Under the pieces are notes generated by a model that saw nothing but the letters and a program-made list of their open reading frames with translations, was not told the origin of the DNA and ran no database searches. From Paracoccus sp. TOH (lineage in GTDB: Bacteria; Pseudomonadota; Alphaproteobacteria; Rhodobacterales; Rhodobacteraceae), in contig NZ_CP098361.1 of the NCBI RefSeq assembly GCF_030388245.1, positions 557,001 through 621,000 on the forward strand: a stretch of DNA of 64,000 nucleotides, written 5' to 3'. Below are positions 1-64,000 of the stretch, in pieces. Position 1 is the stretch's first letter, and each line of letters begins with the position of its first letter. A program made the position numbers and the translations under genes.

Positions 1-264
1 CGTCTCGACGGTCTCGCCCTCGGCAAACGGTTCCGCGACCTGCAGGAACATCAGGAGATAGCTGCCGGGCTTCAGCTCGACCGAGCCGCCCGCCGGGACC
101 GGCAGGCCATCGGGCAGTTCGCGCATCTTCATCACGTCGCCGTTCATGGTCATCTCGTGGATCTGCATCGCGCCCGCCCGCCGCGAACGGGCCGCGACCA
201 AGCGGTCGTCCTGGCTGCCCTTGTTGGCGATGGTGACATAGCCGCCTGCCACCGGGGCACTGGA
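1..264 (-). pseudogene. Copper chaperone PCu(A)C fragment
   Basis: The reverse strand reads in frame as part of a PCu(A)C (DUF461) periplasmic copper chaperone. It contains a GGYVTIANKG stretch, then the typical MQIHEMTMNGDVMKM segment with its His and Met ligands, and later PGSYLLMFL. Family members deliver Cu(I) to cytochrome oxidase or bind periplasmic copper. The C-terminal end lies beyond the window edge. The N-terminal part, including any signal peptide, is missing because reading stops making sense near base 264, where unrelated sequence begins. I therefore call it a truncated fragment, although the far end cannot be seen. Confidence 0.7.
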
Positions 265-269
265 CGCGG

Positions 270-366
270 TGCTCCTCGAAGGTCTGCGCGGCATCGGCCT
301 GTGGTCGAGCATGGTGCAGACGCTTGCCATGGCGCTGCATGAACTGGCAACGAACGCCGCCCGCTG
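270..366 (+). pseudogene. HWE-family histidine kinase fragment
   Basis: About 30 codons on the plus strand resemble the dimerisation/N-box region of HWE or HisKA_2 sensor kinases, with an ALHELATNAA core preceded by VQTLAM. Nothing before or after belongs to a kinase: a PCu(A)C fragment abuts it upstream on the other strand and a dehydrogenase fragment downstream. It is a scrap left by rearrangement. The match is short, so identity rests on the N-box motif alone. Confidence 0.5.
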
Positions 367-734
367 GCTGAGGCGGTGGCCGAGGCCACTGACGGCTGGT
401 GCGCCGACGTGGTCTTTGAATGCTCGGGCGTCGCGCCGGCGATCCTGTCGATGCACCAGCTTGCCCGGCCCGGCGGCGCCATCGTGCTGGTCGGCATGCC
501 GGTCGATCCGGTGCCGGTCGATATCGTCGGGCTGCAAGCCAAGGAACTGCGGGTCGAGAGCGTGTTCCGCTATGCCAATGTCTACGACCGCGCCATCGCA
601 CTGATCGCCTCGGGCACGGTGGACCTGAAGCCGCTGATCTCGGCCTCGATCCCCATCGAGGACAGCATCGCCGGCTTCGCGCCGCCCTGGCCCGCAAGAC
701 CGACGTGAAGCTGCAGATCGTCATGCGCGAATAG
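361..734 (+). pseudogene. Zinc-type alcohol/polyol dehydrogenase C-terminal fragment
   Basis: The reading frame encodes the second half of a medium-chain dehydrogenase of the xylitol/sorbitol type: a Rossmann segment (DVVFECSGV, then GGAIVLVGMP) followed by the C-terminal lobe (SGTVDLKPLIS). The catalytic zinc domain is absent. Near base 680 the frame breaks: the expected ending AALARKTDVKLQIVMRE is found one base out of register and stops at 734. The fragment is therefore both 5'-truncated and frameshifted. It abuts the kinase scrap, consistent with a deletion or recombination scar. Confidence 0.7.
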
Positions 735-878
735 CTGCCGGCCGGTCTGGGGCGCGGCTTGGGCCTTTCCATGCCCGCCGCGTTTCCGCTCGGCGGATCG
801 GCGCTGTCCTTGGCCGAAGCGATTGACAGGTTCCGGCGCGGCGGGCGTAGTGGAGTCTCATTCTTCTGGGGGTGCGAC

Positions 879-2753
879 ATGGCTCGGATAGAAGGAACCA
901 ACAATTCGGAAGCCCTGGTAGGGACATTCCTGTCCGACGACATTTCCGGCCTTGGCGGCAACGATACGCTGCACGGGGGCTTCGGCGACGACTGGCTTTA
1001 CGGCGATGCCGGCAATGACGTGCTGTTCGGCGGCTATCAGGACGACCGGCTTTATGGCGGGGCCGGCGCCGACACGCTTTGGGGAGATACCGGGGACGAC
1101 CATTTCGTCGGCGGCGCGGGCGGCGATCTGATGCGCGGCGGCGCGGGCAACGACATCTTCGACCAGACCAACCTGATCGACGCCCCCGGCGACCGTATCT
1201 TCGGCGGTGATGGCATCGACCTGTTGCGGCTGGATTTCGGCGCCGTCGCCGGCCCGGTTCGCTTCACCCTCCAGGATCCCACGGTCACCGTGACGCTGCG
1301 GTTCGGCTCGGCCCCCGCCTTTACCTTCCGCGAGATCGAGGCCTTCGATATCGCGGGCAGCGACTATGCCGACCGGCTGGCCGGGTGGATTCATGACGAC
1401 ACGCTGGGCGGCGGCCTGGGCAACGATACGCTGCTGGGCGGCCTGGGATCGGATGCGCTGTCCGGCGAGGAAGGCAACGACCAGATCCGCGGCGGCGGCG
1501 ATGCCGATCGCCTCTATGGCGACGCCGGAAACGACTCCCTTTGGGGCGATGCCGGCGATGATGCGCTGCGGGGCGGCAGCGGCAACGACTGGATGGATGG
1601 CAGCGGTGGCAACGACGATCTGGAAGGCGGATCAGGCAGCGACCGCCTGATCGGCGGCGACGGCAATGACGAGTTGCGAAGCGATAGCTATCATTCGGAT
1701 ACCGGCCGCGAGCGCGATATCCTGATCGGCAATCTCGGCAATGACAGCCTGTCGATCGGGATCAATGACCATGCCGATGGCGGCTTGGGCTTCGACCGCA
1801 TTCATGTCGATTTCACGCAGGTCACGGCGCAGATCGTCTGGTCCTTCTCTGCGGCTGCGAAGCAATTCGCCAACGGCACCCGCGTCGCGAATACCGAGAT
1901 CCTGGATTACGAGGGCGGCAGCGCCCGCGATGTCATCACCGGCTGGAACCTTGCCGACCGCATCGAGGGCAATGGCGGCCATGACGTGCTGGCCGGCGCC
2001 GGCGGCAACGACACGCTGGATGGCGGGCGCGGCAACGACATGCTGCGCGGCGGCGTCGGCAATGACGTGCTTTATCACGAATCCGGCAATGACACCCTGT
2101 TGGGCGAGGCGGGGAACGACCAGTTCTTCATCGGCTTCGACGAGGACGTGAACCTGCCCTATCGGGCGGTGATCGACGGCGGACTGGGTTGGGACAAGGT
2201 CGTCTTCACCAGTTCCGAACTGGGCGCGGTGGTCGATCTTGAGAACCAGGCGCGCAATACCGGGCTGGCCTATGGCAAGACCCTGCGCAATGTCGAGGTG
2301 CTGGAGGGCACCTATATGGACGATCATTTCATGGGAGGCGCGGGCAACAACACCTTCATCGGGGGGCAGGGTGGCGACATCCTGAACGGTCGGGCCGGCA
2401 ACGACACGCTGACAGGCGGCGCGGGTGCGGACATCCTGACGGGCGGCGTGGGCCGCGATGTGTTCGACTTCACGGACTTCTCCGGCCATGAATGGGAGGG
2501 AGACCTGATCACCGATTTTCGGCGCGGCCAGGACGTGATCCGCCTGGATCGTTCGGATTTCGGCGCCGGGCTGCGCTTGGTGAATGCCACGGATCCGGTG
2601 GTCGCTGGCCTGGCCCCGGCGCTGGTCTTCGAGACGGACGCTCGGCGGCTCTGGTATGATGCCGACGGCAGCGGAGGCGGCTCGAGCCCGATCCTGCTTG
2701 CGACGCTGAACGGCGTGGGCCAGTTGGCCATGTCGGATTTCGTTTTCGTCTAG
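879..2753 (+). CDS. RTX calcium-binding repeat protein
   Basis: This 624-residue protein consists mostly of glycine- and aspartate-rich nonapeptides of the GGxGxDxLx type (many GNDTL, GNDWL and GDDxL units). They fold as parallel beta-rolls when they bind calcium outside the cell. Repeat blocks lie at about residues 20-100, 180-290, 350-460 and 480-530. The last 80 residues match the C-terminal region seen in type I secreted RTX proteins, and there is no N-terminal signal peptide. No protease or toxin domain is visible, so the role may be surface or biofilm related. I chose the ATG at 879, after a G-rich ribosome-binding site, because the extra 40 upstream codons have no repeat character. No type I secretion genes are nearby. 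Confidence 0.85.
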   Translation: MARIEGTNNSEALVGTFLSDDISGLGGNDTLHGGFGDDWLYGDAGNDVLFGGYQDDRLYGGAGADTLWGDTGDDHFVGGAGGDLMRGGAGNDIFDQTNLIDAPGDRIFGGDGIDLLRLDFGAVAGPVRFTLQDPTVTVTLRFGSAPAFTFREIEAFDIAGSDYADRLAGWIHDDTLGGGLGNDTLLGGLGSDALSGEEGNDQIRGGGDADRLYGDAGNDSLWGDAGDDALRGGSGNDWMDGSGGNDDLEGGSGSDRLIGGDGNDELRSDSYHSDTGRERDILIGNLGNDSLSIGINDHADGGLGFDRIHVDFTQVTAQIVWSFSAAAKQFANGTRVANTEILDYEGGSARDVITGWNLADRIEGNGGHDVLAGAGGNDTLDGGRGNDMLRGGVGNDVLYHESGNDTLLGEAGNDQFFIGFDEDVNLPYRAVIDGGLGWDKVVFTSSELGAVVDLENQARNTGLAYGKTLRNVEVLEGTYMDDHFMGGAGNNTFIGGQGGDILNGRAGNDTLTGGAGADILTGGVGRDVFDFTDFSGHEWEGDLITDFRRGQDVIRLDRSDFGAGLRLVNATDPVVAGLAPALVFETDARRLWYDADGSGGGSSPILLATLNGVGQLAMSDFVFV

Positions 2754-3351
2754 AGTCCATGGCGACACGCTGATGATCGACAGCACTTTCATGAAGGCGC
2801 TGATCAGCCCCAGCTGAGTGGACGATACTTTCCGGGGCAAGTGGGGCGATATCCCAATGTACTGTGTGGTCGATTGGTGTTGTAGTATCCTCAGCAGCGC
2901 GGTTGATGCGCTCGGCCATCGCTTAGCGCATGCTCGGCGAACCCAAGGTGCAGTCGCGGCCAAGCAGCTGCTGGCGCTGGATGGTGTCGAGAGGGCCTGT
3001 ACATGCCGTCCGTCGATTATTTCCACATCATGTTTGAGGGGCACGAGGTGGACCCGTTCAACGAGGGTGGATCAGCGCGCGGCCATATGGATCAGCAGGA
3101 CGGCGACCCCGGGCCAGAAGAAGCAGGCCAGGAGATGGATCGCCGCACCAAGCCCGGTATGCGCCATGTCGAGCGCCTGGATGCCGATGGCACGAGGCAG
3201 GTTCTCGTCTATGCCGTCACTTACGGAGGGGCCGACTGGATCAAGCGGAGTCGATCCCGGGGATAGTGCTGATGCCCGCCATACGGCGGATCCGGTCGCC
3301 GGGGGTGTTTCGGGTGCGATCTCGGGGGGTAGTATTTCCCACCCGTAATGC
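2754..3351. other. Gene-poor junction between RTX gene and recombinase
   Basis: No intact gene is visible in about 600 bases. The stretch holds small scraps: an MIDSTFMKA-like peptide near 2772 reminiscent of IS5-type transposases, a Hint-domain piece at 3003-3068, and a hydrophobic reverse-strand segment near 3090-3190 that could come from a membrane protein. Because it adjoins the large serine recombinase, it is a reasonable place for an element boundary. I cannot identify an attachment site without the other end or an empty site. Confidence 0.5.
3003..3068 (+). pseudogene. Hint-domain protein fragment
   Basis: Twenty or so codons read PSVDYFHIMFEGHEV, which resembles the conserved VDYxHxLFDRHEV block near the end of Hedgehog/intein (Hint) domains common in Rhodobacterales RTX and adhesin proteins. 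The frame loses similarity after about residue 20. It lies 250 bases past the RTX gene and may once have been part of a related secreted protein. The assignment is short and tentative. Confidence 0.4.
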
Positions 3352-5049
3352 TCATGCGGCCAGGGATCCTGCCGGCTGCCAGCCACCTTGATGCAAAGGC
3401 AAGTATTTCTGGAATCGCGCCCCCGCAACCAACGATCCCGGCGATAGCAGGTTGTCCAAAGCCTCGGCCTCCGCAAGGAAGTCGGGATTTTTCTTGCCCG
3501 CCGCAAAGCGCAGGATCGCGCCGAGGTCGCCGCGCAGCACAATCGCCAACTCGCCATTATCCGGCATGAGCGTGATCTGATCGACCAGCGAGCGGAAGGT
3601 TTCAGCCGCGCGGGCGCGGCCGTCTACGTCTTGCAGATTCTCATAGAGCTGCCCGATCCGCTGCGCATAGAGTGCCGCCATGTTCGGATGCAGCAGCGGA
3701 GGGGGCTCATCGGCATTGGCCAGCTTCTCAGCCAGTTCAGCCTTCCGGGCTTCCAGCTTCTCGGCCTTGTCCTTCAGCTTTGCTGGAGGGAAGCCTTCGA
3801 GGATAGCGTCCACGATTTTGTCGAGTTCCCGGTCTGTGCGTTCCAGTTCCCGTTTCCAACCCTCCAGATCGGCGCCGCGCTCGATGCGCAGCCGATTCAC
3901 CTCCCTGGTGAACTCGGTACAGAACTCCTTGAACAGCGCGGGATCCATCAGGTGCTTGCGTAGCCCGTTGAGGATCGAGGCTTCCAGCGCGTCGCGCCGG
4001 ATGTTGAGCCGGTTGTTGCAGGTGCCCTTGTTGCGCGCCGTCGCGCAGCCGAGCAGATCCTTCGAGATCATCGTATAGCCGCCACCGCAGCAGCCGCATT
4101 TGACGAGGCCGGCGAAGAGGTGCTTCGGGCGACGCCGGTCATTCAGGGGGTTTGGGCTGGTTTCGACCACATCGTAGGCAAGGCGGCTCTGCCTCGCCTT
4201 GACCGCATCCCAGATGTTTTGGTCTATGAGCCGCAGATCGGGCACCTCATGGACGACCCAATCGCTTTCCGGGTTCAGGCGGGATACGCGCCGACCAGTA
4301 TCGGGATCCTTGATATAACGCAGGCGGTTCCAGACAAGCTTGCCGATGTAAAGCTCGTTGTTCAGGATGCCGCTGCCGCGCTTCGGGTTGCCGTGGATCG
4401 TCGATGGCCCCCATTCACTGCCCTGCGGCCCTGCCACGCCTTCGTGGTTCAGCGACATGGCGATCGTGCGCGACGACTTTCCGTCAAGATAATCGGCGAA
4501 GATGCGTCGCACGATCCCGGCCTCGGTCTCGTTGATGGTCCTATCGCCCCGGATGGCTTCCCCACGATCATCGAACTTCTTCACCACGTCATAACCGTAG
4601 CAGAGACCGCCGCCGGATTTGCCATCCTCGACGCGGCCGCGCAGCCCACGACGGGTCTTGTCGGCCAGATCCTTCAGGAACAGCGCGTTCATCGTGCCCT
4701 TCAACCCGACATGCAGATGGGTGATCTCGCCCTCGGACAGGGTGAACATCTTCACATCGGCATAGGTCATGCGCTTGAAGATGCCGGCGATATCCTCCTG
4801 GTCGCGCGATAGCCGGTCCATGGCCTCGGCCATGATCATGTCGAAACGGCCGCGCAGGGAATCGGAGATCAGGGCCTGGACGCCCGGTCGCAGGATCATG
4901 CTGGCGCCGGAGATGGCGTGATCGGTGTATTCCTCGACGACGGTCCAGCCTTCCTTTTCGGCGCGCAGGCGGCATATACGCAGCTGATCGGCGATCGAGG
5001 CGTCGCGCTGGTTGTCGGAGGAGTAGCGGGCGTAGAGCGCGACCTTCAT
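3352..5049 (-). CDS. Large serine recombinase (element integrase candidate)
   Basis: This 565-residue protein is a large serine recombinase. The N-terminal resolvase domain starts MKVALYARYSS with the nucleophile Ser10 and continues through a helix with DRLSRDQED. A central Recombinase domain follows (about 155-300). A zinc ribbon sits near 320-355 (CGCCGGGY and later a C-x6-C type pair), then a coiled-coil region. Such enzymes integrate and excise mobile elements by a Ser-linked double-strand exchange. The gene sits at the edge of the mobile backbone and reads toward the junction, so it is the best candidate integrase, although related elements often use tyrosine integrases. A small gene lies 9 bases upstream. 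Confidence 0.9.
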   Translation of the reverse strand: MKVALYARYSSDNQRDASIADQLRICRLRAEKEGWTVVEEYTDHAISGASMILRPGVQALISDSLRGRFDMIMAEAMDRLSRDQEDIAGIFKRMTYADVKMFTLSEGEITHLHVGLKGTMNALFLKDLADKTRRGLRGRVEDGKSGGGLCYGYDVVKKFDDRGEAIRGDRTINETEAGIVRRIFADYLDGKSSRTIAMSLNHEGVAGPQGSEWGPSTIHGNPKRGSGILNNELYIGKLVWNRLRYIKDPDTGRRVSRLNPESDWVVHEVPDLRLIDQNIWDAVKARQSRLAYDVVETSPNPLNDRRRPKHLFAGLVKCGCCGGGYTMISKDLLGCATARNKGTCNNRLNIRRDALEASILNGLRKHLMDPALFKEFCTEFTREVNRLRIERGADLEGWKRELERTDRELDKIVDAILEGFPPAKLKDKAEKLEARKAELAEKLANADEPPPLLHPNMAALYAQRIGQLYENLQDVDGRARAAETFRSLVDQITLMPDNGELAIVLRGDLGAILRFAAGKKNPDFLAEAEALDNLLSPGSLVAGARFQKYLPLHQGGWQPAGSLAA

Positions 5050-5058
5050 GCGGACACC

Positions 5059-5259
5059 TCAGTCGGGGAGGCGGTCGCCCGCCAATCGGGCCGTTTCCTG
5101 TTGAATGAGGTCGCGCGCTGCCTGTCGGGCGAGTTGCCGGACGAGATCGGCGAGACGGGGGTCGGGTTTACGGGTGCCAGCAACGCGCGCAACAGCTTCA
5201 TCCGTGGTATCCGTGACCAGTCGAAGCTTCGATGCTGTGGTTTGTCGTTGCCGTGCCAT
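5059..5259 (-). CDS. Small recombinase-associated protein
   Basis: A 66-residue basic, helical protein starts MARQRQTTASK and ends TARLAGDRLPD. I do not recognise a named domain. The stop lies 9 bases before the ATG of the serine recombinase, whose ribosome-binding site GAGG follows directly, so the two are almost certainly co-transcribed. The start was chosen at the ATG after CAGGA. Longer versions of the frame add arginine-rich, low-quality sequence. Similar short proteins preceding recombinase genes may be directionality or regulatory factors; that is inference. Confidence 0.55.
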   Translation of the reverse strand: MARQRQTTASKLRLVTDTTDEAVARVAGTRKPDPRLADLVRQLARQAARDLIQQETARLAGDRLPD

Positions 5260-5593
5260 TCCTGCGCCAATCCCTGACGGTCCTGCACAAAGACTACGCG
5301 GCATTTCCAATGCGTTACAGGGAAGCGCCCGGCGGTGTTTGGCGAGGAATGGAGGGCTGGGTCGGGCATTGGCGAATTCCTGAGCAGCATGGCGTCGCAA
5401 AAATACTGGCGCGACGACGTGCGAATTTGCGGCTCGTCAAGAGATTTGAACATCTGCTCGCACAGCGTGACGTTCCAGCCATGTCCTTAGGTCAGTCTAA
5501 CGCAGAGGCGCCGCGCATGGCAATGCGGGAAAATGGGCCGCGCCGATGGTGGCCGCTGGTCTCGACGGTGCCCCCCTCAGCCCACTCCGTTCC
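5260..5593. other. Spacer between recombinase pair and dinB
   Basis: No gene is supported in these 334 bases. The promoter for the recombinase pair should lie here on the reverse strand. A TTGACG hexamer occurs near 5440 on that strand, but I see no convincing partner at the right spacing. No repeat or terminator stands out. Confidence 0.4.
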
Positions 5594-6721
5594 TCACAGG
5601 TCCGGCAGGCCGAGGCTGAGTTGCCGGGCAGCATCATCGTCCTTGTCCGCTTCCAGCGAGGAGAGCGTCACGCCGAGAAGCCGCACACCTTTTTCGACCG
5701 GGAACAGCGGTTCCAGTAGCGCGTTCGCAATCGCCGAGAGTTCCCCGGCTCCGCGCATGCCGCGCTCGACCGTTCGGCTGCGCGTGATTTGCTGGAAGTC
5801 GGCGTATTTGACCTTGATCGTAACCGTACGTCCGGTCAGCGCCTTGGCTTCGCAGCTCCGCCAGACCTTGGACGCCAGTGCGTCGATCTCTCGTCTTGCG
5901 GGTTCCACGTCGAAAATATCCTCGGAGAAGGTGTCCTCCGTGCCGATCGACTTCCGTTCCCGATGCGGTTCCACCGGGCGATGGTCGATCCCGCGCGAAA
6001 TGCGGTAGTACCAGTCGCCCGACTTCCCGAAATGCGCGTGCAGGAACTCAGGTGATTTGTCGCGCAGGTCAGCTCCGGTCAGGATGCCCAGCCGCTCCAT
6101 CTTCGCCGCCGTAGCGGGTCCGACGCCGTGAAACTTCTTCACCGGCAGCGCGGCCACGAACTCGGGCCCCCGCGACGGGGTAATGACTGCCTGCCCGTTG
6201 GGCTTGTTCAGATCGCTCGCCATCTTGGCGAGGAACTTGCAATAGCTGATCCCGGCCGAAGCATTGAGCCCGGTGACCTCCTTGATCCGGCGACGAATGA
6301 TCTCCGCCGCCTCCGTCGCGATGGCGATGCCGTGCTTGTTCTCGGTCACGTCGAGATAGGCCTCGTCAAGCGAAAGGGGCTCGATCAGATCGGTATGCTC
6401 GGCAAAGACCTCCCGGATCTGTGCCGACACCGCCCGATAGACCTCGAAGCGCGGTTTCACGAAGATCATTTCGGGACAGCGGCGCTTCGCCGTGACCGAG
6501 GGCATGGCCGACCGGACGCCGTAGACTCGGGCCTCATAGCTGGCGGCGGCCACCACGCCGCGCGCGGCGGATCCGCCGACCGCGACCGGCTTGCCCCGCA
6601 ATTCGGGATTGTCGCGCTGCTCGACTGAGGCATAGAACGCATCCATATCGACATGGATGATCTTGCGGATCTTTCCGCGCGGCTCGCCTGCCTCCCTGAT
6701 CTGCTCTCCCGATCCCGACAT
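5594..6721 (-). CDS. dinB: DNA polymerase IV (Y-family, DinB)
   Basis: This 375-residue Y-family polymerase copies damaged DNA with low fidelity. Both catalytic motifs are intact: HVDMDAFYASVE with Asp25 and Asp27, and SLDEAYLDV with Asp119-Glu120. The palm, thumb (helix-hairpin-helix around KKFHGVGPATAAKM) and little-finger domains are all present. It ends without an obvious beta-clamp peptide that I can confirm. The gene starts 9 bases after the SRAP gene on the same strand, so they form an operon that shares the divergent control region with imuABC. This second translesion polymerase beside DnaE2 makes the cluster a mutagenesis cassette. Confidence 0.93.
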   Translation of the reverse strand: MSGSGEQIREAGEPRGKIRKIIHVDMDAFYASVEQRDNPELRGKPVAVGGSAARGVVAAASYEARVYGVRSAMPSVTAKRRCPEMIFVKPRFEVYRAVSAQIREVFAEHTDLIEPLSLDEAYLDVTENKHGIAIATEAAEIIRRRIKEVTGLNASAGISYCKFLAKMASDLNKPNGQAVITPSRGPEFVAALPVKKFHGVGPATAAKMERLGILTGADLRDKSPEFLHAHFGKSGDWYYRISRGIDHRPVEPHRERKSIGTEDTFSEDIFDVEPARREIDALASKVWRSCEAKALTGRTVTIKVKYADFQQITRSRTVERGMRGAGELSAIANALLEPLFPVEKGVRLLGVTLSSLEADKDDDAARQLSLGLPDL

Positions 6722-6730
6722 GCTTCGTCG

Positions 6731-7399
6731 TCAACCTGTCGGAGCTGCCGGTTTTTCGATGACTTCAAGCAGGTCGGCGGGCAAAGGTCGTTGCAGGGCC
6801 TTCGCCTCGCGCCAGTCGGCCGTCAGCCAGACCTCCACCTCGTCGGATCTGGTCAGGATCACAGGCATGGCTTTTGGATGGATCGGCTTCACCACCTCGT
6901 TGGCACCGGTGGTGAGGAAGGCGAAGAGCTCATGTTTGCCCGGTCTGGGCGTACGGTTCGAGCCGCGCGTCCCCTCCCATCGGGTCCAGATCCCGGCGAA
7001 GAAGAACAGCGGTTGCGTTTGGCGGAGCGCAAACCAGTAGAGCGGCTTGCGCTTTGTTACCGGATCAGGCGCCTGCCCGTATTCCGAGAAGGCCGTCGCC
7101 GGGACCACGCAACGGTGCTCAACCCCGAGCCACTGCTGCCAGTGCCGTATCCAGGTCTTGCGAACATTGGTCACGCCGGTGTCGGGCGCGTCCGGGGTCT
7201 TCAGATGCTCGACCGGCGTTGGCATTCCCCATGTAAGGCGAGCAAGCTCCAACCCGCCATCGGTTTTGCGCACGACCGGCGCGGGCCGGTCGGGATAGAC
7301 GTCGAGGATCGGTTCCAGATTGCCGATACTGTCGTGGGTGAGCGCCACGAAATCCCGGATCGCCTGCTGGTTGGTGGTCAGATTGTAGAGATTGCACAA
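6731..7399 (-). CDS. SRAP-domain abasic-site crosslinking protein (HMCES/YedK family)
   Basis: The 222-residue protein belongs to the SRAP family, which shields abasic sites in single-stranded DNA by a thiazolidine crosslink to Cys2. The start matters because Met must be removed to expose that Cys. The best start is TTG at 7399, giving (M)CNLYNL, preceded by GGAGAAGCGGG at good spacing. An ATG 16 codons upstream would bury the Cys and is rejected. The conserved active-site glutamate (ATAFSEY) and histidine (KPIHPKAMPVIL) are present. It heads an operon with dinB, linking abasic-site protection with translesion synthesis. Confidence 0.9.
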   Translation of the reverse strand: MCNLYNLTTNQQAIRDFVALTHDSIGNLEPILDVYPDRPAPVVRKTDGGLELARLTWGMPTPVEHLKTPDAPDTGVTNVRKTWIRHWQQWLGVEHRCVVPATAFSEYGQAPDPVTKRKPLYWFALRQTQPLFFFAGIWTRWEGTRGSNRTPRPGKHELFAFLTTGANEVVKPIHPKAMPVILTRSDEVEVWLTADWREAKALQRPLPADLLEVIEKPAAPTG

Positions 7400-7497
7400 A
7401 CCCGCTTCTCCGATTTTGCGGCCATCATACGCCAGAAGTTCCGGCAAGGCTTCCGATCACATCTTACGAGACTCAGATTGACTCCCGCCGCGCACTA

Positions 7498-7512
7498 GAA
7501 CAAACAAAGAAC
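7498..7512. promoter_or_regulatory. LexA (SOS) box
   Basis: The sequence GAACAAACAAAGAAC is a direct repeat GAAC-N7-GAAC, which on the other strand is GTTC-N7-GTTC, the known alphaproteobacterial LexA site. It lies 47 bases before imuA and about 98 bases before the SRAP-dinB operon, in the divergent intergenic region. It is therefore well placed to repress both directions until DNA damage. Confidence 0.85.
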
Positions 7513-7559
7513 ATAACGACAGGATTTGCCCTTGAGAAGACCCGGAGCCTGCCTTCCAG

Positions 7560-8321
7560 ATGCACGAGCGCGCCATCAGTCCAGCCATTGCGGCCCTTCG
7601 TGCGCGAATCGCGCAGCTTGAAGGTGATGGCGCTCGCGCGCGGGAAGTGCTGCCCTTCGGCGTTCCGTCTCTGGACCGCAAACTGCCCGGCGGTGGATTG
7701 GCTCTTGGCTGTCTGCATGAGGTTGCGGGCGGCGGCAACGGCGCGGTGGATGGTGCGGCGGCGGCCTGTTTCGTGGCCGGGATCGCCGCGCGGACCCACG
7801 GCAAGGTGCTGTGGTGCGTCGCGCAGCAGGATCTGTTCGCGCCGGGCCTGGAACAGGCCGGCCTGCCGCCCGATCGCGTCATCCATGTCGAGGCCGGCGA
7901 TGACAAGTCGGTCCTGGCCTGTATGGAGGAAGGCCTGCGGCACGGTGGGCTGGGCGCGGTGGTTGCCGATATTGCCCGGTTGCCGATGACTGCCTCGCGG
8001 CGGTTGCATCTGGCCGCCAAGGAAAGCGGCACCATCGGCATTGCCCTGCGCCGCTGGCGGCGCCAGGCCGAGGCCAGAGATTTCGGCCAGCCGACGGCGG
8101 CGATGACCCGCTGGCGGATCTCGGTGCTGCCGTCCCGGCTCTTGCCCGTGCCCGGCGTCGGTCGCGCGCGCTGGCTGATCGAACTGATCCGGGCGCGGGC
8201 GGGAGAATCCCTCGATATCGAACTGGAGGCGTGCGATGGCTCGGGTCATCTCGGTCTTCCTGCCGACATGGCCGACAGACCGGCTGCGGCGGAAGGCCGG
8301 CGACACAGCGCCGCCGGTTGA
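7560..8321 (+). CDS. imuA: ImuA, RecA-like accessory protein of the mutasome
   Basis: A 253-residue RecA-superfamily protein of the ImuA (SulA-like/ImuA) family, which in alphaproteobacteria links RecA to the ImuB-DnaE2 mutagenic polymerase complex. The body begins LPFGVPSLDRKLPGGGL, typical of the family, with a degenerate nucleotide-binding loop (EVAGGGNGAVDG) rather than a canonical Walker A. It is first in the imuA-imuB-dnaE2 operon under the LexA box. Its 3' end overlaps imuB by 86 bases, an unusually long overlap but consistent with the well-conserved imuB start. Confidence 0.88.
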   Translation: MHERAISPAIAALRARIAQLEGDGARAREVLPFGVPSLDRKLPGGGLALGCLHEVAGGGNGAVDGAAAACFVAGIAARTHGKVLWCVAQQDLFAPGLEQAGLPPDRVIHVEAGDDKSVLACMEEGLRHGGLGAVVADIARLPMTASRRLHLAAKESGTIGIALRRWRRQAEARDFGQPTAAMTRWRISVLPSRLLPVPGVGRARWLIELIRARAGESLDIELEACDGSGHLGLPADMADRPAAAEGRRHSAAG

Positions 8322-9759
8322 GGCGCCGCTCGTCATCGCAGGACGTGATCGTAACCGCCGTATCGTGACGGCGGCCGACGCGACTGCACAGGCGCTCGGC
8401 CTGCGGGTCGGCATGCCCGTCACCAAGGCGCAGGCGCTGGTGCCGGGACTGGTGATTGAACCCGCCGACCCAAAAGCCGATGCCGAAAGCTTGGAGCGCC
8501 TCGCGCTATGGGTGTTGCAACGGATCGCGCCGATTGTGGCGGTCGATCCGCCGGACGGGATCGTGATCGACTCTACCGGCGCGGATCATCTGCATGGCGG
8601 CGAGGCGGCGATGCTCGATGCGCTGATCGGGCGGCTCACCTTGTCGGGAGTGTCTGCACGGGCCGCCATTGCCGACACCTGGGGCGCGGCCCATGCGCTG
8701 GCGCGCTATGGGTCCAATCCGGTGCTGATCGCCATGCCGGGGGCCAGCATCGACATGCTCGCGCCGCTGCCGCTGGAGGCACTACGGCTGTCGCCCGCGA
8801 TCCCGGCTGGCCTGCGCGATCTGGGGTTTTCCCGGATCGGCGATCTGATCGGCCAGCCCCGCGCGCCCCTGACGCTGCGCTTCGGGCCGGAACTGTCCCG
8901 TCGGCTGGATCAGGCCCTGGGCAACAGCGCCGAACCCATCGAGCCGCTGCGCCCCGAGGACATGATCGAGGCGCGGCGCAGCTTTGCCGAACCCATCGCC
9001 GCCGCTGAGACCATCGCCCGCTATATTGGAAAGCTGGTCGCAACGCTCTGCGAGGCGCTGGAGGTCCGCGGCCTCGGCGCGCGCCGCCTCGACCTGCTCT
9101 GCCACCGGATAGACAGCCGTGTCGAGACCGTCCGCATCGGCCTCGCGCGGCCGGTGCGCGACCCTCAGCGCCTGACCCGGCTGCTCTGCGACAAGATCGA
9201 GACCATCGACCCCGGCCTCGGCATCGAGATCATGACGCTGACGGCCACGCTGGCGGAACCCATGACCGAGCGCCAGGCCGTGAGCCACCTGATCGAGGTG
9301 CCCGAGCCTGACCTGTCAGGCCTGATCGACACGCTCGCCAACCGGGTCGGCGCCCGCGCGATTTATCGCTTCGCGCCGGTGGCCAGCGATGTGCCCGAGC
9401 GATCTGTCTGCCGCATTCCGGCCCTGGCGGAAGAGACCGGCGCGGGCTGGCCCGATCACTGGCCGCGCCCCTCGCGGCTGTTGCCCCGTCCCGAGCCGAT
9501 CGAGACCATGGCGCTGCTGCCCGACCATCCGCCGAACTGGATCTCGTGGCGCGGCGTGCGGCGGCGGGTGCGCCGGGCCGATGGCCCCGAGCGGGTCTTC
9601 GGGGAATGGTGGAAACGCGATGCCGAACTGGTCGCGGTGCGGGATTATTTCCGCATCGAGGATGATGCCGGCGAGCGTTTCTGGATCTTTCGCTCCGGCG
9701 ACGGTGAGGATGTCGCCACCGGATCGCATCGCTGGTTCCTGCACGGGGTTTTCGGATGA
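8236..9759 (+). CDS. imuB: ImuB, inactive Y-family polymerase scaffold
   Basis: This 507-residue protein is a Y-family polymerase homologue that acts as the hub of the ImuA-ImuB-DnaE2 mutasome and normally binds the beta clamp. It starts [19 protein letters not shown], the family's usual N-terminus. At the position of the polymerase catalytic aspartates the sequence shows VFLPTWPTD rather than DxD, consistent with a non-catalytic adaptor. The second acidic site [11 protein letters not shown] is partly retained. The stop overlaps the dnaE2 start by four bases (ATGA), implying translational coupling. Confidence 0.9.
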
Positions 9760-12700
9760 ATGCGCCCCGATATGCTGAGTTGCAGGTCACCACGCAGTTT
9801 TCCTTTCTGCGCGGGGCCTCTTCGGCCGAAGAACTGTTCGCGACCGCCGCGACGATGGGGATCGAGGCGCTGGCGGTGGTGGATCGCAATTCTCTGGCGG
9901 GCATCGTTCGCGCCCATGAGGCGGCGAAGGCAACCGGCATCCGGCTGATCGTTGGCTGCCGCCTCGATCTCGCCTGCGGCATGTCGGTGCTGGTCTATCC
10001 GACCGACCGAGCGGCCTATGCCCGGCTCTGCCGGCTGCTGACGCTTGGCAAGGGCCGGGCCGGCAAGGGCAAGTGCCACCTGGAATGGGCCGATCTCACC
10101 GCCTATGGCGAAGGGCTGATCGCGGTGCTGGTGCCGGATGATGCCGATGAATACTGCGGGTTCCGATTGCGCCGTTTGCGCGATGCCTTCGGCGACCGGG
10201 CCTATCTGGCGCTGACCCTGCGCCGCAGGCCCAACGACCAGATGCGGCTCTGGGAGCTTTCGCAACTGGCGCAGCGGATCGGCGTGCCGACCGTCGTGAC
10301 CAATGACGTGCTGTTCCACGAGCCTGGCCGGAGGATGCTGCAGGATGTGGTCACTGCGATCCGCCACAACACCACCATCGACCAGCTGGGCTTTCGCCGT
10401 GAGCGTCATGCCGACCGCTATCTCAAGCCGCCCGCCGAGATGCGCCGGCTCTTCGCCCGCTGGCCCGAGGCGCTGGCCCGCACCATCGAGATCGCCGACC
10501 GTTGCCGCTTCAGCCTGGATGAGCTGCGTTATCAATATCCGGAGGAACGCGACGATCCCGCACTGACCCCGCAGGAAACACTGGTGCGGATGACCTGGCA
10601 GGGCGCGGCCAACCGCTACCCCGAGGGCGTGCCGGATGAGGTGACGGCGGCGTTGCGCCATGAGCTGACCCTGATCGGCAAGCTCGATTACGCGCCCTAT
10701 TTCCTGACCGTGAACAGTATCGTCCGCTTTGCCCGGTCGCGCGGCATTCTCTGTCAGGGGCGGGGATCGGCGGCGAACAGCGCCGTCTGCTATGTTCTCG
10801 GCATCACCGCCATCGACCCCGGCCGCAACGATCTGCTGTTCGAGCGCTTCGTCTCCGAGGAACGCCGCGAACCGCCGGATATCGACGTCGATTTCGAGCA
10901 CGAACGCCGTGAGGAAGTCATCCAATGGGTCTATGAGAACTATGGCCGTGACCGGGCCGCGCTGACCGCCACCGTGACCCGCTATCGCTCCAAGGGCGCG
11001 CTGCGCGATGTCGGCAAGGCCATGGGGCTGCCCGAGGATCTGATCCAGACACTCTCCGGCCAGCTCTGGGGCTGGTCCGAGACCGGTGTCAACGATCAGC
11101 AGCTTCGTGAGTTGAACCTCAACCCGGAGGATCGGCGTTTGCGCCTGACCCTTGATCTGGCCGCCCAGCTTCGCGGGGCGCCGCGGCATTTGTCGCAACA
11201 TCCCGGCGGCTTTGTCCTGACCCATGACCGGCTGGACGAGTTGGTGCCGATCGAACCCGCCGCCATGGCGGATCGCCAGATCATCGAATGGGACAAGGAC
11301 GACATCGACGCCTTACGCTTCATGAAGGTGGATGTGCTGGCGCTGGGGATGCTGACCTGCATGCGCAAGGGGCTGGATCTGATCGTGGAACACAAGGGCA
11401 TCGCCCTTGATCTGGCGACGATCCCGGCCGAAGATCCGCGCACCTATGCGATGATCCGCAAGGCGGACACGCTGGGAACCTTCCAGATCGAAAGCCGGGC
11501 GCAGATGTCCATGCTGCCGCGCCTGAAGCCGCGCACCTATTACGATCTGGTGGTGCAGGTCGCCATCGTCCGGCCTGGCCCGATCCAGGGCGATATGGTC
11601 CATCCCTATCTGCGCCGCCGCGAGGGGTTGGAAGAGGTCGATTATCCGACACCCGAACTGGAGAAGGTGCTGGGCAAGACCCTCGGCGTGCCGCTGTTTC
11701 AGGAACAGGCGATGCGCGTCGCCATTGAATGCGCGGGCTTCACCCCCGGTGAGGCGGACCTTTTGCGCAAAAGCATGGCGACCTTCAAGCACACCGGCGG
11801 CGTCTCGAAATTCCGCGACAAGCTGATTACAGGCATGGTTGCCAAGGGCTATGAACAGGACTTTGCCGAACGCACCTTCCGGCAGTTGGAGGGCTTCGGC
11901 TCCTACGGCTTTCCCGAAAGCCATGCGGCAAGTTTCGCGCTGATCGCCTATGCCTCGGCCTGGCTGAAATGCTGGCATCCCGATGCCTTCTGCGCCGCGC
12001 TACTGAACAGCCAGCCGATGGGCTTCTATGCCCCGGCCCAGATCGTGCGCGATGCGCGCGACCATGGCGTCGAGTTGCGCCCGATCTGCGCCAATGCCTC
12101 GCGCTGGGATTGCACGCTGGAGCCGACCGGCAACGAGGCGCGCTTTGCGGTTCGGCTTGGCCTGCGCATGGTCAAGGGGCTTGCCAATGCCCATGCGGCG
12201 GCGATTGTCGCCGCCCGTGCTGATCAGCCATTTGCCTCGGTCGAGGATCTCTGGCGGCGGGCCGGGGTTCCCGTCGCCGCATTGGTCCACATTGCCGAGG
12301 CCGACGGTTTCCGCCCGCCCTTCGGCCTTGCGCGCCGCGAAGCGCTTTGGGCGATCAAGGGGCTGCGCGACGAGGAACTGCCGCTGTTTGCGGCAGCCTC
12401 GGCACGCGAGGGCCAGACGGTTTCAGAGATATCGGAGCCGTCCATCGCCCTGCGGCCGATGGCGGCTGGCCGCGAGGTGGTCGCGGATTACAGCCATACC
12501 GGCCTTTCTCTGCGTCGCCATCCGATCTCCTTCCTGCGCGAGGATCTGCGCAAGCGCCGCATGGTTTCCTGCGCCGAGGCGATGGGCGCGCGCGACCGCC
12601 GCTGGCTGGAGACGGCGGGGATCGTGCTGGTGCGCCAACGCCCCGGCTCGGCCAAGGGCGTCATGTTCATCACGATCGAGGACGAGACCGGCATCACCAA

Positions 12701-12935
12701 TGTCGTGGTCTGGCAGAAGGTCTTCGCGCAGTATTGGCGTGTGATCCTCTCATCGAGCATGATTGCCGTCAGGGGTCGCGTTCAGCGCGAGGGAGAGGTC
12801 GTGCATCTCGTTGTCCATCGGATCGTCGATCTGTCGCGAGATCTGGCGAGCGTTGGGCAACGCGACGTGGCGACGGTCGGGCAGCAGGGGCCGGAGGCCG
12901 ACAGCATCAGGGTGAAGGCGCGGGATTTCCGGTGA
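9756..12935 (+). CDS. dnaE2: Error-prone DNA polymerase DnaE2 (ImuC)
   Basis: A C-family polymerase of 1059 residues, the catalytic member of the SOS mutasome. An N-terminal PHP domain (from [18 protein letters not shown]) is followed by the palm with the PDIDVDF catalytic aspartates near residue 375 and a further acidic motif at [11 protein letters not shown]. The fingers, HhH and OB-fold regions complete it (the OB segment near 975 contains [11 protein letters not shown]). Its length matches the DnaE2 family and is shorter than DnaE1. With ImuA and ImuB it supports damage-induced mutagenesis. Carriage on a mobile element could raise mutability of new hosts; that consequence is inference. 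Confidence 0.95.
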
Positions 12936-13061
12936 AGGGGCAGGTTCCGGAGACCGGGCGGGGAAAAGCCTTCCCCCTGGTCGGCACTGCGTTGCCGACG
13001 CACCCCCATCAGCGGGGAGACCCCGCAACGCCCCCTGAGAGTTCGAGTGCGGGCGGGTTTT

Positions 13062-13109
13062 CCGTGACGGGTTAAGGACTGGAGGAGTGGCCTCCGGCGC
13101 CCGTCGCGG
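13062..13109 (+). promoter_or_regulatory. Family A structured leader upstream of ardC
   Basis: An outer stem pairs CCGTGACGGG (13062-13071) with CCCGTCGCGG (13100-13109), with one G-U pair. An inner hairpin pairs GGAGG (13081-13085) with CCTCC (13091-13095). The CGGAG ribosome-binding site begins within the outer stem's 3' strand, 11 bases before the ardC ATG. The same architecture precedes parB and the gene at 20168, with a compensatory base change in the latter. Just upstream (13012-13026) lies another strong GC hairpin that could end dnaE2 transcription. Confidence 0.7.
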
Positions 13110-13120
13110 AGATCATCCCG

Positions 13121-14077
13121 ATGGCCAGACAGGACCGCGCCCGTGAAGGCGGCGCCCGCAGCAATCTTTACGACGACATCACCGGCAAGATCATCGCCGA
13201 GCTGGAGGAAGGACGGCTTCCCTGGGTCCAGCCTTGGGGGACTGCGGCGAAAGCGCCGCTTGCCATGCCGCGAAACGCCGCGACCTCGCGGCAGTATTCC
13301 GGGATCAATGTGCTGATCCTCTGGGGCGCCGTGGTCCAGCACGGCTATCCGACCCAGCATTGGCTCACCTATCGCCAGGCGGCAGCCCTCGGCGGCAACG
13401 TCCGTAAGGGCGAGCACGGCACGACGGTCGTCTATGCCGACCGCTTCACCCCGGACGACGAGAAGCGCCGAGCCCGCGAGACCGGTGAAGAACCGGGACG
13501 CGTCCCGTTCCTGAAGCGCTTCACCGTTTTCAACACCGCGCAATGCGAGGGCCTGCCAGAAGATATTGCCGTGGAGGCGCCACCACCGCCGCCCGGTATG
13601 ATCGAGCCGAAGGTCGAGGCACTGATCCGCGCGACCGGGATCGATTTCCGCATCGGCGGAGATCGCGCCTTCTATGTGCCGGCACTCGATTATGTGCAGG
13701 TGCCGCCGCCGGCCGCCTATTTCGAGCCGATTAACTGGCACCGGACGGCGCTGCACGAGATGGGGCACGCCACCGGCCATGCCTCGCGCCTGGGGCGGGA
13801 TTTCTCGGGCAGTTTCGGCACGAAGAAATACGCCTTCGAGGAGCTGGTCGCCGAGATGAACGCGGCATTCTGCTGCGCCTCGCTTGGTATCGTGCCGACC
13901 GTGCGCCATGCCGACTATATCGGCTCCTGGCTGGAGGTGCTGCGCGAGGACAACCGCGCCATCGTCCGCGCAGCTTCTCAGGCCAGCAAGGCGGCCGACT
14001 GGCTGCTGTCGCATCTGCCCGACGAAGATGCCGGGGAGCCGGTTCCGGCTGCAATCGAAGGGAGGGTCGCGGCATGA
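13121..14077 (+). CDS. ardC: ArdC-like antirestriction protein
   Basis: A 318-residue protein with the ArdC layout: an N-terminal ssDNA-binding domain (DUF1738, from about residue 10 with DDITGKIIAELEEGRLPWVQPW) and a C-terminal zincin-like metallopeptidase domain containing ALHEMGHATGHASRL (HExxH near residues 211-215). ArdC proteins protect incoming single-stranded conjugative DNA from restriction and are typical of leading regions. The start ATG follows the structured family A leader. The last four bases overlap the DUF2958 gene, so the two are translationally coupled. Confidence 0.92.
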   Translation: MARQDRAREGGARSNLYDDITGKIIAELEEGRLPWVQPWGTAAKAPLAMPRNAATSRQYSGINVLILWGAVVQHGYPTQHWLTYRQAAALGGNVRKGEHGTTVVYADRFTPDDEKRRARETGEEPGRVPFLKRFTVFNTAQCEGLPEDIAVEAPPPPPGMIEPKVEALIRATGIDFRIGGDRAFYVPALDYVQVPPPAAYFEPINWHRTALHEMGHATGHASRLGRDFSGSFGTKKYAFEELVAEMNAAFCCASLGIVPTVRHADYIGSWLEVLREDNRAIVRAASQASKAADWLLSHLPDEDAGEPVPAAIEGRVAA

Positions 14078-14469
14078 TCCTTTTGACCGGAACACAGCGC
14101 GACCGGCTTCTGGCCAATGGTCGCCAACGTGATGTGGATCACATCCCCGTCGTGAAATTCTTCAACCCCTTCGGCGCGGGCGTCTGGCTCGCCACTGAGC
14201 TGGATCAGGGCGGCGACATCATGTTCGGCCTGGCCGATATCGGCTACCCCGAACTTGGCTCGTGGAGCCTGGAAGAGCTGCGCAGGGTCCGATTGCCCTT
14301 CGGCATGGGGATCGAGCGGGATCTGCTCTTCACCGGGGATTTCCCGATCTCGGTCTGGGCGGAGGCTGCGCGGGAAGCCGGCAGCATCCGTGCGGCGGAG
14401 CGAGCCCTCTACCGCGCCGGTGCGGCATTCACCTGCACATCCACAGATACGGAAAGCCAGGATTCCTGA
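14074..14469 (+). CDS. DUF2958 family protein
   Basis: This 131-residue protein begins MILLTGTQRDRLLANG and contains the conserved HIPVVKFFNPFG and GLADIGYPELG blocks of DUF2958. The family is nearly always found next to ardC or parB on alphaproteobacterial and plasmid conjugative elements; no biochemical function is established. The ATG overlaps the ardC stop. No membrane segment or signal peptide is visible. It probably works with the antirestriction functions, but this is from context alone. Confidence 0.85.
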   Translation: MILLTGTQRDRLLANGRQRDVDHIPVVKFFNPFGAGVWLATELDQGGDIMFGLADIGYPELGSWSLEELRRVRLPFGMGIERDLLFTGDFPISVWAEAAREAGSIRAAERALYRAGAAFTCTSTDTESQDS

Positions 14470-14534
14470 TTTCCGGCTGTCGGCTTTGTGGCCTGGCGTC
14501 GCGCTCTTCAGAGGAAGAGGGCGGCGCTTCGCTT

Positions 14535-14581
14535 CGTGACGGGTTGGAGGTCGAGAGAGAGGCTCCCGGCCGCCCGTCGCG
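14535..14581 (+). promoter_or_regulatory. Family A structured leader upstream of parB
   Basis: The outer stem pairs CGTGACGGG (14535-14543) with CCCGTCGCG (14573-14581). An inner stem GGAG/CTCC (14546-14549 with 14563-14566) encloses a purine loop containing GAGAGAGG. The 3' strand runs straight into GGAG, the ribosome-binding site for the parB ATG at 14593. This is the second copy of the ardC leader design. Confidence 0.7.
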
Positions 14582-14592
14582 GAGAAACCACC

Positions 14593-16743
14593 ATGGCCAA
14601 AGCTGCCAGGAAGAAGCCCGTCGCCCCGATGATCGTCTTTTCGCGGGCGCGCGACATTCCGTTCAACCGCATCAGGCTGTCGGACAGCAATGTCCGCGAG
14701 ACCGATGTCGAGGCGGGTCTGGACGAACTTACCCATGACATCGACCGGCGCGAGGATCTCGTGCAGGGTCTCAATGTCCGCGCCATCCTCGACGAGGACG
14801 GCAATGAGACCGGCGAGTTCGAAACCCCGGCCGGCGGCCGCCGCTACAGGTCCATCGCGCGCCTTGTCGAGGCCGGTCGCTTCCCGGCCGAAGGGCTCGT
14901 GCCCTGCATCGTCAAGAAGGCCGACGCCAAGACCTCGGCCGTGGACGACTCGCTGGCCGAGAACCTGCTGCGCCTCGCCCTGCATCCGCTCGACCAGTTC
15001 AAGGCGTTCAAGCGGATGTTCGACATGGGCATGTCGAAGGAGGAGATCGCCGACGCATGGCGGACCACCCCGCGCTACATCATGCAGCGTCTTCGCCTCG
15101 CCACCGTCGCGCCGACGCTGCACGACGCCTATGCGCGCAACGAGATGACGCTGGCGATGCTGGAAGCCTTCACCGTCAACCCCGACCACGAGCGCCAGCA
15201 GCAGGTCTGGGAGCGCATCAGCACGTCGTGGCAGAAGGAACCCTGGCAGATCCGCAACATGCTGACCGAGACCACGGTTCCGGCCGCCGACAAGCGCGCC
15301 CGCTTCATTGGCGTTGACGCTTACGATGCGGCGGGTGGCCCGGTGCTGCGCGACCTCTTCTCCGAGGAGAACGGCGGCTGGTTGCAGGACGTCACGCTTC
15401 TCGACCGGCTGGTCGACGAGAAGCTGCGCACCGTCGCCGACGAGATCGCCGGTCAGGGCTGGAAGTGGATCGACGCGGCGGTCGAACTTCCCTACGGCCA
15501 CACCAACGGCCTGCGCAGGCTGGTCGGTGTGACCCAGGAGCTGACCGACGAGGAACGCGCCACCCGCGAGGCGCTGCGCGACGAGTATGACGAACTCGAA
15601 GCGCAGTATGCAGAAGCCCAAGACCTGCCCGATGAGGTCGATCAACGGCTCGGGGAGATTGAGGCCGAGCTGGACGCCTTCGAGAACCGGCCGATCAGCT
15701 TCGCGCCGGAAGACATCGCCCGTGCCGGTGTCTTCGTCAGCATCGGCCGCGAGGGCGAGTTGATCGTCAGCCCCGGTTATGTCCGCCCCGAGGACGAACA
15801 ACCTGAGACCGTCGATGGTGAGGATGCCACCGAGGGTGCGGACCCGTCCGGTCCCGATGCCGTGCAGCGTGCGGTCATCACCGTCGGCGGCGAGCCGGTT
15901 CCGGACGCCGATGAAGAGGAGGACGATGCCGTCAAGCCACTGCCCGAGCGGCTGGTGACGGACCTGACCGCCTGGCGGACGCTGGCGCTGCGCAATGCGC
16001 TTGCCGAGAATCCGCGCGTCGCCATGACGGCGCTGCTGCACAAGCTGGTTCTCGATACTTTCGAGCGCACCGCCACCTCGGGAACCAGCCTCTATGCCGC
16101 CGTGCGTCACATCTATCTTCCCACGGATGCGACCGGGCTCGCTGACAGCGCCGCCGCGAAGATGATCGACGAGCGTGCGGACGCCTGGCGGGGCGACATT
16201 CCAACTGGCGATGACGACCGCCTCTGGGACTGGATCGACGGTCTCGACGATGCCAGCCGCCTGGCGCTGCTTGCGCATTGCGTCAGTTTCGGCGTCAACG
16301 CGCTCTACGAGCGGCCCAACCCCTATTCGGGGAATGGCATCTCGCAGCACGGTCTCGACCGCCGCATGGCCGAGGCCGAACGGCTGGCGCAGGCCACCGG
16401 CCTCGACCTCGTCGAAGCGGGCTGGAGGCCAACGGTCGAGAACTATCTGGGCCGCGTGACCAAGACCCGCATCATCGAGGCGGTGCGCGAGGGTGCCGGC
16501 GATCGCGCGGCCGATCTCATCGCGCATCTCAAGAAGGGCGACATGGCGAAGGAGGCCGAACGGCTCCTGGCCGATACCGGCTGGCTGCCGGAGCCGCTGC
16601 GCCCCGCCATCGAGGCGCAGGCCGTGGATGGCGCGACCGATCAGGACGAGGACAGCGTGGCGCTGCCCGACTTCCTCGCCGGTGGCCATGAGGACACGGC
16701 CGAGGCCGCCGACGATCCGGAGGCCCTCGTCGCCGCCGAGTGA
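14593..16743 (+). CDS. ParB/RepB/Spo0J-family partition-like protein
   Basis: This 716-residue protein starts with a ParB nuclease-like domain: IPFNRIRLSDSNVR, then the nucleotide-binding box GGRRYRSIARL, then SLAENLLRLALHPLDQFKAF. A helix-turn-helix region follows near 150-180. The long C-terminal half is acidic and of unknown structure, far longer than chromosomal ParB (about 300). Large ParB proteins of this type are backbone genes of these conjugative elements. They may act as CTP-switch DNA clamps or nucleases. The ATG at 14593 follows GGAG of the structured leader; the upstream in-frame extension is leader sequence. The ParA-like protein is encoded far away at 50311. Confidence 0.88.
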   Translation: MAKAARKKPVAPMIVFSRARDIPFNRIRLSDSNVRETDVEAGLDELTHDIDRREDLVQGLNVRAILDEDGNETGEFETPAGGRRYRSIARLVEAGRFPAEGLVPCIVKKADAKTSAVDDSLAENLLRLALHPLDQFKAFKRMFDMGMSKEEIADAWRTTPRYIMQRLRLATVAPTLHDAYARNEMTLAMLEAFTVNPDHERQQQVWERISTSWQKEPWQIRNMLTETTVPAADKRARFIGVDAYDAAGGPVLRDLFSEENGGWLQDVTLLDRLVDEKLRTVADEIAGQGWKWIDAAVELPYGHTNGLRRLVGVTQELTDEERATREALRDEYDELEAQYAEAQDLPDEVDQRLGEIEAELDAFENRPISFAPEDIARAGVFVSIGREGELIVSPGYVRPEDEQPETVDGEDATEGADPSGPDAVQRAVITVGGEPVPDADEEEDDAVKPLPERLVTDLTAWRTLALRNALAENPRVAMTALLHKLVLDTFERTATSGTSLYAAVRHIYLPTDATGLADSAAAKMIDERADAWRGDIPTGDDDRLWDWIDGLDDASRLALLAHCVSFGVNALYERPNPYSGNGISQHGLDRRMAEAERLAQATGLDLVEAGWRPTVENYLGRVTKTRIIEAVREGAGDRAADLIAHLKKGDMAKEAERLLADTGWLPEPLRPAIEAQAVDGATDQDEDSVALPDFLAGGHEDTAEAADDPEALVAAE

Positions 16744-16752
16744 CGCGAATCA

Positions 16753-16834
16753 GCGGGGCGGCCTCCGTCGCCCCGCATTCCATCCCTTCCATCTCAAGGC
16801 CCGGCATCTCGCCGGGCCGCTTTCGTTTCAGGAG
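16753..16834 (+). promoter_or_regulatory. parB-end hairpin and family B leader
   Basis: Two hairpins follow parB. The first pairs GCGGGGCG with CGCCCCGC (16753-16776). The second pairs GGCCCGGC (16798-16805) with GCCGGGCC (16811-16818) and is followed by GCTTTCGTTTCAGGAG (16819-16834), which ends in the ribosome-binding site of the next gene. The same hairpin-plus-tail arrangement recurs before the genes at 17390 and 20792. Confidence 0.7.
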
Positions 16835-16841
16835 CAAGATC

Positions 16842-17318
16842 ATGTCCGCTTCCCTCATCTTCGACATCGTGCCGCTCGGCTCGCTCGTGGCCTACAGCGA
16901 CGGCCAGCCGAAGCCGCCCGCACGTTTCACCAAGAAGCTCGCCGCGTGGAAATCCCGCAACGGGGCCGGTCGTCTCGTGCGCAAGGAACCGGGCCGCGAG
17001 CGCCCGACCTACACGACCACGCCGTCCTTCACCCTGCATGAAGGCGATTTCGGCGAAGGCGGCATCATTCTTATCACCGTCATGCGCAGCTACGGCATCG
17101 ACAGCGATCTGAGCTTCCGGGTGATCGAACGCCCGAAGATCGGTCAAGTCCGCGTTGTGCAGGATGTCGGAGAGAACGTCGAATTGCTGCACCTCGCGGA
17201 GAACCACGAGGCGGCCGAACTCTGGCTAGCCAGGAACGGCTACACCCGCGCGCGCCTCGAGGAGATCACCGCCGACGAGGCAGGCGCCGACGCCGTCGAG
17301 GGTCGAGCTGCCGCGTGA
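16842..17318 (+). CDS. Conserved hypothetical ICE protein
   Basis: A 158-residue protein (start MSASLIFDIVPLGSL) without a domain I can name. It is soluble-looking, basic in the first half (KPPARFTKKLAAWK) and acidic at the end. The ATG follows CAGGAG of a family B leader; upstream in-frame codons lie inside the leader hairpin and are not coding. It belongs to a run of small same-strand genes between parB and the thermonuclease, all with similar leaders, which suggests coordinated expression. Function unknown. Confidence 0.75.
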   Translation: MSASLIFDIVPLGSLVAYSDGQPKPPARFTKKLAAWKSRNGAGRLVRKEPGRERPTYTTTPSFTLHEGDFGEGGIILITVMRSYGIDSDLSFRVIERPKIGQVRVVQDVGENVELLHLAENHEAAELWLARNGYTRARLEEITADEAGADAVEGRAAA

Positions 17319-17340
17319 CGTTCGCCGATCCCGTTCATCC

Positions 17341-17383
17341 GGCCCGCTTGTCCCGTGACGGCGGGCCTTCTTCGTTTCAGGAG
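17341..17383 (+). promoter_or_regulatory. Family B leader
   Basis: GGCCCGC (17341-17347) pairs with GCGGGCC (17361-17367). The 3' tail TTCTTCGTTTCAGGAG (17368-17383) carries the ribosome-binding site for the ATG at 17390. The tail is almost identical to those at 16819 and 20771, while the loop sequences differ. Confidence 0.68.
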
Positions 17384-17389
17384 AACACA

Positions 17390-17656
17390 ATGGCCATTCC
17401 CGATCCCGTTCGAACGAACTTCGACACTCTGCTTCGTGCTGCCGATGACGGCAATCTCGCCCTTATGGAATGCCTCGACGCCGCGACCCGTGAGACACGC
17501 TATGTCCTGTGCGCGGTCGGCCGCGACGGGGGTGATTACGTCTTCACGCCGTTCGGCCATCTCGCAAGCGGCAACCCCTATGACGCCTATCTGCCGCCGG
17601 ATCCCGACGATCCTGCCGGCTTTGTCGAGAAGGCCGAAGATGGGGGCGCATCATGA
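17390..17656 (+). CDS. DUF6117-like small protein
   Basis: An 88-residue protein starting MAIPDPVRTNFDTLLRAA, which I recognise as a DUF6117-type conserved protein of alphaproteobacterial mobile elements; the name is from memory. It contains a beta-rich middle (YVLCAVGRDGGDYVFTPFGHLA) and a proline-rich end. The function is unknown. Its stop overlaps the next start (ATGA), so it is coupled with the 98-residue gene downstream. The start follows the GGAG of a family B leader. Confidence 0.75.
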   Translation: MAIPDPVRTNFDTLLRAADDGNLALMECLDAATRETRYVLCAVGRDGGDYVFTPFGHLASGNPYDAYLPPDPDDPAGFVEKAEDGGAS

Positions 17657-17949
17657 TGACGGTCGATGAAATCTTCGCCGATGACCGCCGCAATCCGCCA
17701 TCGGAGCGCTCGCTTCCCTGGGAGGAAACCCGCAACGGCGTCACCGTCATCGTGGAACCGAAACCGCATTGGGCCGAGGACATGCGCGCCTTCCGGCTCG
17801 ATGCCCGCGAATACTGCCGCTATGCCGACTGGACGGCCCATGGCGCCCGGACGCGCTTTTTCGGTCATATCGACACCTCCGGCGACGATGTGATGATGAA
17901 GGCCCGCGCCATGATCGCCCGCGAAATCGCCGATGGGTTCTGGGACTGA
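17653..17949 (+). CDS. Small conserved hypothetical protein
   Basis: A 98-residue acidic protein (MMTVDEIFADDRRNPP...) translationally coupled to the preceding gene by a four-base overlap. I recognise no domain. Visible features are a tryptophan/proline-rich N-terminal third (LPWEETRNG, KPHWAEDM) and a mixed alpha/beta remainder ending ADGFWD. It lacks a signal peptide or membrane segment. Context places it in the leading-region-like gene run. Confidence 0.7.
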   Translation: MMTVDEIFADDRRNPPSERSLPWEETRNGVTVIVEPKPHWAEDMRAFRLDAREYCRYADWTAHGARTRFFGHIDTSGDDVMMKARAMIAREIADGFWD

Positions 17950-17997
17950 CCGGCCCTGAAAGCCGAACCTTGCACACAGGGCCATCGGGTATCGCTG

Positions 17998-18090
17998 CAC
18001 AAGCAGCGATGGATCCAGTTCGAGCTTCACCATTGCGCCAACTCCTTGGTGTTGTGGGGGCAACGGGTTCCGTCCCCGGCCTGAAACACA
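17998..18090 (-). pseudogene. Degenerate inverted copy of the small gene at 18374
   Basis: The reverse strand repeats two blocks of the plus-strand gene at 18374-18538: one encoding VFQAGDGT and, about 40 bases on, one encoding MVKLELDP. Nucleotide identity is high within the blocks, for example TTCAGGCCGGGGACGG in place of TTCCAGGCCGGGGACGG. The two blocks are in different frames here and the middle is unrelated, so this copy cannot make the same protein. It looks like an inverted duplication that has decayed, or an alternative end of an invertible segment. Confidence 0.5.
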
Positions 18091-18254
18091 CCCTGAATAT
18101 CCGCCGGCAACGAGGCTGGCGCAGCAAAGCATCTGCGACGGGTTTCCGGCACCGGCTCGACGCAAAGCACCATCCCCCGCTTCCATTCGCTAACCTTGGT
18201 CCGACCGTCTCTTTGCATTCAACCCCGGTGGGGTCGGCTTACGCGCGCGTGCCG

Positions 18255-18362
18255 CCCTCGGGGATTCGGAAAGAATCCGAACGCCCGAGGGTGATTGCAG
18301 ATCCGGTCAGACACTTCGGGCGCCTGTCGCGCGGGGGATGGTCCCCCGCCTCCAAAGACAGG
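18255..18362 (+). promoter_or_regulatory. Structured leader with sequestered ribosome-binding site
   Basis: The 424-base gap before the gene at 18374 contains several strong hairpins. CCCTCGGG (18255-18262) pairs with CCCGAGGG (18284-18291) around an inner GATTC/GAATC hairpin. GCGGGGG (18331-18337) pairs with CCCCCGC (18343-18349). An outer CCTGTC (18323-18328) pairs with GACAGG (18357-18362). The last strand overlaps the ribosome-binding site CAGGAG, so folding should hide it. The rest of the gap holds the inverted duplication at 17998-18090 and no gene. Confidence 0.6.
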
Positions 18363-18373
18363 AGCCGGAACCC

Positions 18374-18538
18374 ATGTCCTACGCAGATGCCACCGCTTTC
18401 GCCGCCAGCCTCGCCACCACGCTGATGGTCGTGATCGTCGTGTTCCAGGCCGGGGACGGCACCCACGGCGCCATGCCCGCCGACGAGTTCGACGGCGACG
18501 AAGAGATGGTGAAGCTCGAACTCGATCCCTTCGGCTGA
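18374..18538 (+). CDS. Small membrane-anchored peptide
   Basis: A 54-residue protein, MSYADATAFAASLATT then a short hydrophobic segment LMVVIVVFQ, then an acidic tail ending KLELDPFG. The hydrophobic run is barely long enough to span a membrane once. I do not know the family. The start ATG follows GGAG at the end of a folded leader. Parts of the gene are repeated on the reverse strand 350 bases upstream. The reading of a real gene rests on the leader context and the partial duplication. Confidence 0.55.
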   Translation: MSYADATAFAASLATTLMVVIVVFQAGDGTHGAMPADEFDGDEEMVKLELDPFG

Positions 18539-18686
18539 GGCGCGAAAGCGCCTCCGCCCGACGGCCCGGCCCGCGTCAGGCGCAGCCGGGCCTTGTGCCA
18601 TGCGCAGGCTGCGCATCGCCAGCGGCGGTGCCGAGGCCTCGCCTCGGCTGTGGAAAGGGAGAGTTGGGCCGGGATCGGGGCGAGCC

Positions 18687-18712
18687 TGGCGGAAGGAGAG
18701 GAGAGCGCCGCC
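18687..18712 (+). promoter_or_regulatory. Purine-loop hairpin leader upstream of DUF6878 gene
   Basis: GGCGG (18688-18692) pairs with CCGCC (18708-18712) around a purine-rich loop AAGGAGAGGAGAGCG. Downstream, CTCTCC just before the ribosome-binding site GGAGG could alternatively pair with GGAGAG in that loop, making two exclusive folds. A further hairpin (GCCGAGG/CCTCGGC near 18628) lies upstream. It resembles the leaders at 22602 and 23176. Confidence 0.5.
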
Positions 18713-18748
18713 GGGCCATATCATCCCGCTCTCCTGGAGGATCATCCA

Positions 18749-19237
18749 ATGACCGATACCGACAAACCAGCCACGCCGGAATTCGACATGGCCGCCAGCG
18801 TCGCGCGCTTCTTCGCCGAGCGCGATGAGCGCAACCGTCGCGCTGAAGCGGTCCGTCCCGACAACAAGACGGCGCTGTTCGATGCGCTGGCCGCCGCAGG
18901 CATCACTCTCGTGACCGTCACCTTCGACGGTTCTGGCGACAGCGGCCAGATCGAGGACATCACCGCGCAATCGGACGACCGGACCGTGGACCTGCCGCAG
19001 GGCGAGATCACCATTGCCACGGTGGCATGGGGAACCGACAAGGTGACCGCAATCTCAATGGGCGTTGAGGCGGCCATCGAACAGCTCGCCTATGACTTCC
19101 TCTCGGAAACCCATGGCGGCTGGGAGAACAATGATGGCGCCTATGGCGAGTTCAGCTTCGATGTGGCGGCGCGCACCATCACGCTCGACTACAACGAGCG
19201 CTACACCGCCACCGAATTCTACAGTCACGAGTTCTGA
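18749..19237 (+). CDS. DUF6878-like protein
   Basis: A 162-residue acidic protein (MTDTDKPATPEFDMAA...). I recognise it as the DUF6878-type backbone protein of alphaproteobacterial conjugative elements; the number is from memory. An N-terminal helical part (SVARFFAERDERNRR) precedes a beta-rich part (TLVTVTFDGSGDSGQ) and a conserved end with HGGWENNDGAYGEF. The function is unknown. The ATG follows TGGAGG. The next gene starts 10 bases downstream, so they are co-transcribed. Confidence 0.78.
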   Translation: MTDTDKPATPEFDMAASVARFFAERDERNRRAEAVRPDNKTALFDALAAAGITLVTVTFDGSGDSGQIEDITAQSDDRTVDLPQGEITIATVAWGTDKVTAISMGVEAAIEQLAYDFLSETHGGWENNDGAYGEFSFDVAARTITLDYNERYTATEFYSHEF

Positions 19238-19247
19238 GGGGGCGGAA

Positions 19248-19628
19248 ATGGCACATCCCTATCATCATGCGCTCTCGTCGGTGAAGAAATGGGGCGGCAC
19301 GGTCGAGGATTACTTGCCCATCCATAGCTGGTTCGATGCCAGCAAGGAGATCCTGGCCGATTTTCGTCATCGCGCGCTTCGCCACCATGCCGAGGGCATC
19401 TTCATGGCCGAGACCATTTTCGGGGCGACGATCACCCTGTCCACCGGCAGGGTGATCCCGGCCCGATGGGTCGGGGAGCAGCATGTCCGCGAGGATCTGG
19501 GCCGTATCCCGTCCTTCGCCGATTGGGCGCGGGCAATCCACCCGGCGCCTTGGATGGGGCGGACGCAGCGGATCGAGGCGGAGGTCGATCCGCATTGCGT
19601 CAATGGCCGACTTCAGGAAGAAGTCTGA
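19248..19628 (+). CDS. DUF6915-like protein
   Basis: A 126-residue protein starting MAHPYHHALSSVKKWGG, a very characteristic N-terminus of a conserved family (DUF6915 by memory) that accompanies DUF6878 genes in these elements. It carries many histidines and a segment FMAETIFGATITLSTG that might bind metal or nucleic acid, but no catalytic motif is evident. The ATG follows GGGGGCGG. Function unknown. Confidence 0.78.
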   Translation: MAHPYHHALSSVKKWGGTVEDYLPIHSWFDASKEILADFRHRALRHHAEGIFMAETIFGATITLSTGRVIPARWVGEQHVREDLGRIPSFADWARAIHPAPWMGRTQRIEAEVDPHCVNGRLQEEV

Positions 19629-19667
19629 GCAGTCGCGTCAGCCTCCCCCTTATGAAAGCCTCTTGCC

Positions 19668-20036
19668 ATGCTCAGCCATATCGTCATCTCCGTCCTGCTC
19701 TGCACGGCTTCCTGCGAACCGGCGGAAATCCGCGTCTGGGACGGTGACTCGATCCGGCTGGGTATGGGACAGCAGTCCGAAGCTGTTCGGATATTCAACA
19801 TCGACGCTCCCGAAATGGAGGGCCGCTGCATCCATGAAACCGACCTTGCCCGGCAAGCGAAGATCAGACTGGCGGAAATCCTGCAAGGTCGGCGGGTCGA
19901 AATCCTGCGTCAGGGGACCGACCGCTATGGCCGGACCCTGGCGGCGATACGCGTCGAAGGCCGCGATGTCGGCGATATTCTCGTCGATGAAGGGCTGGCG
20001 AGAACCTGGGCCGGGCGGCGTGAGCCCTGGTGCTGA
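19668..20036 (+). CDS. Secreted thermonuclease (SNase-like)
   Basis: This 122-residue protein has a short N-terminal signal peptide (MLSHIVISVLLCTASC) and a compact staphylococcal-nuclease fold: RVWDGDSIRLG, then RIFNIDAPEMEG, then GRRVEILRQGTDRYGR. The acidic and arginine catalytic positions of the family (WDGDS, the IDAPE glutamate, DRYGR) are retained. Such nucleases are common conjugative-element accessories and may act in the periplasm. The gene is followed by a strong terminator-like hairpin. Confidence 0.88.
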   Translation: MLSHIVISVLLCTASCEPAEIRVWDGDSIRLGMGQQSEAVRIFNIDAPEMEGRCIHETDLARQAKIRLAEILQGRRVEILRQGTDRYGRTLAAIRVEGRDVGDILVDEGLARTWAGRREPWC

Positions 20037-20041
20037 TCGCC

Positions 20042-20071
20042 GGATCGTCCCGCCGAGGTGCGGGACGATCC
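20042..20071 (+). terminator. Long GC hairpin after the thermonuclease gene
   Basis: GGATCGTCCCGC (20042-20053) pairs perfectly with GCGGGACGATCC (20060-20071) around a six-base loop, six bases past the stop codon. There is no T-run after it, so it may be an RNA-stabilising or Rho-linked terminator rather than a classical intrinsic one. Confidence 0.65.
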
Positions 20072-20109
20072 ACCGTCGGGACGGGAGAGTAAGAGTGCGG
20101 GCCGGTTGG

Positions 20110-20157
20110 CCGTGACGGATTGTGAGGCGGGAGAGGGGCTTCCGCCGTCCGTCGCGG
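20110..20157 (+). promoter_or_regulatory. Family A leader with compensatory change
   Basis: The outer stem pairs CCGTGACGGA (20110-20119) with TCCGTCGCGG (20148-20157). Compared with the ardC copy, the closing G-C pair has become A-T on both strands, a covariation that supports RNA pairing. An inner GGCGG/CCGCC stem (20126-20130 with 20142-20146) encloses GAGAGGGG. The ribosome-binding site GGAG overlaps the 3' strand, about eight bases before the ATG at 20168. Confidence 0.72.
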
Positions 20158-20167
20158 AGCATTCCCC

Positions 20168-20725
20168 ATGAGCCTTTCCCACCACACCACTTTCGCCTCG
20201 ATCGGCGAAATTGTCGCGCGACAGATCCTGCCCCGGCTGCGTCATGCCCAGAAGCTGCCGCTGCGCATCTCCTGCATCGGTATCGCCAGCGATGACGAAA
20301 GCGATGACGTCGGCGGCTTCGACCGCACGCTCGTCATCGGCCAGTGCCAATCCCCCGAAGAGGCGCTGATCATCGCCAGCCAGCGCGTTGCGCGCGGTGA
20401 TTTCCGCGTTGGACAGGGCGATGCGCTGCGCTTTCGCCCCCGCGTCATGGTCATTCAGGACAACGAACTGGGCCTTGTCCTTGCCGGTGAGGTCCGGGCC
20501 GGGATCGTGCTCTGGCAGCATCCGGTCGCCTCCGACGCCGAGGCTCGCCGCACCGTCACGGAGGCCAGCCGTCTGCGGGGCATGGCCTTCACGGCATCCG
20601 GGCGCGGCGATGCGGTATCGGCTCGTGATCTCCGCCACCGCGCCAGCCTGCTCGAGGCGCGGCTGGTCGATCCCTTCTGGCGCGAGACGACTGCCGATCT
20701 GCTGCGGCTGCCACAAGCTGCCTGA
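20168..20725 (+). CDS. Conserved hypothetical protein
   Basis: A 185-residue soluble protein (MSLSHHTTFASIGEIVARQIL...). I cannot assign a family. It has a strongly predicted beta core (RFRPRVMVIQDNELGLVLAGEV) and an amphipathic C-terminal region rich in arginine and leucine. Its ATG lies behind a family A leader, and a family B leader follows its stop. Those contexts tie it to ardC and parB expression, but the role is unknown. Confidence 0.7.
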   Translation: MSLSHHTTFASIGEIVARQILPRLRHAQKLPLRISCIGIASDDESDDVGGFDRTLVIGQCQSPEEALIIASQRVARGDFRVGQGDALRFRPRVMVIQDNELGLVLAGEVRAGIVLWQHPVASDAEARRTVTEASRLRGMAFTASGRGDAVSARDLRHRASLLEARLVDPFWRETTADLLRLPQAA

Positions 20726-20749
20726 CCTGTCGCCCCTTTCCATCCACTA

Positions 20750-20785
20750 GGCCCGGCCCCGCGCCGGGCCTTCTCGTTTCAGGAG
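20750..20785 (+). promoter_or_regulatory. Family B leader
   Basis: GGCCCGGC (20750-20757) pairs with GCCGGGCC (20763-20770), followed by the tail TTCTCGTTTCAGGAG (20771-20785), six bases before the ATG at 20792. The upstream CATCCACTAGG also resembles the CATCTCAAGG before the copy at 16798. Confidence 0.68.
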
Positions 20786-20791
20786 CCTGAC

Positions 20792-21208
20792 ATGGCCGAC
20801 TACTTCACCCATTTCTCCTGCCTGCTCGACGTGGGCAGCCCCGAGAACGCCGCCCGCGCGCTTGATCTCTACAACGCGCTGGCGCACGAAAACGCCGCCG
20901 AAGATCCGCCCTCGGACGGCTTCATGCTTTCGATCCAGCCCGAACATGGCGGCACCCAGCTCTGGATGCGCGATGACGGCACCGGCGATCCCGAGCATGT
21001 CATCCAGTTCGTCAAACGCTGTGCCGCCGCGTTCGGCCTGACCGGGCTATGGGGGATGCAATACGCCAATACCAGCTCACGTCCGAGAATCGACGGGTTC
21101 GGGGGCGGCGCGCATGTCCTCGACCTCGCCACCGGCGAGACGGTGGACTGGATCTACACCGACGGTTGGCTTTCCACCGTTCTGGACGGGGGCGACCCCA
21201 ATGCCTGA
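20792..21208 (+). CDS. Conserved hypothetical protein
   Basis: A 138-residue acidic protein (MADYFTHFSCLLDVGSPENA...). The second half, TGLWGMQYANTSSRPRIDGFGGGAH, then a TGETVDWIY segment, is conserved-looking but not a fold I can name. It overlaps the next gene by eight bases, so the two are co-translated. The ATG follows a family B leader. Function unknown; the gene belongs to the small-gene run of the element's leading-type region. Confidence 0.7.
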   Translation: MADYFTHFSCLLDVGSPENAARALDLYNALAHENAAEDPPSDGFMLSIQPEHGGTQLWMRDDGTGDPEHVIQFVKRCAAAFGLTGLWGMQYANTSSRPRIDGFGGGAHVLDLATGETVDWIYTDGWLSTVLDGGDPNA

Positions 21209-21845
21209 CGTCATCGAAACCACGGTCTATCGGCTCGACGAGCTTTCCGAAGCCGCGAAAGGCAAGGCCCGCGCCTGGTATCGCGAGGGCGGCTTCGACT
21301 ACGATTGGTACGATGCCGTCTATGAGGATTTCCGGCGGATCGCGGACATCCTCGGCATCCGCATCAAGACCCGCACCGTCCGCCTCATGGGCGGCGGCGT
21401 GCGACAAGAGCCTTGCATCTGGTTTACGGGCTTCTGGTCGCAGGGCGATGGCGCCGCGTTCGAAGGCCACTATTCCTATCGCAAAGGCACGGCGGCGGAA
21501 ATCCGTGCCTATGTGCCGAAGGATGCGGAGCTGCACCGCATCGCGGATGCCCTACATCAGGCGCAACGCCGCAACTTCTACCAGTTGACGGCCGAGACGA
21601 CCCATCGGGGGCGATACTATCACGAATACTGCATGGCGATCTCGGTCACCCGCGACAGCCCGACAGGGCAGGGCATGACCGCCGATGCCGAGGAGACCGT
21701 CATCGAGGCATTGCGCGATCTCGCGCGTTGGCTCTATCGCCAGCTTGAGCGCGACTACGATGACCTGACTTCGGATGAGGCGGTCGATGAGGCCATCGGT
21801 GCCAACGAATACAGCTTCACAGTTGATGGGAATCGCTTCGGCTAA
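21201..21845 (+). CDS. Conserved hypothetical protein
   Basis: A 214-residue protein starting MPDVIETTVYRLDELSEAAK. It is rich in tyrosine and tryptophan (FDYDWYDAVYEDF, WFTGFWSQGDGA) and recurs in plasmids and phages of proteobacteria in my recollection, but has no established function. The middle contains a GVRQEPCIWFTGF block; the C-terminus is acidic. Translation is coupled to the upstream gene through an eight-base overlap. The TA pair that follows is on the opposite strand and converges with it. Confidence 0.7.
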   Translation: MPDVIETTVYRLDELSEAAKGKARAWYREGGFDYDWYDAVYEDFRRIADILGIRIKTRTVRLMGGGVRQEPCIWFTGFWSQGDGAAFEGHYSYRKGTAAEIRAYVPKDAELHRIADALHQAQRRNFYQLTAETTHRGRYYHEYCMAISVTRDSPTGQGMTADAEETVIEALRDLARWLYRQLERDYDDLTSDEAVDEAIGANEYSFTVDGNRFG

Positions 21846-21862
21846 AGCCCGGCTTTCCGGGG

Positions 21863-22246
21863 TTACAGTACCGACCGCAGGTCCGTCCGTGAGAAATCAT
21901 CGCCGACAAAGAGCAACGGACAGCCGCGCTCGCTCGCGACCTCATAGGCGAAGCAATCGCCGTAGTTGAGACCGGCGGGATGAACGCCCTTGCCCCAGCG
22001 GGCATAGGCTTCGGAGATCCTGCGTGCCGAAGCCTCCGTGACGGAGACGACCTCGAACCCAAGGCCCTCGATCAGGGCGGCAATCTCTTCCCCAACATTG
22101 CGGCGCCCTGCGACGATCAGCGTCTCGGCCACGGTTCCGGCCGAGATCAGCAATCCGTCCGCCGCCTCGATCGCCGCCATGCAGGTCTCGGCCTGCGGCT
22201 CGTCCAGCACGATCGCCATCAGCGCCGAGGTGTCGACGACGATCAC
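21863..22246 (-). CDS. vapC: VapC-family PIN-domain toxin
   Basis: A 127-residue PIN-domain ribonuclease. It begins MIVVDTSALMAIVLDEP with the first active-site Asp5, has a mid-protein glutamate (SAGTVAETLI), and ends with the acidic pair region NYGDCFAYEVA and VGDDFSRTD. PIN toxins cleave tRNA or rRNA and are neutralised by a co-encoded antitoxin. Its start overlaps the antitoxin stop by four bases. Such TA pairs stabilise mobile elements and can act against phage. Confidence 0.92.
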   Translation of the reverse strand: MIVVDTSALMAIVLDEPQAETCMAAIEAADGLLISAGTVAETLIVAGRRNVGEEIAALIEGLGFEVVSVTEASARRISEAYARWGKGVHPAGLNYGDCFAYEVASERGCPLLFVGDDFSRTDLRSVL

Positions 22247-22500
22247 GCCGGCATCCCGTCATCACCATAGAGGAAGTCCTGACTGCGCGCGGCATCGGCG
22301 CCGGGCAGTGCCTTGCCCCGCGCCGTGGCCCGGACCCGCTCCATCAGCGCACGCCGGCCTTTCGGGGTCGCTGCGACAGCAACCCGCACGAGGCGGGCGA
22401 CCTCATGGCCCCGCCGGGTCAGGATCACCTCGTCGCCGGCCTCGGCGCGTTTCACCAGTTCGGTGAGCTGCCCTTTCGCCTCGGTGACAGAAACCCTCAT
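22243..22500 (-). CDS. Phd/YefM-type antitoxin
   Basis: An 85-residue antitoxin starting MRVSVTEAKGQLTELVKRAEAGDEV and continuing ILTRRGHEVARLV, which is the signature of the prevent-host-death (Phd/YefM) fold. The N-terminal half binds the operator. The C-terminal tail (ARSQDFLYGDDGMPA) should wrap the toxin. It is first in the operon with vapC, and the genes overlap by four bases. Autoregulation through an upstream operator is expected from the family; I did not find a clear palindrome. Confidence 0.9.
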   Translation of the reverse strand: MRVSVTEAKGQLTELVKRAEAGDEVILTRRGHEVARLVRVAVAATPKGRRALMERVRATARGKALPGADAARSQDFLYGDDGMPA

Positions 22501-22601
22501 CGCAAATCGCTCCAGATGTTCTCCGCTATCCTGCCAAGATGGTCCATAGAATGGTCCATTTCAAGCCCCCAGAGCGAGAGGAGGGCCGGGAGAGGGTGCC
22601 T

Positions 22602-22638
22602 CCGGACGGGTTGAGAGAGGGTCGTCCGGCTGCCGTCC
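22602..22638 (+). promoter_or_regulatory. Leader with alternative hairpins upstream of ardB
   Basis: CCGGACG (22602-22608) can pair with CGTCCGG (22623-22629) around a loop containing GAGAGAGG. Alternatively, GGACGG (22604-22609) can pair with CCGTCC (22633-22638). The two stems exclude each other. The ribosome-binding site CAGGAG follows before the ATG at 22661. The loop motif links it to the family A leaders. Confidence 0.55.
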
Positions 22639-22660
22639 CTTTCCCTCCAGGAGACCGATC

Positions 22661-23083
22661 ATGGCTTTGCCCGAACTTGCTTCTCAATCCGCAACCCGTG
22701 TCCCCGACGCGCGCCGCATGGAGTTCCTGCCGCGCCTTTTCGGCCGGCGCCTGCTCATCATCGGCGAGCATGCCGTCTTCCGATTCATGGAGATCCTCAG
22801 CCCCGCCAATTACGGCGGCGGGCTCTGGGATTTCTACGAACGCGCCGGCCAGCCGCTCTATCTCGCGCCGACATCAAAGCCCCGTTACCTCCTGTTCTGC
22901 GAAGGCAACGGTTTCGAGGGCGAGGTCTCATGCGATGCGGCTGGGATCATCGCCACGCTCTTCGCCTTCTCGCATCTTTCCTTCCGCTACGATGACGACG
23001 AACTCGCCGAGGGCTATGGCCGTCTCTACGAACATGCCGCCAATCACCCGGAGGCGGCGGCGATCTTCCAGGCCATCGACTGA
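22661..23083 (+). CDS. ArdB/KlcA-family antirestriction protein
   Basis: This 140-residue protein has the ArdB/KlcA pattern: RMEFLPRLFGRRLLIIGEHAVF, then LSPANYGGGLWDFYE, then LYLAPTSK and a C-terminal acidic helix region. ArdB proteins block type I restriction enzymes indirectly and are typical early-expressed genes of conjugative elements. It complements ArdC at 13121. The ATG follows a structured leader carrying CAGGAG. Confidence 0.88.
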   Translation: MALPELASQSATRVPDARRMEFLPRLFGRRLLIIGEHAVFRFMEILSPANYGGGLWDFYERAGQPLYLAPTSKPRYLLFCEGNGFEGEVSCDAAGIIATLFAFSHLSFRYDDDELAEGYGRLYEHAANHPEAAAIFQAID

Positions 23084-23175
23084 AACCCACAAGCGCCCAG
23101 CCTGACGGTCGGGCGCTTGTTTCATGCCTGCTTTCGCCACGGCTTCAGAGCGAGAGATGGGCCGGAAGGGGTTTG

Positions 23176-23209
23176 AGCCGGTGCGGTCGAGAGAGAGCGC
23201 TGCCCGGCT
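23176..23209 (+). promoter_or_regulatory. Purine-loop hairpin leader upstream of the helicase gene
   Basis: AGCCGG (23176-23181) pairs with CCGGCT (23204-23209) around a loop containing TCGAGAGAGAGCGC. The region starts with GAGAGATGGGCCGG, close to GAGAGTTGGGCCGG before the DUF6878 gene and GAGAGGAGGGCCGG before ardB, so these three leaders share a 5' block as well. The ribosome-binding site GAGGA follows before the ATG at 23242. Confidence 0.55.
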
Positions 23210-23241
23210 TGATCCTGACTTGCTCTCCCGAGGAATCCCCG

Positions 23242-26200
23242 ATGAACATGATTTCCGCATCCGCGGCGGCATCCGCCACCGCGCCGCTTCCGCGCGAACA
23301 CGACGCCGAGACCGCAGCCCGCATATTCACCGCTGCCGGCCTACTGCTGCCGCATCTGGAGCGCGGTCAGCGCGTCGATGCCGCCACGCTGCGCGGCGCG
23401 ATGGAAGCGGGTTTCGGCGCTTCCGATGCCACCGGCGCCTGGACCTGGAAGCTGGCCTATGATGCCTGCGAGGCTGCGACCGTCCTCTTCCTGCGCAAAT
23501 ACGGCAATGTGCTTTTCCGTAAAGCCGCCTCGAAGTCGGCGATCCTGCCGCAGCTCGGCAAGATCTCCGGGCTTCTGCCGACGCATACGCGCCGCTCGGA
23601 AGAAGCGCAGACCTTCCAGCAGTTCTCCACCCCGATCCCGCTCGGTTTCGCGGCGGTCACGGCGGCGGCGATCACGCCTGCCGACCGTGTGCTGGAGCCC
23701 TCGGCCGGCACCGGGCTCCTCGCCATCCTGGCCGAGATCGCCGGCGGCACGCTTCTCGTAAATGAACTGGCCGAGATGCGCGCCGGCCTGCTTTCCTCTC
23801 TCTTTCCGGCCCTTTCCGTTACCCGCTTCGACGCGGCCCAGATCGATGACCATCTCGATCCCTGCCTTGTCCCGACCGTCGTGCTGATGAATCCACCGTT
23901 CTCGGTCATGGCCAATGTCGAGGGGCGCATGCGTGACGCCGCCTTTCGCCATGTCGCTTCGGCGCTGGCGCGTCTTGCGCCCGGCGGACGGCTCGTGACC
24001 ATCACCGGCGCGAGCTTCGCCCCCGATAATCCGGCGTGGACCGCCTCCTGGACCCGGCTGCAGGAACGCGGTCGCGTCACCTTTTCCGCCGCCATCGACG
24101 GCTCGGTCTATGCCAAGCAAGGCACCACTGTCCCGACCCGGCTCACGGTCATCGACAAGCTGCCGGCCGAAGATGCGGCGGTGTTTCCGGCAGCGCCTGG
24201 TGTCGCGCCGGACGTGGCCACGCTGATCGCCTGGCTAGCCGACCTGCTTCCCACGCGGCTGCCGGTCGATCCCGGCCTGACGGTGCCGGTCGCACGACCC
24301 ACCGCGCCCCGCACCGTGCGCGGCTACGTCAACCGCGCCGCGCGATCCGCGCCCGCCGCGCCCCTTGCGGAACCGGAGGCCGTGCCGGTCGCCTACGAGA
24401 CCGTGGATTGGGAACCGGCCGAGGGCGGCGGCCTCTCCGACGCGATCTACGAGGAATACGGGCTTCAGACCATCCGCATCGACGGGGCGCAGGCGCATCC
24501 TACCCAGCTCGTGCAGTCGGCCTCGATGGCGAGCATCGCGCCGCCGAAGCCCAGCTATCGGCCGACGCTTCCCAACGACATTCTCGGCAAGCTGTCCGAG
24601 GCGCAGCTGGAGACCGTGATTTATGCGGGCGAGGCCCATGGGGGCTTCCTCGCCGGGGGCTGGACGATCGATGACACGCTCGACAATCTCGCCGCCGCGC
24701 CGGAGGATGCCGAGGGAGCAATCCGTTTCCGTCAGGGCTTCATGATCGGCGACGTCACCGGCGTCGGCAAGGGTCGGGAATCCGCCGCCATCATCCTCGA
24801 CAACTGGATGCAGGGGCGGCGTAAGGCGATCTGGATCTCGAAATCCGACAAGCTGTTGGAGGACGCGCAACGTGACTGGTCGGCGCTCGGCATGGAGCGG
24901 CTGCTGGTCACGCCGCTGTCGCGATTCCCGCAAGGCAAGCCCATCACGCTGAACGAAGGCATCCTGTTTCTAACCTATGCCACGCTGCGCTCCGACGACC
25001 GGGGGACAAGGGTTTCCAGGGTCAAACAGATCGTCGAATGGTTGGGCACAGACTTCGATGGGGTGGTGATTTTCGACGAGGCGCATGCCATGGCCAATGC
25101 AGCAGGAGGCAGGGGAGAACGCGGCGATGTCGCCGCCTCGCAGCAGGGCCGTGCCGGGCTGCGCATCCAGCATGCGCTTCCCGATGCCCGAGTCGTCTAT
25201 GTCTCGGCCACCGGCGCCACCACCGTCCACAATCTCGCCTATGCGCAGCGGCTCGGTCTCTGGGGCGGCGAGGATTTCCCCTTCTCGACCAGGGCGGAGT
25301 TCGTCGAGGCGATCGAGGCCGGCGGCGTCGCGGCGATGGAGGTGCTGGCCCGCGACCTGCGGGCGCTTGGCCTCTACACCGCCCGCTCGCTGTCCTTCAA
25401 AGGTGTGGAATACGAGTTGCTCGACCACGAACTGACCCCTGAACAGGTCCGCATCTACGACAGCTATGCCGATGCCTTCGCCATCATCCATAACAATCTC
25501 GATGCGGCGATGCAGGCCGCCAACATCACCGGCGGCGAGGGCGGGTCCGGCACGCTGAACCGGCAGGCCAAGTCCGCCGCCCGCTCGGCCTTTGAGAGCG
25601 CCAAGCAGAGGTTCTTCGGGCACCTGTTGACGTCGATGAAAACCCCGACGCTGATCCGGTCCATCACGGCCGATCTGGAAGCGGGACATTCTTCCGTCAT
25701 CCAGATCGTCTCGACCGGCGAGGCGCTGATGGAACGGCGGCTGGCAGAGATCCCCACCGAGGAATGGGGCGATCTGAAAATGGACCTGTCGCCGCGCGAA
25801 TATGTCCTAGATTACCTTGCCCATTCCTTCCCGGTCCAACTCTACGAGCCGTTCACCGACAGCGAGGGCAATCTGTCCTCGCGCCCGGTCTATCGTGATG
25901 GCCAGCCGGTCGAGAGCCGCGAGGCCGCGGCCCGGCGCGACGAGATGATCGCAAGCCTCGCCAGCCTGCCGCCGGTTCCCGGCGCGCTCGACCAGATCAT
26001 CCAGTATTTCGGGACCGACACGGTGGCCGAGGTCACGGGTCGTTCGCGCCGTATCGTCCGCAAACGCAGCGTCACCATCGACCGGCTCGTCGTGGAAAGC
26101 CGCGCCGGTTCGGCCAACCTGGCCGAGACGCAAGCCTTCATGGACGATCAGAAGCGCGTGCTGGTCTTTTCCGATGCGGGCGGCACGGGCCGGTCGTATC

Positions 26201-27591
26201 ACGCCGAACTGTCGGCGAAGAATACCCGGCTGCGTGTCCACTATCTCCTCGAAGCCGGGTGGAAGGCGGACGCCGCCATCCAGGGCCTCGGCCGCACGCA
26301 TCGCACCAACCAGGCACAGCCGCCACTGTTCCGACCGATCTCGACCAATGTGAAGGCCGAGAAGCGCTTCCTCTCGACCATCGCCCGCCGTCTTGACACG
26401 CTGGGCGCGATTACGCGCGGCCAGCGCCAGACCGGTGGTCAGGGCCTGTTCCGCCCGGAAGATAACCTGGAATCGCATTACGCCCGTGACGCGCTGCGCC
26501 AGCTTTATCTCCTGCTGGTGCGCGGCAAGGTCGACGGCTGCTCACTGGAGCGGTTCGAGGCTGCCACCGGGTTGAAGCTGATGGATGCGAACGGCATCAA
26601 GGACGATTTGCCGGCCATCACCACCTTCCTCAACCGGCTGCTGGCGCTGACCATCGAGCTTCAGGGCATCCTCTTCACCGCCTTCGAACAACTTCTGACC
26701 GCCCGCATCGAGGGCGCCATCGCCTCCGGCACCTATGACGCCGGGCTGGAGACCCTGCGCGCCGAGAGCTTCGTAGTGACGGATCGGCAGGTGATCTACA
26801 CGCACCCGCGCACCGGGGCCGAGACCAGCCTGCTGACCATCACCGAACGCAGGCGCAACCGCCCGGTGACGCTCGACGCCGCGCTGGCGGAACTCGACGA
26901 TCCCCGCGCCAGGCTGCTGATCAACGAGCGCTCAGGCCGGGCAGCGGTGCAGATCCCCACCACCAGCGTGATGTTGGACGATGGCGAGATCGAGCGCAGC
27001 GTCCGGCTGATCCGGCCGATGGAAGCGCAGAACGTCCAGGTCAGGATGATGCGCGAGACCCATTGGGTCGAAGCCGACAGGGATGCCTTCGCATCGGCCT
27101 GGGAAGCCGAAGTCGCGGAGGTGCCGGAGTTCGCCGAGTCCACCTTGCACATGGTGACGGGCCTGCTGCTACCGATCTGGAAGCGGCTGCCGAACGACTC
27201 CACTCGCGTCTATCGGCTTCAGTCTGACGCCGGCGAGCGCATCATCGGCCGCAAGGTCTCCCCGGCTTGGGCGGCCAATGCGACCGAGACCGGCATCACC
27301 TCGGTCTCGCCGGACGATGCCTTCGCGGCGCTGCTGGAAAGTCGGACCATCCTCGATCTCGCTGAGGGCCTCCAGCTTCGCCGGGTCCGGGTCATGGGGG
27401 CAAACCGGATCGAGCTGTCGGGTTTCACCGACACCATGCGCCAGCGCCTCACGGCCTATGGGCTGTTCCACGAGATCATCTCCTGGAAGCTGCGCATGTT
27501 CGTGCCGGTCGATGCCAGCGGTCCGGCGATCCTCGGGAAGCTCTTCGACCGCTGGCCGGTCGAGCGCATCGGCGAGCGGGAGGCAGCCTGA
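23242..27591 (+). CDS. Strawberry-notch-type helicase with methyltransferase-like domain
   Basis: A 1449-residue multidomain protein of the bacterial strawberry-notch (SNO) family. A class I methyltransferase-like domain lies at about 110-300 (AVTAAAITPADRVLEPSAGTG, then MNPPF with NPPF at 217-220). A superfamily 2 helicase core follows: Walker A GVGKGRES near 503, the DEAH box FDEAHAMAN at 612-615, VSATGATT, and a C-terminal helicase lobe with GRTHRTNQAQ. The combination suggests DNA remodelling or modification of transferred DNA, although I cannot tell whether the methyltransferase is active. The ATG at 23242 follows GAGGAAT. The stop shares one base with the next gene's ATG. Confidence 0.9.
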   Translation: MNMISASAAASATAPLPREHDAETAARIFTAAGLLLPHLERGQRVDAATLRGAMEAGFGASDATGAWTWKLAYDACEAATVLFLRKYGNVLFRKAASKSAILPQLGKISGLLPTHTRRSEEAQTFQQFSTPIPLGFAAVTAAAITPADRVLEPSAGTGLLAILAEIAGGTLLVNELAEMRAGLLSSLFPALSVTRFDAAQIDDHLDPCLVPTVVLMNPPFSVMANVEGRMRDAAFRHVASALARLAPGGRLVTITGASFAPDNPAWTASWTRLQERGRVTFSAAIDGSVYAKQGTTVPTRLTVIDKLPAEDAAVFPAAPGVAPDVATLIAWLADLLPTRLPVDPGLTVPVARPTAPRTVRGYVNRAARSAPAAPLAEPEAVPVAYETVDWEPAEGGGLSDAIYEEYGLQTIRIDGAQAHPTQLVQSASMASIAPPKPSYRPTLPNDILGKLSEAQLETVIYAGEAHGGFLAGGWTIDDTLDNLAAAPEDAEGAIRFRQGFMIGDVTGVGKGRESAAIILDNWMQGRRKAIWISKSDKLLEDAQRDWSALGMERLLVTPLSRFPQGKPITLNEGILFLTYATLRSDDRGTRVSRVKQIVEWLGTDFDGVVIFDEAHAMANAAGGRGERGDVAASQQGRAGLRIQHALPDARVVYVSATGATTVHNLAYAQRLGLWGGEDFPFSTRAEFVEAIEAGGVAAMEVLARDLRALGLYTARSLSFKGVEYELLDHELTPEQVRIYDSYADAFAIIHNNLDAAMQAANITGGEGGSGTLNRQAKSAARSAFESAKQRFFGHLLTSMKTPTLIRSITADLEAGHSSVIQIVSTGEALMERRLAEIPTEEWGDLKMDLSPREYVLDYLAHSFPVQLYEPFTDSEGNLSSRPVYRDGQPVESREAAARRDEMIASLASLPPVPGALDQIIQYFGTDTVAEVTGRSRRIVRKRSVTIDRLVVESRAGSANLAETQAFMDDQKRVLVFSDAGGTGRSYHAELSAKNTRLRVHYLLEAGWKADAAIQGLGRTHRTNQAQPPLFRPISTNVKAEKRFLSTIARRLDTLGAITRGQRQTGGQGLFRPEDNLESHYARDALRQLYLLLVRGKVDGCSLERFEAATGLKLMDANGIKDDLPAITTFLNRLLALTIELQGILFTAFEQLLTARIEGAIASGTYDAGLETLRAESFVVTDRQVIYTHPRTGAETSLLTITERRRNRPVTLDAALAELDDPRARLLINERSGRAAVQIPTTSVMLDDGEIERSVRLIRPMEAQNVQVRMMRETHWVEADRDAFASAWEAEVAEVPEFAESTLHMVTGLLLPIWKRLPNDSTRVYRLQSDAGERIIGRKVSPAWAANATETGITSVSPDDAFAALLESRTILDLAEGLQLRRVRVMGANRIELSGFTDTMRQRLTAYGLFHEIISWKLRMFVPVDASGPAILGKLFDRWPVERIGEREAA

Positions 27592-28634
27592 TGCCCAGGC
27601 ACGACGCATCCGAACTGGCGATCCGCCTTGGCCGAGAGGCCGAGGCGGTCTGCCGCCACTACCTGTCGTCCGGCCACCGCGCCGGGCGATACTGGCTGGT
27701 CGGTGACGTGCAGAACACCCCAGGACGCTCCATGTTCGTGCGACTGACCGGCCCGGAATCCGGCAAGGGTGCGGCGGGCAAGTGGAGTGACATGGCGACG
27801 GGAGAGCATGGCGACCTTCTCGACGTCATCCGCGAGGCGCTCGGCCTCGCCGATTTCAAGGACGTGGCTGAGGAAGCGCGCCGCTTCCTCGCCCTCCCGC
27901 ATCCCGAACCGGCAAAGACGAGAGCGCCGACCGACAGCACATCCGGCGCGGCACCCGGTTCGCCTGAAGCGTCGCGGCGGCTCTTCGCCATGGCGCAGCC
28001 GATCCACGGCACCCTTGCTGCGATCTACCTCAACCGGCGAGCGATCACCACGCTCGAAGGCACCACCGCGCTGCGCTACCATCCCCGGTGCTATTACAGG
28101 CCCAACGAGCATGCGCCCACCGAGATCAGGCCGGCGATGGTCGCCGCCGTCACCGATCTCACCGGCCACCAGACCGGCGCGCATCGCACATGGCTCGCCC
28201 CGGACGGTTCCGGCAAGGCGCCTGTCGAGACACCGCGGCGGGCGATGGGCGACCTTCTCGGTCACGCGGTCCGCTTCGGCACCGCCGATGAGGTGCTCGC
28301 CGCCGGCGAGGGCATCGAGACCGTGCTGTCGCCGCGCCAGGTCCTGCCCCGCATGCCGATGCTGGCGGCGCTTTCGGCCGCTCACCTCGCCGCCATCCTG
28401 TTCCCGCCGTCGCTGCGCAGGCTCTATGTCCTGCGCGATCGCGACCCGGCCGGGGACGGTGCAAGAGACCGACTGGCCGCCAGAGCAGCCGATCTCGGGA
28501 TCGAGGCGGTCTCGCTCATGCCGCGCGAGGGCGATTTCAACGATGATCTGCGACGCCATGGCGCCGATGCCCTCGGGGCGGCCTTGAAGGATCAGCTTCA
28601 TCCCGAAGACGTCCGCCGTTTCATGGAAGGGTGA
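27591..28634 (+). CDS. Toprim-domain primase-like protein
   Basis: A 347-residue protein with an N-terminal primase-associated region (CRHYLSSGHRAGRYWLVGDV, KWSDMATGEHGDLLDVI) and a C-terminal Toprim domain: EVLAAGEGIETVLS with the catalytic glutamate, and LYVLRDRDPAGDG with a DxD-like RDRDPAG. It resembles plasmid and phage primase/Toprim proteins, which could prime the complementary strand after conjugative transfer. The ATG overlaps the helicase gene's stop by one base, so they form an operon. No zinc finger is evident at the N-terminus. Confidence 0.87.
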   Translation: MPRHDASELAIRLGREAEAVCRHYLSSGHRAGRYWLVGDVQNTPGRSMFVRLTGPESGKGAAGKWSDMATGEHGDLLDVIREALGLADFKDVAEEARRFLALPHPEPAKTRAPTDSTSGAAPGSPEASRRLFAMAQPIHGTLAAIYLNRRAITTLEGTTALRYHPRCYYRPNEHAPTEIRPAMVAAVTDLTGHQTGAHRTWLAPDGSGKAPVETPRRAMGDLLGHAVRFGTADEVLAAGEGIETVLSPRQVLPRMPMLAALSAAHLAAILFPPSLRRLYVLRDRDPAGDGARDRLAARAADLGIEAVSLMPREGDFNDDLRRHGADALGAALKDQLHPEDVRRFMEG

Positions 28635-28759
28635 GGGTGTGATCGGCCCCGGAGGCTCGGTCCGGCTCGGCCTCTGCCGGTTTCGTTCGCTTGCCATCGG
28701 CAGGTGCATCCATCGCCGGAGAGTCCCGCACCCACGGCCTGTCTCGAGAGGGCGATCGG

Positions 28760-28913
28760 CGCACAAGCGGGACGGGCAGGCAATGGCCGGGAGCGACTAA
28801 TTTCCGCCGGCGGCTGTGCCGCCTTTGCATCGCGAAAGGCAAATTAGCCGCACCCGGCCATCAAGGCCCTCGCAGAGCGGGCGAGGGCTGCCAGCCCGTC
28901 CCGCCCGTGCGCT
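28760..28913 (+). ncRNA. 154-nt nested stem-loop structure
   Basis: The gap between the Toprim and DUF2493 genes contains a set of perfectly nested complementary segments: GCGCAC (28760-28765) with GTGCGC (28908-28913); GCGGGACGGGC (28768-28778) with GCCCGTCCCGC (28895-28905); GGC (28780-28782) with GCC (28891-28893); ATGGCCGGG (28784-28792) with CCCGGCCAT (28854-28862); CTAATTT (28798-28804) with AAATTAG (28842-28848); GGCGGC (28810-28815) with GCCGCC (28819-28824); and GCCCTCGC (28867-28874) with GCGAGGGC (28882-28889). More hairpins follow up to the ATG at 28968. It could be a long structured 5' leader, a separate RNA or a single-stranded DNA structure; the strand is uncertain. Confidence 0.7.
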
Positions 28914-28967
28914 TCGACGCCTGCGAAGGCCGCGATGGGCGCGGTCTCCAGACGAAGGACGCAACCG

Positions 28968-29903
28968 ATGACGTTTGATCCCGAATATGCAGGGGCCGAG
29001 CCGGTCCACACCTCCTCCCAGACCGATCACGCCCTCACCGAACTCCAGCTCTACGGCTGGCGCCCGTTCCAGGACGAACCTGATCCGCGACCGCTCCCCG
29101 AGGGCAATACCGTCGCTGTAGCCGTCACAGACATCTTCGACGCCCTTGTGGCGACGCTCAGTGACACCCGTCTCGAACCCGATCTCGAAGAACTGCTCTG
29201 GGGCGCCGTCAATCTCTTCCACCGCGCCACCAGCCGGGTCGAACGCGATCTCGACGACAACGAGCAGGCGCAGCGCCGGATGCAGCGGGAACAGGACGGC
29301 AGCGAGGTGAAATCGGTCGAACTCGAACGCCTCACGGCAGAAGGGCAGACCCTGATCGAACGGCGCGCCAGCATGGAACTCTTCCGCGACCTCGCCGCCG
29401 AGGCCTTCGAGCAGCACACGGGCAGCGCCTGGCGGCCGCGCAGCGGTTCGATGGTCAACCATCGTAACCTGACCGCCGCGATGATTGACAGCCGCGATTT
29501 CCTCGCCGCGAAGCGCCGGGCCGAGACCGAGGTGATGCTGCCCCCCGGCCCGAAGGTGGCCCTGACCGGCGGCGCCGACTTCAACGATCACCGCCTGATC
29601 TGGGCGAAGCTTGATCAGGTCCATGCCAAGCACCCCGACATGGTGTTGCTGCACGGCGGGTCGCCCAAGGGAGCCGAACTGATCGCTTCCCGTTGGGCAG
29701 ATCACCGCAAGGTGCCCCAGGTCGCCTTCCGGCCCGACTGGACCAAGCACGCCAAGGCGGCGCCGTTCAAGCGAAACGATGCCATGCTGGACGTGCTGCC
29801 GGTCGGCGTCCTCGTCTTCCCCGGTACCGGGATTCAGGAGAATCTCGCCGACAAGGCCCGCAAGCTCGGCATCCCGGTCATGAAGTTCGACGGCGGGGCG
29901 TAA
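28968..29903 (+). CDS. DUF2493 (SLOG-fold) protein
   Basis: A 311-residue protein whose C-terminal part (about 190-311) is the DUF2493/YpsA-related SLOG domain: KVALTGGADFNDHRLIW, then VLLHGGSPKGAELIASRWA, then VLVFPGTGIQENLADKA. SLOG domains bind nucleotides, and several function as sensors or effectors in antiviral signalling. The N-terminal 180 residues are helical, with a predicted coiled coil around QAQRRMQREQDG. The gene is a standard backbone member in these elements. The ATG lies directly downstream of the nested structure at 28760-28913. A hairpin terminator follows. Confidence 0.85.
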   Translation: MTFDPEYAGAEPVHTSSQTDHALTELQLYGWRPFQDEPDPRPLPEGNTVAVAVTDIFDALVATLSDTRLEPDLEELLWGAVNLFHRATSRVERDLDDNEQAQRRMQREQDGSEVKSVELERLTAEGQTLIERRASMELFRDLAAEAFEQHTGSAWRPRSGSMVNHRNLTAAMIDSRDFLAAKRRAETEVMLPPGPKVALTGGADFNDHRLIWAKLDQVHAKHPDMVLLHGGSPKGAELIASRWADHRKVPQVAFRPDWTKHAKAAPFKRNDAMLDVLPVGVLVFPGTGIQENLADKARKLGIPVMKFDGGA

Positions 29904-29915
29904 GTCCCGCCGCCT

Positions 29916-29932
29916 GGCGGCTTTAAGCCGCC
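29916..29932 (+). terminator. Hairpin terminator after DUF2493 gene
   Basis: GGCGGC (29916-29921) pairs with GCCGCC (29927-29932) around TTTAA, 12 bases beyond the stop. The stem is short and followed by GAACCTTG rather than a T-run, so termination is plausible but unproven. Confidence 0.55.
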
Positions 29933-30063
29933 GAACCTTGACAGAAAACGCCGCCGCGCCTTTGATGGAACATCCTTGCAGAACCGGCGAAGCAGCATAG
30001 TCGCAGGCGGAGCGTATCTCCCGGCAGCCTGTCGTGATCCCCAACCGTTCTCTGGAGGTTTCC

Positions 30064-30480
30064 ATGACGCTGATCCTGCTCGCCATCTCGCTCAGCATCG
30101 CGGCCTGTGTGATCGCCTACAATCTGGCGATCTATGCCTTGCCCGTCATGGCGGCGATCACGACCGCGCAATATGCCTGGGGCGCGGGGGCCGGTGTCGT
30201 GATGTCTGGCCTCATGGCCATCGGTGCCGCTTTGCTCTCGATCGCCCTTGTGATCCTGGTTCTTGGCTTCGCGAGGAACCCGGCCCTGCGGCTCATTGCG
30301 CTCGCTCTCTTCGCCGTGCCCGCCGTCATCGCCGGCTATGCCCTTGTCTATGGCATCACCAAGAACGCCATCGACTCGGGGCTGGTTCTCAACCTGCTCG
30401 GCGGCATGGGCGGCCTTGTCATCGGCATCTCGGCCATCGTCAATCTGAACGCCCTCGGCGAGTCGGTGTTCTCGCGCTGA
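30064..30480 (+). CDS. Small integral membrane protein
   Basis: A 138-residue very hydrophobic protein with about four transmembrane helices: residues 2-22, 27-65 (one or two segments), 70-100 and 108-130. It begins MTLILLAISLSIAACVIAYN. No ligand or catalytic motif is visible. The ATG follows TGGAGG. It could be an entry-exclusion or envelope protein, but nothing in the sequence proves that. The single-gene setting between a terminator and a long spacer suggests its own promoter. Confidence 0.75.
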   Translation: MTLILLAISLSIAACVIAYNLAIYALPVMAAITTAQYAWGAGAGVVMSGLMAIGAALLSIALVILVLGFARNPALRLIALALFAVPAVIAGYALVYGITKNAIDSGLVLNLLGGMGGLVIGISAIVNLNALGESVFSR

Positions 30481-31120
30481 AACGGCGGACGCGATCAGCC
30501 ACTTCTGAGGAAGACTGGCAGCTTGCGCCATCGGGCGACGGTCGTTCCATCAAAGACGGAAAGTCGGTCCGACGCAGCATGTCACCATCGCACCCGGTCT
30601 GCTTCGCCCGGCTCTGGAAATGGGACATCGGTGCGTACCCGCAGTCCCGTGCGGTCGATGCCCCGCTGCATCGGTCCACGTCGTTTCGTGGGGCCTCCGC
30701 GAACACCTTCCTTGCCCCTTCACGATGCTGTGGGACCGAGCCTTTGGCCGATGAAGCAGGACGGTGTCATAGCGGGCATGAGAACCCGATAGCCTGTTCG
30801 ATCACATCGCGGATGACAGGGCCTTCCGGCGGCGGACACGACGTTGACCGGCAAAGACGGTTGAACGAGTGCCATGCCGGTGGTCTCGGTTCGCAGGGGG
30901 CCTGCCTGGCCGCTGTCGCCAGCAAGGACGATGGTTCTGCTGTGCGTCCCCGATCTGCTTTCGAAAGCACCATCCCTCCGCCTGACTGATCCCCTAAGTC
31001 CGTTCGGCTTCCACCAGCAACCCCCGCGGCTCCCAGCCGTGTTGCCGCGCAAGCGCGGCTGCCCGCCCCACCTGGGGCCTTGGGGGCAAGCTGCAGCAAG
31101 GGCGGCAGTTGCAGGAGTCT
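30481..31120. other. Long gene-poor spacer before ssb
   Basis: About 640 bases contain open frames on both strands, but none has the composition or similarity of a gene; they are typical of GC-rich noncoding DNA. A perfect GCCGCGC-AA-GCGCGGC hairpin occurs near 31052. The spacer is unusually long for this compact region and may hold promoters, a small RNA or part of a transfer origin. I see no direct evidence for any of these. Confidence 0.4.
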
Positions 31121-31164
31121 TCCGACGGCCTTGGCCGGGTCTCGTCGGAGGGACGGTCCCTCCG
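31121..31164 (+). promoter_or_regulatory. Two mutually exclusive hairpins in the ssb leader
   Basis: TCCGACG (31121-31127) pairs with CGTCGGA (31143-31149), enclosing GGCC-TT-GGCC. CGGAGGGA (31146-31153) pairs with TCCCTCCG (31157-31164). The stems share bases 31146-31149 and cannot form together. The ribosome-binding site region GAGGAGC-AACGGAG follows before the ATG at 31185. Confidence 0.55.
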
Positions 31165-31184
31165 AGGAGCAACGGAGACCTACA

Positions 31185-31586
31185 ATGCAGAACATCGTCA
31201 TCCTCGCCGGCAACATCGGCCAGGCCCCCGAAACCCGCACCACCCAGGGCGGCACCGGCATCACCCACTTCACCCTGGCCACCTCGCGCCCCCGCTATTC
31301 GGAAGGCCGCGTCCTGCGCGACGAGAACGGCTATCGGGTCCAGGACACCGAATGGCACCGCATCACCTGCTTCAACGGCCTCGGCAAGACGGTCCAGCAG
31401 CATTGCGACAAGGGCATGAAGGTTCTGGTTCGCGGCCGCATCCACTACACGAAATGGACCGATGCCGCCGGGGTCGATCGCTACGGCTGCGAGATCATCG
31501 CCGAGACGGTCGATTTCCTGAGCCGGGCGAAGCAGACCGAGAACGACGACGGCAAGTTCATCGACGACGATGACATTCCGTTCTGA
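31185..31586 (+). CDS. ssb: Single-stranded DNA-binding protein
   Basis: A 133-residue SSB. The OB-fold starts MQNIVILAGNIGQAPETR and includes WHRITCFNGLGKTVQQHCDKG and KVLVRGRIHYTKW. It ends with the acidic tip DDDDIPF that recruits partner proteins. It is shorter than chromosomal SSB because the linker is reduced. Element-encoded SSB coats incoming single strands and dampens SOS in recipients. It lies on the same strand as ardC, ardB and the helicase. A clear terminator follows. Confidence 0.93.
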   Translation: MQNIVILAGNIGQAPETRTTQGGTGITHFTLATSRPRYSEGRVLRDENGYRVQDTEWHRITCFNGLGKTVQQHCDKGMKVLVRGRIHYTKWTDAAGVDRYGCEIIAETVDFLSRAKQTENDDGKFIDDDDIPF

Positions 31587-31600
31587 TCGGGAACCCGAGG

Positions 31601-31622
31601 CCCGGCGGCGCAAGCCGCCGGG
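31601..31622 (+). terminator. Intrinsic terminator of ssb
   Basis: CCCGGCGGC (31601-31609) pairs with GCCGCCGGG (31614-31622) around GCAA, followed by TTTCTCCC. It lies 15 bases after the ssb stop and has the expected stem plus short T-rich tail. Confidence 0.75.
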
Positions 31623-31759
31623 TTTCTCCCCTGTCTCAACGGATCGCGCCCGCCGCCTCTGGCAAGGTCCAGCGACCGAATCAGACGGGCATGGACGAGG
31701 GCGTCGCCTCTCTATCCATGATAATTGCACCTGAATTTCGGCTGGCGCTCATAGCAAGA

Positions 31760-31776
31760 ACGACTATTATAGTCGT
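31760..31776. promoter_or_regulatory. Palindromic operator in the XRE promoter
   Basis: ACGACTATTATAGTCGT is a perfect 17-base palindrome around a central T, in an AT-rich stretch 43 bases upstream of the XRE gene. Flanking GAAC and GTTC extend the symmetry imperfectly. It is well placed for autoregulation or activation of the regulator gene. Confidence 0.75.
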
Positions 31777-31807
31777 AGTTCTGGAGTGCGTGCATATCCC
31801 GGTGGGA

Positions 31808-31827
31808 GGTGATCATGTATGATCACC
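31808..31827. promoter_or_regulatory. Perfect palindrome over the XRE start codon
   Basis: GGTGATCAT-GT-ATGATCACC is a perfect inverted repeat with nine-base arms that includes the AGGTGA ribosome-binding site and the ATG at 31819. Protein bound here would block the start of transcription or elongation. In mRNA, the hairpin would hide the start codon. Either way it suggests tight autoregulation. Confidence 0.75.
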
Positions 31828-32070
31828 GCTCGCCAATCACGGGCTGCGCGCGCGTTACTGGGATGGACACAGGAGACGCTCGCCGACAAGGCCCAGGTCG
31901 CATTGACCGCACTCAAACGCCTCGAATCCCAAAGCGGGCTCGAGGTGTTCGAGTCCACCCGCGACCAGGTGCGCCGCGCTCTCGAAGCGGCCGGGATCGT
32001 TTTCCTGTCGACAGATAAGGGCGAGGGCGTGTTGCTGCAACACAATGGAGCCAACACCGACAAACGGTGA
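31819..32070 (+). CDS. XRE-family regulator
   Basis: An 83-residue helix-turn-helix protein: MITARQSRAARALLGWTQETLADKAQV is a classical XRE/Cro helix-turn-helix, followed by a dimerisation helix and a short beta hairpin (GIVFLSTDKGEGVLL). Two palindromes flank its start. Its position before a DUF2285 gene and an FseA-like gene recalls QseC of ICEMlSymR7A, an XRE regulator that uses two palindromic operators; this equivalence is inference. It would set the on/off state of the transfer control circuit. Confidence 0.85.
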   Translation: MITARQSRAARALLGWTQETLADKAQVALTALKRLESQSGLEVFESTRDQVRRALEAAGIVFLSTDKGEGVLLQHNGANTDKR

Positions 32071-32163
32071 AATAGCGGCCAGCGTGATGTCAGGTTCTCG
32101 TCAAAAGGAATGGCTATCTTCCGCCGAAGATGGTTAACAAATACGTTACCCGAACGTGAGCGA

Positions 32164-32442
32164 ATGATGGGCCGCGCGACACAGACATATCTCGACACAC
32201 CACCGTCCAGCCAGACGCTGACGTCTTATGATCGCGAGCACATGAAGCTCTACATGCGCCTTCTCGATGCCGAGCGTGATGGCGCCGATTGGCGCGAAGC
32301 TGTGCAGGTTCTCTTTGGCCTCGATCCAGAGTGCGATCCCGACCGCTGCCGCTCCATCCATGATACTCATCTCGCTCGCGCGCATTGGATGACCGAACAC
32401 GGCTACCGCGAACTGGTCCGCGAAAGTCAGCGCAAGACCTGA
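32164..32442 (+). CDS. DUF2285-type protein (QseM-like antiactivator candidate)
   Basis: About 92 residues from the ATG at 32164 (ATGs at 32110 and 32167 are alternatives; the first is too close to its ribosome-binding site). The core, HMKLYMRLLDAERDGADWRE, then FGLDPECDPDR, then HLARAHWMTEHGYRELVR, matches DUF2285. In ICEMlSymR7A the antiactivator QseM is a DUF2285 protein that binds TraR and FseA and keeps transfer off. Here the gene sits immediately upstream of the FseA-like gene, supporting that role, though no LuxR-type TraR is seen in the window. Confidence 0.75.
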   Translation: MMGRATQTYLDTPPSSQTLTSYDREHMKLYMRLLDAERDGADWREAVQVLFGLDPECDPDRCRSIHDTHLARAHWMTEHGYRELVRESQRKT

Positions 32443-32554
32443 CCCGTGATGCGTGCCGCGCATCACCTGTTGACCAGCGCCTGACTTCCGAAACGCAACT
32501 CATGCGGGAATCTTGAGCCTTCCCTATTCGTTTGAGTGGATTCGGGAGGCCGCG

Positions 32555-33326
32555 ATGACCCCTGACGCATCGACCTGGCGTTCTTCGGCGCAATACGACC
32601 ATCTGGATGAACTGACGGCATCCGATCTGGCCTGGGAATGGCTGCGCCGCAATGACGATTATGACGCAGATTTTGAAGCCTCGATTGCCGACCAAGGAGA
32701 CCCCCAACCGCTGACCGAACGGATCCGGCAGCGCTGGGGGTTGCGATTTCCCGGTCGATCCGCTGGTCCCGCCGCCCGATGCGCCGGTCTTCTGGCTCCC
32801 AGCGGAGGACACAAGTGTGGTGGTGCTGACCGAAGTCCCTTTGGAACTTGGCGACAGCACTGACGGCGCTCCGCTGAACTGGCGCCTCGACTTCTCGGTC
32901 GAGAACGCTGGCGCAGAGTTCCACGTCCCGCTTGGCAATGGGCAGAAGCTCCAGATCTTCGACGGCGCCATTAAGGGGGACGCGATCGCGGTCGCCGTCG
33001 TCCCTCTCAGCCTCGCCGGTTTCGACCGGATCGAGGCCATTCAACGCTTCCTTTCCGCCCTGCATGGTCGCGCGATCCCGCCGGATACACGCATGACACG
33101 CCAGCAACGCGCGCGCCTCCGACGGATGCTGCGGGCCTTCGATGGCCATCGGGCTGGTGCCACGCAGCAGGAGATCGCGCGGGTTCTTCTGAACACCGGC
33201 CGGCTTGACCGGGACGAATGGCAAGCATCCTCGGCCCGTCATGCCATCAAGGCACTCCTGCGCGATGCCCGTGCAATGGTCGCCGGCGGTTATCGGAAAC
33301 TCCTTCGTCATCGCCGCCCACGATAG
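32555..33326 (+). CDS. FseA-like activator made by +1 frameshift (DUF6499-DUF2285)
   Basis: Two overlapping frames together encode one activator. Frame one (ATG 32555, stop 32863) gives a DUF6499-type N-terminus: TASDLAWEWLRRNDDYDADF, then IRQRWGLRFP. After that point it becomes meaningless. Frame two, one base ahead, continues VDPLVPPPDAPVFWLPAED and then a DUF2285 domain ending GGYRKLLRHRRPR at 33326. A +1 shift at CCC-G (32750-32753) joins them into about 256 residues. In ICEMlSymR7A, FseA is produced by +1 ribosomal frameshifting and activates the excisionase gene. I infer the same here. A disabling mutation or assembly error is the alternative. Confidence 0.8.
32747..32756 (+). promoter_or_regulatory. 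Putative +1 frameshift site
   Basis: The codons are TTT CCC GGT in frame one. A proline tRNA on CCC could slip one base forward to CCG, after which GTC GAT CCG continues frame two. CCC-N is a known type of +1 slippery site. The position is exactly where family similarity passes from one frame to the other. Confidence 0.65.
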
Positions 33327-33645
33327 CGCGGGTTTGCGCCGGCAACAGCCACTTCGTTGCGCCCGTCGCGGGCGCGTGGCTCTTCGGTGCCACGCTGCTA
33401 TACAAGATCAACTCCAGCACCAATGCGCGTATGCGCGGGCGGCTGGTGCTGAACGGATCGACCGAAATCCGAGATCAAAGGGCGAGATTTCAGGGGCGCA
33501 CGCCTCCGAGGCGACGGCGCTCTGGCTGCAGACCATGGCGCCGCTCGCGCAGGGCGACACCGTCGAGTTGCAGGGCACCTTTCGCGCGGCGGATGGGTAT
33601 TTCGCGGCCGATCACACGTCGTTCTGGGGCTGCAAGGTCGGTTGA
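33327..33645 (+). pseudogene. Phage-type DUF2793 protein C-terminal fragment
   Basis: The sequence encodes the end of a DUF2793 phage/GTA-like structural protein: GNSHFVAPVAGAWLFGATLLYKINSS in one frame, then, after a frame change near 33470, GEISGAHASEATALWLQTM and ADHTSFWGCKVG in another. There is no start codon or upstream two-thirds. It is a truncated, frameshifted remnant, suggesting that prophage or gene-transfer-agent DNA once recombined here. Confidence 0.65.
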
Positions 33646-33663
33646 GCGGCGGAAGGGAGAAGT

Positions 33664-33810
33664 GATGACACCACCCGTTCCGATCAGGGCTTTGTCCGCA
33701 TGCCGGACGCCGAGTTCGAGGCGATCCTGACGCGCACGGCGGAAGAAGGCGCAAAACGCGCACTGGCGGATATCGGCCTCGACGGCGAAGAGGCCGCGCC
33801 GCCGGATTAA
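33664..33810 (+). pseudogene. Small phage-associated protein remnant
   Basis: The frame reads DDTTRSDQGFVRMPDAEFEA and ends GEEAAPPD before TAA. It resembles small phage-cluster proteins (DUF6127-like, from memory) that follow DUF2793 genes. No start codon is available in this frame after the upstream stop, and the usual C-terminal half is missing. It is a second scrap of the same phage-derived block, immediately before the copper cargo. Confidence 0.45.
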
Positions 33811-33837
33811 GCGGCGATGGCCGACAATGCCCCGCAG

Positions 33838-34287
33838 TCAGACGGAGGGGCGGCTGCCTGGCAGGGGTGCCCTCGCGGGTGCCGGCCGATGCTCCGGGGC
33901 CGCTTGCTCGAAGTCGCAGAGGATCGGGCAGTCGGGCCGGTGGTCGCCCGCGCAGGCGTCCGCCAGCGTCGTGAGCGTGGTGACCATGTCCTCCATCTCG
34001 GCGATCCGATGCCGCAGCTCCTCGATGTGCTGAAGAGCGACGCGCTTGACATCGCCGCTCTGCCGGCTGCCGTCACGCCAGAGGTTCAGGAGCTTCTGGA
34101 TCTCGGGCACCGAGAAGCCCAGATCGCGCGCGCGACGGATGAAGCGCAGCATGTGGACGTCGGTGTCCGAATAGTCGCGATAGCCCGATTGGGTCCGGTT
34201 GGCGGGAGGGATGAGGCCGGTCTGTTCGTAGTAGCGGATCATCTTGGCGGAGACTCCCGAGGCGTGGGCTGCTTGTCCGATGTTCAT
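33838..34287 (-). CDS. cueR: Copper-responsive MerR-family regulator CueR
   Basis: This 149-residue regulator has the MerR helix-turn-helix (MNIGQAAHASGVSAKMIRYYE), a dimerisation helix and the metal loop CAGDHRPDC, in which Cys112 and Cys120 match the two Cu(I) ligands of CueR. It senses +1 metal ions and twists MerR-type promoters into activity. Three matching promoter/operators lie in this cargo, at 37050, 37102 and 43217. It is 155 bases downstream of copA on the same strand, so it may be co-transcribed. Confidence 0.93.
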   Translation of the reverse strand: MNIGQAAHASGVSAKMIRYYEQTGLIPPANRTQSGYRDYSDTDVHMLRFIRRARDLGFSVPEIQKLLNLWRDGSRQSGDVKRVALQHIEELRHRIAEMEDMVTTLTTLADACAGDHRPDCPILCDFEQAAPEHRPAPARAPLPGSRPSV

Positions 34288-34442
34288 GGGTGGCTCCTTT
34301 GGTTGGTGGTGAAGATGAGCGGAACGGCCGCTGGCGGAAAGATGACGTCGTGCGTGACGTGCGTGATATTGGTCATGACGGTCTTCCAGGCTAGGGGAAT
34401 GACCGGGACGCACTCTGGCGCCCCGGTCGGCGCGGGTGGCGA

Positions 34443-37004
34443 TCACTCGGCAGGTGCAAGCCGGCCGGACATGGCGGGGCTGGCGGTCGCTGGGGCCGTC
34501 GGATCGGTCCCCATCGGCGGCGTGAAGCGGCGCAGGCGGAGCGCGTTGCCGAGCACGAAGACCGAGGACAGCGCCATCGCCCCGGCGGCGAAGACCGGCG
34601 ACAGCAGAACCCCGTAGGCCGGGTAGAGCACGCCCGCCGCGACCGGGATCAGCGCGGTGTTGTAGGCGAAGGCCCAGAACAGGTTCTGCCGGATATTGCC
34701 GATCGTCGCGCGCGACAACGCGATGGCGTTGGGCACGCCCTTGAGGCTGCCCGACATCAGCACCACGTCGGCGGCCTCGATCGCCACATCCGTTCCGGTG
34801 CCGATGGCAAGGCCCACATCCGCCTCGGCCAGCGCCGGGGCGTCGTTGATGCCGTCACCGACATAGGCCAGCGTCCCATGACTGGTCTTGAGACGGCGCA
34901 CGGCCTCGACCTTGCCTTCGGGCAGCACCTCGGCCACGACCTCGTCGATGCCTAGCCGCCGGGCGATGGCTTCGGCCGTGCGGCGGTTGTCGCCGGTGAT
35001 CATCGCAACCTTCAGGCCGAGGTCGTGCAACGCCGCGATCGCGGCCGGCGTCGTCTCCTTGATCGGGTCGGCCACGGCGATGATCGCCGCCAGCTTGCCG
35101 TCGATCGCGGCGTAGAGGGGCGACTTGCCCTCGTTGCCGAGACGCTCGGCGATCTTGGCGAAACCGGCCACGTCATGGCCAAGCTCGGCCATGTAGCGGT
35201 CTGCGCCGATCTCGACGGGCTTGCCGCCGGCCACGGCCCTGACGCCGAACCCTGTCACCGACTCGAAGTTCGAGACGGCGGGCAGCGTAAGGCCTTCCCC
35301 GGCGGCCGCGTCCACGATCGCACGGGCGATCGGGTGCTCCGACTTCTCCTCGACCGCGGCGACGAGGCTCAGGACCTCGGCCCGCTCGAACCCGGCGGCC
35401 AGTTCCAGATCGGTCAGCGCGGGGGCGCCTTCCGTCAGCGTGCCGGTCTTGTCCACCGCCACGACCCTGGCATCCTTCAGCAGCTGGAGCGCTTCGCCCT
35501 TGCGGAACAGCACGCCCATCTCGGCGCCGCGCCCGGTGCCCACCATGATCGAGGTCGGCGTGGCGAGGCCCATCGCACAGGGGCAGGCGATGATCAGGAC
35601 CGCGACGGCGTTCACCAGCGCGAAGGTCAGCGCCGGGTCGGGACCGAAGAAGAACCAGATGCCGAAGGTCAGCGCCGCCACCGCCATGACGGCCGGGACG
35701 AACCACATGGTGACGCGGTCCACCAGCGCCTGGATTGGCAGTTTCGAGCCCTGCGCCTCCTCGACCAGGCGGATGATCTGCGCCAGCACCGTGTCCCCGC
35801 CGACCGCAGTGGCGCGAAAGGCGAAGGCGCCTTTCTGGTTCACGGTGCCGCCGGTCACGGCAGCGCCCGCCTGCTTCTGGACGGGGATGGGCTCGCCGGT
35901 GATCATCGATTCATCCACCCAGCTCTCGCCCTCGACCACCTCGCCGTCCACGGGGACGCGCTCGCCCGGACGGACCTCGACGAGATCGCCGGGAGCCACG
36001 TTGGCCACCGCGATGTCCTCGACGCGGCCGCCCCGGCGCACGCGCGCGGTCTTGGGCTGCAGGCCAACAAGGCGGGTGATCGCCTCGGAGGTGCGGCCCT
36101 TGGCGCGCGCCTCGAGATAGCGGCCGAGCAGGATCAGCGTCACGATAACGGCTGCCGCCTCGTAATAGACGTTGACGGTGCCCGCCGGCAGCAGGCCGGG
36201 GGCGAAGGTGGCGACAAGTGAATAACCGAAAGCCGCCAGCGTGCCGACCGCGACAAGGCTGTTCATGTCAGGCGCGCCACGGAACAGGGCGGGAAGGCCC
36301 TTCTGGTAGAAGCGGATGCCGGGGATGGCGAGGACCAGCAGCGTCAGCGCGAACTGGATATACCAACTGGCCTGCATGCCGATGGTGCCCGCGACGAGGT
36401 CATGGACGGCGGGAATGAGGTGGCTGCCCATCTCGAGGACGAAGACCGGCAGGGTCAGCGCCGCCGCCAGGATCAGGTCGCGCCGCAGCGTCTCGCGCTC
36501 GGCCTCCTTGCGGGCGTTGGCCTGCGCCTCATCGGCCCCGCCGCCGTCGATCAGCCGCGCCTCGTAGCCGGTTTCGGTGATGGCCCGCAGCAACGCGCCG
36601 GCATCGGCCGGGCCCGTGACGGTCGCGCGCTCGGTGGCGAGGTTGACGGTCGCCGAAGCAACGCCGGGCACCGCCTGCAGCGCCCTTTCGACCCGGCCCA
36701 CGCAAGAGGCGCAGGTCATCCCCTCGATGGCGATCTCGACCGCACCCTGGGGCTTGGGCACGTCATAGCCCGCGCTTTCCACCGCACCCACCAGCGCGGC
36801 ACGCTCGACCGGCGCGCTGAGACGGATGTCGGCGCGCTCGGTGGCCAGGTTGACATTTGCCGAGGCGACGCCGGGCACGGCCCGCAGCGCCTTCTCGACC
36901 CGGCCCACGCATGAGGCACAGGTCATGCCCTCGATGGACAGGCTGATCGGGGGCAGATTGATGCTGCCGGCTCCGGGCTCGCGATCTCGCGCTGGGGCGG
37001 TCAT
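34443..37004 (-). CDS. copA: Copper-exporting P1B-type ATPase CopA
   Basis: An 853-residue inner-membrane Cu(I) exporter. Two N-terminal heavy-metal-binding domains each carry GMTCASC (near residues 29 and 99). Eight transmembrane helices follow, with the CPC motif ([13 protein letters not shown], near 473), the TGE actuator motif, the phosphorylation site DKTGT at about 517, and [10 protein letters not shown]. The two metal-binding domains are close repeats of one another. It is transcribed leftward from a promoter containing a CueR box, divergent from copZ, and moves copper to the periplasm for the multicopper oxidase encoded nearby. Confidence 0.95.
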
Positions 37005-37049
37005 GAAGGGGGTCTCCTTGAAGCTATTCCATCATCCGCCAAGGGAAAT

Positions 37050-37076
37050 AAGGGTTCCCATCGCTGGAAGGTCAAG
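37050..37076 (-). promoter_or_regulatory. CueR box and promoter for copA
   Basis: Read on the reverse strand it has TTGACC as -35, the dyad CCTTCCAGCGATGGGAA, and a -10-like ending CCCTTAT, with the long spacer typical of MerR-controlled promoters. It lies about 46-72 bases upstream of the copA start. Confidence 0.82.
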
Positions 37077-37101
37077 ACCTGTCAGGATCGATTCTTTCCT
37101 C

Positions 37102-37129
37102 TTGACCTTCCAACGATGGGAAACCCTAT
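37102..37129 (+). promoter_or_regulatory. CueR box and promoter for copZ-DUF305
   Basis: TTGACC (37102-37107) is followed by the dyad CCTTCCAACGATGGGAA and a -10-like CCCTAT. This is almost the same site as the copA one, facing the other way, so one regulator drives both divergent operons. Confidence 0.82.
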
Positions 37130-37164
37130 CTCACCTTGCATGAGACGAACCACAGGAGGCACTC

Positions 37165-37371
37165 ATGCAGTTCCACATTGAAAATATGACCTGCGGCGGC
37201 TGCGCGTGCGGCGTGACCAGGGCGATTCACACGGTTGATCCCGCAGCGAACGTCGAGGCCGATCCCCCGAAGCGCAAGGTCGTCGTCACCTCCGGGCAGC
37301 CCCGCGCCGCCTTCGAGGCCGCGCTGGCCGAGGCGGGCTTTCCCGTCGCGCCGGTGGGGACGGTCGCCTGA
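37165..37371 (+). CDS. copZ: CopZ-like copper chaperone
   Basis: A 68-residue single heavy-metal-associated domain, beginning [21 protein letters not shown] with the Cys-x-x-Cys copper site (CGGC; an extra Cys follows). It shuttles Cu(I) in the cytoplasm to CopA, and possibly to CueR. It is transcribed under a CueR box and its stop shares one base with the DUF305 gene's start (TGATG). Its length is normal for the family. Confidence 0.9.
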
Positions 37372-37775
37372 TGAACAAGCTGTCCGTTCTGTTCATGGCG
37401 ACCGCGCTTGCCGCCGCGGGCGGACTGGCCGTTGCGCAATCGCAGATCGTGGATGAAGGCGTTACGATCACGGATCGTTCGGACATGGGTCATGGCGCGC
37501 ATGGTGCGGCTGCCTCCGACAGCCCGGCAGTTCAGGCCTACATGGCCGCAAACGACCGCATGCATGCCGGGATGGCCGTCGAGTTCAGTGGCGACGCCGA
37601 CGTGGATTTCATGCGCAGCATGATCCCGCACCATCAGGGCGCCATCGACATGGCGCGCGTCGTGTTGGGACACGGCGAGGACCCGCAGATCCGTGCCCTC
37701 GCCGAAGACGTGATCGCGGCGCAGGAGGGCGAGATCGCCATGATGCGCGAGTGGCTGGCCGCCCGCGGTCAGTAA
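37371..37775 (+). CDS. Periplasmic DUF305 protein
   Basis: A 134-residue protein with a signal peptide ([23 protein letters not shown]) and a DUF305 domain with the signature [12 protein letters not shown] near residue 85 and a methionine/histidine-rich surface ([11 protein letters not shown]). DUF305 four-helix proteins are frequent in copper islands and probably bind periplasmic copper through the His-His and Met clusters; that function is inferred. It is co-translated with copZ. A strong terminator follows. Confidence 0.88.
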
Positions 37776-37803
37776 CAGGCTCGCGCCCCCCAAGGGATAG
37801 CGA

Positions 37804-37829
37804 GGGCCCGCCAATGAGACGGCGGGCCC
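37804..37829 (+). terminator. Bidirectional terminator between convergent copper operons
   Basis: GGGCCCGCC (37804-37812) pairs with GGCGGGCCC (37821-37829), followed by TATTGTTCT. It separates the rightward copZ-DUF305 operon from the leftward operon ending at 37902. Confidence 0.8.
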
Positions 37830-37901
37830 TATTGTTCTGACCGACCGCGGCTCGGTGCCTGGCCGGTAGCTGGCGCCGGAGCGAACTCCGGCGCCGATCG
37901 C

Positions 37902-39449
37902 TCAGCGCGCCGGGCCGCCGTAGACGATGCCGTTCGGGCGATCGCCAACCGGCACTGTCTTGACCACTTCCTGGCTCCCCACGTCGATGATCGACACGGT
38001 ATCGTCGGCGATGTTGGTCACGAACACATAGACCCCGTCCGCCGATGCCGATACTCCATGGGCGCCGCGGCCGGTGGTGATGGTCTTCACCACCTGACCG
38101 ATTGCGGTGTCGATCACGGATACGGTGTCGTTCGGCTCGGCCTCGGTGCCCTGATTGGCGACATAGACGAATTTCCCATCCTGCGTCGCGATGAGCTGGA
38201 TCGGGTTCGGCCCGACGTCGATCCTGTTCGTCACCTCGCGGGTTGAAGTGTCGATCACGGCGACGCGGTTCTCGTCGCGCAGCGAGACATAGACCTGATC
38301 GCCCGAGGGCGTGAACCCGACCTGAACCGGCGCGGTCCCGATCGGAATGCGCGCGACCTCGGACAGCGCCTGGGTGTCGATGACGGACACGGACCCGTCC
38401 TCGACATTGGCCACGTAAAGCTGGGTCTCATCCGGGCTGAGCCGTAGGCCGTGCGGATAGTCCCCCGTCGCGATACGCCCGATGACTTCGGCCCGTGCGA
38501 GATCGACGACCGCGATCTCGTCTCCGCCGGCCAAGGAGACATAGGCGCGCCCCTGCCGGTCAGCGACCACATGGGCCGGGTGCGAGCCTACCGCGACGGT
38601 CGCCTTGGGCGCCGAGAGGTTCTGCGGATCGAGAATGACCAACAGACCCTCGGCCGCACCGTCCCCGCCGTGCCCATGCCCGTCCGACCCGTGATCCCCT
38701 TCGACGGCAGGATCGCCAACGGCCAACAGCAGCTTGCCGTCAGGCGTCAGGTCGACGTTGTGGGGCGCGATCGGGATCAAAACCGTGTCGACCGCTCCGG
38801 TGGCGAGATTGATGGCGCTGATGGAATTGCCGCCTTCATTGGCGGACCAGACAGTCCCGCCGGTCTGACCAAAGGGCGCAGGTGCCTCGCCGGCCTTCGC
38901 CTCCAGCCATGCCTGCATTTCGGCGATCTCGCCTTCCTGCACCGCGATGATCTGCTCCGCCCACTCCCTTGTCTTCGGGTCGTCGCCATACTGCAGGACG
39001 ATCCGGGCCATATCGATCGCGCCCTGATGATGCGGGATCATGCCCCGGACGAAGGCGACATCCGGATCGTCGGCCATGACGCCGTCCATCATCGGTCCGT
39101 GCATTTCATTCATCGATTCGACGTAGGCCCGGGTGAAATCCGGAAGGCTTTCGTTAACCGGGGCCGCCCCGGCGTTCGGCGCGCCCATCATCCCCTGCAT
39201 CATCCCACCCTGCATCATCTGGCGCATCGCGCCCATGCATTCCGGGGTCATGGCCTGGCACTGCTCGGGCATCATCCCTTGCATGCCGGGCATCTGGCCT
39301 GAAGGCGGCGTTGGCGCGGGCGCCTGCTCCGCCTGTGCGGGCGGGGTTCCCGGGTGATGGGTGTCATGTCCGGCCTGCGCGAGAGCAGCGCCTGGCAGGC
39401 CTGCCAGCAGGCTGACAGTAAGGGCGATTACGATTGCTGTTCGGTTCAT
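37902..39449 (-). CDS. DUF305-beta-propeller fusion protein
   Basis: A 515-residue secreted fusion. A signal peptide (MNRTAIVIALTVSLLAGLPGAALA) is followed by a proline- and methionine-rich linker with repeated MPGMQGMM/MMQGGMMQ units (about 45-95). A DUF305 domain ([15 protein letters not shown] near 145) comes next, then a C-terminal seven-bladed YVTN-type propeller (190-515, with repeats like LYVANVEDGSVSVIDT). A GHGHGGDG loop adds possible metal ligands. The fusion suggests a periplasmic copper-binding protein joined to an interaction or redox scaffold. It is the last gene of the leftward copper operon. Confidence 0.85.
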   Translation of the reverse strand: MNRTAIVIALTVSLLAGLPGAALAQAGHDTHHPGTPPAQAEQAPAPTPPSGQMPGMQGMMPEQCQAMTPECMGAMRQMMQGGMMQGMMGAPNAGAAPVNESLPDFTRAYVESMNEMHGPMMDGVMADDPDVAFVRGMIPHHQGAIDMARIVLQYGDDPKTREWAEQIIAVQEGEIAEMQAWLEAKAGEAPAPFGQTGGTVWSANEGGNSISAINLATGAVDTVLIPIAPHNVDLTPDGKLLLAVGDPAVEGDHGSDGHGHGGDGAAEGLLVILDPQNLSAPKATVAVGSHPAHVVADRQGRAYVSLAGGDEIAVVDLARAEVIGRIATGDYPHGLRLSPDETQLYVANVEDGSVSVIDTQALSEVARIPIGTAPVQVGFTPSGDQVYVSLRDENRVAVIDTSTREVTNRIDVGPNPIQLIATQDGKFVYVANQGTEAEPNDTVSVIDTAIGQVVKTITTGRGAHGVSASADGVYVFVTNIADDTVSIIDVGSQEVVKTVPVGDRPNGIVYGGPAR

Positions 39450-39580
39450 TGGATTTCATCCTCTGGTTCCGGAGCACCGCCCCGGATTTGCGGGCGCGGC
39501 TCTCCATCCTGTTCGTTTGTCTTTCGGGTTTGCGCGGAGCGGCCGGAGACGTCTCTCGTCCTCGCGGCGATCCCTGCGCA

Positions 39581-39991
39581 TCACGCAGCGATGAGACGTG
39601 GCGGCTTCAGGATGCCTTCGGGTGATCGGTCGTGCGGATCAGTGCGCACAACCGTGAAAACCTCACCGTTCACGGACGGGCCGAACGTCGGCGGCGCGAC
39701 GAGAACCGCGGCGGCCAGACAGATCTGGCAGCAGTCCGCCGGACCCTGGCCACTGTCCTCGTTCAGGCAGCCTGCCGATTGATCTGCGCCATGCTCGTCC
39801 GGCAGGTGAGGGTGGGCGCAGTGGCTTGCCGTGGCGGCGACCTGCTGCTGGTGGATGGCGTGTCCGGCGGGGCCGGCATGTACCGGGACCTGCAGAACCA
39901 GGGCGCCGATGGCAAGCAGCAGGATGCAAACCGCAAACTGGCGCAATCGACCGCATCTCACCCGGAAGGCAGCTCGCACCCGCCCGGTCAT
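39581..39991 (-). CDS. CopL-like secreted Cys/His-rich protein
   Basis: A 136-residue protein with a hydrophobic signal segment (RQFAVCILLLAIGALVLQV) and a His/Cys-rich centre (HCAHPHLPDEHGAD, then DCCQICLAAAVL), ending with a proline-rich tail. This layout resembles CopL/DUF2946-type proteins encoded in copper operons, which bind metal and may regulate resistance. Family membership is by architecture, not strong identity. A similar protein is encoded at 45880. Confidence 0.6.
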   Translation of the reverse strand: MTGRVRAAFRVRCGRLRQFAVCILLLAIGALVLQVPVHAGPAGHAIHQQQVAATASHCAHPHLPDEHGADQSAGCLNEDSGQGPADCCQICLAAAVLVAPPTFGPSVNGEVFTVVRTDPHDRSPEGILKPPRLIAA

Positions 39992-40155
39992 GCGCCACTT
40001 TCCTTCCCGGCGGCACGCCGGGCCAGTGCGATGTCGCGTTCACGTCTCCCGCCACCCGACGCCGCGAGACCGCCCCGCTGACGGAGGCAAGCCGCCTCGG
40101 CCAGGTGCTGTTTCGGATCATTCGCAAGTCGGGCGATCATGTCGGCAGCCCCGTG

Positions 40156-40659
40156 TCAGATTTCCCGTGGACCGAGAAAGCGCCCGAAGCTCCGGACGGT
40201 CGGGCCGAACAGGAACGCTTCATAGGGCTCGGGATCGACGCCCGGAAAATCCATGCCGGGCGAGCCGGCCGGCATGCCGGGAACGGCCAGCCCCGTCGCG
40301 TCAGGCCGCTCGGCCAGAAGGCGGCGGATGGCTGCGGCAGGCACATGGCCCTCGACCACGTAGCCGCCCACCTCGGCGGTGTGGCAGGAGGCCAGTTCGG
40401 CCGGGACGCCGAGCCGCTGCTTGAGGCTGTCCATATCGGAGGATTCTACCACCTTCACCGGGAAGCCTGCGGCCTCGATATGCGCGACCCAGCCATCGCA
40501 GCAGCCGCAGGATGGATCCTTGCTGACGCTCACCAGCGGCAGCGCTTCGGCATGTCCCCGCCTTGGCATGGACATCAGCAGGGGCAGCGCGCCGGCAGCG
40601 GCCAGAACGGTGCGCCGGCTGATGGGGTGATCGTTTCTCATCGTCAAACCTCGTTTCAT
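40156..40659 (-). CDS. DUF411 periplasmic metal-binding protein
   Basis: A 167-residue protein with a Tat-like signal (RRTVLAAAGALPLLMSM) and the DUF411 core: VSKDPSCGCCDGWVAHIEAAGF, a Cys-rich thioredoxin-like motif, then ASCHTAEVGGYVVEGHVP and later LAVPGMPAGSPGM. DUF411 (CopG-type) proteins of copper and silver loci are thought to reduce or sequester periplasmic copper. Either ATG at 40659 or 40641 could start it. It lies just downstream of the second ATPase in the same operon. Confidence 0.85.
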   Translation of the reverse strand: MKRGLTMRNDHPISRRTVLAAAGALPLLMSMPRRGHAEALPLVSVSKDPSCGCCDGWVAHIEAAGFPVKVVESSDMDSLKQRLGVPAELASCHTAEVGGYVVEGHVPAAAIRRLLAERPDATGLAVPGMPAGSPGMDFPGVDPEPYEAFLFGPTVRSFGRFLGPREI

Positions 40660-40761
40660 GGATTCATTATCTCGCCGTCACGGTCCGGGCGCGACGCACG
40701 AAGGGGTGAGCAGGTGCTTGCATGCTGCGGCATGGTGCCGGCAGAGGCGCGCCAGCGGGCA

Positions 40762-43167
40762 TCACAGCTTCACCCTCCGCAGCCGAGCGGCATTGGTGAT
40801 CACGCTGACCGAGGACAGCGCCATGGCGGCCGCCGCGATGATCGGCGACAGCAGGATGCCGAAGAACGGATACAGCACCCCGGCCGCGACCGGCACGCCC
40901 AGAGCGTTGTAGATGAAGGCGAAGAACAGGTTCTGGCGGATATTGCCCATGACCGCTTCCGACAGCTTGCGGGCGCGGACGATGCCGGTCAGATCGCCCT
41001 TGAGCAATGTGACGCCCGCGCTTTCCATCGCCACATCGGTGCCGGTGCCCATGGCGATGCCAACGTCCGCAGCGGCCAGCGCCGGGGCGTCGTTGACGCC
41101 GTCGCCGGCCATCGCCACCACCTCGCCCGCCGCCTTGTGCCGCTGCACGACCGCGCTCTTCTGGTCGGGCAGCACCTCCGCCTCGACCTCGTCGATGCCG
41201 AGCTGGCGCGCGACGGCCTTCGCCGTGGTCCAGTTGTCGCCGGTGAGCATCACCACGCGGATGCCCTGCTCCTTGAGCGCGGCGAGCGCCTCGGGCGTCG
41301 ATGGCTTGACCGGATCGGCGATGGCAAAGATGGCCGCAACCTGCCCGTCCACCCCCATGAAGATCGCGGTTGCGCCGTCCTCGCGCAGCCGGTCGGCCTC
41401 ATCGGCCAGCGGCGCGACATCGACGCCCTGCTCGGCGAGGAACTTGGCATTGCCAAGGGGAATGCGCTTGCCCTCGACCACTCCGAGCGCGCCCTTGCCG
41501 GTGGGTGAGTCGAAATCCGCGACCGGTGCGAGTTCAAGGCCGCGCTCCTCGGCCGCCCGCACGATGGCCAGCGCCAACGGATGCTCGCTGGCGCGTTCGA
41601 CACTGGCGGCAAGGCGCAAGGCTTCTTCCTCGGTAAAGCCAGCAGCCGGAACGATGGCGGTGACGGCGGGCCGGCCCTCGGTCAGGGTGCCGGTCTTGTC
41701 GACGATGATGGTGTCGACCTTCTCCATATGCTCCAGCGCCTCGGCGTTCTTGATCAGCACGCCCGCCTGCGCGCCGCGCCCGACGCCGACCATGATCGAC
41801 ATCGGCGTCGCCAGCCCCAGCGCACAGGGGCAGGCGATGATCAGAACCGAGACCGCCGCGATGAGACCGAACGAGAAGCGCGGCTCGGGACCCCAGATCG
41901 ACCAGGCGATGAAGGCGAGCACCGCGACCACGATCACCGCCGGGACGAACCAGCCGGAGACCTGATCGGCCAGCCGCTGGATCGGCGCGCGGCTCCGCTG
42001 CGCCTCGGCGACAAGCTGGACGATCTGCGACAGCATGGTGTCGCGGCCGACCTTCTTCGCCTCGATCACCAGCGCGCCGGACTGGTTCATGGTGCCGCCG
42101 ATGGCGGTGGCGCCGACCTCCTTGGTCACCGGCATCGACTCGCCGGTCACCATCGATTCATCGACGGCGCTGCGACCCTCGAGCACCTCGCCATCGACCG
42201 GAACCTTCTCGCCGGGCCGCACCCGCAGGCGGTCGCCGACATGAACGGTGTCGAGCTGAACCTCCTCCTCGGTGCCGTCGTCGCGGATGATCCGGGCGGT
42301 CTTGGGGGCAAGGTCGAGCAGCGCGCGGATCGCGCCGCTGGTGCTCTCTCTCGCGCGCAACTCCAGCACCTGCCCGAGCAGCACGAGCACGGTAATGACC
42401 GCCGCCGCCTCGAAATAGACCGCGACCGAGCCGTCGGGCTGGCGGAACTGGTCAGGAAAAATGCCCGGCGCCAGCGTCGCCACGACGCTGTAGATCCAGG
42501 CCGTGCCGGTGCCCATGGCGATCAGGGTGAACATGTTGAGGCTGCGGTTGACCAGCGACTGCCAGCCGCGCTGGAAGAATGGCCAGCCCGCCCAGAGAAC
42601 GACTGGCGTGGCGAGGAGCAGTTGCAGCCAGTTCGAGGCCTGCTGACCGATGGCGTGGGTCAGCCCGAAAAGATGCCCGCCCATCTCGAGGACGAACACC
42701 GGGATCGTCAGAGCAAGGCCGATCCAGAACCGGCGCGTCATGTCGATCAGTTCTACATTCGGCTCTGCCTCTAGGCTGACCAGAACCGGCTCCAGCCCCA
42801 TGCCGCAGATCGGGCATGATCCGGGCCCGACCTGCCGGATCTCCGGGTGCATCGGGCAGGTGTAGATCGTCCCTTCGGGAACCGGCTCTGCCTTGGCCGC
42901 CGCGGCGGCCGGATCGAGATAGCGTTCCGGCTCGGCCAAGAACTTCGCCCGGCACCCGGCCGAGCAGAAGTAATATGGCCGACCGGCATGCTCGGCCTTG
43001 TGCTGGGTCGTGTGGGGATCGACCATCATTCCGCAGACCGGGTCCTTGACCTTGTGCGTGTCGTCCTGCGCGGCGGCTGCGTGGTCATGCGCGTGATCAT
43101 GCACATGTCCGTGGGCCGAATGGGCGTGAGTCTGGTTCTGGTGATCGTGTTCCGTCTTGCTGGTCAT
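40762..43167 (-). CDS. Heavy-metal P1B ATPase with YHS and YTCPMHP domains
   Basis: An 801-residue copper/silver ATPase differing from CopA in its N-terminus. A histidine-rich leader ([16 protein letters not shown]) comes first, then a YHS-like domain ([21 protein letters not shown]), then a heavy-metal-binding domain ([19 protein letters not shown]), as in SilP/CopF-type pumps. The membrane CPC motif ([12 protein letters not shown], near 444), DKTGT near 489 and [10 protein letters not shown] are intact. I chose the ATG at 43167 after GAGGAG. The upstream in-frame extension covers its own CueR box, so it cannot be coding in practice. Confidence 0.93.
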
Positions 43168-43216
43168 GTTCACGCCTCCTCGGCGTTTCCTGAGCTTGCG
43201 TTTCGTCTGTTCTGCG

Positions 43217-43239
43217 CCTTCCAATCGCTGGAAGGTCAA
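43217..43239 (-). promoter_or_regulatory. CueR box upstream of the second ATPase
   Basis: On the reverse strand TTGACC is followed by the perfect dyad CCTTCCAGCGATTGGAAGG. The half-sites match those of the copA and copZ boxes. It lies about 50-72 bases before the ATG at 43167 and after the CDF stop. Confidence 0.8.
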
Positions 43240-43268
43240 GAGGTGATTGGATTCCGGAGTTCCTGCCG

Positions 43269-44240
43269 TCAGTGACTACCGTGGACCTTTCCGACGCTGG
43301 CCCGTCCTGACCCGGCATGTGACCGCGTGATGTCGATGTCGGCCGCGGTCTCCTCACCATCGAGACAGTATTCCTCGATCTGCAACGTCGAGAAGTAGAT
43401 GTTGAACTGCTGGCGCAGAAGATTGTTCGCCTGCCGCAGCACCCGCTCGCCGTCCTGCCAGTTCCGAACGCAGATATGGCTCGAGAAGACATTGCGCCCG
43501 GATGTCAGGCTCCAGGCATGGACGTGATGCACGTCCGTCACCCCCTCCAATTGCCGGATGGCCTCGATGGCGGCTTCCAGGTCGAGGTCTTCCGGCGTGC
43601 CTTGCAGCAGGATGTGCAATGCCTCGCGCAGAATGCCCCAGGAGGCCCAGAGCAGCACCAGTCCGAAGGCCATGCCAAGCAGAGGATCGATGGCCATAAA
43701 GCCCGTGAACCGGATCACCAGCGCAGAGATGATGATCAGGAAGCTGCCGACGAAGGTCTGCAGGATGTGCCAGTAGGCGCCGCGCATGTTCAGGTTGCCC
43801 TTCTGGCGCTCGTACAGCAGCCAGAGCGCGACAAGCTCGGTGGCGATCCCGCCCGCAGCGGCAAACAGCATCGGCGTCGTGGCCAGCTCGATCGGCTCCA
43901 TGAGGCGCATCGCGCCCATCCACAGCACCAAAAGCGCCATCGCGACGAGAAACAGGCCGTTGAAAAGGGCGCCGAGGATCTCGGCCCGGACATAACCGAA
44001 GGTGCGCGCGGGGCTGGATTTCCGCTCGGTCAAGCGTAGCGCGACCAGCGCGATGAGCACGCCGCCCACGGCCGAGAAGGTGTGAAAGGCATCGGAGATG
44101 ACGGCGACCGAGCCCGTCCAGATGCCGATTCCCAGCTCGATGACAAAGTAAAGGCCGGTGAGCCAGCCCGAGATGACAAGCGCCTTGCGATCGCCGCCCA
44201 CGGGCATGTGACCGGCATGGCCGCCGTGAGACATCGACAT
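43269..44240 (-). CDS. Cation diffusion facilitator (CDF) transporter
   Basis: A 323-residue CDF antiporter with a His-rich N-terminus ([12 protein letters not shown]), six membrane helices and a C-terminal cytoplasmic domain ([16 protein letters not shown]). The transport-site residues expected in TM2 (SDAFHTFS) and TM5 are present. CDF members export Zn, Co, Cd or Fe. The specificity here is uncertain, but the operon links it to copper stress. It lies 57 bases downstream of the multicopper oxidase gene. Confidence 0.9.
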
Positions 44241-44297
44241 GAGTCCGCCTCCTTGTTGCTGAGGGAGAACGCCGGGATCCGGCGTTCTAGGTTTGGC

Positions 44298-45806
44298 CTA
44301 TGCGCTGACCGCGAATTCGGTCATCATGCCGGTTTCGAGATGCGGCATGTGGTGGCAATGCAACATCCAGCGCGCCGCCTCACCGGCGTCGAGCGCCACA
44401 TCGACCATCGACATCGGCGGCACATAGACCGTGTCGCGCAACGCGCCCGCGACCGCACGTCCGTTCAGCCTGACGACCTGGAAGACATGCCCGTGCAGAT
44501 GCATCGGGTGACCCATCATCGACATGTTGTGAAAGGACAGCACTACCCGCTCACCACTGCGCGCGGCTATCGGGCGATGCTGTCCCCAGACGGCTCCGTC
44601 GATCGTCCAGACATAGGGCTGCATCGAGCCGCCCAGCATCACCATATGGCTGCGGTCCACCGGCCGATCCGGCAGCGCCTCCGCCGCGAGCAGACGCGAC
44701 TCCTGCGCCAGATCGGTGTCGAAGGCGGGGGCTTCCGATTCAGCCACGGCATCGATGCGCCGGATTTCGGCACCCTGCGTGGCAAGGATCAGGCCGGTGC
44801 GCTCACGCGCGCCTTCCCGCAGCGCGAGGATCGGCCAAGCGCCGCCCTCGTTCGGCAGGTCGATCTCCAGATCGAGCCGCTGGCCCATGGCCAGGCCGAA
44901 GCGCGTGCCAGAAACCGGCTGAACCGCATGTCCGTCCACCGCAACAAGCCGCGCCTGCGCCTCGCCGGTCTCGATCCAGAACACTGTCGCCGCGGCGGCG
45001 TTGATCACACGCAGGCGGACGCGCCCGCCGCGCTCGATCTGCACCACCTCGGGGTCCGACAGCGTGCGGTCATTGGCAAGATAGGCGTCCCAGTCGTAGT
45101 CATTGAGGTCCATCGCCATGGCGTCCATGGCACCCATCCCCATCATGCCGCCCATGGCGCCGTGATCCATGCCTTCCATCGGCATGTTCCCCATGGCGCC
45201 ATGATCCATACCCGCCATGCCGCCCATGCCCGCGCCGTGGCCGCCTCCATGGCCGTCTGCCGTCCCATGGCCGTCGAGGATCTCGGCCATCACTTCCTCG
45301 GGCGCCTTGAACGAGAAGTCATGCAGGAAAAGCACTACTTCCTGACGGTCGGCGCTGATATCCTCGGCGCTGCGCACGATCAGCGGTGCTGCCAGAAGGC
45401 GCATTTCGTGCAGCGGCACATGCGCGTGCATCCAGTAGGTGCCGGGCAGCGGCGCGAAGTCATAGGCGCGTGTCTCGCCGGGGGCGAGCATCGGCAAAGG
45501 CATGTCGGGCACGCCATCCTGCGCGTTGGGCGGGATCTGGCCGTGCCAGTGGATCAGCGTGTCAACATCGAGATCGTTGCGCAGATCCACCCGGAAGCGC
45601 GCGCCGGGGTTGAGTGTCAGGCCCTGTCCGGTGGGTCCGGAAAGACCCCAGACGGTGGCGGCGCGACCGTCGATGTCCAGCGTCCGGCTAGCGGCGTGCA
45701 ATGATAGCGGGGCGGCGCCCTGCGCGGCCGCGATCCGGGGCAGATGCGCATAGGCCAGCACGGCTGCGCCAGCGGCAAGAAAGCCGCGTCGTGAAAGGGT
45801 ATTCAT
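44298..45806 (-). CDS. Multicopper oxidase (CueO/CopA type)
   Basis: A 502-residue exported multicopper oxidase. It has a Tat signal (SRRGFLAAGAAVLA) and four copper-binding segments: HWHGQIPP, WMHAHVPLHE, HPMHLHGHVF and LHCHHMPHLETGM. The methionine-rich insert near 200-245 (repeated MDHGAMG units) resembles the Cu(I)-binding loop of CueO. It oxidises periplasmic Cu(I) to less toxic Cu(II). The ATG at 45806 follows GAGGAG; the longer start adds 12 codons with no signal character. Confidence 0.93.
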   Translation of the reverse strand: MNTLSRRGFLAAGAAVLAYAHLPRIAAAQGAAPLSLHAASRTLDIDGRAATVWGLSGPTGQGLTLNPGARFRVDLRNDLDVDTLIHWHGQIPPNAQDGVPDMPLPMLAPGETRAYDFAPLPGTYWMHAHVPLHEMRLLAAPLIVRSAEDISADRQEVVLFLHDFSFKAPEEVMAEILDGHGTADGHGGGHGAGMGGMAGMDHGAMGNMPMEGMDHGAMGGMMGMGAMDAMAMDLNDYDWDAYLANDRTLSDPEVVQIERGGRVRLRVINAAAATVFWIETGEAQARLVAVDGHAVQPVSGTRFGLAMGQRLDLEIDLPNEGGAWPILALREGARERTGLILATQGAEIRRIDAVAESEAPAFDTDLAQESRLLAAEALPDRPVDRSHMVMLGGSMQPYVWTIDGAVWGQHRPIAARSGERVVLSFHNMSMMGHPMHLHGHVFQVVRLNGRAVAGALRDTVYVPPMSMVDVALDAGEAARWMLHCHHMPHLETGMMTEFAVSA

Positions 45807-45879
45807 GGTCGTCTCCTCGGGACAGCCTGTCCCGTTCATCAAAACCGACAGAACGCCGCGGGCTCCAGCCCGGACGCAA

Positions 45880-46236
45880 TCAGAGGAGACGGAGCTTGGG
45901 AGGTCGTTCGTTCAGCCCAGGTGCCCGACTGGCAAGCACTGCACCGGTCGGCAGGTCATGGCTGGCAGGCGCGTAATCGCTGCCAGAGCCTTCGCTCGGC
46001 GAGGTCAGGAAGACCGAAAAACCTACGCAAAGCAACTCACAGGCTTCGGCATCGCCTGAGCCACAGTGCTGGTCGCCATCACAGGGATTTTCGCTGCCGG
46101 CCGCAACCTGCATCATCTCGCCGACATGCACCGAGTGATCCGGTTCTGCGCTCAAGCGCGCCGCGTGCGCGGACGTCGCCGTCGTCATGACGGCGATCGC
46201 GAGGACGGCAAGCATGGTGACGAGGCGCGCGAACAT
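45880..46236 (-). CDS. CopL-like secreted Cys/His-rich protein
   Basis: A 118-residue protein starting MFARLVTMLAVLAIAVMTT, a clean signal peptide (an ATG 12 codons upstream is possible). The mature part is Cys/His-rich (ENPCDGDQHCGSGDAEACELLCVG) and ends in a proline/arginine tail ERPPKLRLL. The arrangement is like the protein at 39581 and like CopL proteins that head copper operons. It lies upstream of the multicopper oxidase, so the two are probably co-transcribed. Confidence 0.6.
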   Translation of the reverse strand: MFARLVTMLAVLAIAVMTTATSAHAARLSAEPDHSVHVGEMMQVAAGSENPCDGDQHCGSGDAEACELLCVGFSVFLTSPSEGSGSDYAPASHDLPTGAVLASRAPGLNERPPKLRLL

Positions 46237-46301
46237 GCCGGAAAGATAGGCGCTGGTCACGGGAATGTCCATTGCCCCCGGCGTCGCGCCTCTGGCAGTA
46301 A

Positions 46302-46328
46302 TTCAATTTCGGCATGTAGCCGATTGAA
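46302..46328. promoter_or_regulatory. Imperfect palindrome in divergent copper promoter
   Basis: TTCAAT and ATTGAA flank CGGC-ATGTA-GCCG in the 109-base gap between the CopL-like and cytochrome c genes. The symmetry is offset by two bases on one side. It does not match the CueR boxes and may be a site for another metal regulator such as an ArsR- or CopY-type protein. Confidence 0.5.
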
Positions 46329-46345
46329 ATTCTTCACCAGCAGTC

Positions 46346-46816
46346 ATGCAACTCATGCGCAATGAACTCCGTAATATCTTGTGGCTCGGGTTGCTCCTCG
46401 GCGGCCTGATCCTGGCGATCCTCGTTGGGTGGCATCAGGTCCGCACGGTATCCCCCGCCGCGGCATCCGCAGAAGTCATCGAACAGGGCCGGCAGGTCTA
46501 TGCGGACCAATGTGCGTCCTGCCACGGTGCGCAGCTCGAGGGGCAGCCGGACTGGAAGACGCCCCTTCCATCCGGACGTCTCCCGGCGCCACCGCACGAT
46601 GCCGGCGGCCACACGTGGCACCATCCCGATGACATCCTGTTCCGCATCGTCAGGGAAGGCACGGCCGCCATCGTCGGGGGCGGCTATGAGAGCGACATGC
46701 CGGGGTTTGCCGATCTTCTCAGCGACGCCGAGATCCGGGCTGTCCTCGCCTATATCAAGAGCACCTGGCCAGAGCGCGAGCGGACCTACCAGGAGAATGT
46801 GTCGCAACCACACTGA
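46346..46816 (+). CDS. Membrane-anchored c-type cytochrome
   Basis: A 156-residue class I cytochrome c. One N-terminal membrane anchor (ILWLGLLLGGLILAILVGW) precedes the haem motif CASCH (Cys56, Cys59, His60). A distal methionine candidate is in YESDMPGFADLL, and the last helix is VLAYIKSTWP. It could accept electrons from the multicopper oxidase or cuproprotein oxidation. It is divergent from the copper operon, with a shared promoter gap. Confidence 0.9.
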   Translation: MQLMRNELRNILWLGLLLGGLILAILVGWHQVRTVSPAAASAEVIEQGRQVYADQCASCHGAQLEGQPDWKTPLPSGRLPAPPHDAGGHTWHHPDDILFRIVREGTAAIVGGGYESDMPGFADLLSDAEIRAVLAYIKSTWPERERTYQENVSQPH

Positions 46817-46924
46817 TGGCACCTTCGGGATGGAGCTGCCCGTGCGACCGGCAGTGCAATTTCCCGAGGCCCACCGGTCACAGTTGAGGCCGCCGAACAG
46901 AAGCGGCATATTTGGATCGACCTG

Positions 46925-47026
46925 ATGGCGAAACCTTTGGGAGGGATGTTCGTGGGATTATTCATGGCTTACTTGGCATTTGAAGCGCGCTCGATCTTGG
47001 CGCCGCCTCGGGTTTTCCCTCGATGA
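46925..47026 (+). CDS. Small hydrophobic peptide upstream of ATP-grasp gene
   Basis: A 33-residue frame, MAKPLGGMFVGLFMAYLAFE followed by a short basic tail ending FPR. The stop codon overlaps the ATG of the next gene (ATGA), a hallmark of translational coupling. One membrane-inserting helix is likely. I have no family for it. It may be a leader peptide rather than a functional product. Confidence 0.45.
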   Translation: MAKPLGGMFVGLFMAYLAFEARSILAPPRVFPR

Positions 47027-48300
47027 ACAATCCCGGCTCCAGTTCATCGAAGCGGGTTCATGACCGCACGGAGCGGCTCAACAAGAGCTGCTTCTGCGTT
47101 ACACTGGACCTTCCATCGCTGCGCGAAGCGATGGAGCGCGAGGCCGGTGATCCGGCGTTCTTCGAGACGTTCATCCGCCCCAAGGCCCATCTGTTCTCGC
47201 ACGTGCCGGTGTTCCTTTCGGCCACCGCCGTCAATGAGATGCGCGCGATCGCAGTGGCTGTGGAGACCACCGCCCAACTCGCGGCATACAAGGCCGCAGT
47301 CCTCTCTTGGGTGCCGGAAATCGCGCGGGCGGATCATGGCCCGCTCGGGGCATTGATGGGCTACGACTTCCATCTTGGCGAAGACGGCCCCCGCTTGATC
47401 GAAATCAATACCAACGCCGGCGGGGCGTTTCTCAATGCCTTTCTTGCGAGGGCGCAGCGCGCGTGTTGCACCGAAATGGATATCCCCCCGACGCTGCCAT
47501 CGTTCGAGGACGCGGCGTTTCGCATGTTCCAGAACGAATGGATTCGGCAGCGGGGAACGGGCGCGCCACAACGCATCGCCATCGTCGATGACAGTCCGCC
47601 GGAACAGTATCTCTACCCCGAGTTCGTGCTCGCGGGGCAAGTTTTCGCGGCACGAGGGGTAGACGCGATCATCGCCGACGCCAGTCACCTTCGCTACGAC
47701 GATGGTCGGCTCAGCGCCGATGGAAAGACAATCGACCTCGTTTACAACCGGGTCACCGATTTCGCCTTCGATCAGCCCGAGCACAAGGCATTGCAGGAAG
47801 CCTACCGGGATGGCGCGGTGGTCGTGACGCCGAATCCGCACAATCACGCGCTCCTTGCAGACAAGCGCAACCTTTCGCTTCTTTCGAATTCCGCGACGCT
47901 GGAGGCCTGGGGCGTGGAACCGAGACTTCGCGCCCTGCTTGATGCCGTTCCACGCACCGTGCTGGTCAGTCCTGACAACGCTGACGCACTTTGGAAATCC
48001 CGCAGGGACCTGTTCTTCAAGCCGACCGGCGGACATGGCGGCAAGGCGGTATATCGTGGCGACAAGCTGACGAAAGGGGTCTGGGCGGAGATCGCGGAGG
48101 GCGGATACGTTGCTCAGACGCTGGTCCGCCCCAGCGAGCGCATGATCAGGATCGACGAGATACCCCAGACGCGCAAAATGGACGTGCGTCTGTATACATA
48201 TGATGGCCAGGTGCTTCTGGTGGCCGCGCGCCTCTATCAAGGTCAGACCACGAACTTCAGGACGCCAGGGGGCGGCTTCGCGCCCGTGTTCGTGATCTGA
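47023..48300 (+). CDS. ATP-grasp-like / glutathionylspermidine-synthase-like protein
   Basis: A 425-residue protein resembling circularly permuted ATP-grasp enzymes. It contains LIEINTNAGGAFLN, a probable Mg-ATP loop, then IDLVYNRVTDFAF, then DLFFKPTGGHGGKAVYRG and a C-terminal DVRLYTYDGQVLLVAARLYQG block. Such enzymes form amide or thioester bonds with ATP. The substrate here is unknown, perhaps a peptide or polyamine. It may be copper-cargo related or a separate insertion. Its start overlaps the small upstream frame. Confidence 0.7.
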   Translation: MNNPGSSSSKRVHDRTERLNKSCFCVTLDLPSLREAMEREAGDPAFFETFIRPKAHLFSHVPVFLSATAVNEMRAIAVAVETTAQLAAYKAAVLSWVPEIARADHGPLGALMGYDFHLGEDGPRLIEINTNAGGAFLNAFLARAQRACCTEMDIPPTLPSFEDAAFRMFQNEWIRQRGTGAPQRIAIVDDSPPEQYLYPEFVLAGQVFAARGVDAIIADASHLRYDDGRLSADGKTIDLVYNRVTDFAFDQPEHKALQEAYRDGAVVVTPNPHNHALLADKRNLSLLSNSATLEAWGVEPRLRALLDAVPRTVLVSPDNADALWKSRRDLFFKPTGGHGGKAVYRGDKLTKGVWAEIAEGGYVAQTLVRPSERMIRIDEIPQTRKMDVRLYTYDGQVLLVAARLYQGQTTNFRTPGGGFAPVFVI

Positions 48301-48838
48301 AGCGTGAGCTGGCGGGGTTTGGCTTTAATATATCAATGCATTAATTTGGGGAGCATTCAACATCAGGCGCATCCCCTCCGGCACTTGCCCTCGCGAAAGC
48401 GTTCTCCCGATCCGGTTGCGGCCGGATTTTTTCGTTGTTTTCGAGGGCTATTCGGGCGGCTGAACACTGACCCCGCTGCCATGAGGTCCGGAAGCGGTTT
48501 CTCCGGACCGATACTCTCCTGACCTGATGACTGTGCCGGTTGGTGAATTTCTTACAGCAAGCTGAAATTGTGTGCTTTTCGGCTTTTCGGGATCGCCGGC
48601 CCGAATACTTCGATGCCGGTGGCGTTCGTGAGGGGGAGAATAAATCGAGCTATCGCCCTCAGAATAGTTCCGTGCTGCTCTCGTCGCGGATACGGAGGGG
48701 GTATCTTTCGCCCCTGATGGTGGGCGATTTCGATACCCCCCAACTTCGCCCTGCACCTCGCCGGTCTTCCTTCGCCACCGTGGTCATTGCCCGCCGCTGA
48801 TCCGCAGTGGCCGTTTGCAACACCACGGAGGCCCGATC
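48301..48838. other. Gene-poor region with nested hairpins, possible origin
   Basis: About 540 bases lack a convincing gene. They hold an AT-rich patch near 48328-48350, a GGTCCGGA/TCCGGACC hairpin (48485-48492 with 48502-48509), and a nested structure pairing GGGGGTATC (48697-48705) with GATACCCCC (48732-48740) around TCGCCC (48708-48713) and GGGCGA (48722-48727). Because the excisionase, repA and parA genes follow, the region could include a replication or transfer origin, or the FseA-responsive promoter. None is proven. Confidence 0.5.
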
Positions 48839-49120
48839 ATGCCACATGAACCCGTCGTCCTGCCGCCGCGTTTTCTACGGACCAAAGAGGCCGCGACCTT
48901 TCTCAGCCTCTCGGCCCGGACGCTCGAAAAACACCGCACCTACGGAACCGGGCCAGCCTATCGCAAGCTTGGCGGCCGTGTGGTCTATGCCATCGACGAT
49001 CTTGAGGCCTGGACCGAGCGCGGCGCGGTGACCTCCACCTCCGATCCGCGCGGCTCCGTGCTGCCCGCCAAGCGTCATGCGTTTCCGTCCGGCCCGCAGG
49101 CTGGTCGTTACGCCCGCTGA
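48839..49120 (+). CDS. AlpA/excisionase-type helix-turn-helix protein
   Basis: A 93-residue protein: PRFLRTKEAATFLSLSARTLEKHRTYGTGPAYRKLGGRVVY is the winged helix of MerR/AlpA/Xis-type DNA-bending proteins (recombination directionality factors). It corresponds in position to rdfS-like genes in alphaproteobacterial ICEs, the expected target of the FseA-like activator encoded 15 kb to the left. The ATG at 48839 follows GGAGG; an upstream TTG is less likely. The tail (PAKRHAFPSGPQAGRYAR) is basic. Confidence 0.82.
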   Translation: MPHEPVVLPPRFLRTKEAATFLSLSARTLEKHRTYGTGPAYRKLGGRVVYAIDDLEAWTERGAVTSTSDPRGSVLPAKRHAFPSGPQAGRYAR

Positions 49121-49138
49121 CCGCTCGCGGTTTTCTTC

Positions 49139-50314
49139 ATGACGGTGCGACGTCGATCCCTTTCCGAGCGCGGGCAACTCGACCTGTTCAGGGCGCTCCC
49201 CGGCGATTTCGCGCCACGAGACGCGCAGGATCTCATGGCCTATCCCTTCTTCTCCCTCGCCAAGTCGAAGCGCATCGCGCCCATCGACTTCGCCGCCGGC
49301 AATGTCTCCATCCGGGTCGAGGCTGTTCCCGATCACGGCATGGCCACGATCTGGGACGCCGATATTCTGATCTGGGCGGCGAGCCAGATCGTCGAAGCCC
49401 GCGACAGCGGCCTTCGCACCTCCCGGCTGATGGCCGCCACGCCCTACGAGATTCTCACCTATGTCGGGCGCGGCACCGGCTTGCGCGACTATCAGCGCCT
49501 GAAGGCGGCGCTCGACCGGCTGCAATCGACCACGATTTCCACCTCGATCCGCCAGCCGGTCGAAGGGCGCCGGCATCGCTTCTCCTGGATCAACGAATGG
49601 CAGGAACGCACCGACCATAGCGGCAGACCCGATGGCATCGAGATGATCGTGCCGGACTGGTTCTACCAGGCCGTCCTCGACGATGCGCTCGTGCTGACCA
49701 TCGACCGGACCTATTTCGACCTAACCGGCGGCCTTGACCGCTGGCTCTATCGCCTGGTGCGCAAGCACGGCGGCCGCCAGCGCGATGGCTGGCGGTTCGA
49801 TTTCCGTCACCTTCACCAGAAATCCGGCAGCCTGTCGCCGTTCAAGCGCTTCGCCTTCGAGCTGCGCGACATCATCCGGCGCCAGCCTCTGCCGGGCTAT
49901 TCGCTGTTTCTCGAAGCTGAGGTTGGCGGGCGGATGCTGCTGGCCTTCGAGCCGGTCGCGCCCTGTGGAAAACCTGTGGATGGCCTCGTGCTATCAGGAA
50001 CCCGGACTATCGTGCTATCGGGAACCGGAGGCTCGTGCTATCAGGAACCGAAACCGGGCTTAACACCCGGAACCCATTCAGGAAATCGCGCCCTTAACTT
50101 AGAGTCTAACAAAGAGTCTAACTTTGAAGAGCGCGCGCGCGATGTGGAAAACCTCATCCGCGACACCGCCAGAAACCTCGGTAGAGCCGCGAAGGAGAGG
50201 GCCTCATGTGCCCTGACACCGCCTCGACCGGCATCTGATCGAGGCGCAACCGAGGCTCCTGAATCTGCCGATACACCCCGCCTGCCTCTCGATCTGCCGG
50301 GGGGGTGCGAATGA
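49139..50314 (+). CDS. repA: Replication initiator protein A
   Basis: This 391-residue protein matches the RepA family of plasmids and ICEs. Conserved winged-helix initiator blocks begin ERGQLDLFRALPGDF, then AYPFFSLAKSKR, then DILIWAASQIVEA, then FSWINEWQER and SGSLSPFKRFAFELRDI. The C-terminal 130 residues are poorly conserved, and their codons contain three iteron-like repeats. RepA-driven replication can maintain an excised ICE or a plasmid. The stop overlaps the parA start (ATGA). Confidence 0.9.
   Translation: MTVRRRSLSERGQLDLFRALPGDFAPRDAQDLMAYPFFSLAKSKRIAPIDFAAGNVSIRVEAVPDHGMATIWDADILIWAASQIVEARDSGLRTSRLMAATPYEILTYVGRGTGLRDYQRLKAALDRLQSTTISTSIRQPVEGRRHRFSWINEWQERTDHSGRPDGIEMIVPDWFYQAVLDDALVLTIDRTYFDLTGGLDRWLYRLVRKHGGRQRDGWRFDFRHLHQKSGSLSPFKRFAFELRDIIRRQPLPGYSLFLEAEVGGRMLLAFEPVAPCGKPVDGLVLSGTRTIVLSGTGGSCYQEPKPGLTPGTHSGNRALNLESNKESNFEERARDVENLIRDTARNLGRAAKERASCALTPPRPASDRGATEAPESADTPRLPLDLPGGCE
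49985..50048 (+). repeat. Three iteron-like repeats inside repA
   Basis: The 16-base unit CGTGCTATCAGGAACC occurs at 49987, with an A-to-G variant at 50011, and again exactly at 50034. The spacing is 24 and 23 bases, close to two helical turns, as expected of initiator-binding iterons. The unit is translated (VLSGT) but preservation at the nucleotide level exceeds what coding needs. They may be where RepA binds, to start or limit its own replication. Confidence 0.7.
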
Positions 50315-50964
50315 TCATCGCGCTCCTCAACCAGAAGGGCGGCGTCGGGAAGACGACGCTGGCGCTGCATCTTGCCGGAGAATTGGCGCAGGGTGGCAAG
50401 CGCGTCACCCTGATCGACGCCGATCCGCAAGGTTCCGCCCTCGACTGGTCGCAACAACGCGCGCGTGAGGGCCTGCCCCGTGCCTTCGGCACACTCGGCC
50501 TGGCGCGCGATACGCTGCACCGTGAGGCGCCAGAGCTTGCCCGCGATGTCGATCATATCGTCATAGACGGGCCGCCGCGCGTCGCCGGCCTCATGCGCTC
50601 GGCGCTGCTCGCCGCCGATCTCGTGCTGATCCCGGTGCAGCCATCGCCGTTCGACGGCTGGGCCTCGGCCGAGATGCTCGCCCTCCTGACGGAAGCGAGC
50701 ATCTATCGCCCGCAGCTCGTCGCGCGCTTCGTGCTCAACCGCTGCGGCTCGCGCACCGTCATTGCCCGCGAAACGGCCGAGACGCTGGCGGACCACGACC
50801 CCCCGCTACTCGCCAGCGCCATCGGCCAGCGCGTCGTCTTCGCCGACGCCGCGCAGACCGGGCGGCTCGCCAGTGAGATCGACGCCCGATCACCTGCGGC
50901 GCGCGAGATCGCAGCACTGGCTACCGAGGTCGAACGGCTGGGCATCGGGAGGGCGTCGGCATGA
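50311..50964 (+). CDS. parA: ParA-family partition ATPase
   Basis: A 217-residue ParA/MinD-like ATPase from the ATG at 50311: MIIALLNQKGGVGKTTLALHL with the deviant Walker A, then LIDADPQGSALDW, then DHIVIDGPPRVAGL. Small ParA proteins of this type segregate plasmids and excised ICEs. It is coupled to repA by a four-base overlap, and to the methyltransferase gene by another. The short length implies no N-terminal DNA-binding domain. Confidence 0.93.
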   Translation: MIIALLNQKGGVGKTTLALHLAGELAQGGKRVTLIDADPQGSALDWSQQRAREGLPRAFGTLGLARDTLHREAPELARDVDHIVIDGPPRVAGLMRSALLAADLVLIPVQPSPFDGWASAEMLALLTEASIYRPQLVARFVLNRCGSRTVIARETAETLADHDPPLLASAIGQRVVFADAAQTGRLASEIDARSPAAREIAALATEVERLGIGRASA

Positions 50965-51704
50965 CGATTCTCACCGGCGATTGCCGCGAACAGATGCCCT
51001 GGCACGCACCCTACGACATGATCCTCGCTGATCCGCCCTATGGCGGCACCTCGCTCGCCTGGGATCGGCGTGTCGAGGGCTGGGTCGGGCTGGCGCGCGC
51101 CGCGCTTACGCCGACCGGCTCGCTCTGGGTCTTCGGTTCGCTGCGCAGCTTCATGGCGACAGCGGACCGCTTCACTGATGCGGGCCTGCGGATCGCGCAG
51201 GAGGTGGTTTGGGAGAAGCAGAACGGCACCGGCTTTCATGCCGACCGCTTCAAGCGCGTGCATGAACTGGCGGTGCAGTTCTATCCCGCCGAGACGACAT
51301 GGCGCGACATCTACAACGACGTCCAGACCACGCCCGACGCAACAGCCCGCACCGTCCGGCGCAAGCGGCGCCCACCCCATACCGGCAAGATCGACGCCGG
51401 CCATTACGTCAGCCATGACGGCGGGCCGCGCCTCATGCGCTCGGTCATCTACCTGCGCAACTGTCATGGCCGCGCCATCCATCCGACCGAGAAACCTGCG
51501 GCGCTCCTGGAAATTCTGATCCGCACGAGCTGCCCGGAAGGTGGCCTGGTCGGCGACTGGTTCGCCGGTTCCGGCGCGGCCGGGGAAGCCTGCCGGCTTT
51601 CCGGCCGGCGCTATATCGGCTGCGAGATCGACCCCGACATGGCCGAGCGCGCGCGGGCGCGCATCGCCACCGTGCTGCCGTTTCATGACGGAGGCCCGTC
51701 ATGA
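50961..51704 (+). CDS. Orphan DNA methyltransferase (beta-type order)
   Basis: A 247-residue DNA methyltransferase. The catalytic motif DPPYGG is near residue 24 and the SAM-binding motif GLVGDWFAGSG is near 195, so the order is motif IV then I, as in beta-class N6-adenine or N4-cytosine enzymes. RAIHPTEKPAALL precedes the SAM motif. No restriction gene is adjacent, so it probably marks the element's DNA to avoid host restriction. It is coupled to parA and the next gene by four-base overlaps. Confidence 0.9.
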   Translation: MTILTGDCREQMPWHAPYDMILADPPYGGTSLAWDRRVEGWVGLARAALTPTGSLWVFGSLRSFMATADRFTDAGLRIAQEVVWEKQNGTGFHADRFKRVHELAVQFYPAETTWRDIYNDVQTTPDATARTVRRKRRPPHTGKIDAGHYVSHDGGPRLMRSVIYLRNCHGRAIHPTEKPAALLEILIRTSCPEGGLVGDWFAGSGAAGEACRLSGRRYIGCEIDPDMAERARARIATVLPFHDGGPS

Positions 51705-51955
51705 CGGCGCGCACCGACAAGCGCGGCTTCGCCGCCCGCCCGGCCGATCCCGAAGGCTGGATCAGGGCCGGCGATGCGCGACCAGCGCGAGATGGCGCCG
51801 TAACCGCCCATTCCGCCCGGCTGACGATTGACATCACGCCCGAGCTTCGCGGGCGGATCAAGATCGCCGCGATCAGACGCGGCATCACCGTCGCCGACAT
51901 GCTGCGCGACCTGCTGGCGCGCGAGTTTCCCGACATATCGGGAGACCGCCCATGA
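51701..51955 (+). CDS. Small ribbon-helix-helix-like protein
   Basis: An 84-residue protein with a flexible basic N-terminus (MTARTDKRGFAARPAD) and a C-terminal RLTIDITPELRGRIKIAAIRRGITVADMLRDLLAREF, which fits a ribbon-helix-helix DNA-binding fold as in ParG or CopG partners of ParA. It could be the centromere-binding partner of the ParA-like protein. It overlaps its neighbours by four bases on both sides. Confidence 0.72.
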   Translation: MTARTDKRGFAARPADPEGWIRAGDARPARDGAVTAHSARLTIDITPELRGRIKIAAIRRGITVADMLRDLLAREFPDISGDRP

Positions 51956-52437
51956 ACGGCATCGACGCCCATGACGACGATCTGACCCGCGTGGAACTGA
52001 CCTGGGTGGAAGGCAGGACCGAATACTGGATCAGGTTCGGCCATGAGGCGGGAACGCAGCTCCTCGACCGCAACCGCCGTATCGTCTCTTTCGGTCCTGG
52101 CGCGGTGTTCGCGTTCGTCCGCTGGGCGGCGAACGACCACGGCACGATCATTTCGCGCCTCGACATCCTGCGCGCGGTTGCGCCGGGCGAGTCCTATCAG
52201 ACGCTGCCCTTCGCCCGTCCGGGCGGCGAAATCCTGCTGAAGATCGAAGGCTGGCCGAAGGTCGAGGCCGTCCTCCGCCATGTCGACGGGATCGAGGCCA
52301 TTGGCGTCGATCCCGCCCAGGTCGATCCCGATCACTGGCGGCACGTTGCCCATTGGATGAACGCGGGCGAAGCGCCGCGACCCTACACCGCCGAGCGCCA
52401 TCAGGCATGGCTCCGGCGCCGGGAGATCGCCCCATGA
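51952..52437 (+). CDS. DUF2840 family protein
   Basis: A 161-residue protein of the DUF2840 family, which sits between parA and traF genes in alphaproteobacterial conjugative elements. Recognisable blocks are VELTWVEGRTEYWIRFGHEAG, then FVRWAANDHGT and a C-terminal HQAWLRRREIAP. No catalytic motif or membrane segment is visible. Its position in a string of four-base overlaps (parA, methyltransferase, RHH, DUF2840, traF) suggests one translationally coupled unit. Function unknown. Confidence 0.85.
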   Translation: MNGIDAHDDDLTRVELTWVEGRTEYWIRFGHEAGTQLLDRNRRIVSFGPGAVFAFVRWAANDHGTIISRLDILRAVAPGESYQTLPFARPGGEILLKIEGWPKVEAVLRHVDGIEAIGVDPAQVDPDHWRHVAHWMNAGEAPRPYTAERHQAWLRRREIAP

Positions 52438-52979
52438 CGCGCTTTCGCTATGTCATGGCGACAACGGCTGCCACGCTCGGGATCGCCATTACCGGATTCG
52501 TTCCGACCGCGCCAAGGCTGGTCTGGAACGCATCGGCCAGCGTGCCCATCGGCTTCTACACCGTCACGCCCACTCAGCGGATCGAGGTGCCCGATCTGGT
52601 CGCCGTCATCCCACCCGAACCCATCGCTTCGTTCATGGTCAAGCGCGGCTATGTCGCCCGCGACGTGCCGCTTCTGAAGCATGTCCTCGGCTTGCCCGGA
52701 CAGCGCGTATGTCGCGCTGGCCGCGCCATCTCCGTCAACGGCGTTCCGCTCGGCGAGGCGCGCGACCACGACAGCCTCGGCCGAGACCTGCCGGTCTGGC
52801 TGGGCTGCCGCGTCATCGCCGAGGGCGAGGTTTTCCTGATGAACCCGGACGTCGGCGACAGCCTCGACGGCCGCTATTTCGGCCCGCTCCCCGCCTCCGC
52901 GGTGATCGGCCACGCGATCCCGCTTTTCACCGACGAAGACGGCGATGGCCGCTTTGTCTGGCGCGCGCCGATGCGGTGA
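52434..52979 (+). CDS. traF: TraF, conjugative signal peptidase
   Basis: A 181-residue S26-family peptidase of the TraF/TrhF type. One N-terminal membrane segment (YVMATTAATLGIAITGF) is followed by the serine-containing block SASVPIGFYTV and the lysine block VPLLKHVLGLPGQRV, then GRYFGPLPASAVIG. In RP4, TraF cyclises pilin. The ATG at 52434 overlaps the DUF2840 stop, so the earlier in-frame start is rejected. A mating-channel partner (TrbC pilin) is not encoded in the window. Confidence 0.9.
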   Translation: MTRFRYVMATTAATLGIAITGFVPTAPRLVWNASASVPIGFYTVTPTQRIEVPDLVAVIPPEPIASFMVKRGYVARDVPLLKHVLGLPGQRVCRAGRAISVNGVPLGEARDHDSLGRDLPVWLGCRVIAEGEVFLMNPDVGDSLDGRYFGPLPASAVIGHAIPLFTDEDGDGRFVWRAPMR

Positions 52980-53046
52980 CGGCGCGTCCAGTGCGGGGCG
53001 TGCGAGCGGCCCGCGTCTTCTCTACCGCATAGGAAAGGAGCCTTCC

Positions 53047-53382
53047 ATGGCACAGATCGGCCAGTTTACCCGCACCCCGTCCGGCTATTTCGGGCAGCTT
53101 CGCACCCTCTCGCTCGACCTTGAGCTGACCTTTGTTCCGATCGATGATGTCGAGTCAGAGAACGCGCCCGCCTATCGAATTCGGCTTGGGGATGAAGACG
53201 GGCCGGAAGTCGGCGCAGGCTGGAAACATTCTGGCGAGCGCGCAGGACCGTTCGTCTCCGTCCTTCTCGACGATCCCGTCTTTCAGCAGCCGATCCGCGC
53301 CCGGCTGTTCCAGTCGGACGAAGATGGCCGCGAGTGGGGTCTGCACTGGACCCGTCCGAAGAAGCGCGACGAACAGGGGTGA
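53047..53382 (+). CDS. DUF736 family protein
   Basis: A 111-residue DUF736 protein: MAQIGQFTRTPSGYFGQLRTL at the start, then PAYRIRLGDEDGPEVGAGW and VSVLLDDPVFQQPIRARLF. DUF736 genes are near-universal companions of traF in alphaproteobacterial conjugation clusters, with no established biochemistry. The ATG at 53047 follows AGGAG. The next gene begins within a few bases. Confidence 0.9.
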   Translation: MAQIGQFTRTPSGYFGQLRTLSLDLELTFVPIDDVESENAPAYRIRLGDEDGPEVGAGWKHSGERAGPFVSVLLDDPVFQQPIRARLFQSDEDGREWGLHWTRPKKRDEQG

Positions 53383-53384
53383 TC

Positions 53385-54149
53385 ATGGTCACGTCCTGCA
53401 CTCGTCCCGCTTCGGGGAGATGCGGTGTCCGCCGCCGCATCATCCTCCTTCTTTTTTCCGGCCTGTTCGTCTCCACCATCGCCCCGCTGTCCGGTCTGGC
53501 GCAAACCACCGTGCCGGATCGCACGGTCGCTGCGCATCCGCACGGCGCGCATATCGAGGAGGCTTCGCAGCGTTTCGGCATCCCGCCGTCATGGATCATC
53601 GCCGTGATGCAGGTCGAAAGCGCGGGCGATATGCGCGCCATATCCACCGCCGGGGCGATGGGGCTGATGCAGGTCATGCCCTCGACTTGGGCGGAGCTGC
53701 GCATCCGCCATGCTCTCGGCCGCGACCCCTTCGAGCCGCGCGACAACATCCTCGCGGGCACCGCCTACCTACGCGAGATGTGGGATCGCTACGGCAATGT
53801 CGCCGCGATGCTCGCGGCCTACAATGCCGGTCCCGGTCGCTACGATGAATACCGCGCGACGGCTCGTCCGCTGCCTGCCGAGACGCGCGCCTATGTCGCT
53901 GCTTTGACGCCGATCCTGCTCGGCGAGCGGCCTTCCGGCAGCGGCTCGACGGTCGCTCCGCCGCCCGACTGGCGCGAGGCGGCGCTCTTCGTCGCGCGTG
54001 AAATAGGCGCTTCCGCTGCCGATCCCGCGTCCCCCGACCGCACGCCGGACGATGCCCCTTCGCTCGTCCCGGCGGCACCGGACGCACTCACCGCCTTGCA
54101 GTCGGAGGGGCTGTTCGTCGCCCGCGATGCCGGTGGGGACCGGCCATGA
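53385..54149 (+). CDS. Conjugation lytic transglycosylase (VirB1/TrbN-like)
   Basis: A 254-residue secreted protein with an Arg-rich N-terminus and a hydrophobic signal (IILLLFSGLFVSTIAPLSG), then a family 1 lytic transglycosylase (SLT) domain: ASQRFGIPPSWIIAVMQVES with the catalytic glutamate, then GAMGLMQVMPSTWAEL and AMLAAYNAGPGRYDEY. It opens peptidoglycan for the transfer channel. The ATG at 53385 and GTG at 53379 are both possible. The C-terminal 80 residues are disordered and proline-rich. Its stop overlaps a small downstream frame. Confidence 0.9.
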   Translation: MVTSCTRPASGRCGVRRRIILLLFSGLFVSTIAPLSGLAQTTVPDRTVAAHPHGAHIEEASQRFGIPPSWIIAVMQVESAGDMRAISTAGAMGLMQVMPSTWAELRIRHALGRDPFEPRDNILAGTAYLREMWDRYGNVAAMLAAYNAGPGRYDEYRATARPLPAETRAYVAALTPILLGERPSGSGSTVAPPPDWREAALFVAREIGASAADPASPDRTPDDAPSLVPAAPDALTALQSEGLFVARDAGGDRP

Positions 54150-54403
54150 GCAGCGGCACCGCAATTCGCATCCCATCGGGCGCTGGCGTGTCATGGAGGG
54201 CGCAGAGGGTGGCGGCAGGCACCACGACCGAAAGATGGCAGGATAAAAGCGCGCACGGTGCGGCTCAGGCGGGCGGTTGTTTTTGTTCATGTTTCTGGCG
54301 CGTTTCGCACCGTGCGGCGCTATCGCGCACCGTGTGCTTCGCGTCCATCTTCCTGATTTTATTCTCTGTTTTGCACCGTGCGGGGATGTGCCATGTCCGA
54401 TGA
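54146..54403 (+). CDS. Small frame between transglycosylase and relaxase
   Basis: An 85-residue frame whose ATG overlaps the transglycosylase stop (ATGA), suggesting coupling. The second half is cysteine-rich and hydrophobic (GCFCSCFWRVSHRAALSRTV). However, that stretch also contains the GCACCGTGC repeats, so it may be regulatory DNA that happens to stay open. It also runs past the relaxase start. Low confidence as a gene. Confidence 0.3.
   Translation: MSSGTAIRIPSGAGVSWRAQRVAAGTTTERWQDKSAHGAAQAGGCFCSCFWRVSHRAALSRTVCFASIFLILFSVLHRAGMCHVR
54253..54381. repeat. Four GCACCGTGC-type repeats upstream of the relaxase gene
   Basis: Near-palindromic nonamers occur at 54253 (GCACGGTGC), 54307 (GCACCGTGC), 54327 (GCACCGTGT) and 54373 (GCACCGTGC). 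The first is the reverse complement of the second and fourth. The last ends 11 bases before the relaxase ATG. Possible roles are binding sites for the relaxase or an accessory protein in oriT, or operators for the transfer operon. Confidence 0.55.
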
Positions 54404-56147
54404 GCACGAGTTCCGCATCCGTCCGGGGCGCATCCGCTCAACTCGTGCGCAGCAAACCCGGCCCTTCATCGCGCAGGCACTTGCCGCCGCGAAGAAGGCC
54501 GGAGGCGGCGTCTCGCGATCCGGTCGCGTCACATCCGGCAATCGTTCCCGCTTCGGGCGCGGCCAGCGCGCCAGCGTACAGGCCAACCGCCTCATCACCT
54601 CCCGTACACGCGGCGCCGTCGTCAAGGCACGCGTCGTTCGCCACATGGCGTCGTCGGCGCCGCTTGGTGCGCATCTTGATTACCTGCGCCGTGACGGCGT
54701 GACCCGAGACGGAGAGAAGGCAAGGCTGTTCGGGCCGGGAACGGAGGATGCCGATGGTCGCGCTTTCGCGGAGCGCTGCGGTGATGACCGGCATCATTTC
54801 CGGTTCATCGTCTCGCCTGACGACGCGCTGGATATGTCCGACCTCCGATCCTTCACCGACGATCTTGTCGGCCAGATGGAAAAGGATCTCGGCACGCGCC
54901 TCGATTGGGTGGCGGTCGATCACTGGAACACGGCGCATCCGCATGTCCATCTGATCGTGCGCGGCACCCGCGACGACGGGCAGGATCTCGTGATTTCCCG
55001 AGACTACATCAAGGAGGGGATGCGGGACCGGGCGCGCGATCTCATCACCCTGGATCTGGGGCCGCGCACCGATCTCGACATCCGCCGCAGCCTTGAGGCC
55101 CAGATCGAGGCGGAACGCTGGACACAACTCGACCGGCAGCTTGCCCGCGACGCTGGCAAATCCGGTATCGTCGATCTCGCCCCGCTCGCTGATCACCCGC
55201 AGGACGAGTTCCACACGCTGAAGGTCGGTCGGCTGCGCACCCTTGAAATCCTCGGGCTGGCCGATCAGATCGGCCAGTCGCAGTGGTTCATCAAGCCCGA
55301 GGCTGAAGCGGTCCTACGCGAGCTTGGCGAGCGTAGTGACATCATCAAGCGCATGCACCGCGCCCTGACCGAACGCGGCATCGAGCGCGGCTCCGCCAGC
55401 TATGTCCTCGCCGGTGAAAGCCTCGACGTTCCGGTTATCGGCCGTCTGGTCGAACGCGGCCTTGATGACGAGTTGAAGGGGACCGCCTATGCCGTGGTCG
55501 ATGGTGCCGACGGCCGCAGCCATCATATCAGGCTCCCGCATCTGGATGCCGCTGGCGACAGCCCGCCCGGCTCGATTGTCGAGCTGCGCGCTTATGAGGA
55601 TGCGCAAGGCGCGCGCCGTGTCGCGCTTGCCGTCCGCTCCGATCTCGATCTCGGCGCGCAGATCGGCGCCTCGGGTGCGACCTGGCTCGATCGGCAGGCC
55701 ATCGCCCGCGAGCCCATCGCCCTATCGGACAGCGGCTTTGGTGCCGAGGTCCGTCAGGCTCTGGATGAGCGCGCGGAGCATCTGATCGGCGAGGGCTATG
55801 CCGAGCGGCAGGGCGGCCGCGTTGTCTTCGCGCGCCGACTGCTCAGCACACTGCGCAGGCGCGAACTCGACAGCCTCGCCGAGAAGCTCGCGGCAGATAC
55901 CGGCATGTCCTTCGAGCGCGCCGCCAGTGGCGAATATGTCGCCGGTTCCTATCGTCAGCGCTTCGCACTCGCCTCCGGCCGCTTCGCCATGATCGAGGGT
56001 CCCGGACCTGACGGGGGTCTCGGCTTCCAGCTCGTGCCCTGGTCGCCCTCGCTGGAAAAGCAGATCGGCCGTCACGTCTCCGGCGTGGCCCGCGACGATG
56101 GCGGCATCGATTGGGATTTTGGGCGCAAGCGCAGCCTCGGCCTCTGA
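54393..56147 (+). CDS. Relaxase (VirD2-like, DUF3363)
   Basis: A 584-residue relaxase that nicks oriT and pilots the transferred strand. After a basic N-terminus, the relaxase domain includes LGAHLDYLRRDGVTRDGEKA and the metal motif HPHVHLIVRG with His182, His184 and His186. The C-terminal half carries DUF3363 (ADGRSHHIRLP, EKQIGRHVSGVARDDGG). The ATG at 54393 is favoured over an in-frame GTG at 54378. The traG coupling gene follows 25 bases on. The transfer origin is expected nearby. Confidence 0.92.
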   Translation: MSDEHEFRIRPGRIRSTRAQQTRPFIAQALAAAKKAGGGVSRSGRVTSGNRSRFGRGQRASVQANRLITSRTRGAVVKARVVRHMASSAPLGAHLDYLRRDGVTRDGEKARLFGPGTEDADGRAFAERCGDDRHHFRFIVSPDDALDMSDLRSFTDDLVGQMEKDLGTRLDWVAVDHWNTAHPHVHLIVRGTRDDGQDLVISRDYIKEGMRDRARDLITLDLGPRTDLDIRRSLEAQIEAERWTQLDRQLARDAGKSGIVDLAPLADHPQDEFHTLKVGRLRTLEILGLADQIGQSQWFIKPEAEAVLRELGERSDIIKRMHRALTERGIERGSASYVLAGESLDVPVIGRLVERGLDDELKGTAYAVVDGADGRSHHIRLPHLDAAGDSPPGSIVELRAYEDAQGARRVALAVRSDLDLGAQIGASGATWLDRQAIAREPIALSDSGFGAEVRQALDERAEHLIGEGYAERQGGRVVFARRLLSTLRRRELDSLAEKLAADTGMSFERAASGEYVAGSYRQRFALASGRFAMIEGPGPDGGLGFQLVPWSPSLEKQIGRHVSGVARDDGGIDWDFGRKRSLGL

Positions 56148-56172
56148 CCTCAACTGGAAAGGATCTCTGCCC

Positions 56173-58158
56173 ATGTCCGCCACCAAAATTCTCTGGGGAC
56201 AGATCACCACCGTCTTCCTCATCATCCTTGCCACCACCTGGGGCGCGACGCAATATGTCGCCTGGAGCCTCGGCTATCAGCCGCAACTCGGCCCGCCCTG
56301 GTTCGAACTGCTCGGGACGCCGATCTATTATCCCCCGGCGATCTTCTGGTGGTGGTATTTCTATGAAGCCTATGCGCCGCCGATCTTCGCGAAGGGCGGC
56401 ATCATCGCGGCCTCGGGCGGCTTCATCGCCATCGCGGTCGCCATCGGCATGTCGGTCTGGCGGGCGCGCGAGGCGAAGAACGTCGCCACCTACGGCTCGG
56501 CGCGTTGGGCCTCAAAGCCCGAGGTGAAGGCCGCCGGCCTGCTCGATCCCGATGGCGTAGTCCTCGGCCGATATGACCGCGAGTATCTGCGGCATGATGG
56601 CCCCGAGCATGTGCTGTGCTTCGCGCCGACCCGTTCGGGCAAGGGCGTCGGCCTGGTGGTGCCGACGCTGCTGACCTGGCCGGGCTCGGCAGTTGTCCAC
56701 GACATCAAGGGCGAGAACTGGCAACTCACTTCGGGGTTTCGTTCACACCATGGTCGCGTGCTGCTGTTCGATCCGACCAACCCGAAATCCTCGGCCTACA
56801 ATCCGCTGCTCGAAGTGCGTCGCGGCGAGTGGGAGGTGAGGGACGTGCAGAACATCGCCGACATCCTCGTCGATCCCGAAGGCAGCCTCGACAAGCGCAA
56901 CCATTGGGAAAAGACCTCCCATTCGCTCCTCGTCGGCGCGATCCTTCATGTTCTTTATGCCGAGCCTGACAAGACGCTGGCAGGTGTGGCCAGATTCCTG
57001 TCCGATCCCAAGCGTCCGGTGGACTCCACCCTGCGCGCCATGATGACAACCGCGCATCTGGGTGAGGCGGGGCCGCATCCGGTCGTGGCCAGTGCGGCGC
57101 GCGAGCTGCGCAACAAGTCCGAGAACGAGCGGTCGGGCGTGTTGTCGACGGCGATGTCGTTTCTCGGCCTCTATCGCGATCCCGTCGTGGCCGAGGTCAC
57201 GCGCCGCTCCGACTGGCGGATCAGCGATATTGTGGCCGGCGATCAGCCGACCACGCTCTACCTCGTCGTGCCGCCTTCCGACATCAACCGCACCAAACCC
57301 CTGATGCGATTGCTGCTCAATCAGGTTGGCCGTCGCCTCACCGAGGATCTGCAAGCGAATGCCGGAAGGCATCGGCTGCTCTTGATGCTCGACGAGTTTC
57401 CAGCGCTCGGGCGGCTGGACTTCTTCGAGACGGCGCTGGCCTTCATGGCGGGCTACGGCCTCAAGAGCTTCCTGATCGCGCAGTCGCTGAACCAGATCGA
57501 GAAAGCCTATGGGCCGAACAACTCGATTCTCGACAACTGCCATGTCCGCGTGAGCTTCGCCACCAACGATGAGCGCACCGCCAAGCGCGTGTCGGACGCC
57601 CTCGGCACCGCCACCGAGATGAAGGCGATGAAGAACTATGCCGGGCACCGGCTGTCGCCCTGGCTGGGGCATCTCATGGTCTCGCGCTCGGAAACCGCGC
57701 GCCAGTTGCTCACGCCGGGCGAGATCATGCAGCTCCCACCACATGAGGAGATCGTCATGGTGGCGGGCATCCCGCCGATCCGGGCGACGAAGGCGCGCTA
57801 CTTTGAGGATGCCCGGTTTCAGGAGCGCGTTCTTTCCCCGCCTGATCTGACGCGCCCGGAAGGAACCCGTGCCGACGACTGGACCGCGTTGCCGATCCCG
57901 GCGCGACCCGGTCCTGCCGAGGATGACGAGGACCACATGAGGGATGATGAAGATCCGACCGAATCCGAACGCCGCTTGCAGCCCGAACTCAGCCGCGTGA
58001 AGCCGGTGGAGAAGAAAAAGCCCATCGAGAACGAGTTCGAGCCCGATCTTTCCGATGACGTGGAAGAAGATGTTGCCCGGAACCGACGCATGATCCGCCA
58101 GGTGCAGGGGATTGCCCGGCAGGTCGCCATGGACCCGAACGACGGCATGGAGCTGTAG
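56173..58158 (+). CDS. traG: TraG/VirD4-type coupling protein
   Basis: A 661-residue type IV coupling ATPase. Two N-terminal membrane segments (about 8-30 and 70-100, the latter with GGIIAASGGFIAIAVAIGM) precede the ATPase with APTRSGKGVGLVVPT (Walker A, Lys near 157) and LLMLDEFPALGRLDF (Walker B, near 407). The tail is acidic and probably flexible. It links the relaxase-DNA complex to the mating channel. The ATG follows AAGGATC; upstream in-frame codons belong to the relaxase 3' region. Confidence 0.94.
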   Translation: MSATKILWGQITTVFLIILATTWGATQYVAWSLGYQPQLGPPWFELLGTPIYYPPAIFWWWYFYEAYAPPIFAKGGIIAASGGFIAIAVAIGMSVWRAREAKNVATYGSARWASKPEVKAAGLLDPDGVVLGRYDREYLRHDGPEHVLCFAPTRSGKGVGLVVPTLLTWPGSAVVHDIKGENWQLTSGFRSHHGRVLLFDPTNPKSSAYNPLLEVRRGEWEVRDVQNIADILVDPEGSLDKRNHWEKTSHSLLVGAILHVLYAEPDKTLAGVARFLSDPKRPVDSTLRAMMTTAHLGEAGPHPVVASAARELRNKSENERSGVLSTAMSFLGLYRDPVVAEVTRRSDWRISDIVAGDQPTTLYLVVPPSDINRTKPLMRLLLNQVGRRLTEDLQANAGRHRLLLMLDEFPALGRLDFFETALAFMAGYGLKSFLIAQSLNQIEKAYGPNNSILDNCHVRVSFATNDERTAKRVSDALGTATEMKAMKNYAGHRLSPWLGHLMVSRSETARQLLTPGEIMQLPPHEEIVMVAGIPPIRATKARYFEDARFQERVLSPPDLTRPEGTRADDWTALPIPARPGPAEDDEDHMRDDEDPTESERRLQPELSRVKPVEKKKPIENEFEPDLSDDVEEDVARNRRMIRQVQGIARQVAMDPNDGMEL

Positions 58159-58162
58159 CGCC

Positions 58163-58606
58163 ATGACACGCCACAGGAAGAAATCGAAGATCACGATCTA
58201 TCTTGACCCCGATGTCACCTCGGCGCTGGCGGACTTTGCGGCACGCCGGGATCGCTCGCAATCCATGATCGCCGAAGCCGCCATCGCGTCGTTCCTGTCG
58301 CCGGACGATGCCGAGCGGCGCGAAGCGGTTGTCGTCAAGCGCCTCGACCAGCTCGACCGCCGCATGGCGCGGCTTGAGCGGGACGTCGGCATCGCCGTCG
58401 AAAGCCTGGCGGTGTTCATTCGGTTCTGGGTCACGACAACGCCGGCGCTGCCTGAGCCAGCGGCGAAGGCCGCGAAGGCCAAGTCGGCGGAACGATATGA
58501 GGCGTTCATCACCGCACTCGGCCGGCGCCTCGCGCAGGGGCCGAAGCTCCGGCAGGAAATCTCGGAGGATGTGGCCGGATCAGAACAGGGTGCGGGGACA
58601 CACTGA
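58163..58606 (+). CDS. CopG-family ribbon-helix-helix protein
   Basis: A 147-residue protein starting with a ribbon-helix-helix: KKSKITIYLDPDVTSALADFAARRDRSQSMIAEAAIASFL. A coiled-coil (RREAVVVKRLDQLDRRMARLERDV) and an alanine-rich C-terminus follow. In related ICEs the same protein sits between traG and trbB and is thought to regulate transfer. It starts four bases after traG. What should come next (trbB) is absent here, as lower-GC defence-like DNA begins at once. Confidence 0.85.
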   Translation: MTRHRKKSKITIYLDPDVTSALADFAARRDRSQSMIAEAAIASFLSPDDAERREAVVVKRLDQLDRRMARLERDVGIAVESLAVFIRFWVTTTPALPEPAAKAAKAKSAERYEAFITALGRRLAQGPKLRQEISEDVAGSEQGAGTH

Positions 58607-58885
58607 TTGGTATACCATTTCGAGCCCATCAGCGACATTCAGGCAGACTGCGGTATGGCGCAGCCCCTCACGGATGCGGAAGAAGACCCGGCCCAAAGTA
58701 GACATTCCAGCGCTGTCGATCCTGCCTGGCGACATGTCCGAAAGCGGACACCGCACTCTTGCCGAACGGAAATCCACCCAATCAGTAAGACACGGCGGCG
58801 GCCTTCGGCGGATACTTGCGGTTCAAGCTGTGCAAAGCGCTGTTCGCTCGGTATCGTTGGCCAAGGGCGGGAGGGATGTTCAGCA
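58607..58885. other. Junction between conjugation cluster and defence DNA
   Basis: No gene is supported. Base composition and codon pattern change in this 280-base gap. A reverse-strand frame (58580-58777) encodes GRVFFRIREGLRHTAVCLN, which feels familiar as debris beside insertion elements, but I cannot name it. The breakpoint that removed or displaced the trb genes is probably close to 58607-58640. Confidence 0.45.
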
Positions 58886-60454
58886 GTGGAAATAAGTAGA
58901 CTTAAAATATCAAACTTTCGCTCTATCAAAGAGGCAGACATTCAGTTTGGCGCGGTTACAGTCCTTATAGGAACCAACAACGCCGGAAAGTCGGCGATAC
59001 TGGAAGCGATCCGCATCGCGCTTACCAGACGGTGGGGACAGCGCGGAACCGGATTCACTGAATATGATGTGCATCTGTGCGACGGTAGGCCAGATCCAAA
59101 AGTCGGCGATCCCGTCGTTATCGAGGTCGAGTTCCAGGAGGCTGTCGCCAACGAGTGGCCCGAGGACCTCCACGGCGAACTCGAAGACATCATCCAACTC
59201 GATCCAGTGACCGGCCGCGCGTCAATAATCATGCGCGTCAGCTGCTCATGGGAAGCGGCCGAAGAGAGTTTCGTGCCACGATGGGAATTCCTGAACGTCG
59301 AAAGGAACCCACTCGCCGGGCGCGGCGCTCGCGCCGTCAATCTCCAGGAGTTCTTCCAGTTTCTGCCCGTCTTCTACCTTGAGGCGCTCCGCGACGTCAC
59401 GGACGAGTTTTCCTCAAGGAGCCAGTTCTGGGGCAAGTTGCTCCGGACGGTGCAAATCCCTGAACCTCTCGAGCAGAAATCAAAGCGGATCTTCGACCTT
59501 CTGAATCGACGCTTGCTCGACGCTGATCCGCTTCTGGCCAATCTTGCCAACGGTCTTTCCCATATCAGCCGCGTCGCCGCCACCGACGTCCCAGGCCAGG
59601 CGGACTTGCGGCTGCTGCCCCTCAATACATGGGATATCCTCTCGAAGGCGGAGGTCATCTATCAGACGGAGGGCGGCAAACCGTGGCTACCGTTGGCGCG
59701 GCACGGTCAAGGCGTGCAGAGCCTTTCCGTCATGTTCCTCTTCAAAGCCTTCGTTGAGCTGATCCTGAGCGATCTGTACCGGCCCGAAAGCACAGCTGTC
59801 CTGGCTCTTGAGGAGCCGGAGACACATCTCCATCCTCAGGCGGCCCGCAGCCTTTGGCGTCATATCACTGAGCTCCCAGGCCAGAAGATCGTAACGACAC
59901 ATTCGCCGTACTTCCTACAGCACGTTCCGTTCCGCGATATCCGCGTCGTCCGTGTCGAGGCCAACGGCACAACTGTAAGCGCTCTCCCCCGTCAATTCCG
60001 CGCGCCCGTCCCGCATGTTCCCCAGATTGACGCCATCATCGCAGCCTCCGCCGGCCTCATCACTTATGACCGCGGTCTCAACGAACTCGTGCTGTCCGGC
60101 GCTCTGCCCCAAAACCAGTATCGCGATCTCCTCATCGCCTACGGCGGACGCCCTGACACACAGACCATCCACGCCGCGCTGCGTAAGGCATCCGATGCAT
60201 CGCAGGAGTTCGTCTCGGACGCGGAACTGGAGCAGCTGGAGACATTTGCTCGGCGGATCCGTGGCGAAATATTCTTCGCACGCCGCTGGCTTCTCGTGGA
60301 GGGCCCGTCCGATTACCATCTGGTTCATGGCATCGCCAAGGGCCTTGGCTACGACCTTGATGAACACGGCGTCGCCGTCATCGATTTCCAGAACAATGGC
60401 AGCCCCGAGATTATGCGTGAGTCATTGTCTCAGCTTTCCACTCTGGGAAGGTAG
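58886..60454 (+). pseudogene. OLD-family ATP-dependent nuclease, truncated by IS110
   Basis: A 522-residue OLD-type protein starting at GTG 58886 after GGGAGGG. The ABC-ATPase part has RLKISNFRSIKEAD, Walker A GTNNAGKS at 29-36, and the signature/Walker B segment LALEEPETHLHPQ. A Toprim nuclease domain begins (WLLVEGPSDYHLVHGIAK with the first glutamate, then VIDFQNNGSPEI) but the downstream acidic DxD part is missing because the frame runs into the IS110 left end and stops. OLD nucleases act in phage defence (for example Gabija GajA, retron and Lambda-exclusion systems). This copy has probably lost nuclease activity. Confidence 0.8.
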
Positions 60455-60464
60455 AGGCAGACGG

Positions 60465-60557
60465 TTTCTGGGACGGCCATCCCAGGAACTGGTGACGGGC
60501 GGGCCTCCCCGAGGAATGACCCGACGAGCGGTCGCAAAATATCTTGCCACCCGTCAC
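60465..60557 (+). ncRNA. Candidate IS110 bridge RNA
   Basis: Upstream of the transposase gene, TTTCTGGGA (60465-60473) pairs with TCCCAGGAA (60480-60488) as a first hairpin. GGTGACGGG (from 60491) then pairs with CCCGTCAC (60550-60557) around two smaller hairpins (CCTC/GAGG and GACC/GGTC). A 5' hairpin followed by loop-bearing stems in the left noncoding end is the arrangement of IS110 bridge RNAs, which guide target choice. This is inference from structure and position. Confidence 0.5.
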
Positions 60558-60626
60558 ATCTGTCAGGCCATCCGAACGGTAGAGGGGCCTTCGCGGCCGT
60601 GCATAATCAAGGATCACGACAAGCAT

Positions 60627-61595
60627 ATGAGCAGCAACTTCCACGAAGGCCATCGCACGAATATCATTGCGTTTGAGGTTTCTAAAGCGAGCCTAACCGT
60701 CCACAGCCTGCCCGACGACCGGCAGGTCACCATCCCAAACACCGCGCCCGCGATCAGACGCTTGCTCAAAGCAAAGACGAAAGGCAGCAACCCTTTCGTG
60801 ATCTGCGAGGCATCCGGTGGATATGAGCGCCATGTTCTGAATTGCGCAGTCGAGGTGGGGCTTTCAGCCCATCGGGCGCATGGCACGCGGACACGGAATT
60901 TCGCGAAATTCTTGGGCCTCTCTGCCAAGACAGACGCGGTGGATGCGCGAATGCTCGCGCTATTCGCCGCCAAGTCGGTCGATCTGCGGCTATGGCAGCC
61001 ACCCGCCCCAGAGACGGTCGAGCTGCGTGGCTTGCGGCGGCGGCGCGATGATCTGGCACAGATGATCCGCATCGAGCAAAACAGGTTGGAGCATCCGCAA
61101 ATCAAGCATGTGGAACGCTCTCTGAAGCGTCATGTTCGCGCCATGAGCAACGAGATCAAGGAGCTCGATACTCAGATCGCCGCATTGGTCGCCGCAACGC
61201 CGGAGTTTCGGCAGAAGTCGGGCCTGCTGACGTCTGTGATCGGCGTGGGGCTAAAGACGGCAGCGGCCTGTCTGGCTTATCTTCCAGAGCTGGGGTCGCT
61301 GACCAAAGGAGAGGCTGCTTCGATTGTCGGTCTTGCGCCCCATGCTCAGGATTCAGGGACGCTGAAAGGACGCCGCCGCATTTCAGGAGGCAGGCGTGAG
61401 GTCAGGTCGAGCCTCTATATGGCGGCATTGACTGCCCTCCGCCTCGATCCGGCGATGCAAGCTTTCGCGCACCGCCTGAAAGAGCGTGGCAAGCCCGCGA
61501 AAGTGGTCATCACCGCAATCATGCGGAAGCTCGCCGTCATCCTGAACGCGGTGCTCAAGACTGGGGAGCCTGCGCGTCGAACTCATTCGGCATAG
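60627..61595 (+). CDS. IS110-family transposase (DEDD)
   Basis: A 322-residue IS110 transposase: an N-terminal RuvC-like DEDD domain (IIAFEVSKASLTV, ICEASGGYERHV, KTDAVDARMLA) and a C-terminal transposase domain (SVIGVGLKTAAACLAYLPELG, then GLAPHAQDSGTLKGRRRISGGR) with a catalytic serine region. The first position of the DEDD tetrad is usually Asp (DVSK), while here it is Glu (EVSK); this may lower activity. The ATG at 60627 follows a structured noncoding region. The gene is otherwise full length. Confidence 0.9.
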   Translation: MSSNFHEGHRTNIIAFEVSKASLTVHSLPDDRQVTIPNTAPAIRRLLKAKTKGSNPFVICEASGGYERHVLNCAVEVGLSAHRAHGTRTRNFAKFLGLSAKTDAVDARMLALFAAKSVDLRLWQPPAPETVELRGLRRRRDDLAQMIRIEQNRLEHPQIKHVERSLKRHVRAMSNEIKELDTQIAALVAATPEFRQKSGLLTSVIGVGLKTAAACLAYLPELGSLTKGEAASIVGLAPHAQDSGTLKGRRRISGGRREVRSSLYMAALTALRLDPAMQAFAHRLKERGKPAKVVITAIMRKLAVILNAVLKTGEPARRTHSA

Positions 61596-61983
61596 CGATT
61601 GCGGACCTTCGCTCGCCTGCGCACGAACAACCGCTGTGCGGACCGAAGCTGCCGTTCGCAGATGCAGCGAGAGCATGTACTTCGCTGGCGCGGGATTCAC
61701 CAAAAGGGCGGACTGCAGACTTTCGCTGCGTTAGCATCCACCCGAACCTGACTCTGACAAGCGGACATCCATGTGGCGTGGAAATGTTCAGTTGGGAATT
61801 TCGTTCGTAGTTGCTGAAGTCCGTGGCCGTTTGGCGCGCATCGGAAAATTGAAGTCCTATTGAAGTCCTGTTGTAAGGATGCGGTTGCAGATCACCATTG
61901 ACTTGCAACCGGAAACCGAATGCATGAGATTGAAATAGTTGCAACGGCGACGTGCGGCGAAGTTCAGAGCAGGGAAATTGGTA
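61596..61983. other. Gene-poor region between IS110 and kinase-helicase gene
   Basis: About 390 bases contain no convincing gene. A reverse-strand open frame (61555-61944) has no clear similarity and I do not call it. The stretch is AT-richer than the left part and should contain the promoter of the gene starting at 61984 and the right end of the IS. Confidence 0.45.
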
Positions 61984-64000
61984 TTGAGCAGTTCAATAAG
62001 TGATCGCTTTGAGTTTGATGAATCTGCAGTTGCGGTTGGTGACGAGGCTGCCTTGAGAGGTGCCCTATGGAGGGTCTACGATAAATCCAACGGGCATGCT
62101 GAACGTTTACTAAGAACGTGGCGGAAGACCGGAACAGACATCGACGACGAATTGCGGTCGCTGTGGCGATACGAAATGCGGCAGGTTCGTCGGTTGATGC
62201 GCTACAGAGATGCGAGTGAGCTAATTGTCGATGTGTTGGAAGAGTTGGAAGACGACGAAGAGTTCGCACTCGTTTTGGCAGCTCGTGGTGAACCAATCTC
62301 GGCAGGAGCAAGGCGGCGACGTTCTCGCGAGAGCCCAATCGGGAGAAAAAGGATCCTTGTTTGGCGGAACATTACCCGCTTAGTGCGCGCTTTGGGAATT
62401 CTTCATGACCAGGCAATCGTGCATGGAGATTTGTCTCAGGACTGCATTTTTTCAGAAGACGGAGATCAGCCAGATTTCAGGCTCGGCGGATTTGAATGGA
62501 GTGTCCGACTAGATGCGGGCGATCAATCTCGAGCGACAAGATCGATGCATCGTCCGGACAAAACATTCTCGTTTCGAGCTGATTGGGCCCAGCTTGGTAT
62601 AATTGCGGCGGATTTGCTTGGTTTAGAGAAATCGGACTCGGCCTTTTTGAATACGTCATCCAAAGAGTTAAGAGTTTTAAGGCTATTGACGGTGCCCCGG
62701 CCCAATCAACCTTTGGACGCCAAGACCGTGGCACGGGAAATCGAAACAGTGATTTTGGATCTCCGCCGCTTGGAAAGTGGAAGGCAGGGACAGTTGATCC
62801 TGATGCCAAACCCAGCGACCTTGGGCCCTACGCTAATCGAGCATCTTGGTACTGGAATTGATCCAGACAACTTCTCAGATCATTGCAAGTGGCTTCAGGC
62901 TGATTTGCAGTCTGACGTTCGTGTTGCTCCTCGCTTTGAAGACGATCAACGCAAACAATGCGAAATTGTAACAAGTTCCTTTCGATATGTAGTGGAACCA
63001 CTTCGGCATGCCGCGGATTGGCGCGTGGGCTACTTAAAGGCGCTTATTCCCAACGATGGCCGCGGTACAGGTGCGGCCGAACCCAGAGAGCTAGCCTCTC
63101 CAATCGTTGTGGTTCCGAATAGGAAAGAAGCCTCTGATTTATCGAGAAAACTGGGGCCCTCGGCCATAGAATGGGATCAATTTTCGAGGCCTCCAGACGA
63201 AGACCAACTGCCAACAGCAAATGTTCTAGACGCGCTCCTTATTATCGAAGTGATTGAAGCAGTTGCTTCAACGCTTGATGCCTTTCCAGTGGCTGTCGTT
63301 GAGGACGCGTCTGACGATCAATGCGTAGCCCTTCAGTTGCTGGATGATGATGATCACCAAGCATTGGTTGAGCAAGCGGGCTTGCGGCCGGACTCGGAGC
63401 GTCTTGAGGATCTGTTGGATAGCTCCGACGACACCCCCTGGCGTTTGTCGAATTCACCGAAGCTGGGATGGAGTGGCTCTGCAGACATCGACATCGACTT
63501 CATTCAATCTGATTACGCTCCGAATGGCGCGCGGTTACATGTTTTTGAATGCAACGAAGTCCCGGCGGGCAAACTTTTTCTTAAACCTCCACGTGACATT
63601 AGAACCGAAAGTCAAGTTCGAAGACGCTTAAGAAACATTCTTCTGCTTGAAGGGCGAACAGATGTCACAGTCGGATTTGATGACCCGTGGCTCGCTCGAC
63701 GGACTCGGTTTGCGAGCGAGCTAGAAGGTGAGCCTGACAGCGCATTGGATGAACCCAAACGTCGCGCCTTGGATCTAATCTCTCAGACAGAACCTTACGT
63801 GTACGTGGTTGGCCCGCCAGGTGTAGGGAAGACATTTCTGGTATCCCGTGCGATCAAGCAGATTTTAGAAAGCAAACCGGATGCGCGCATACTCGTTACC
63901 GCTCAAGGTCATGAAGCGCTGAAGAACATTCAAGACGAGCTTAGAAAGGTAATCCCCCAGGATGCCACAATCATCAGGATTGGAAATGACGATGACCGCT
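61984..64000 (+). CDS. Degenerate protein kinase-helicase fusion, 3' end outside window
   Basis: The frame stays open from TTG 61984 (alternatives at TTG 61978 and 61939) to the window edge, at least 672 codons. Residues about 20-190 look like a protein-kinase fold: a helix WRYEMRQVRRLM, a catalytic-loop-like HDQAIVHGDLSQDCIF (HGD instead of HRD, at 147-149), and RLGGFEWS where DFG would be. A middle region of unknown fold follows (200-580). Then YVVGPPGVGKTFLVSRA gives a Walker A at 610-617, followed by LVTAQGHEALKNIQDEL, typical of superfamily 1 helicases. This looks like an antiphage-type fusion, but the C-terminus is not visible. Confidence 0.7.
   Translation, partial: MSSSISDRFEFDESAVAVGDEAALRGALWRVYDKSNGHAERLLRTWRKTGTDIDDELRSLWRYEMRQVRRLMRYRDASELIVDVLEELEDDEEFALVLAARGEPISAGARRRRSRESPIGRKRILVWRNITRLVRALGILHDQAIVHGDLSQDCIFSEDGDQPDFRLGGFEWSVRLDAGDQSRATRSMHRPDKTFSFRADWAQLGIIAADLLGLEKSDSAFLNTSSKELRVLRLLTVPRPNQPLDAKTVAREIETVILDLRRLESGRQGQLILMPNPATLGPTLIEHLGTGIDPDNFSDHCKWLQADLQSDVRVAPRFEDDQRKQCEIVTSSFRYVVEPLRHAADWRVGYLKALIPNDGRGTGAAEPRELASPIVVVPNRKEASDLSRKLGPSAIEWDQFSRPPDEDQLPTANVLDALLIIEVIEAVASTLDAFPVAVVEDASDDQCVALQLLDDDDHQALVEQAGLRPDSERLEDLLDSSDDTPWRLSNSPKLGWSGSADIDIDFIQSDYAPNGARLHVFECNEVPAGKLFLKPPRDIRTESQVRRRLRNILLLEGRTDVTVGFDDPWLARRTRFASELEGEPDSALDEPKRRALDLISQTEPYVYVVGPPGVGKTFLVSRAIKQILESKPDARILVTAQGHEALKNIQDELRKVIPQDATIIRIGNDDDR

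Follow-up and report, generated by a model that had tools for sequence, protein, structure and literature searches.

A disrupted, probable anti-phage operon of Mokosh type I with a predicted pseudokinase domain next to conjugation genes in Paracoccus sp. TOH

The window, a stretch of 64,000 nucleotides from the genome of Paracoccus sp. TOH (source coordinates 557001-621000), ends inside an open reading frame on the forward strand. The 5′ part of this frame (61939..64000) matches the PADLOC profile for MkoA of Mokosh type I, a protein with a kinase-like domain and an SF1 helicase. The frame is continuous within the window, as originally predicted, and reading the sequence past position 64000, which had been suggested as a check, placed its end at L002:5365 (window-equivalent 65364; L002 positions are window positions minus 59999), with mkoB directly downstream. 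The product has 1141 amino acids if the TTG at 61939 is used and 1126 amino acids if translation starts at 61984. The latter is the likely start, where the database copy P0001 also begins.

The PADLOC MkoA model PDLC03920 matched residues 19-1123 of the 1141-residue product (model positions 6-1099 of 1112; E = 4e-205) with a score of 682 bits. Two MkoA models of 1112 and 1607 positions exist in PADLOC, of which the shorter one fits the protein of the window best. The MkoA model likewise matches every one of the 42 members of alignment A1, which are P0001 and 41 of the other 119 listed homologues. The gene is almost certainly mkoA. The original prediction had not recognised the fusion and had proposed a new defence effector. 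A new, unclassified effector would be in keeping with the single-sequence Pfam matches, in which the joining of kinase and helicase is not obvious, but the nearly full-length match to a described defence family and the adjacent mkoB gene leave this reading next to no probability.

Both the sequence and the predicted structure give MkoA a kinase-fold domain joined to an Upf1-like SF1 helicase. The predicted pseudokinase domain (residues 1-261 of P0001) is encoded at 61984..62766. It includes the degenerate catalytic loop HGDLSQDC (residues 147-154, 62422..62445), in which the Asn of the HRDxxxxN motif is replaced by Cys. The Upf1/Ighmbp2-like helicase starts at residue 410 (63211..64000 within the window) and carries the P-loop GPPGVGKT at 63811-63834; all these features lie on the forward strand. 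Residues 262-409 are barely covered by structure matches. The kinase-like fold, the helicase and the degenerate loop had all been read correctly in the original prediction. Features of Mokosh type I that are present at this locus are a Ser/Thr-kinase-type domain (as a domain, not as an activity) fused to a COG1112/Upf1-like SF1 helicase, and a separate adjacent gene, mkoB, coding for a PLD nuclease.

The stop codon of mkoA and the next ATG share one base (TAATG), and the MkoB profile matches next to mkoA with E = 2.1e-58. The mkoB gene of this genome is in two pieces, parted by an insertion sequence (IS). The N-terminal piece (model positions 7-105) and the C-terminal piece (228-602) lie on opposite sides of a 1671 bp element (L002:5742-7412), which has the repeat TTCGT on each flank. 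A second, identical copy is located just 3′ of mkoB (L002:8822-10492) and has its own repeat, CTAAC. The two copies are of the DDE_Tnp_1_4 type and flank the C-terminal piece in direct orientation. Since each copy has its own 5 bp repeat, two separate insertions are indicated. A genome search with the element listed 19 matches, eight of them full-length at 100%, two partial at 100% and nine at 85%. No other strong mkoB was found among the listed genome matches, the third of which had E = 1.5e-5.

The C-terminal piece contains a PLDc_2 domain with two HxK(x4)D (HKD) motifs, and the N-terminal piece gave only weak helix-turn-helix matches below the cut-off. The frame of the C-terminal piece extends without a stop codon into the end of the IS (L002:7182-8807, 541 amino acids) and might yield an MkoB that is shortened at its N-terminus. 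The operon in Paracoccus sp. TOH is probably inactive, or at best works with an MkoB that lacks about 125 N-terminal residues. As the insertions may be recent, the broken state carries no information on past function.

Upstream of mkoA, a truncated gajA gene of the Gabija system was identified on the forward strand (58607..60454), which codes for an OLD-family ATPase/TOPRIM nuclease. Its profile match (positions 2-510 of 639; E = 3.8e-240) stops beside an IS110-type transposase, whose domains DEDD_Tnp_IS110 and Transposase_20 were found at 60729..61466 (forward strand) on the frame 60015-61595, between gajA and mkoA. There is no gajB frame between the two genes, and a complete Gabija system, i.e., a full GajA followed by GajB, is absent from the locus. 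The closest match in the genome to one GajB model lies some 60 kb off and is possibly a general UvrD helicase. The defence setting given in the original prediction is supported. Gabija and Mokosh are neighbours here, each of them is damaged and has insertion sequences next to it, and the locus thereby illustrates how a mobile defence island decays.

Conjugation genes, including a relaxase (DUF3363) and a type IV secretion system coupling protein, are located upstream of the defence genes (54378..58158, forward strand). A transglycosylase and an S26 peptidase are also encoded upstream, so that the defence genes adjoin a conjugation module. The cargo downstream (L002:10783-17571) resembles an arsenic-type cluster. 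Pfam matches in it comprise an SBF-family transporter and a fusion of a helix-turn-helix domain with a low-molecular-weight phosphatase, and MFS-like transporters as well as a glyceraldehyde-phosphate-dehydrogenase-like gene were noted by eye only.

The pairing of mkoA and mkoB was analyzed in 79 loci, 70 of which have an MkoA frame of at least 100 bits; the nine uncounted loci comprise seven whose matches are distant and score below 100 bits and two that gave none. This survey of homologues and their neighbours, also proposed at the outset, found an MkoB match immediately 3′ of mkoA and in the same orientation in 64 of the 70 loci, which do not amount to 64 independent cases because the sequences at some loci are identical. 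In 51 of the 64 the two genes overlap by four bases. The exceptions are L005 and L039, which have no match to the C-terminal piece and an MkoB N-terminal match directly 3′, L069 near a contig edge, the fragment L076, L065 with a shortened mkoA and with mkoB 359 bases further on, and L072 with mkoB on the opposite strand. Two HxK(x4)D motifs are present in 54 of 61 distinct MkoB matches, the C-terminal piece of the window's operon included; both HKD motifs of the partner encoded directly downstream of mkoA are of the PLD type. One of the 64 loci, the actinobacterial match of L078, reaches only 33 bits and has no HKD motifs.

This pairing also bears on a different explanation, in which the protein is an RNA/DNA helicase that serves housekeeping or conjugation in the mobile element and has no part in defence. 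The adjoining conjugation genes would suit such a helicase, and Dna2 structures are the top two entries in the Foldseek list, but the regular association with a PLD-type MkoB, the PADLOC matches for both proteins and the gajA remnant next to mkoA make it very improbable.

For the kinase-like domain, the catalytic residues were counted in two sets. The genome-derived set has 61 rows, i.e., the window and 60 distinct MkoA frames above 900 amino acids from the 79 loci. Shorter frames were dropped, and the five rows from actinobacteria as well as L002, a duplicate, were set aside. The database set consists of 120 listed proteins of 630 found. In the genome-derived rows the Asp of HRD is lost in 59 of 60 readable cases, the window being the one that retains it, and the metal-binding Asn of the loop is lost in 58 of 59 and present in one. 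Among the 120 listed homologues of the 630, the Asp is kept in four of 119 readable proteins (P0001, which is the window's copy, P0002, P0003 and P0021) and the Asn in four of 119, and in none of them do the two occur together. The window's domain does not carry the full set of an active Ser/Thr kinase, consisting of the HRD Asp, the metal-binding Asn and the DFG Asp, as its Asn is absent.

The DFG motif can be read in two registers. The structure model, in which residues 166-167 form a short beta strand, suggests GFE. Here G169 is Gly in 56 of 58 readable rows, followed by F, Y, V or I and then by Glu in 58 of 58; the stretch 173-191 just after the strand has a pLDDT below 50. The alternative register, given by MAFFT and hhalign, begins at D164 (Asp in 51 of 58), followed by F or Y in 52 and by R, Q or K in 56; most rows then read D[F/Y][R/Q/K], without the Gly. 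A basic residue (K or R) occupies position 44, the counterpart of the beta-3 lysine, in 55 of 59 readable rows. Position 64, aligned with the C-helix Glu, is E in 27 of 58, and D200, aligned with the conserved alpha-F Asp, is Asp in all 61 rows. By these counts the kinase scaffold is conserved, and the catalytic loop is not. K48 (Lys in 59 of 59 readable rows) was considered as the beta-3 lysine and rejected, as the profile alignment places that residue at position 44.

Judged by these alignments, the kinase domain in the clade of the window has lost catalytic residues. An atypical kinase that is active and has the helicase, MkoB or a phage target as its substrate would find support in the HxD aspartate (HGD) of the window's copy and three other listed homologues, in the basic residue at position 44, in D164 as a possible metal-binding Asp in the sequence register and in the intact HRD and DFG motifs of two other MkoA-like proteins. 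Against this stand the loss of the HRD Asp and of the Asn in nearly all rows, a DFG motif that has become GFE or has lost its Gly, and the finding that Asp and Asn never coincide among the 120 listed homologues of the 630, so that an active kinase appears unlikely. In the four listed homologues that keep the HRD Asp, the window's copy among them, a weak or altered activity may persist. A regulatory role of the pseudokinase is about as likely as not, and the original suggestion of a kinase-like domain that senses or regulates the helicase would be compatible with the predicted loss of catalysis. The consulted passages of the Mokosh and pseudokinase literature contain no description of MkoA as a pseudokinase. 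New with respect to these passages is the pseudokinase predicted across the clade. Mokosh type I itself is a known system, reportedly discovered by Millman in 2022.

The pseudokinase is not common to all MkoA proteins, since the MkoA-like proteins of L104 and L089 (about 1150 amino acids) have an intact HRDIKPSN or HRDIKPQN loop and a TDFG motif and four others (L085, L086, L088 and L107) keep an HGD...N loop. The actinobacterial relatives L073, L074, L075, L077 and L078 have N or M at the position of the HRD Asp; an MkoB match was found only for L073 and L078 of these five, both weak. In a helicase tree of 85 rows, which is only suggestive due to several long branches and an arbitrary root, the clade of the window comprises 62 rows with duplicates included (SH-aLRT 99), the five actinobacterial rows stand beside it (99), the long MkoA proteins matching the 1607-position model are set apart, and L104 and L089 fall far from the clade. 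L104 reaches 725.5 bits on the same PADLOC model, which is above the score of the window's protein, yet lies far off on the tree, so the model may join two lineages. Searches of 398 and 394 genomes with the two MkoA models returned many matches to the kinase or the helicase only, with the controls giving a signal in 13 of 14 genomes each time; the searches were too permissive for a prevalence to be derived.

Taken as a whole, the gene is probably the mkoA of a damaged Mokosh type I anti-phage operon located by conjugation genes, with a kinase domain predicted to be non-catalytic. For MkoA and MkoB a helicase-nuclease mechanism is somewhat favoured. The Upf1-like helicase would engage phage nucleic acid, most likely RNA, the PLD nuclease MkoB would cut it, and the pseudokinase would act as a non-catalytic regulatory or docking module which holds the pair off until infection. 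In PMC11672841, Mokosh is described as a COG1112 RNA helicase with a PLD nuclease and, in type I, an STK domain, and PMC10925250 places MkoA in the SF1 Upf1 group. Two further sources differ, as viral transcripts are degraded by Mokosh according to PMC11291487 and the mechanism is listed as unknown in PMC12926258, and for this reason the helicase-nuclease mechanism is treated here as inferred.

More tentatively, a largely proteobacterial branch of Mokosh might use a conserved pseudokinase, which has HG[x] instead of HRD and GFE instead of DFG, to control the helicase and the PLD nuclease without catalysis. The domain would be a sensor or a docking switch and would perhaps respond to a nucleotide or a phage ligand. 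The catalytic loss would then date from the ancestor of the branch, and the actinobacterial sister group may share it. If the kinase is dead in the whole branch, phosphorylation cannot be the general switch of Mokosh, and the role of the domain in that branch would be structural or ligand-sensing. The branch and the MkoA proteins with intact motifs would in that case form a natural experiment on the control of a helicase-nuclease pair.

The BREX protein PglW is likewise large, belongs to a defence locus and includes a kinase-type domain. No PglW model was listed at E up to 0.1 for the 687-residue part or up to 0.01 for the whole protein, and a PglW identity was rejected. The DLHK pseudokinases of PMC12599244 are proteobacterial pseudokinases fused to DEAD-like/DNA2 helicase domains and in this regard similar. 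However, they retain both the Asp of HRD and the Asn of the loop and have no beta-3 Lys, whereas in the clade of the window these two residues are mostly lost and the aligned beta-3 position is K or R; this catalytic-loop pattern does not fit a DLHK identity. The words phage and defense are absent from the main text of that paper (PMC12599244).

Mokosh type II shares a related helicase (MkoC model, E = 7.3e-26) and a PLD nuclease with the locus, but according to PMC11672841 it has both in one protein, and here they are encoded by two genes. From Mokosh type I the window's clade differs by the lost Asp and Asn, and the operon in this genome by its interrupted mkoB. A further difference is the NERD domain, which PMC10952713 lists for type I and which is absent from the Pfam matches of the window's MkoA at E ≤ 0.1. 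It was not taken as defining for type I, since the description in PMC11672841 does not include it and the shorter of the two MkoA models fits best. In its basic architecture the locus agrees with Mokosh type I: the kinase-fold domain and the SF1 Upf1-like helicase form one protein, and the gene that follows codes separately for a PLD nuclease.
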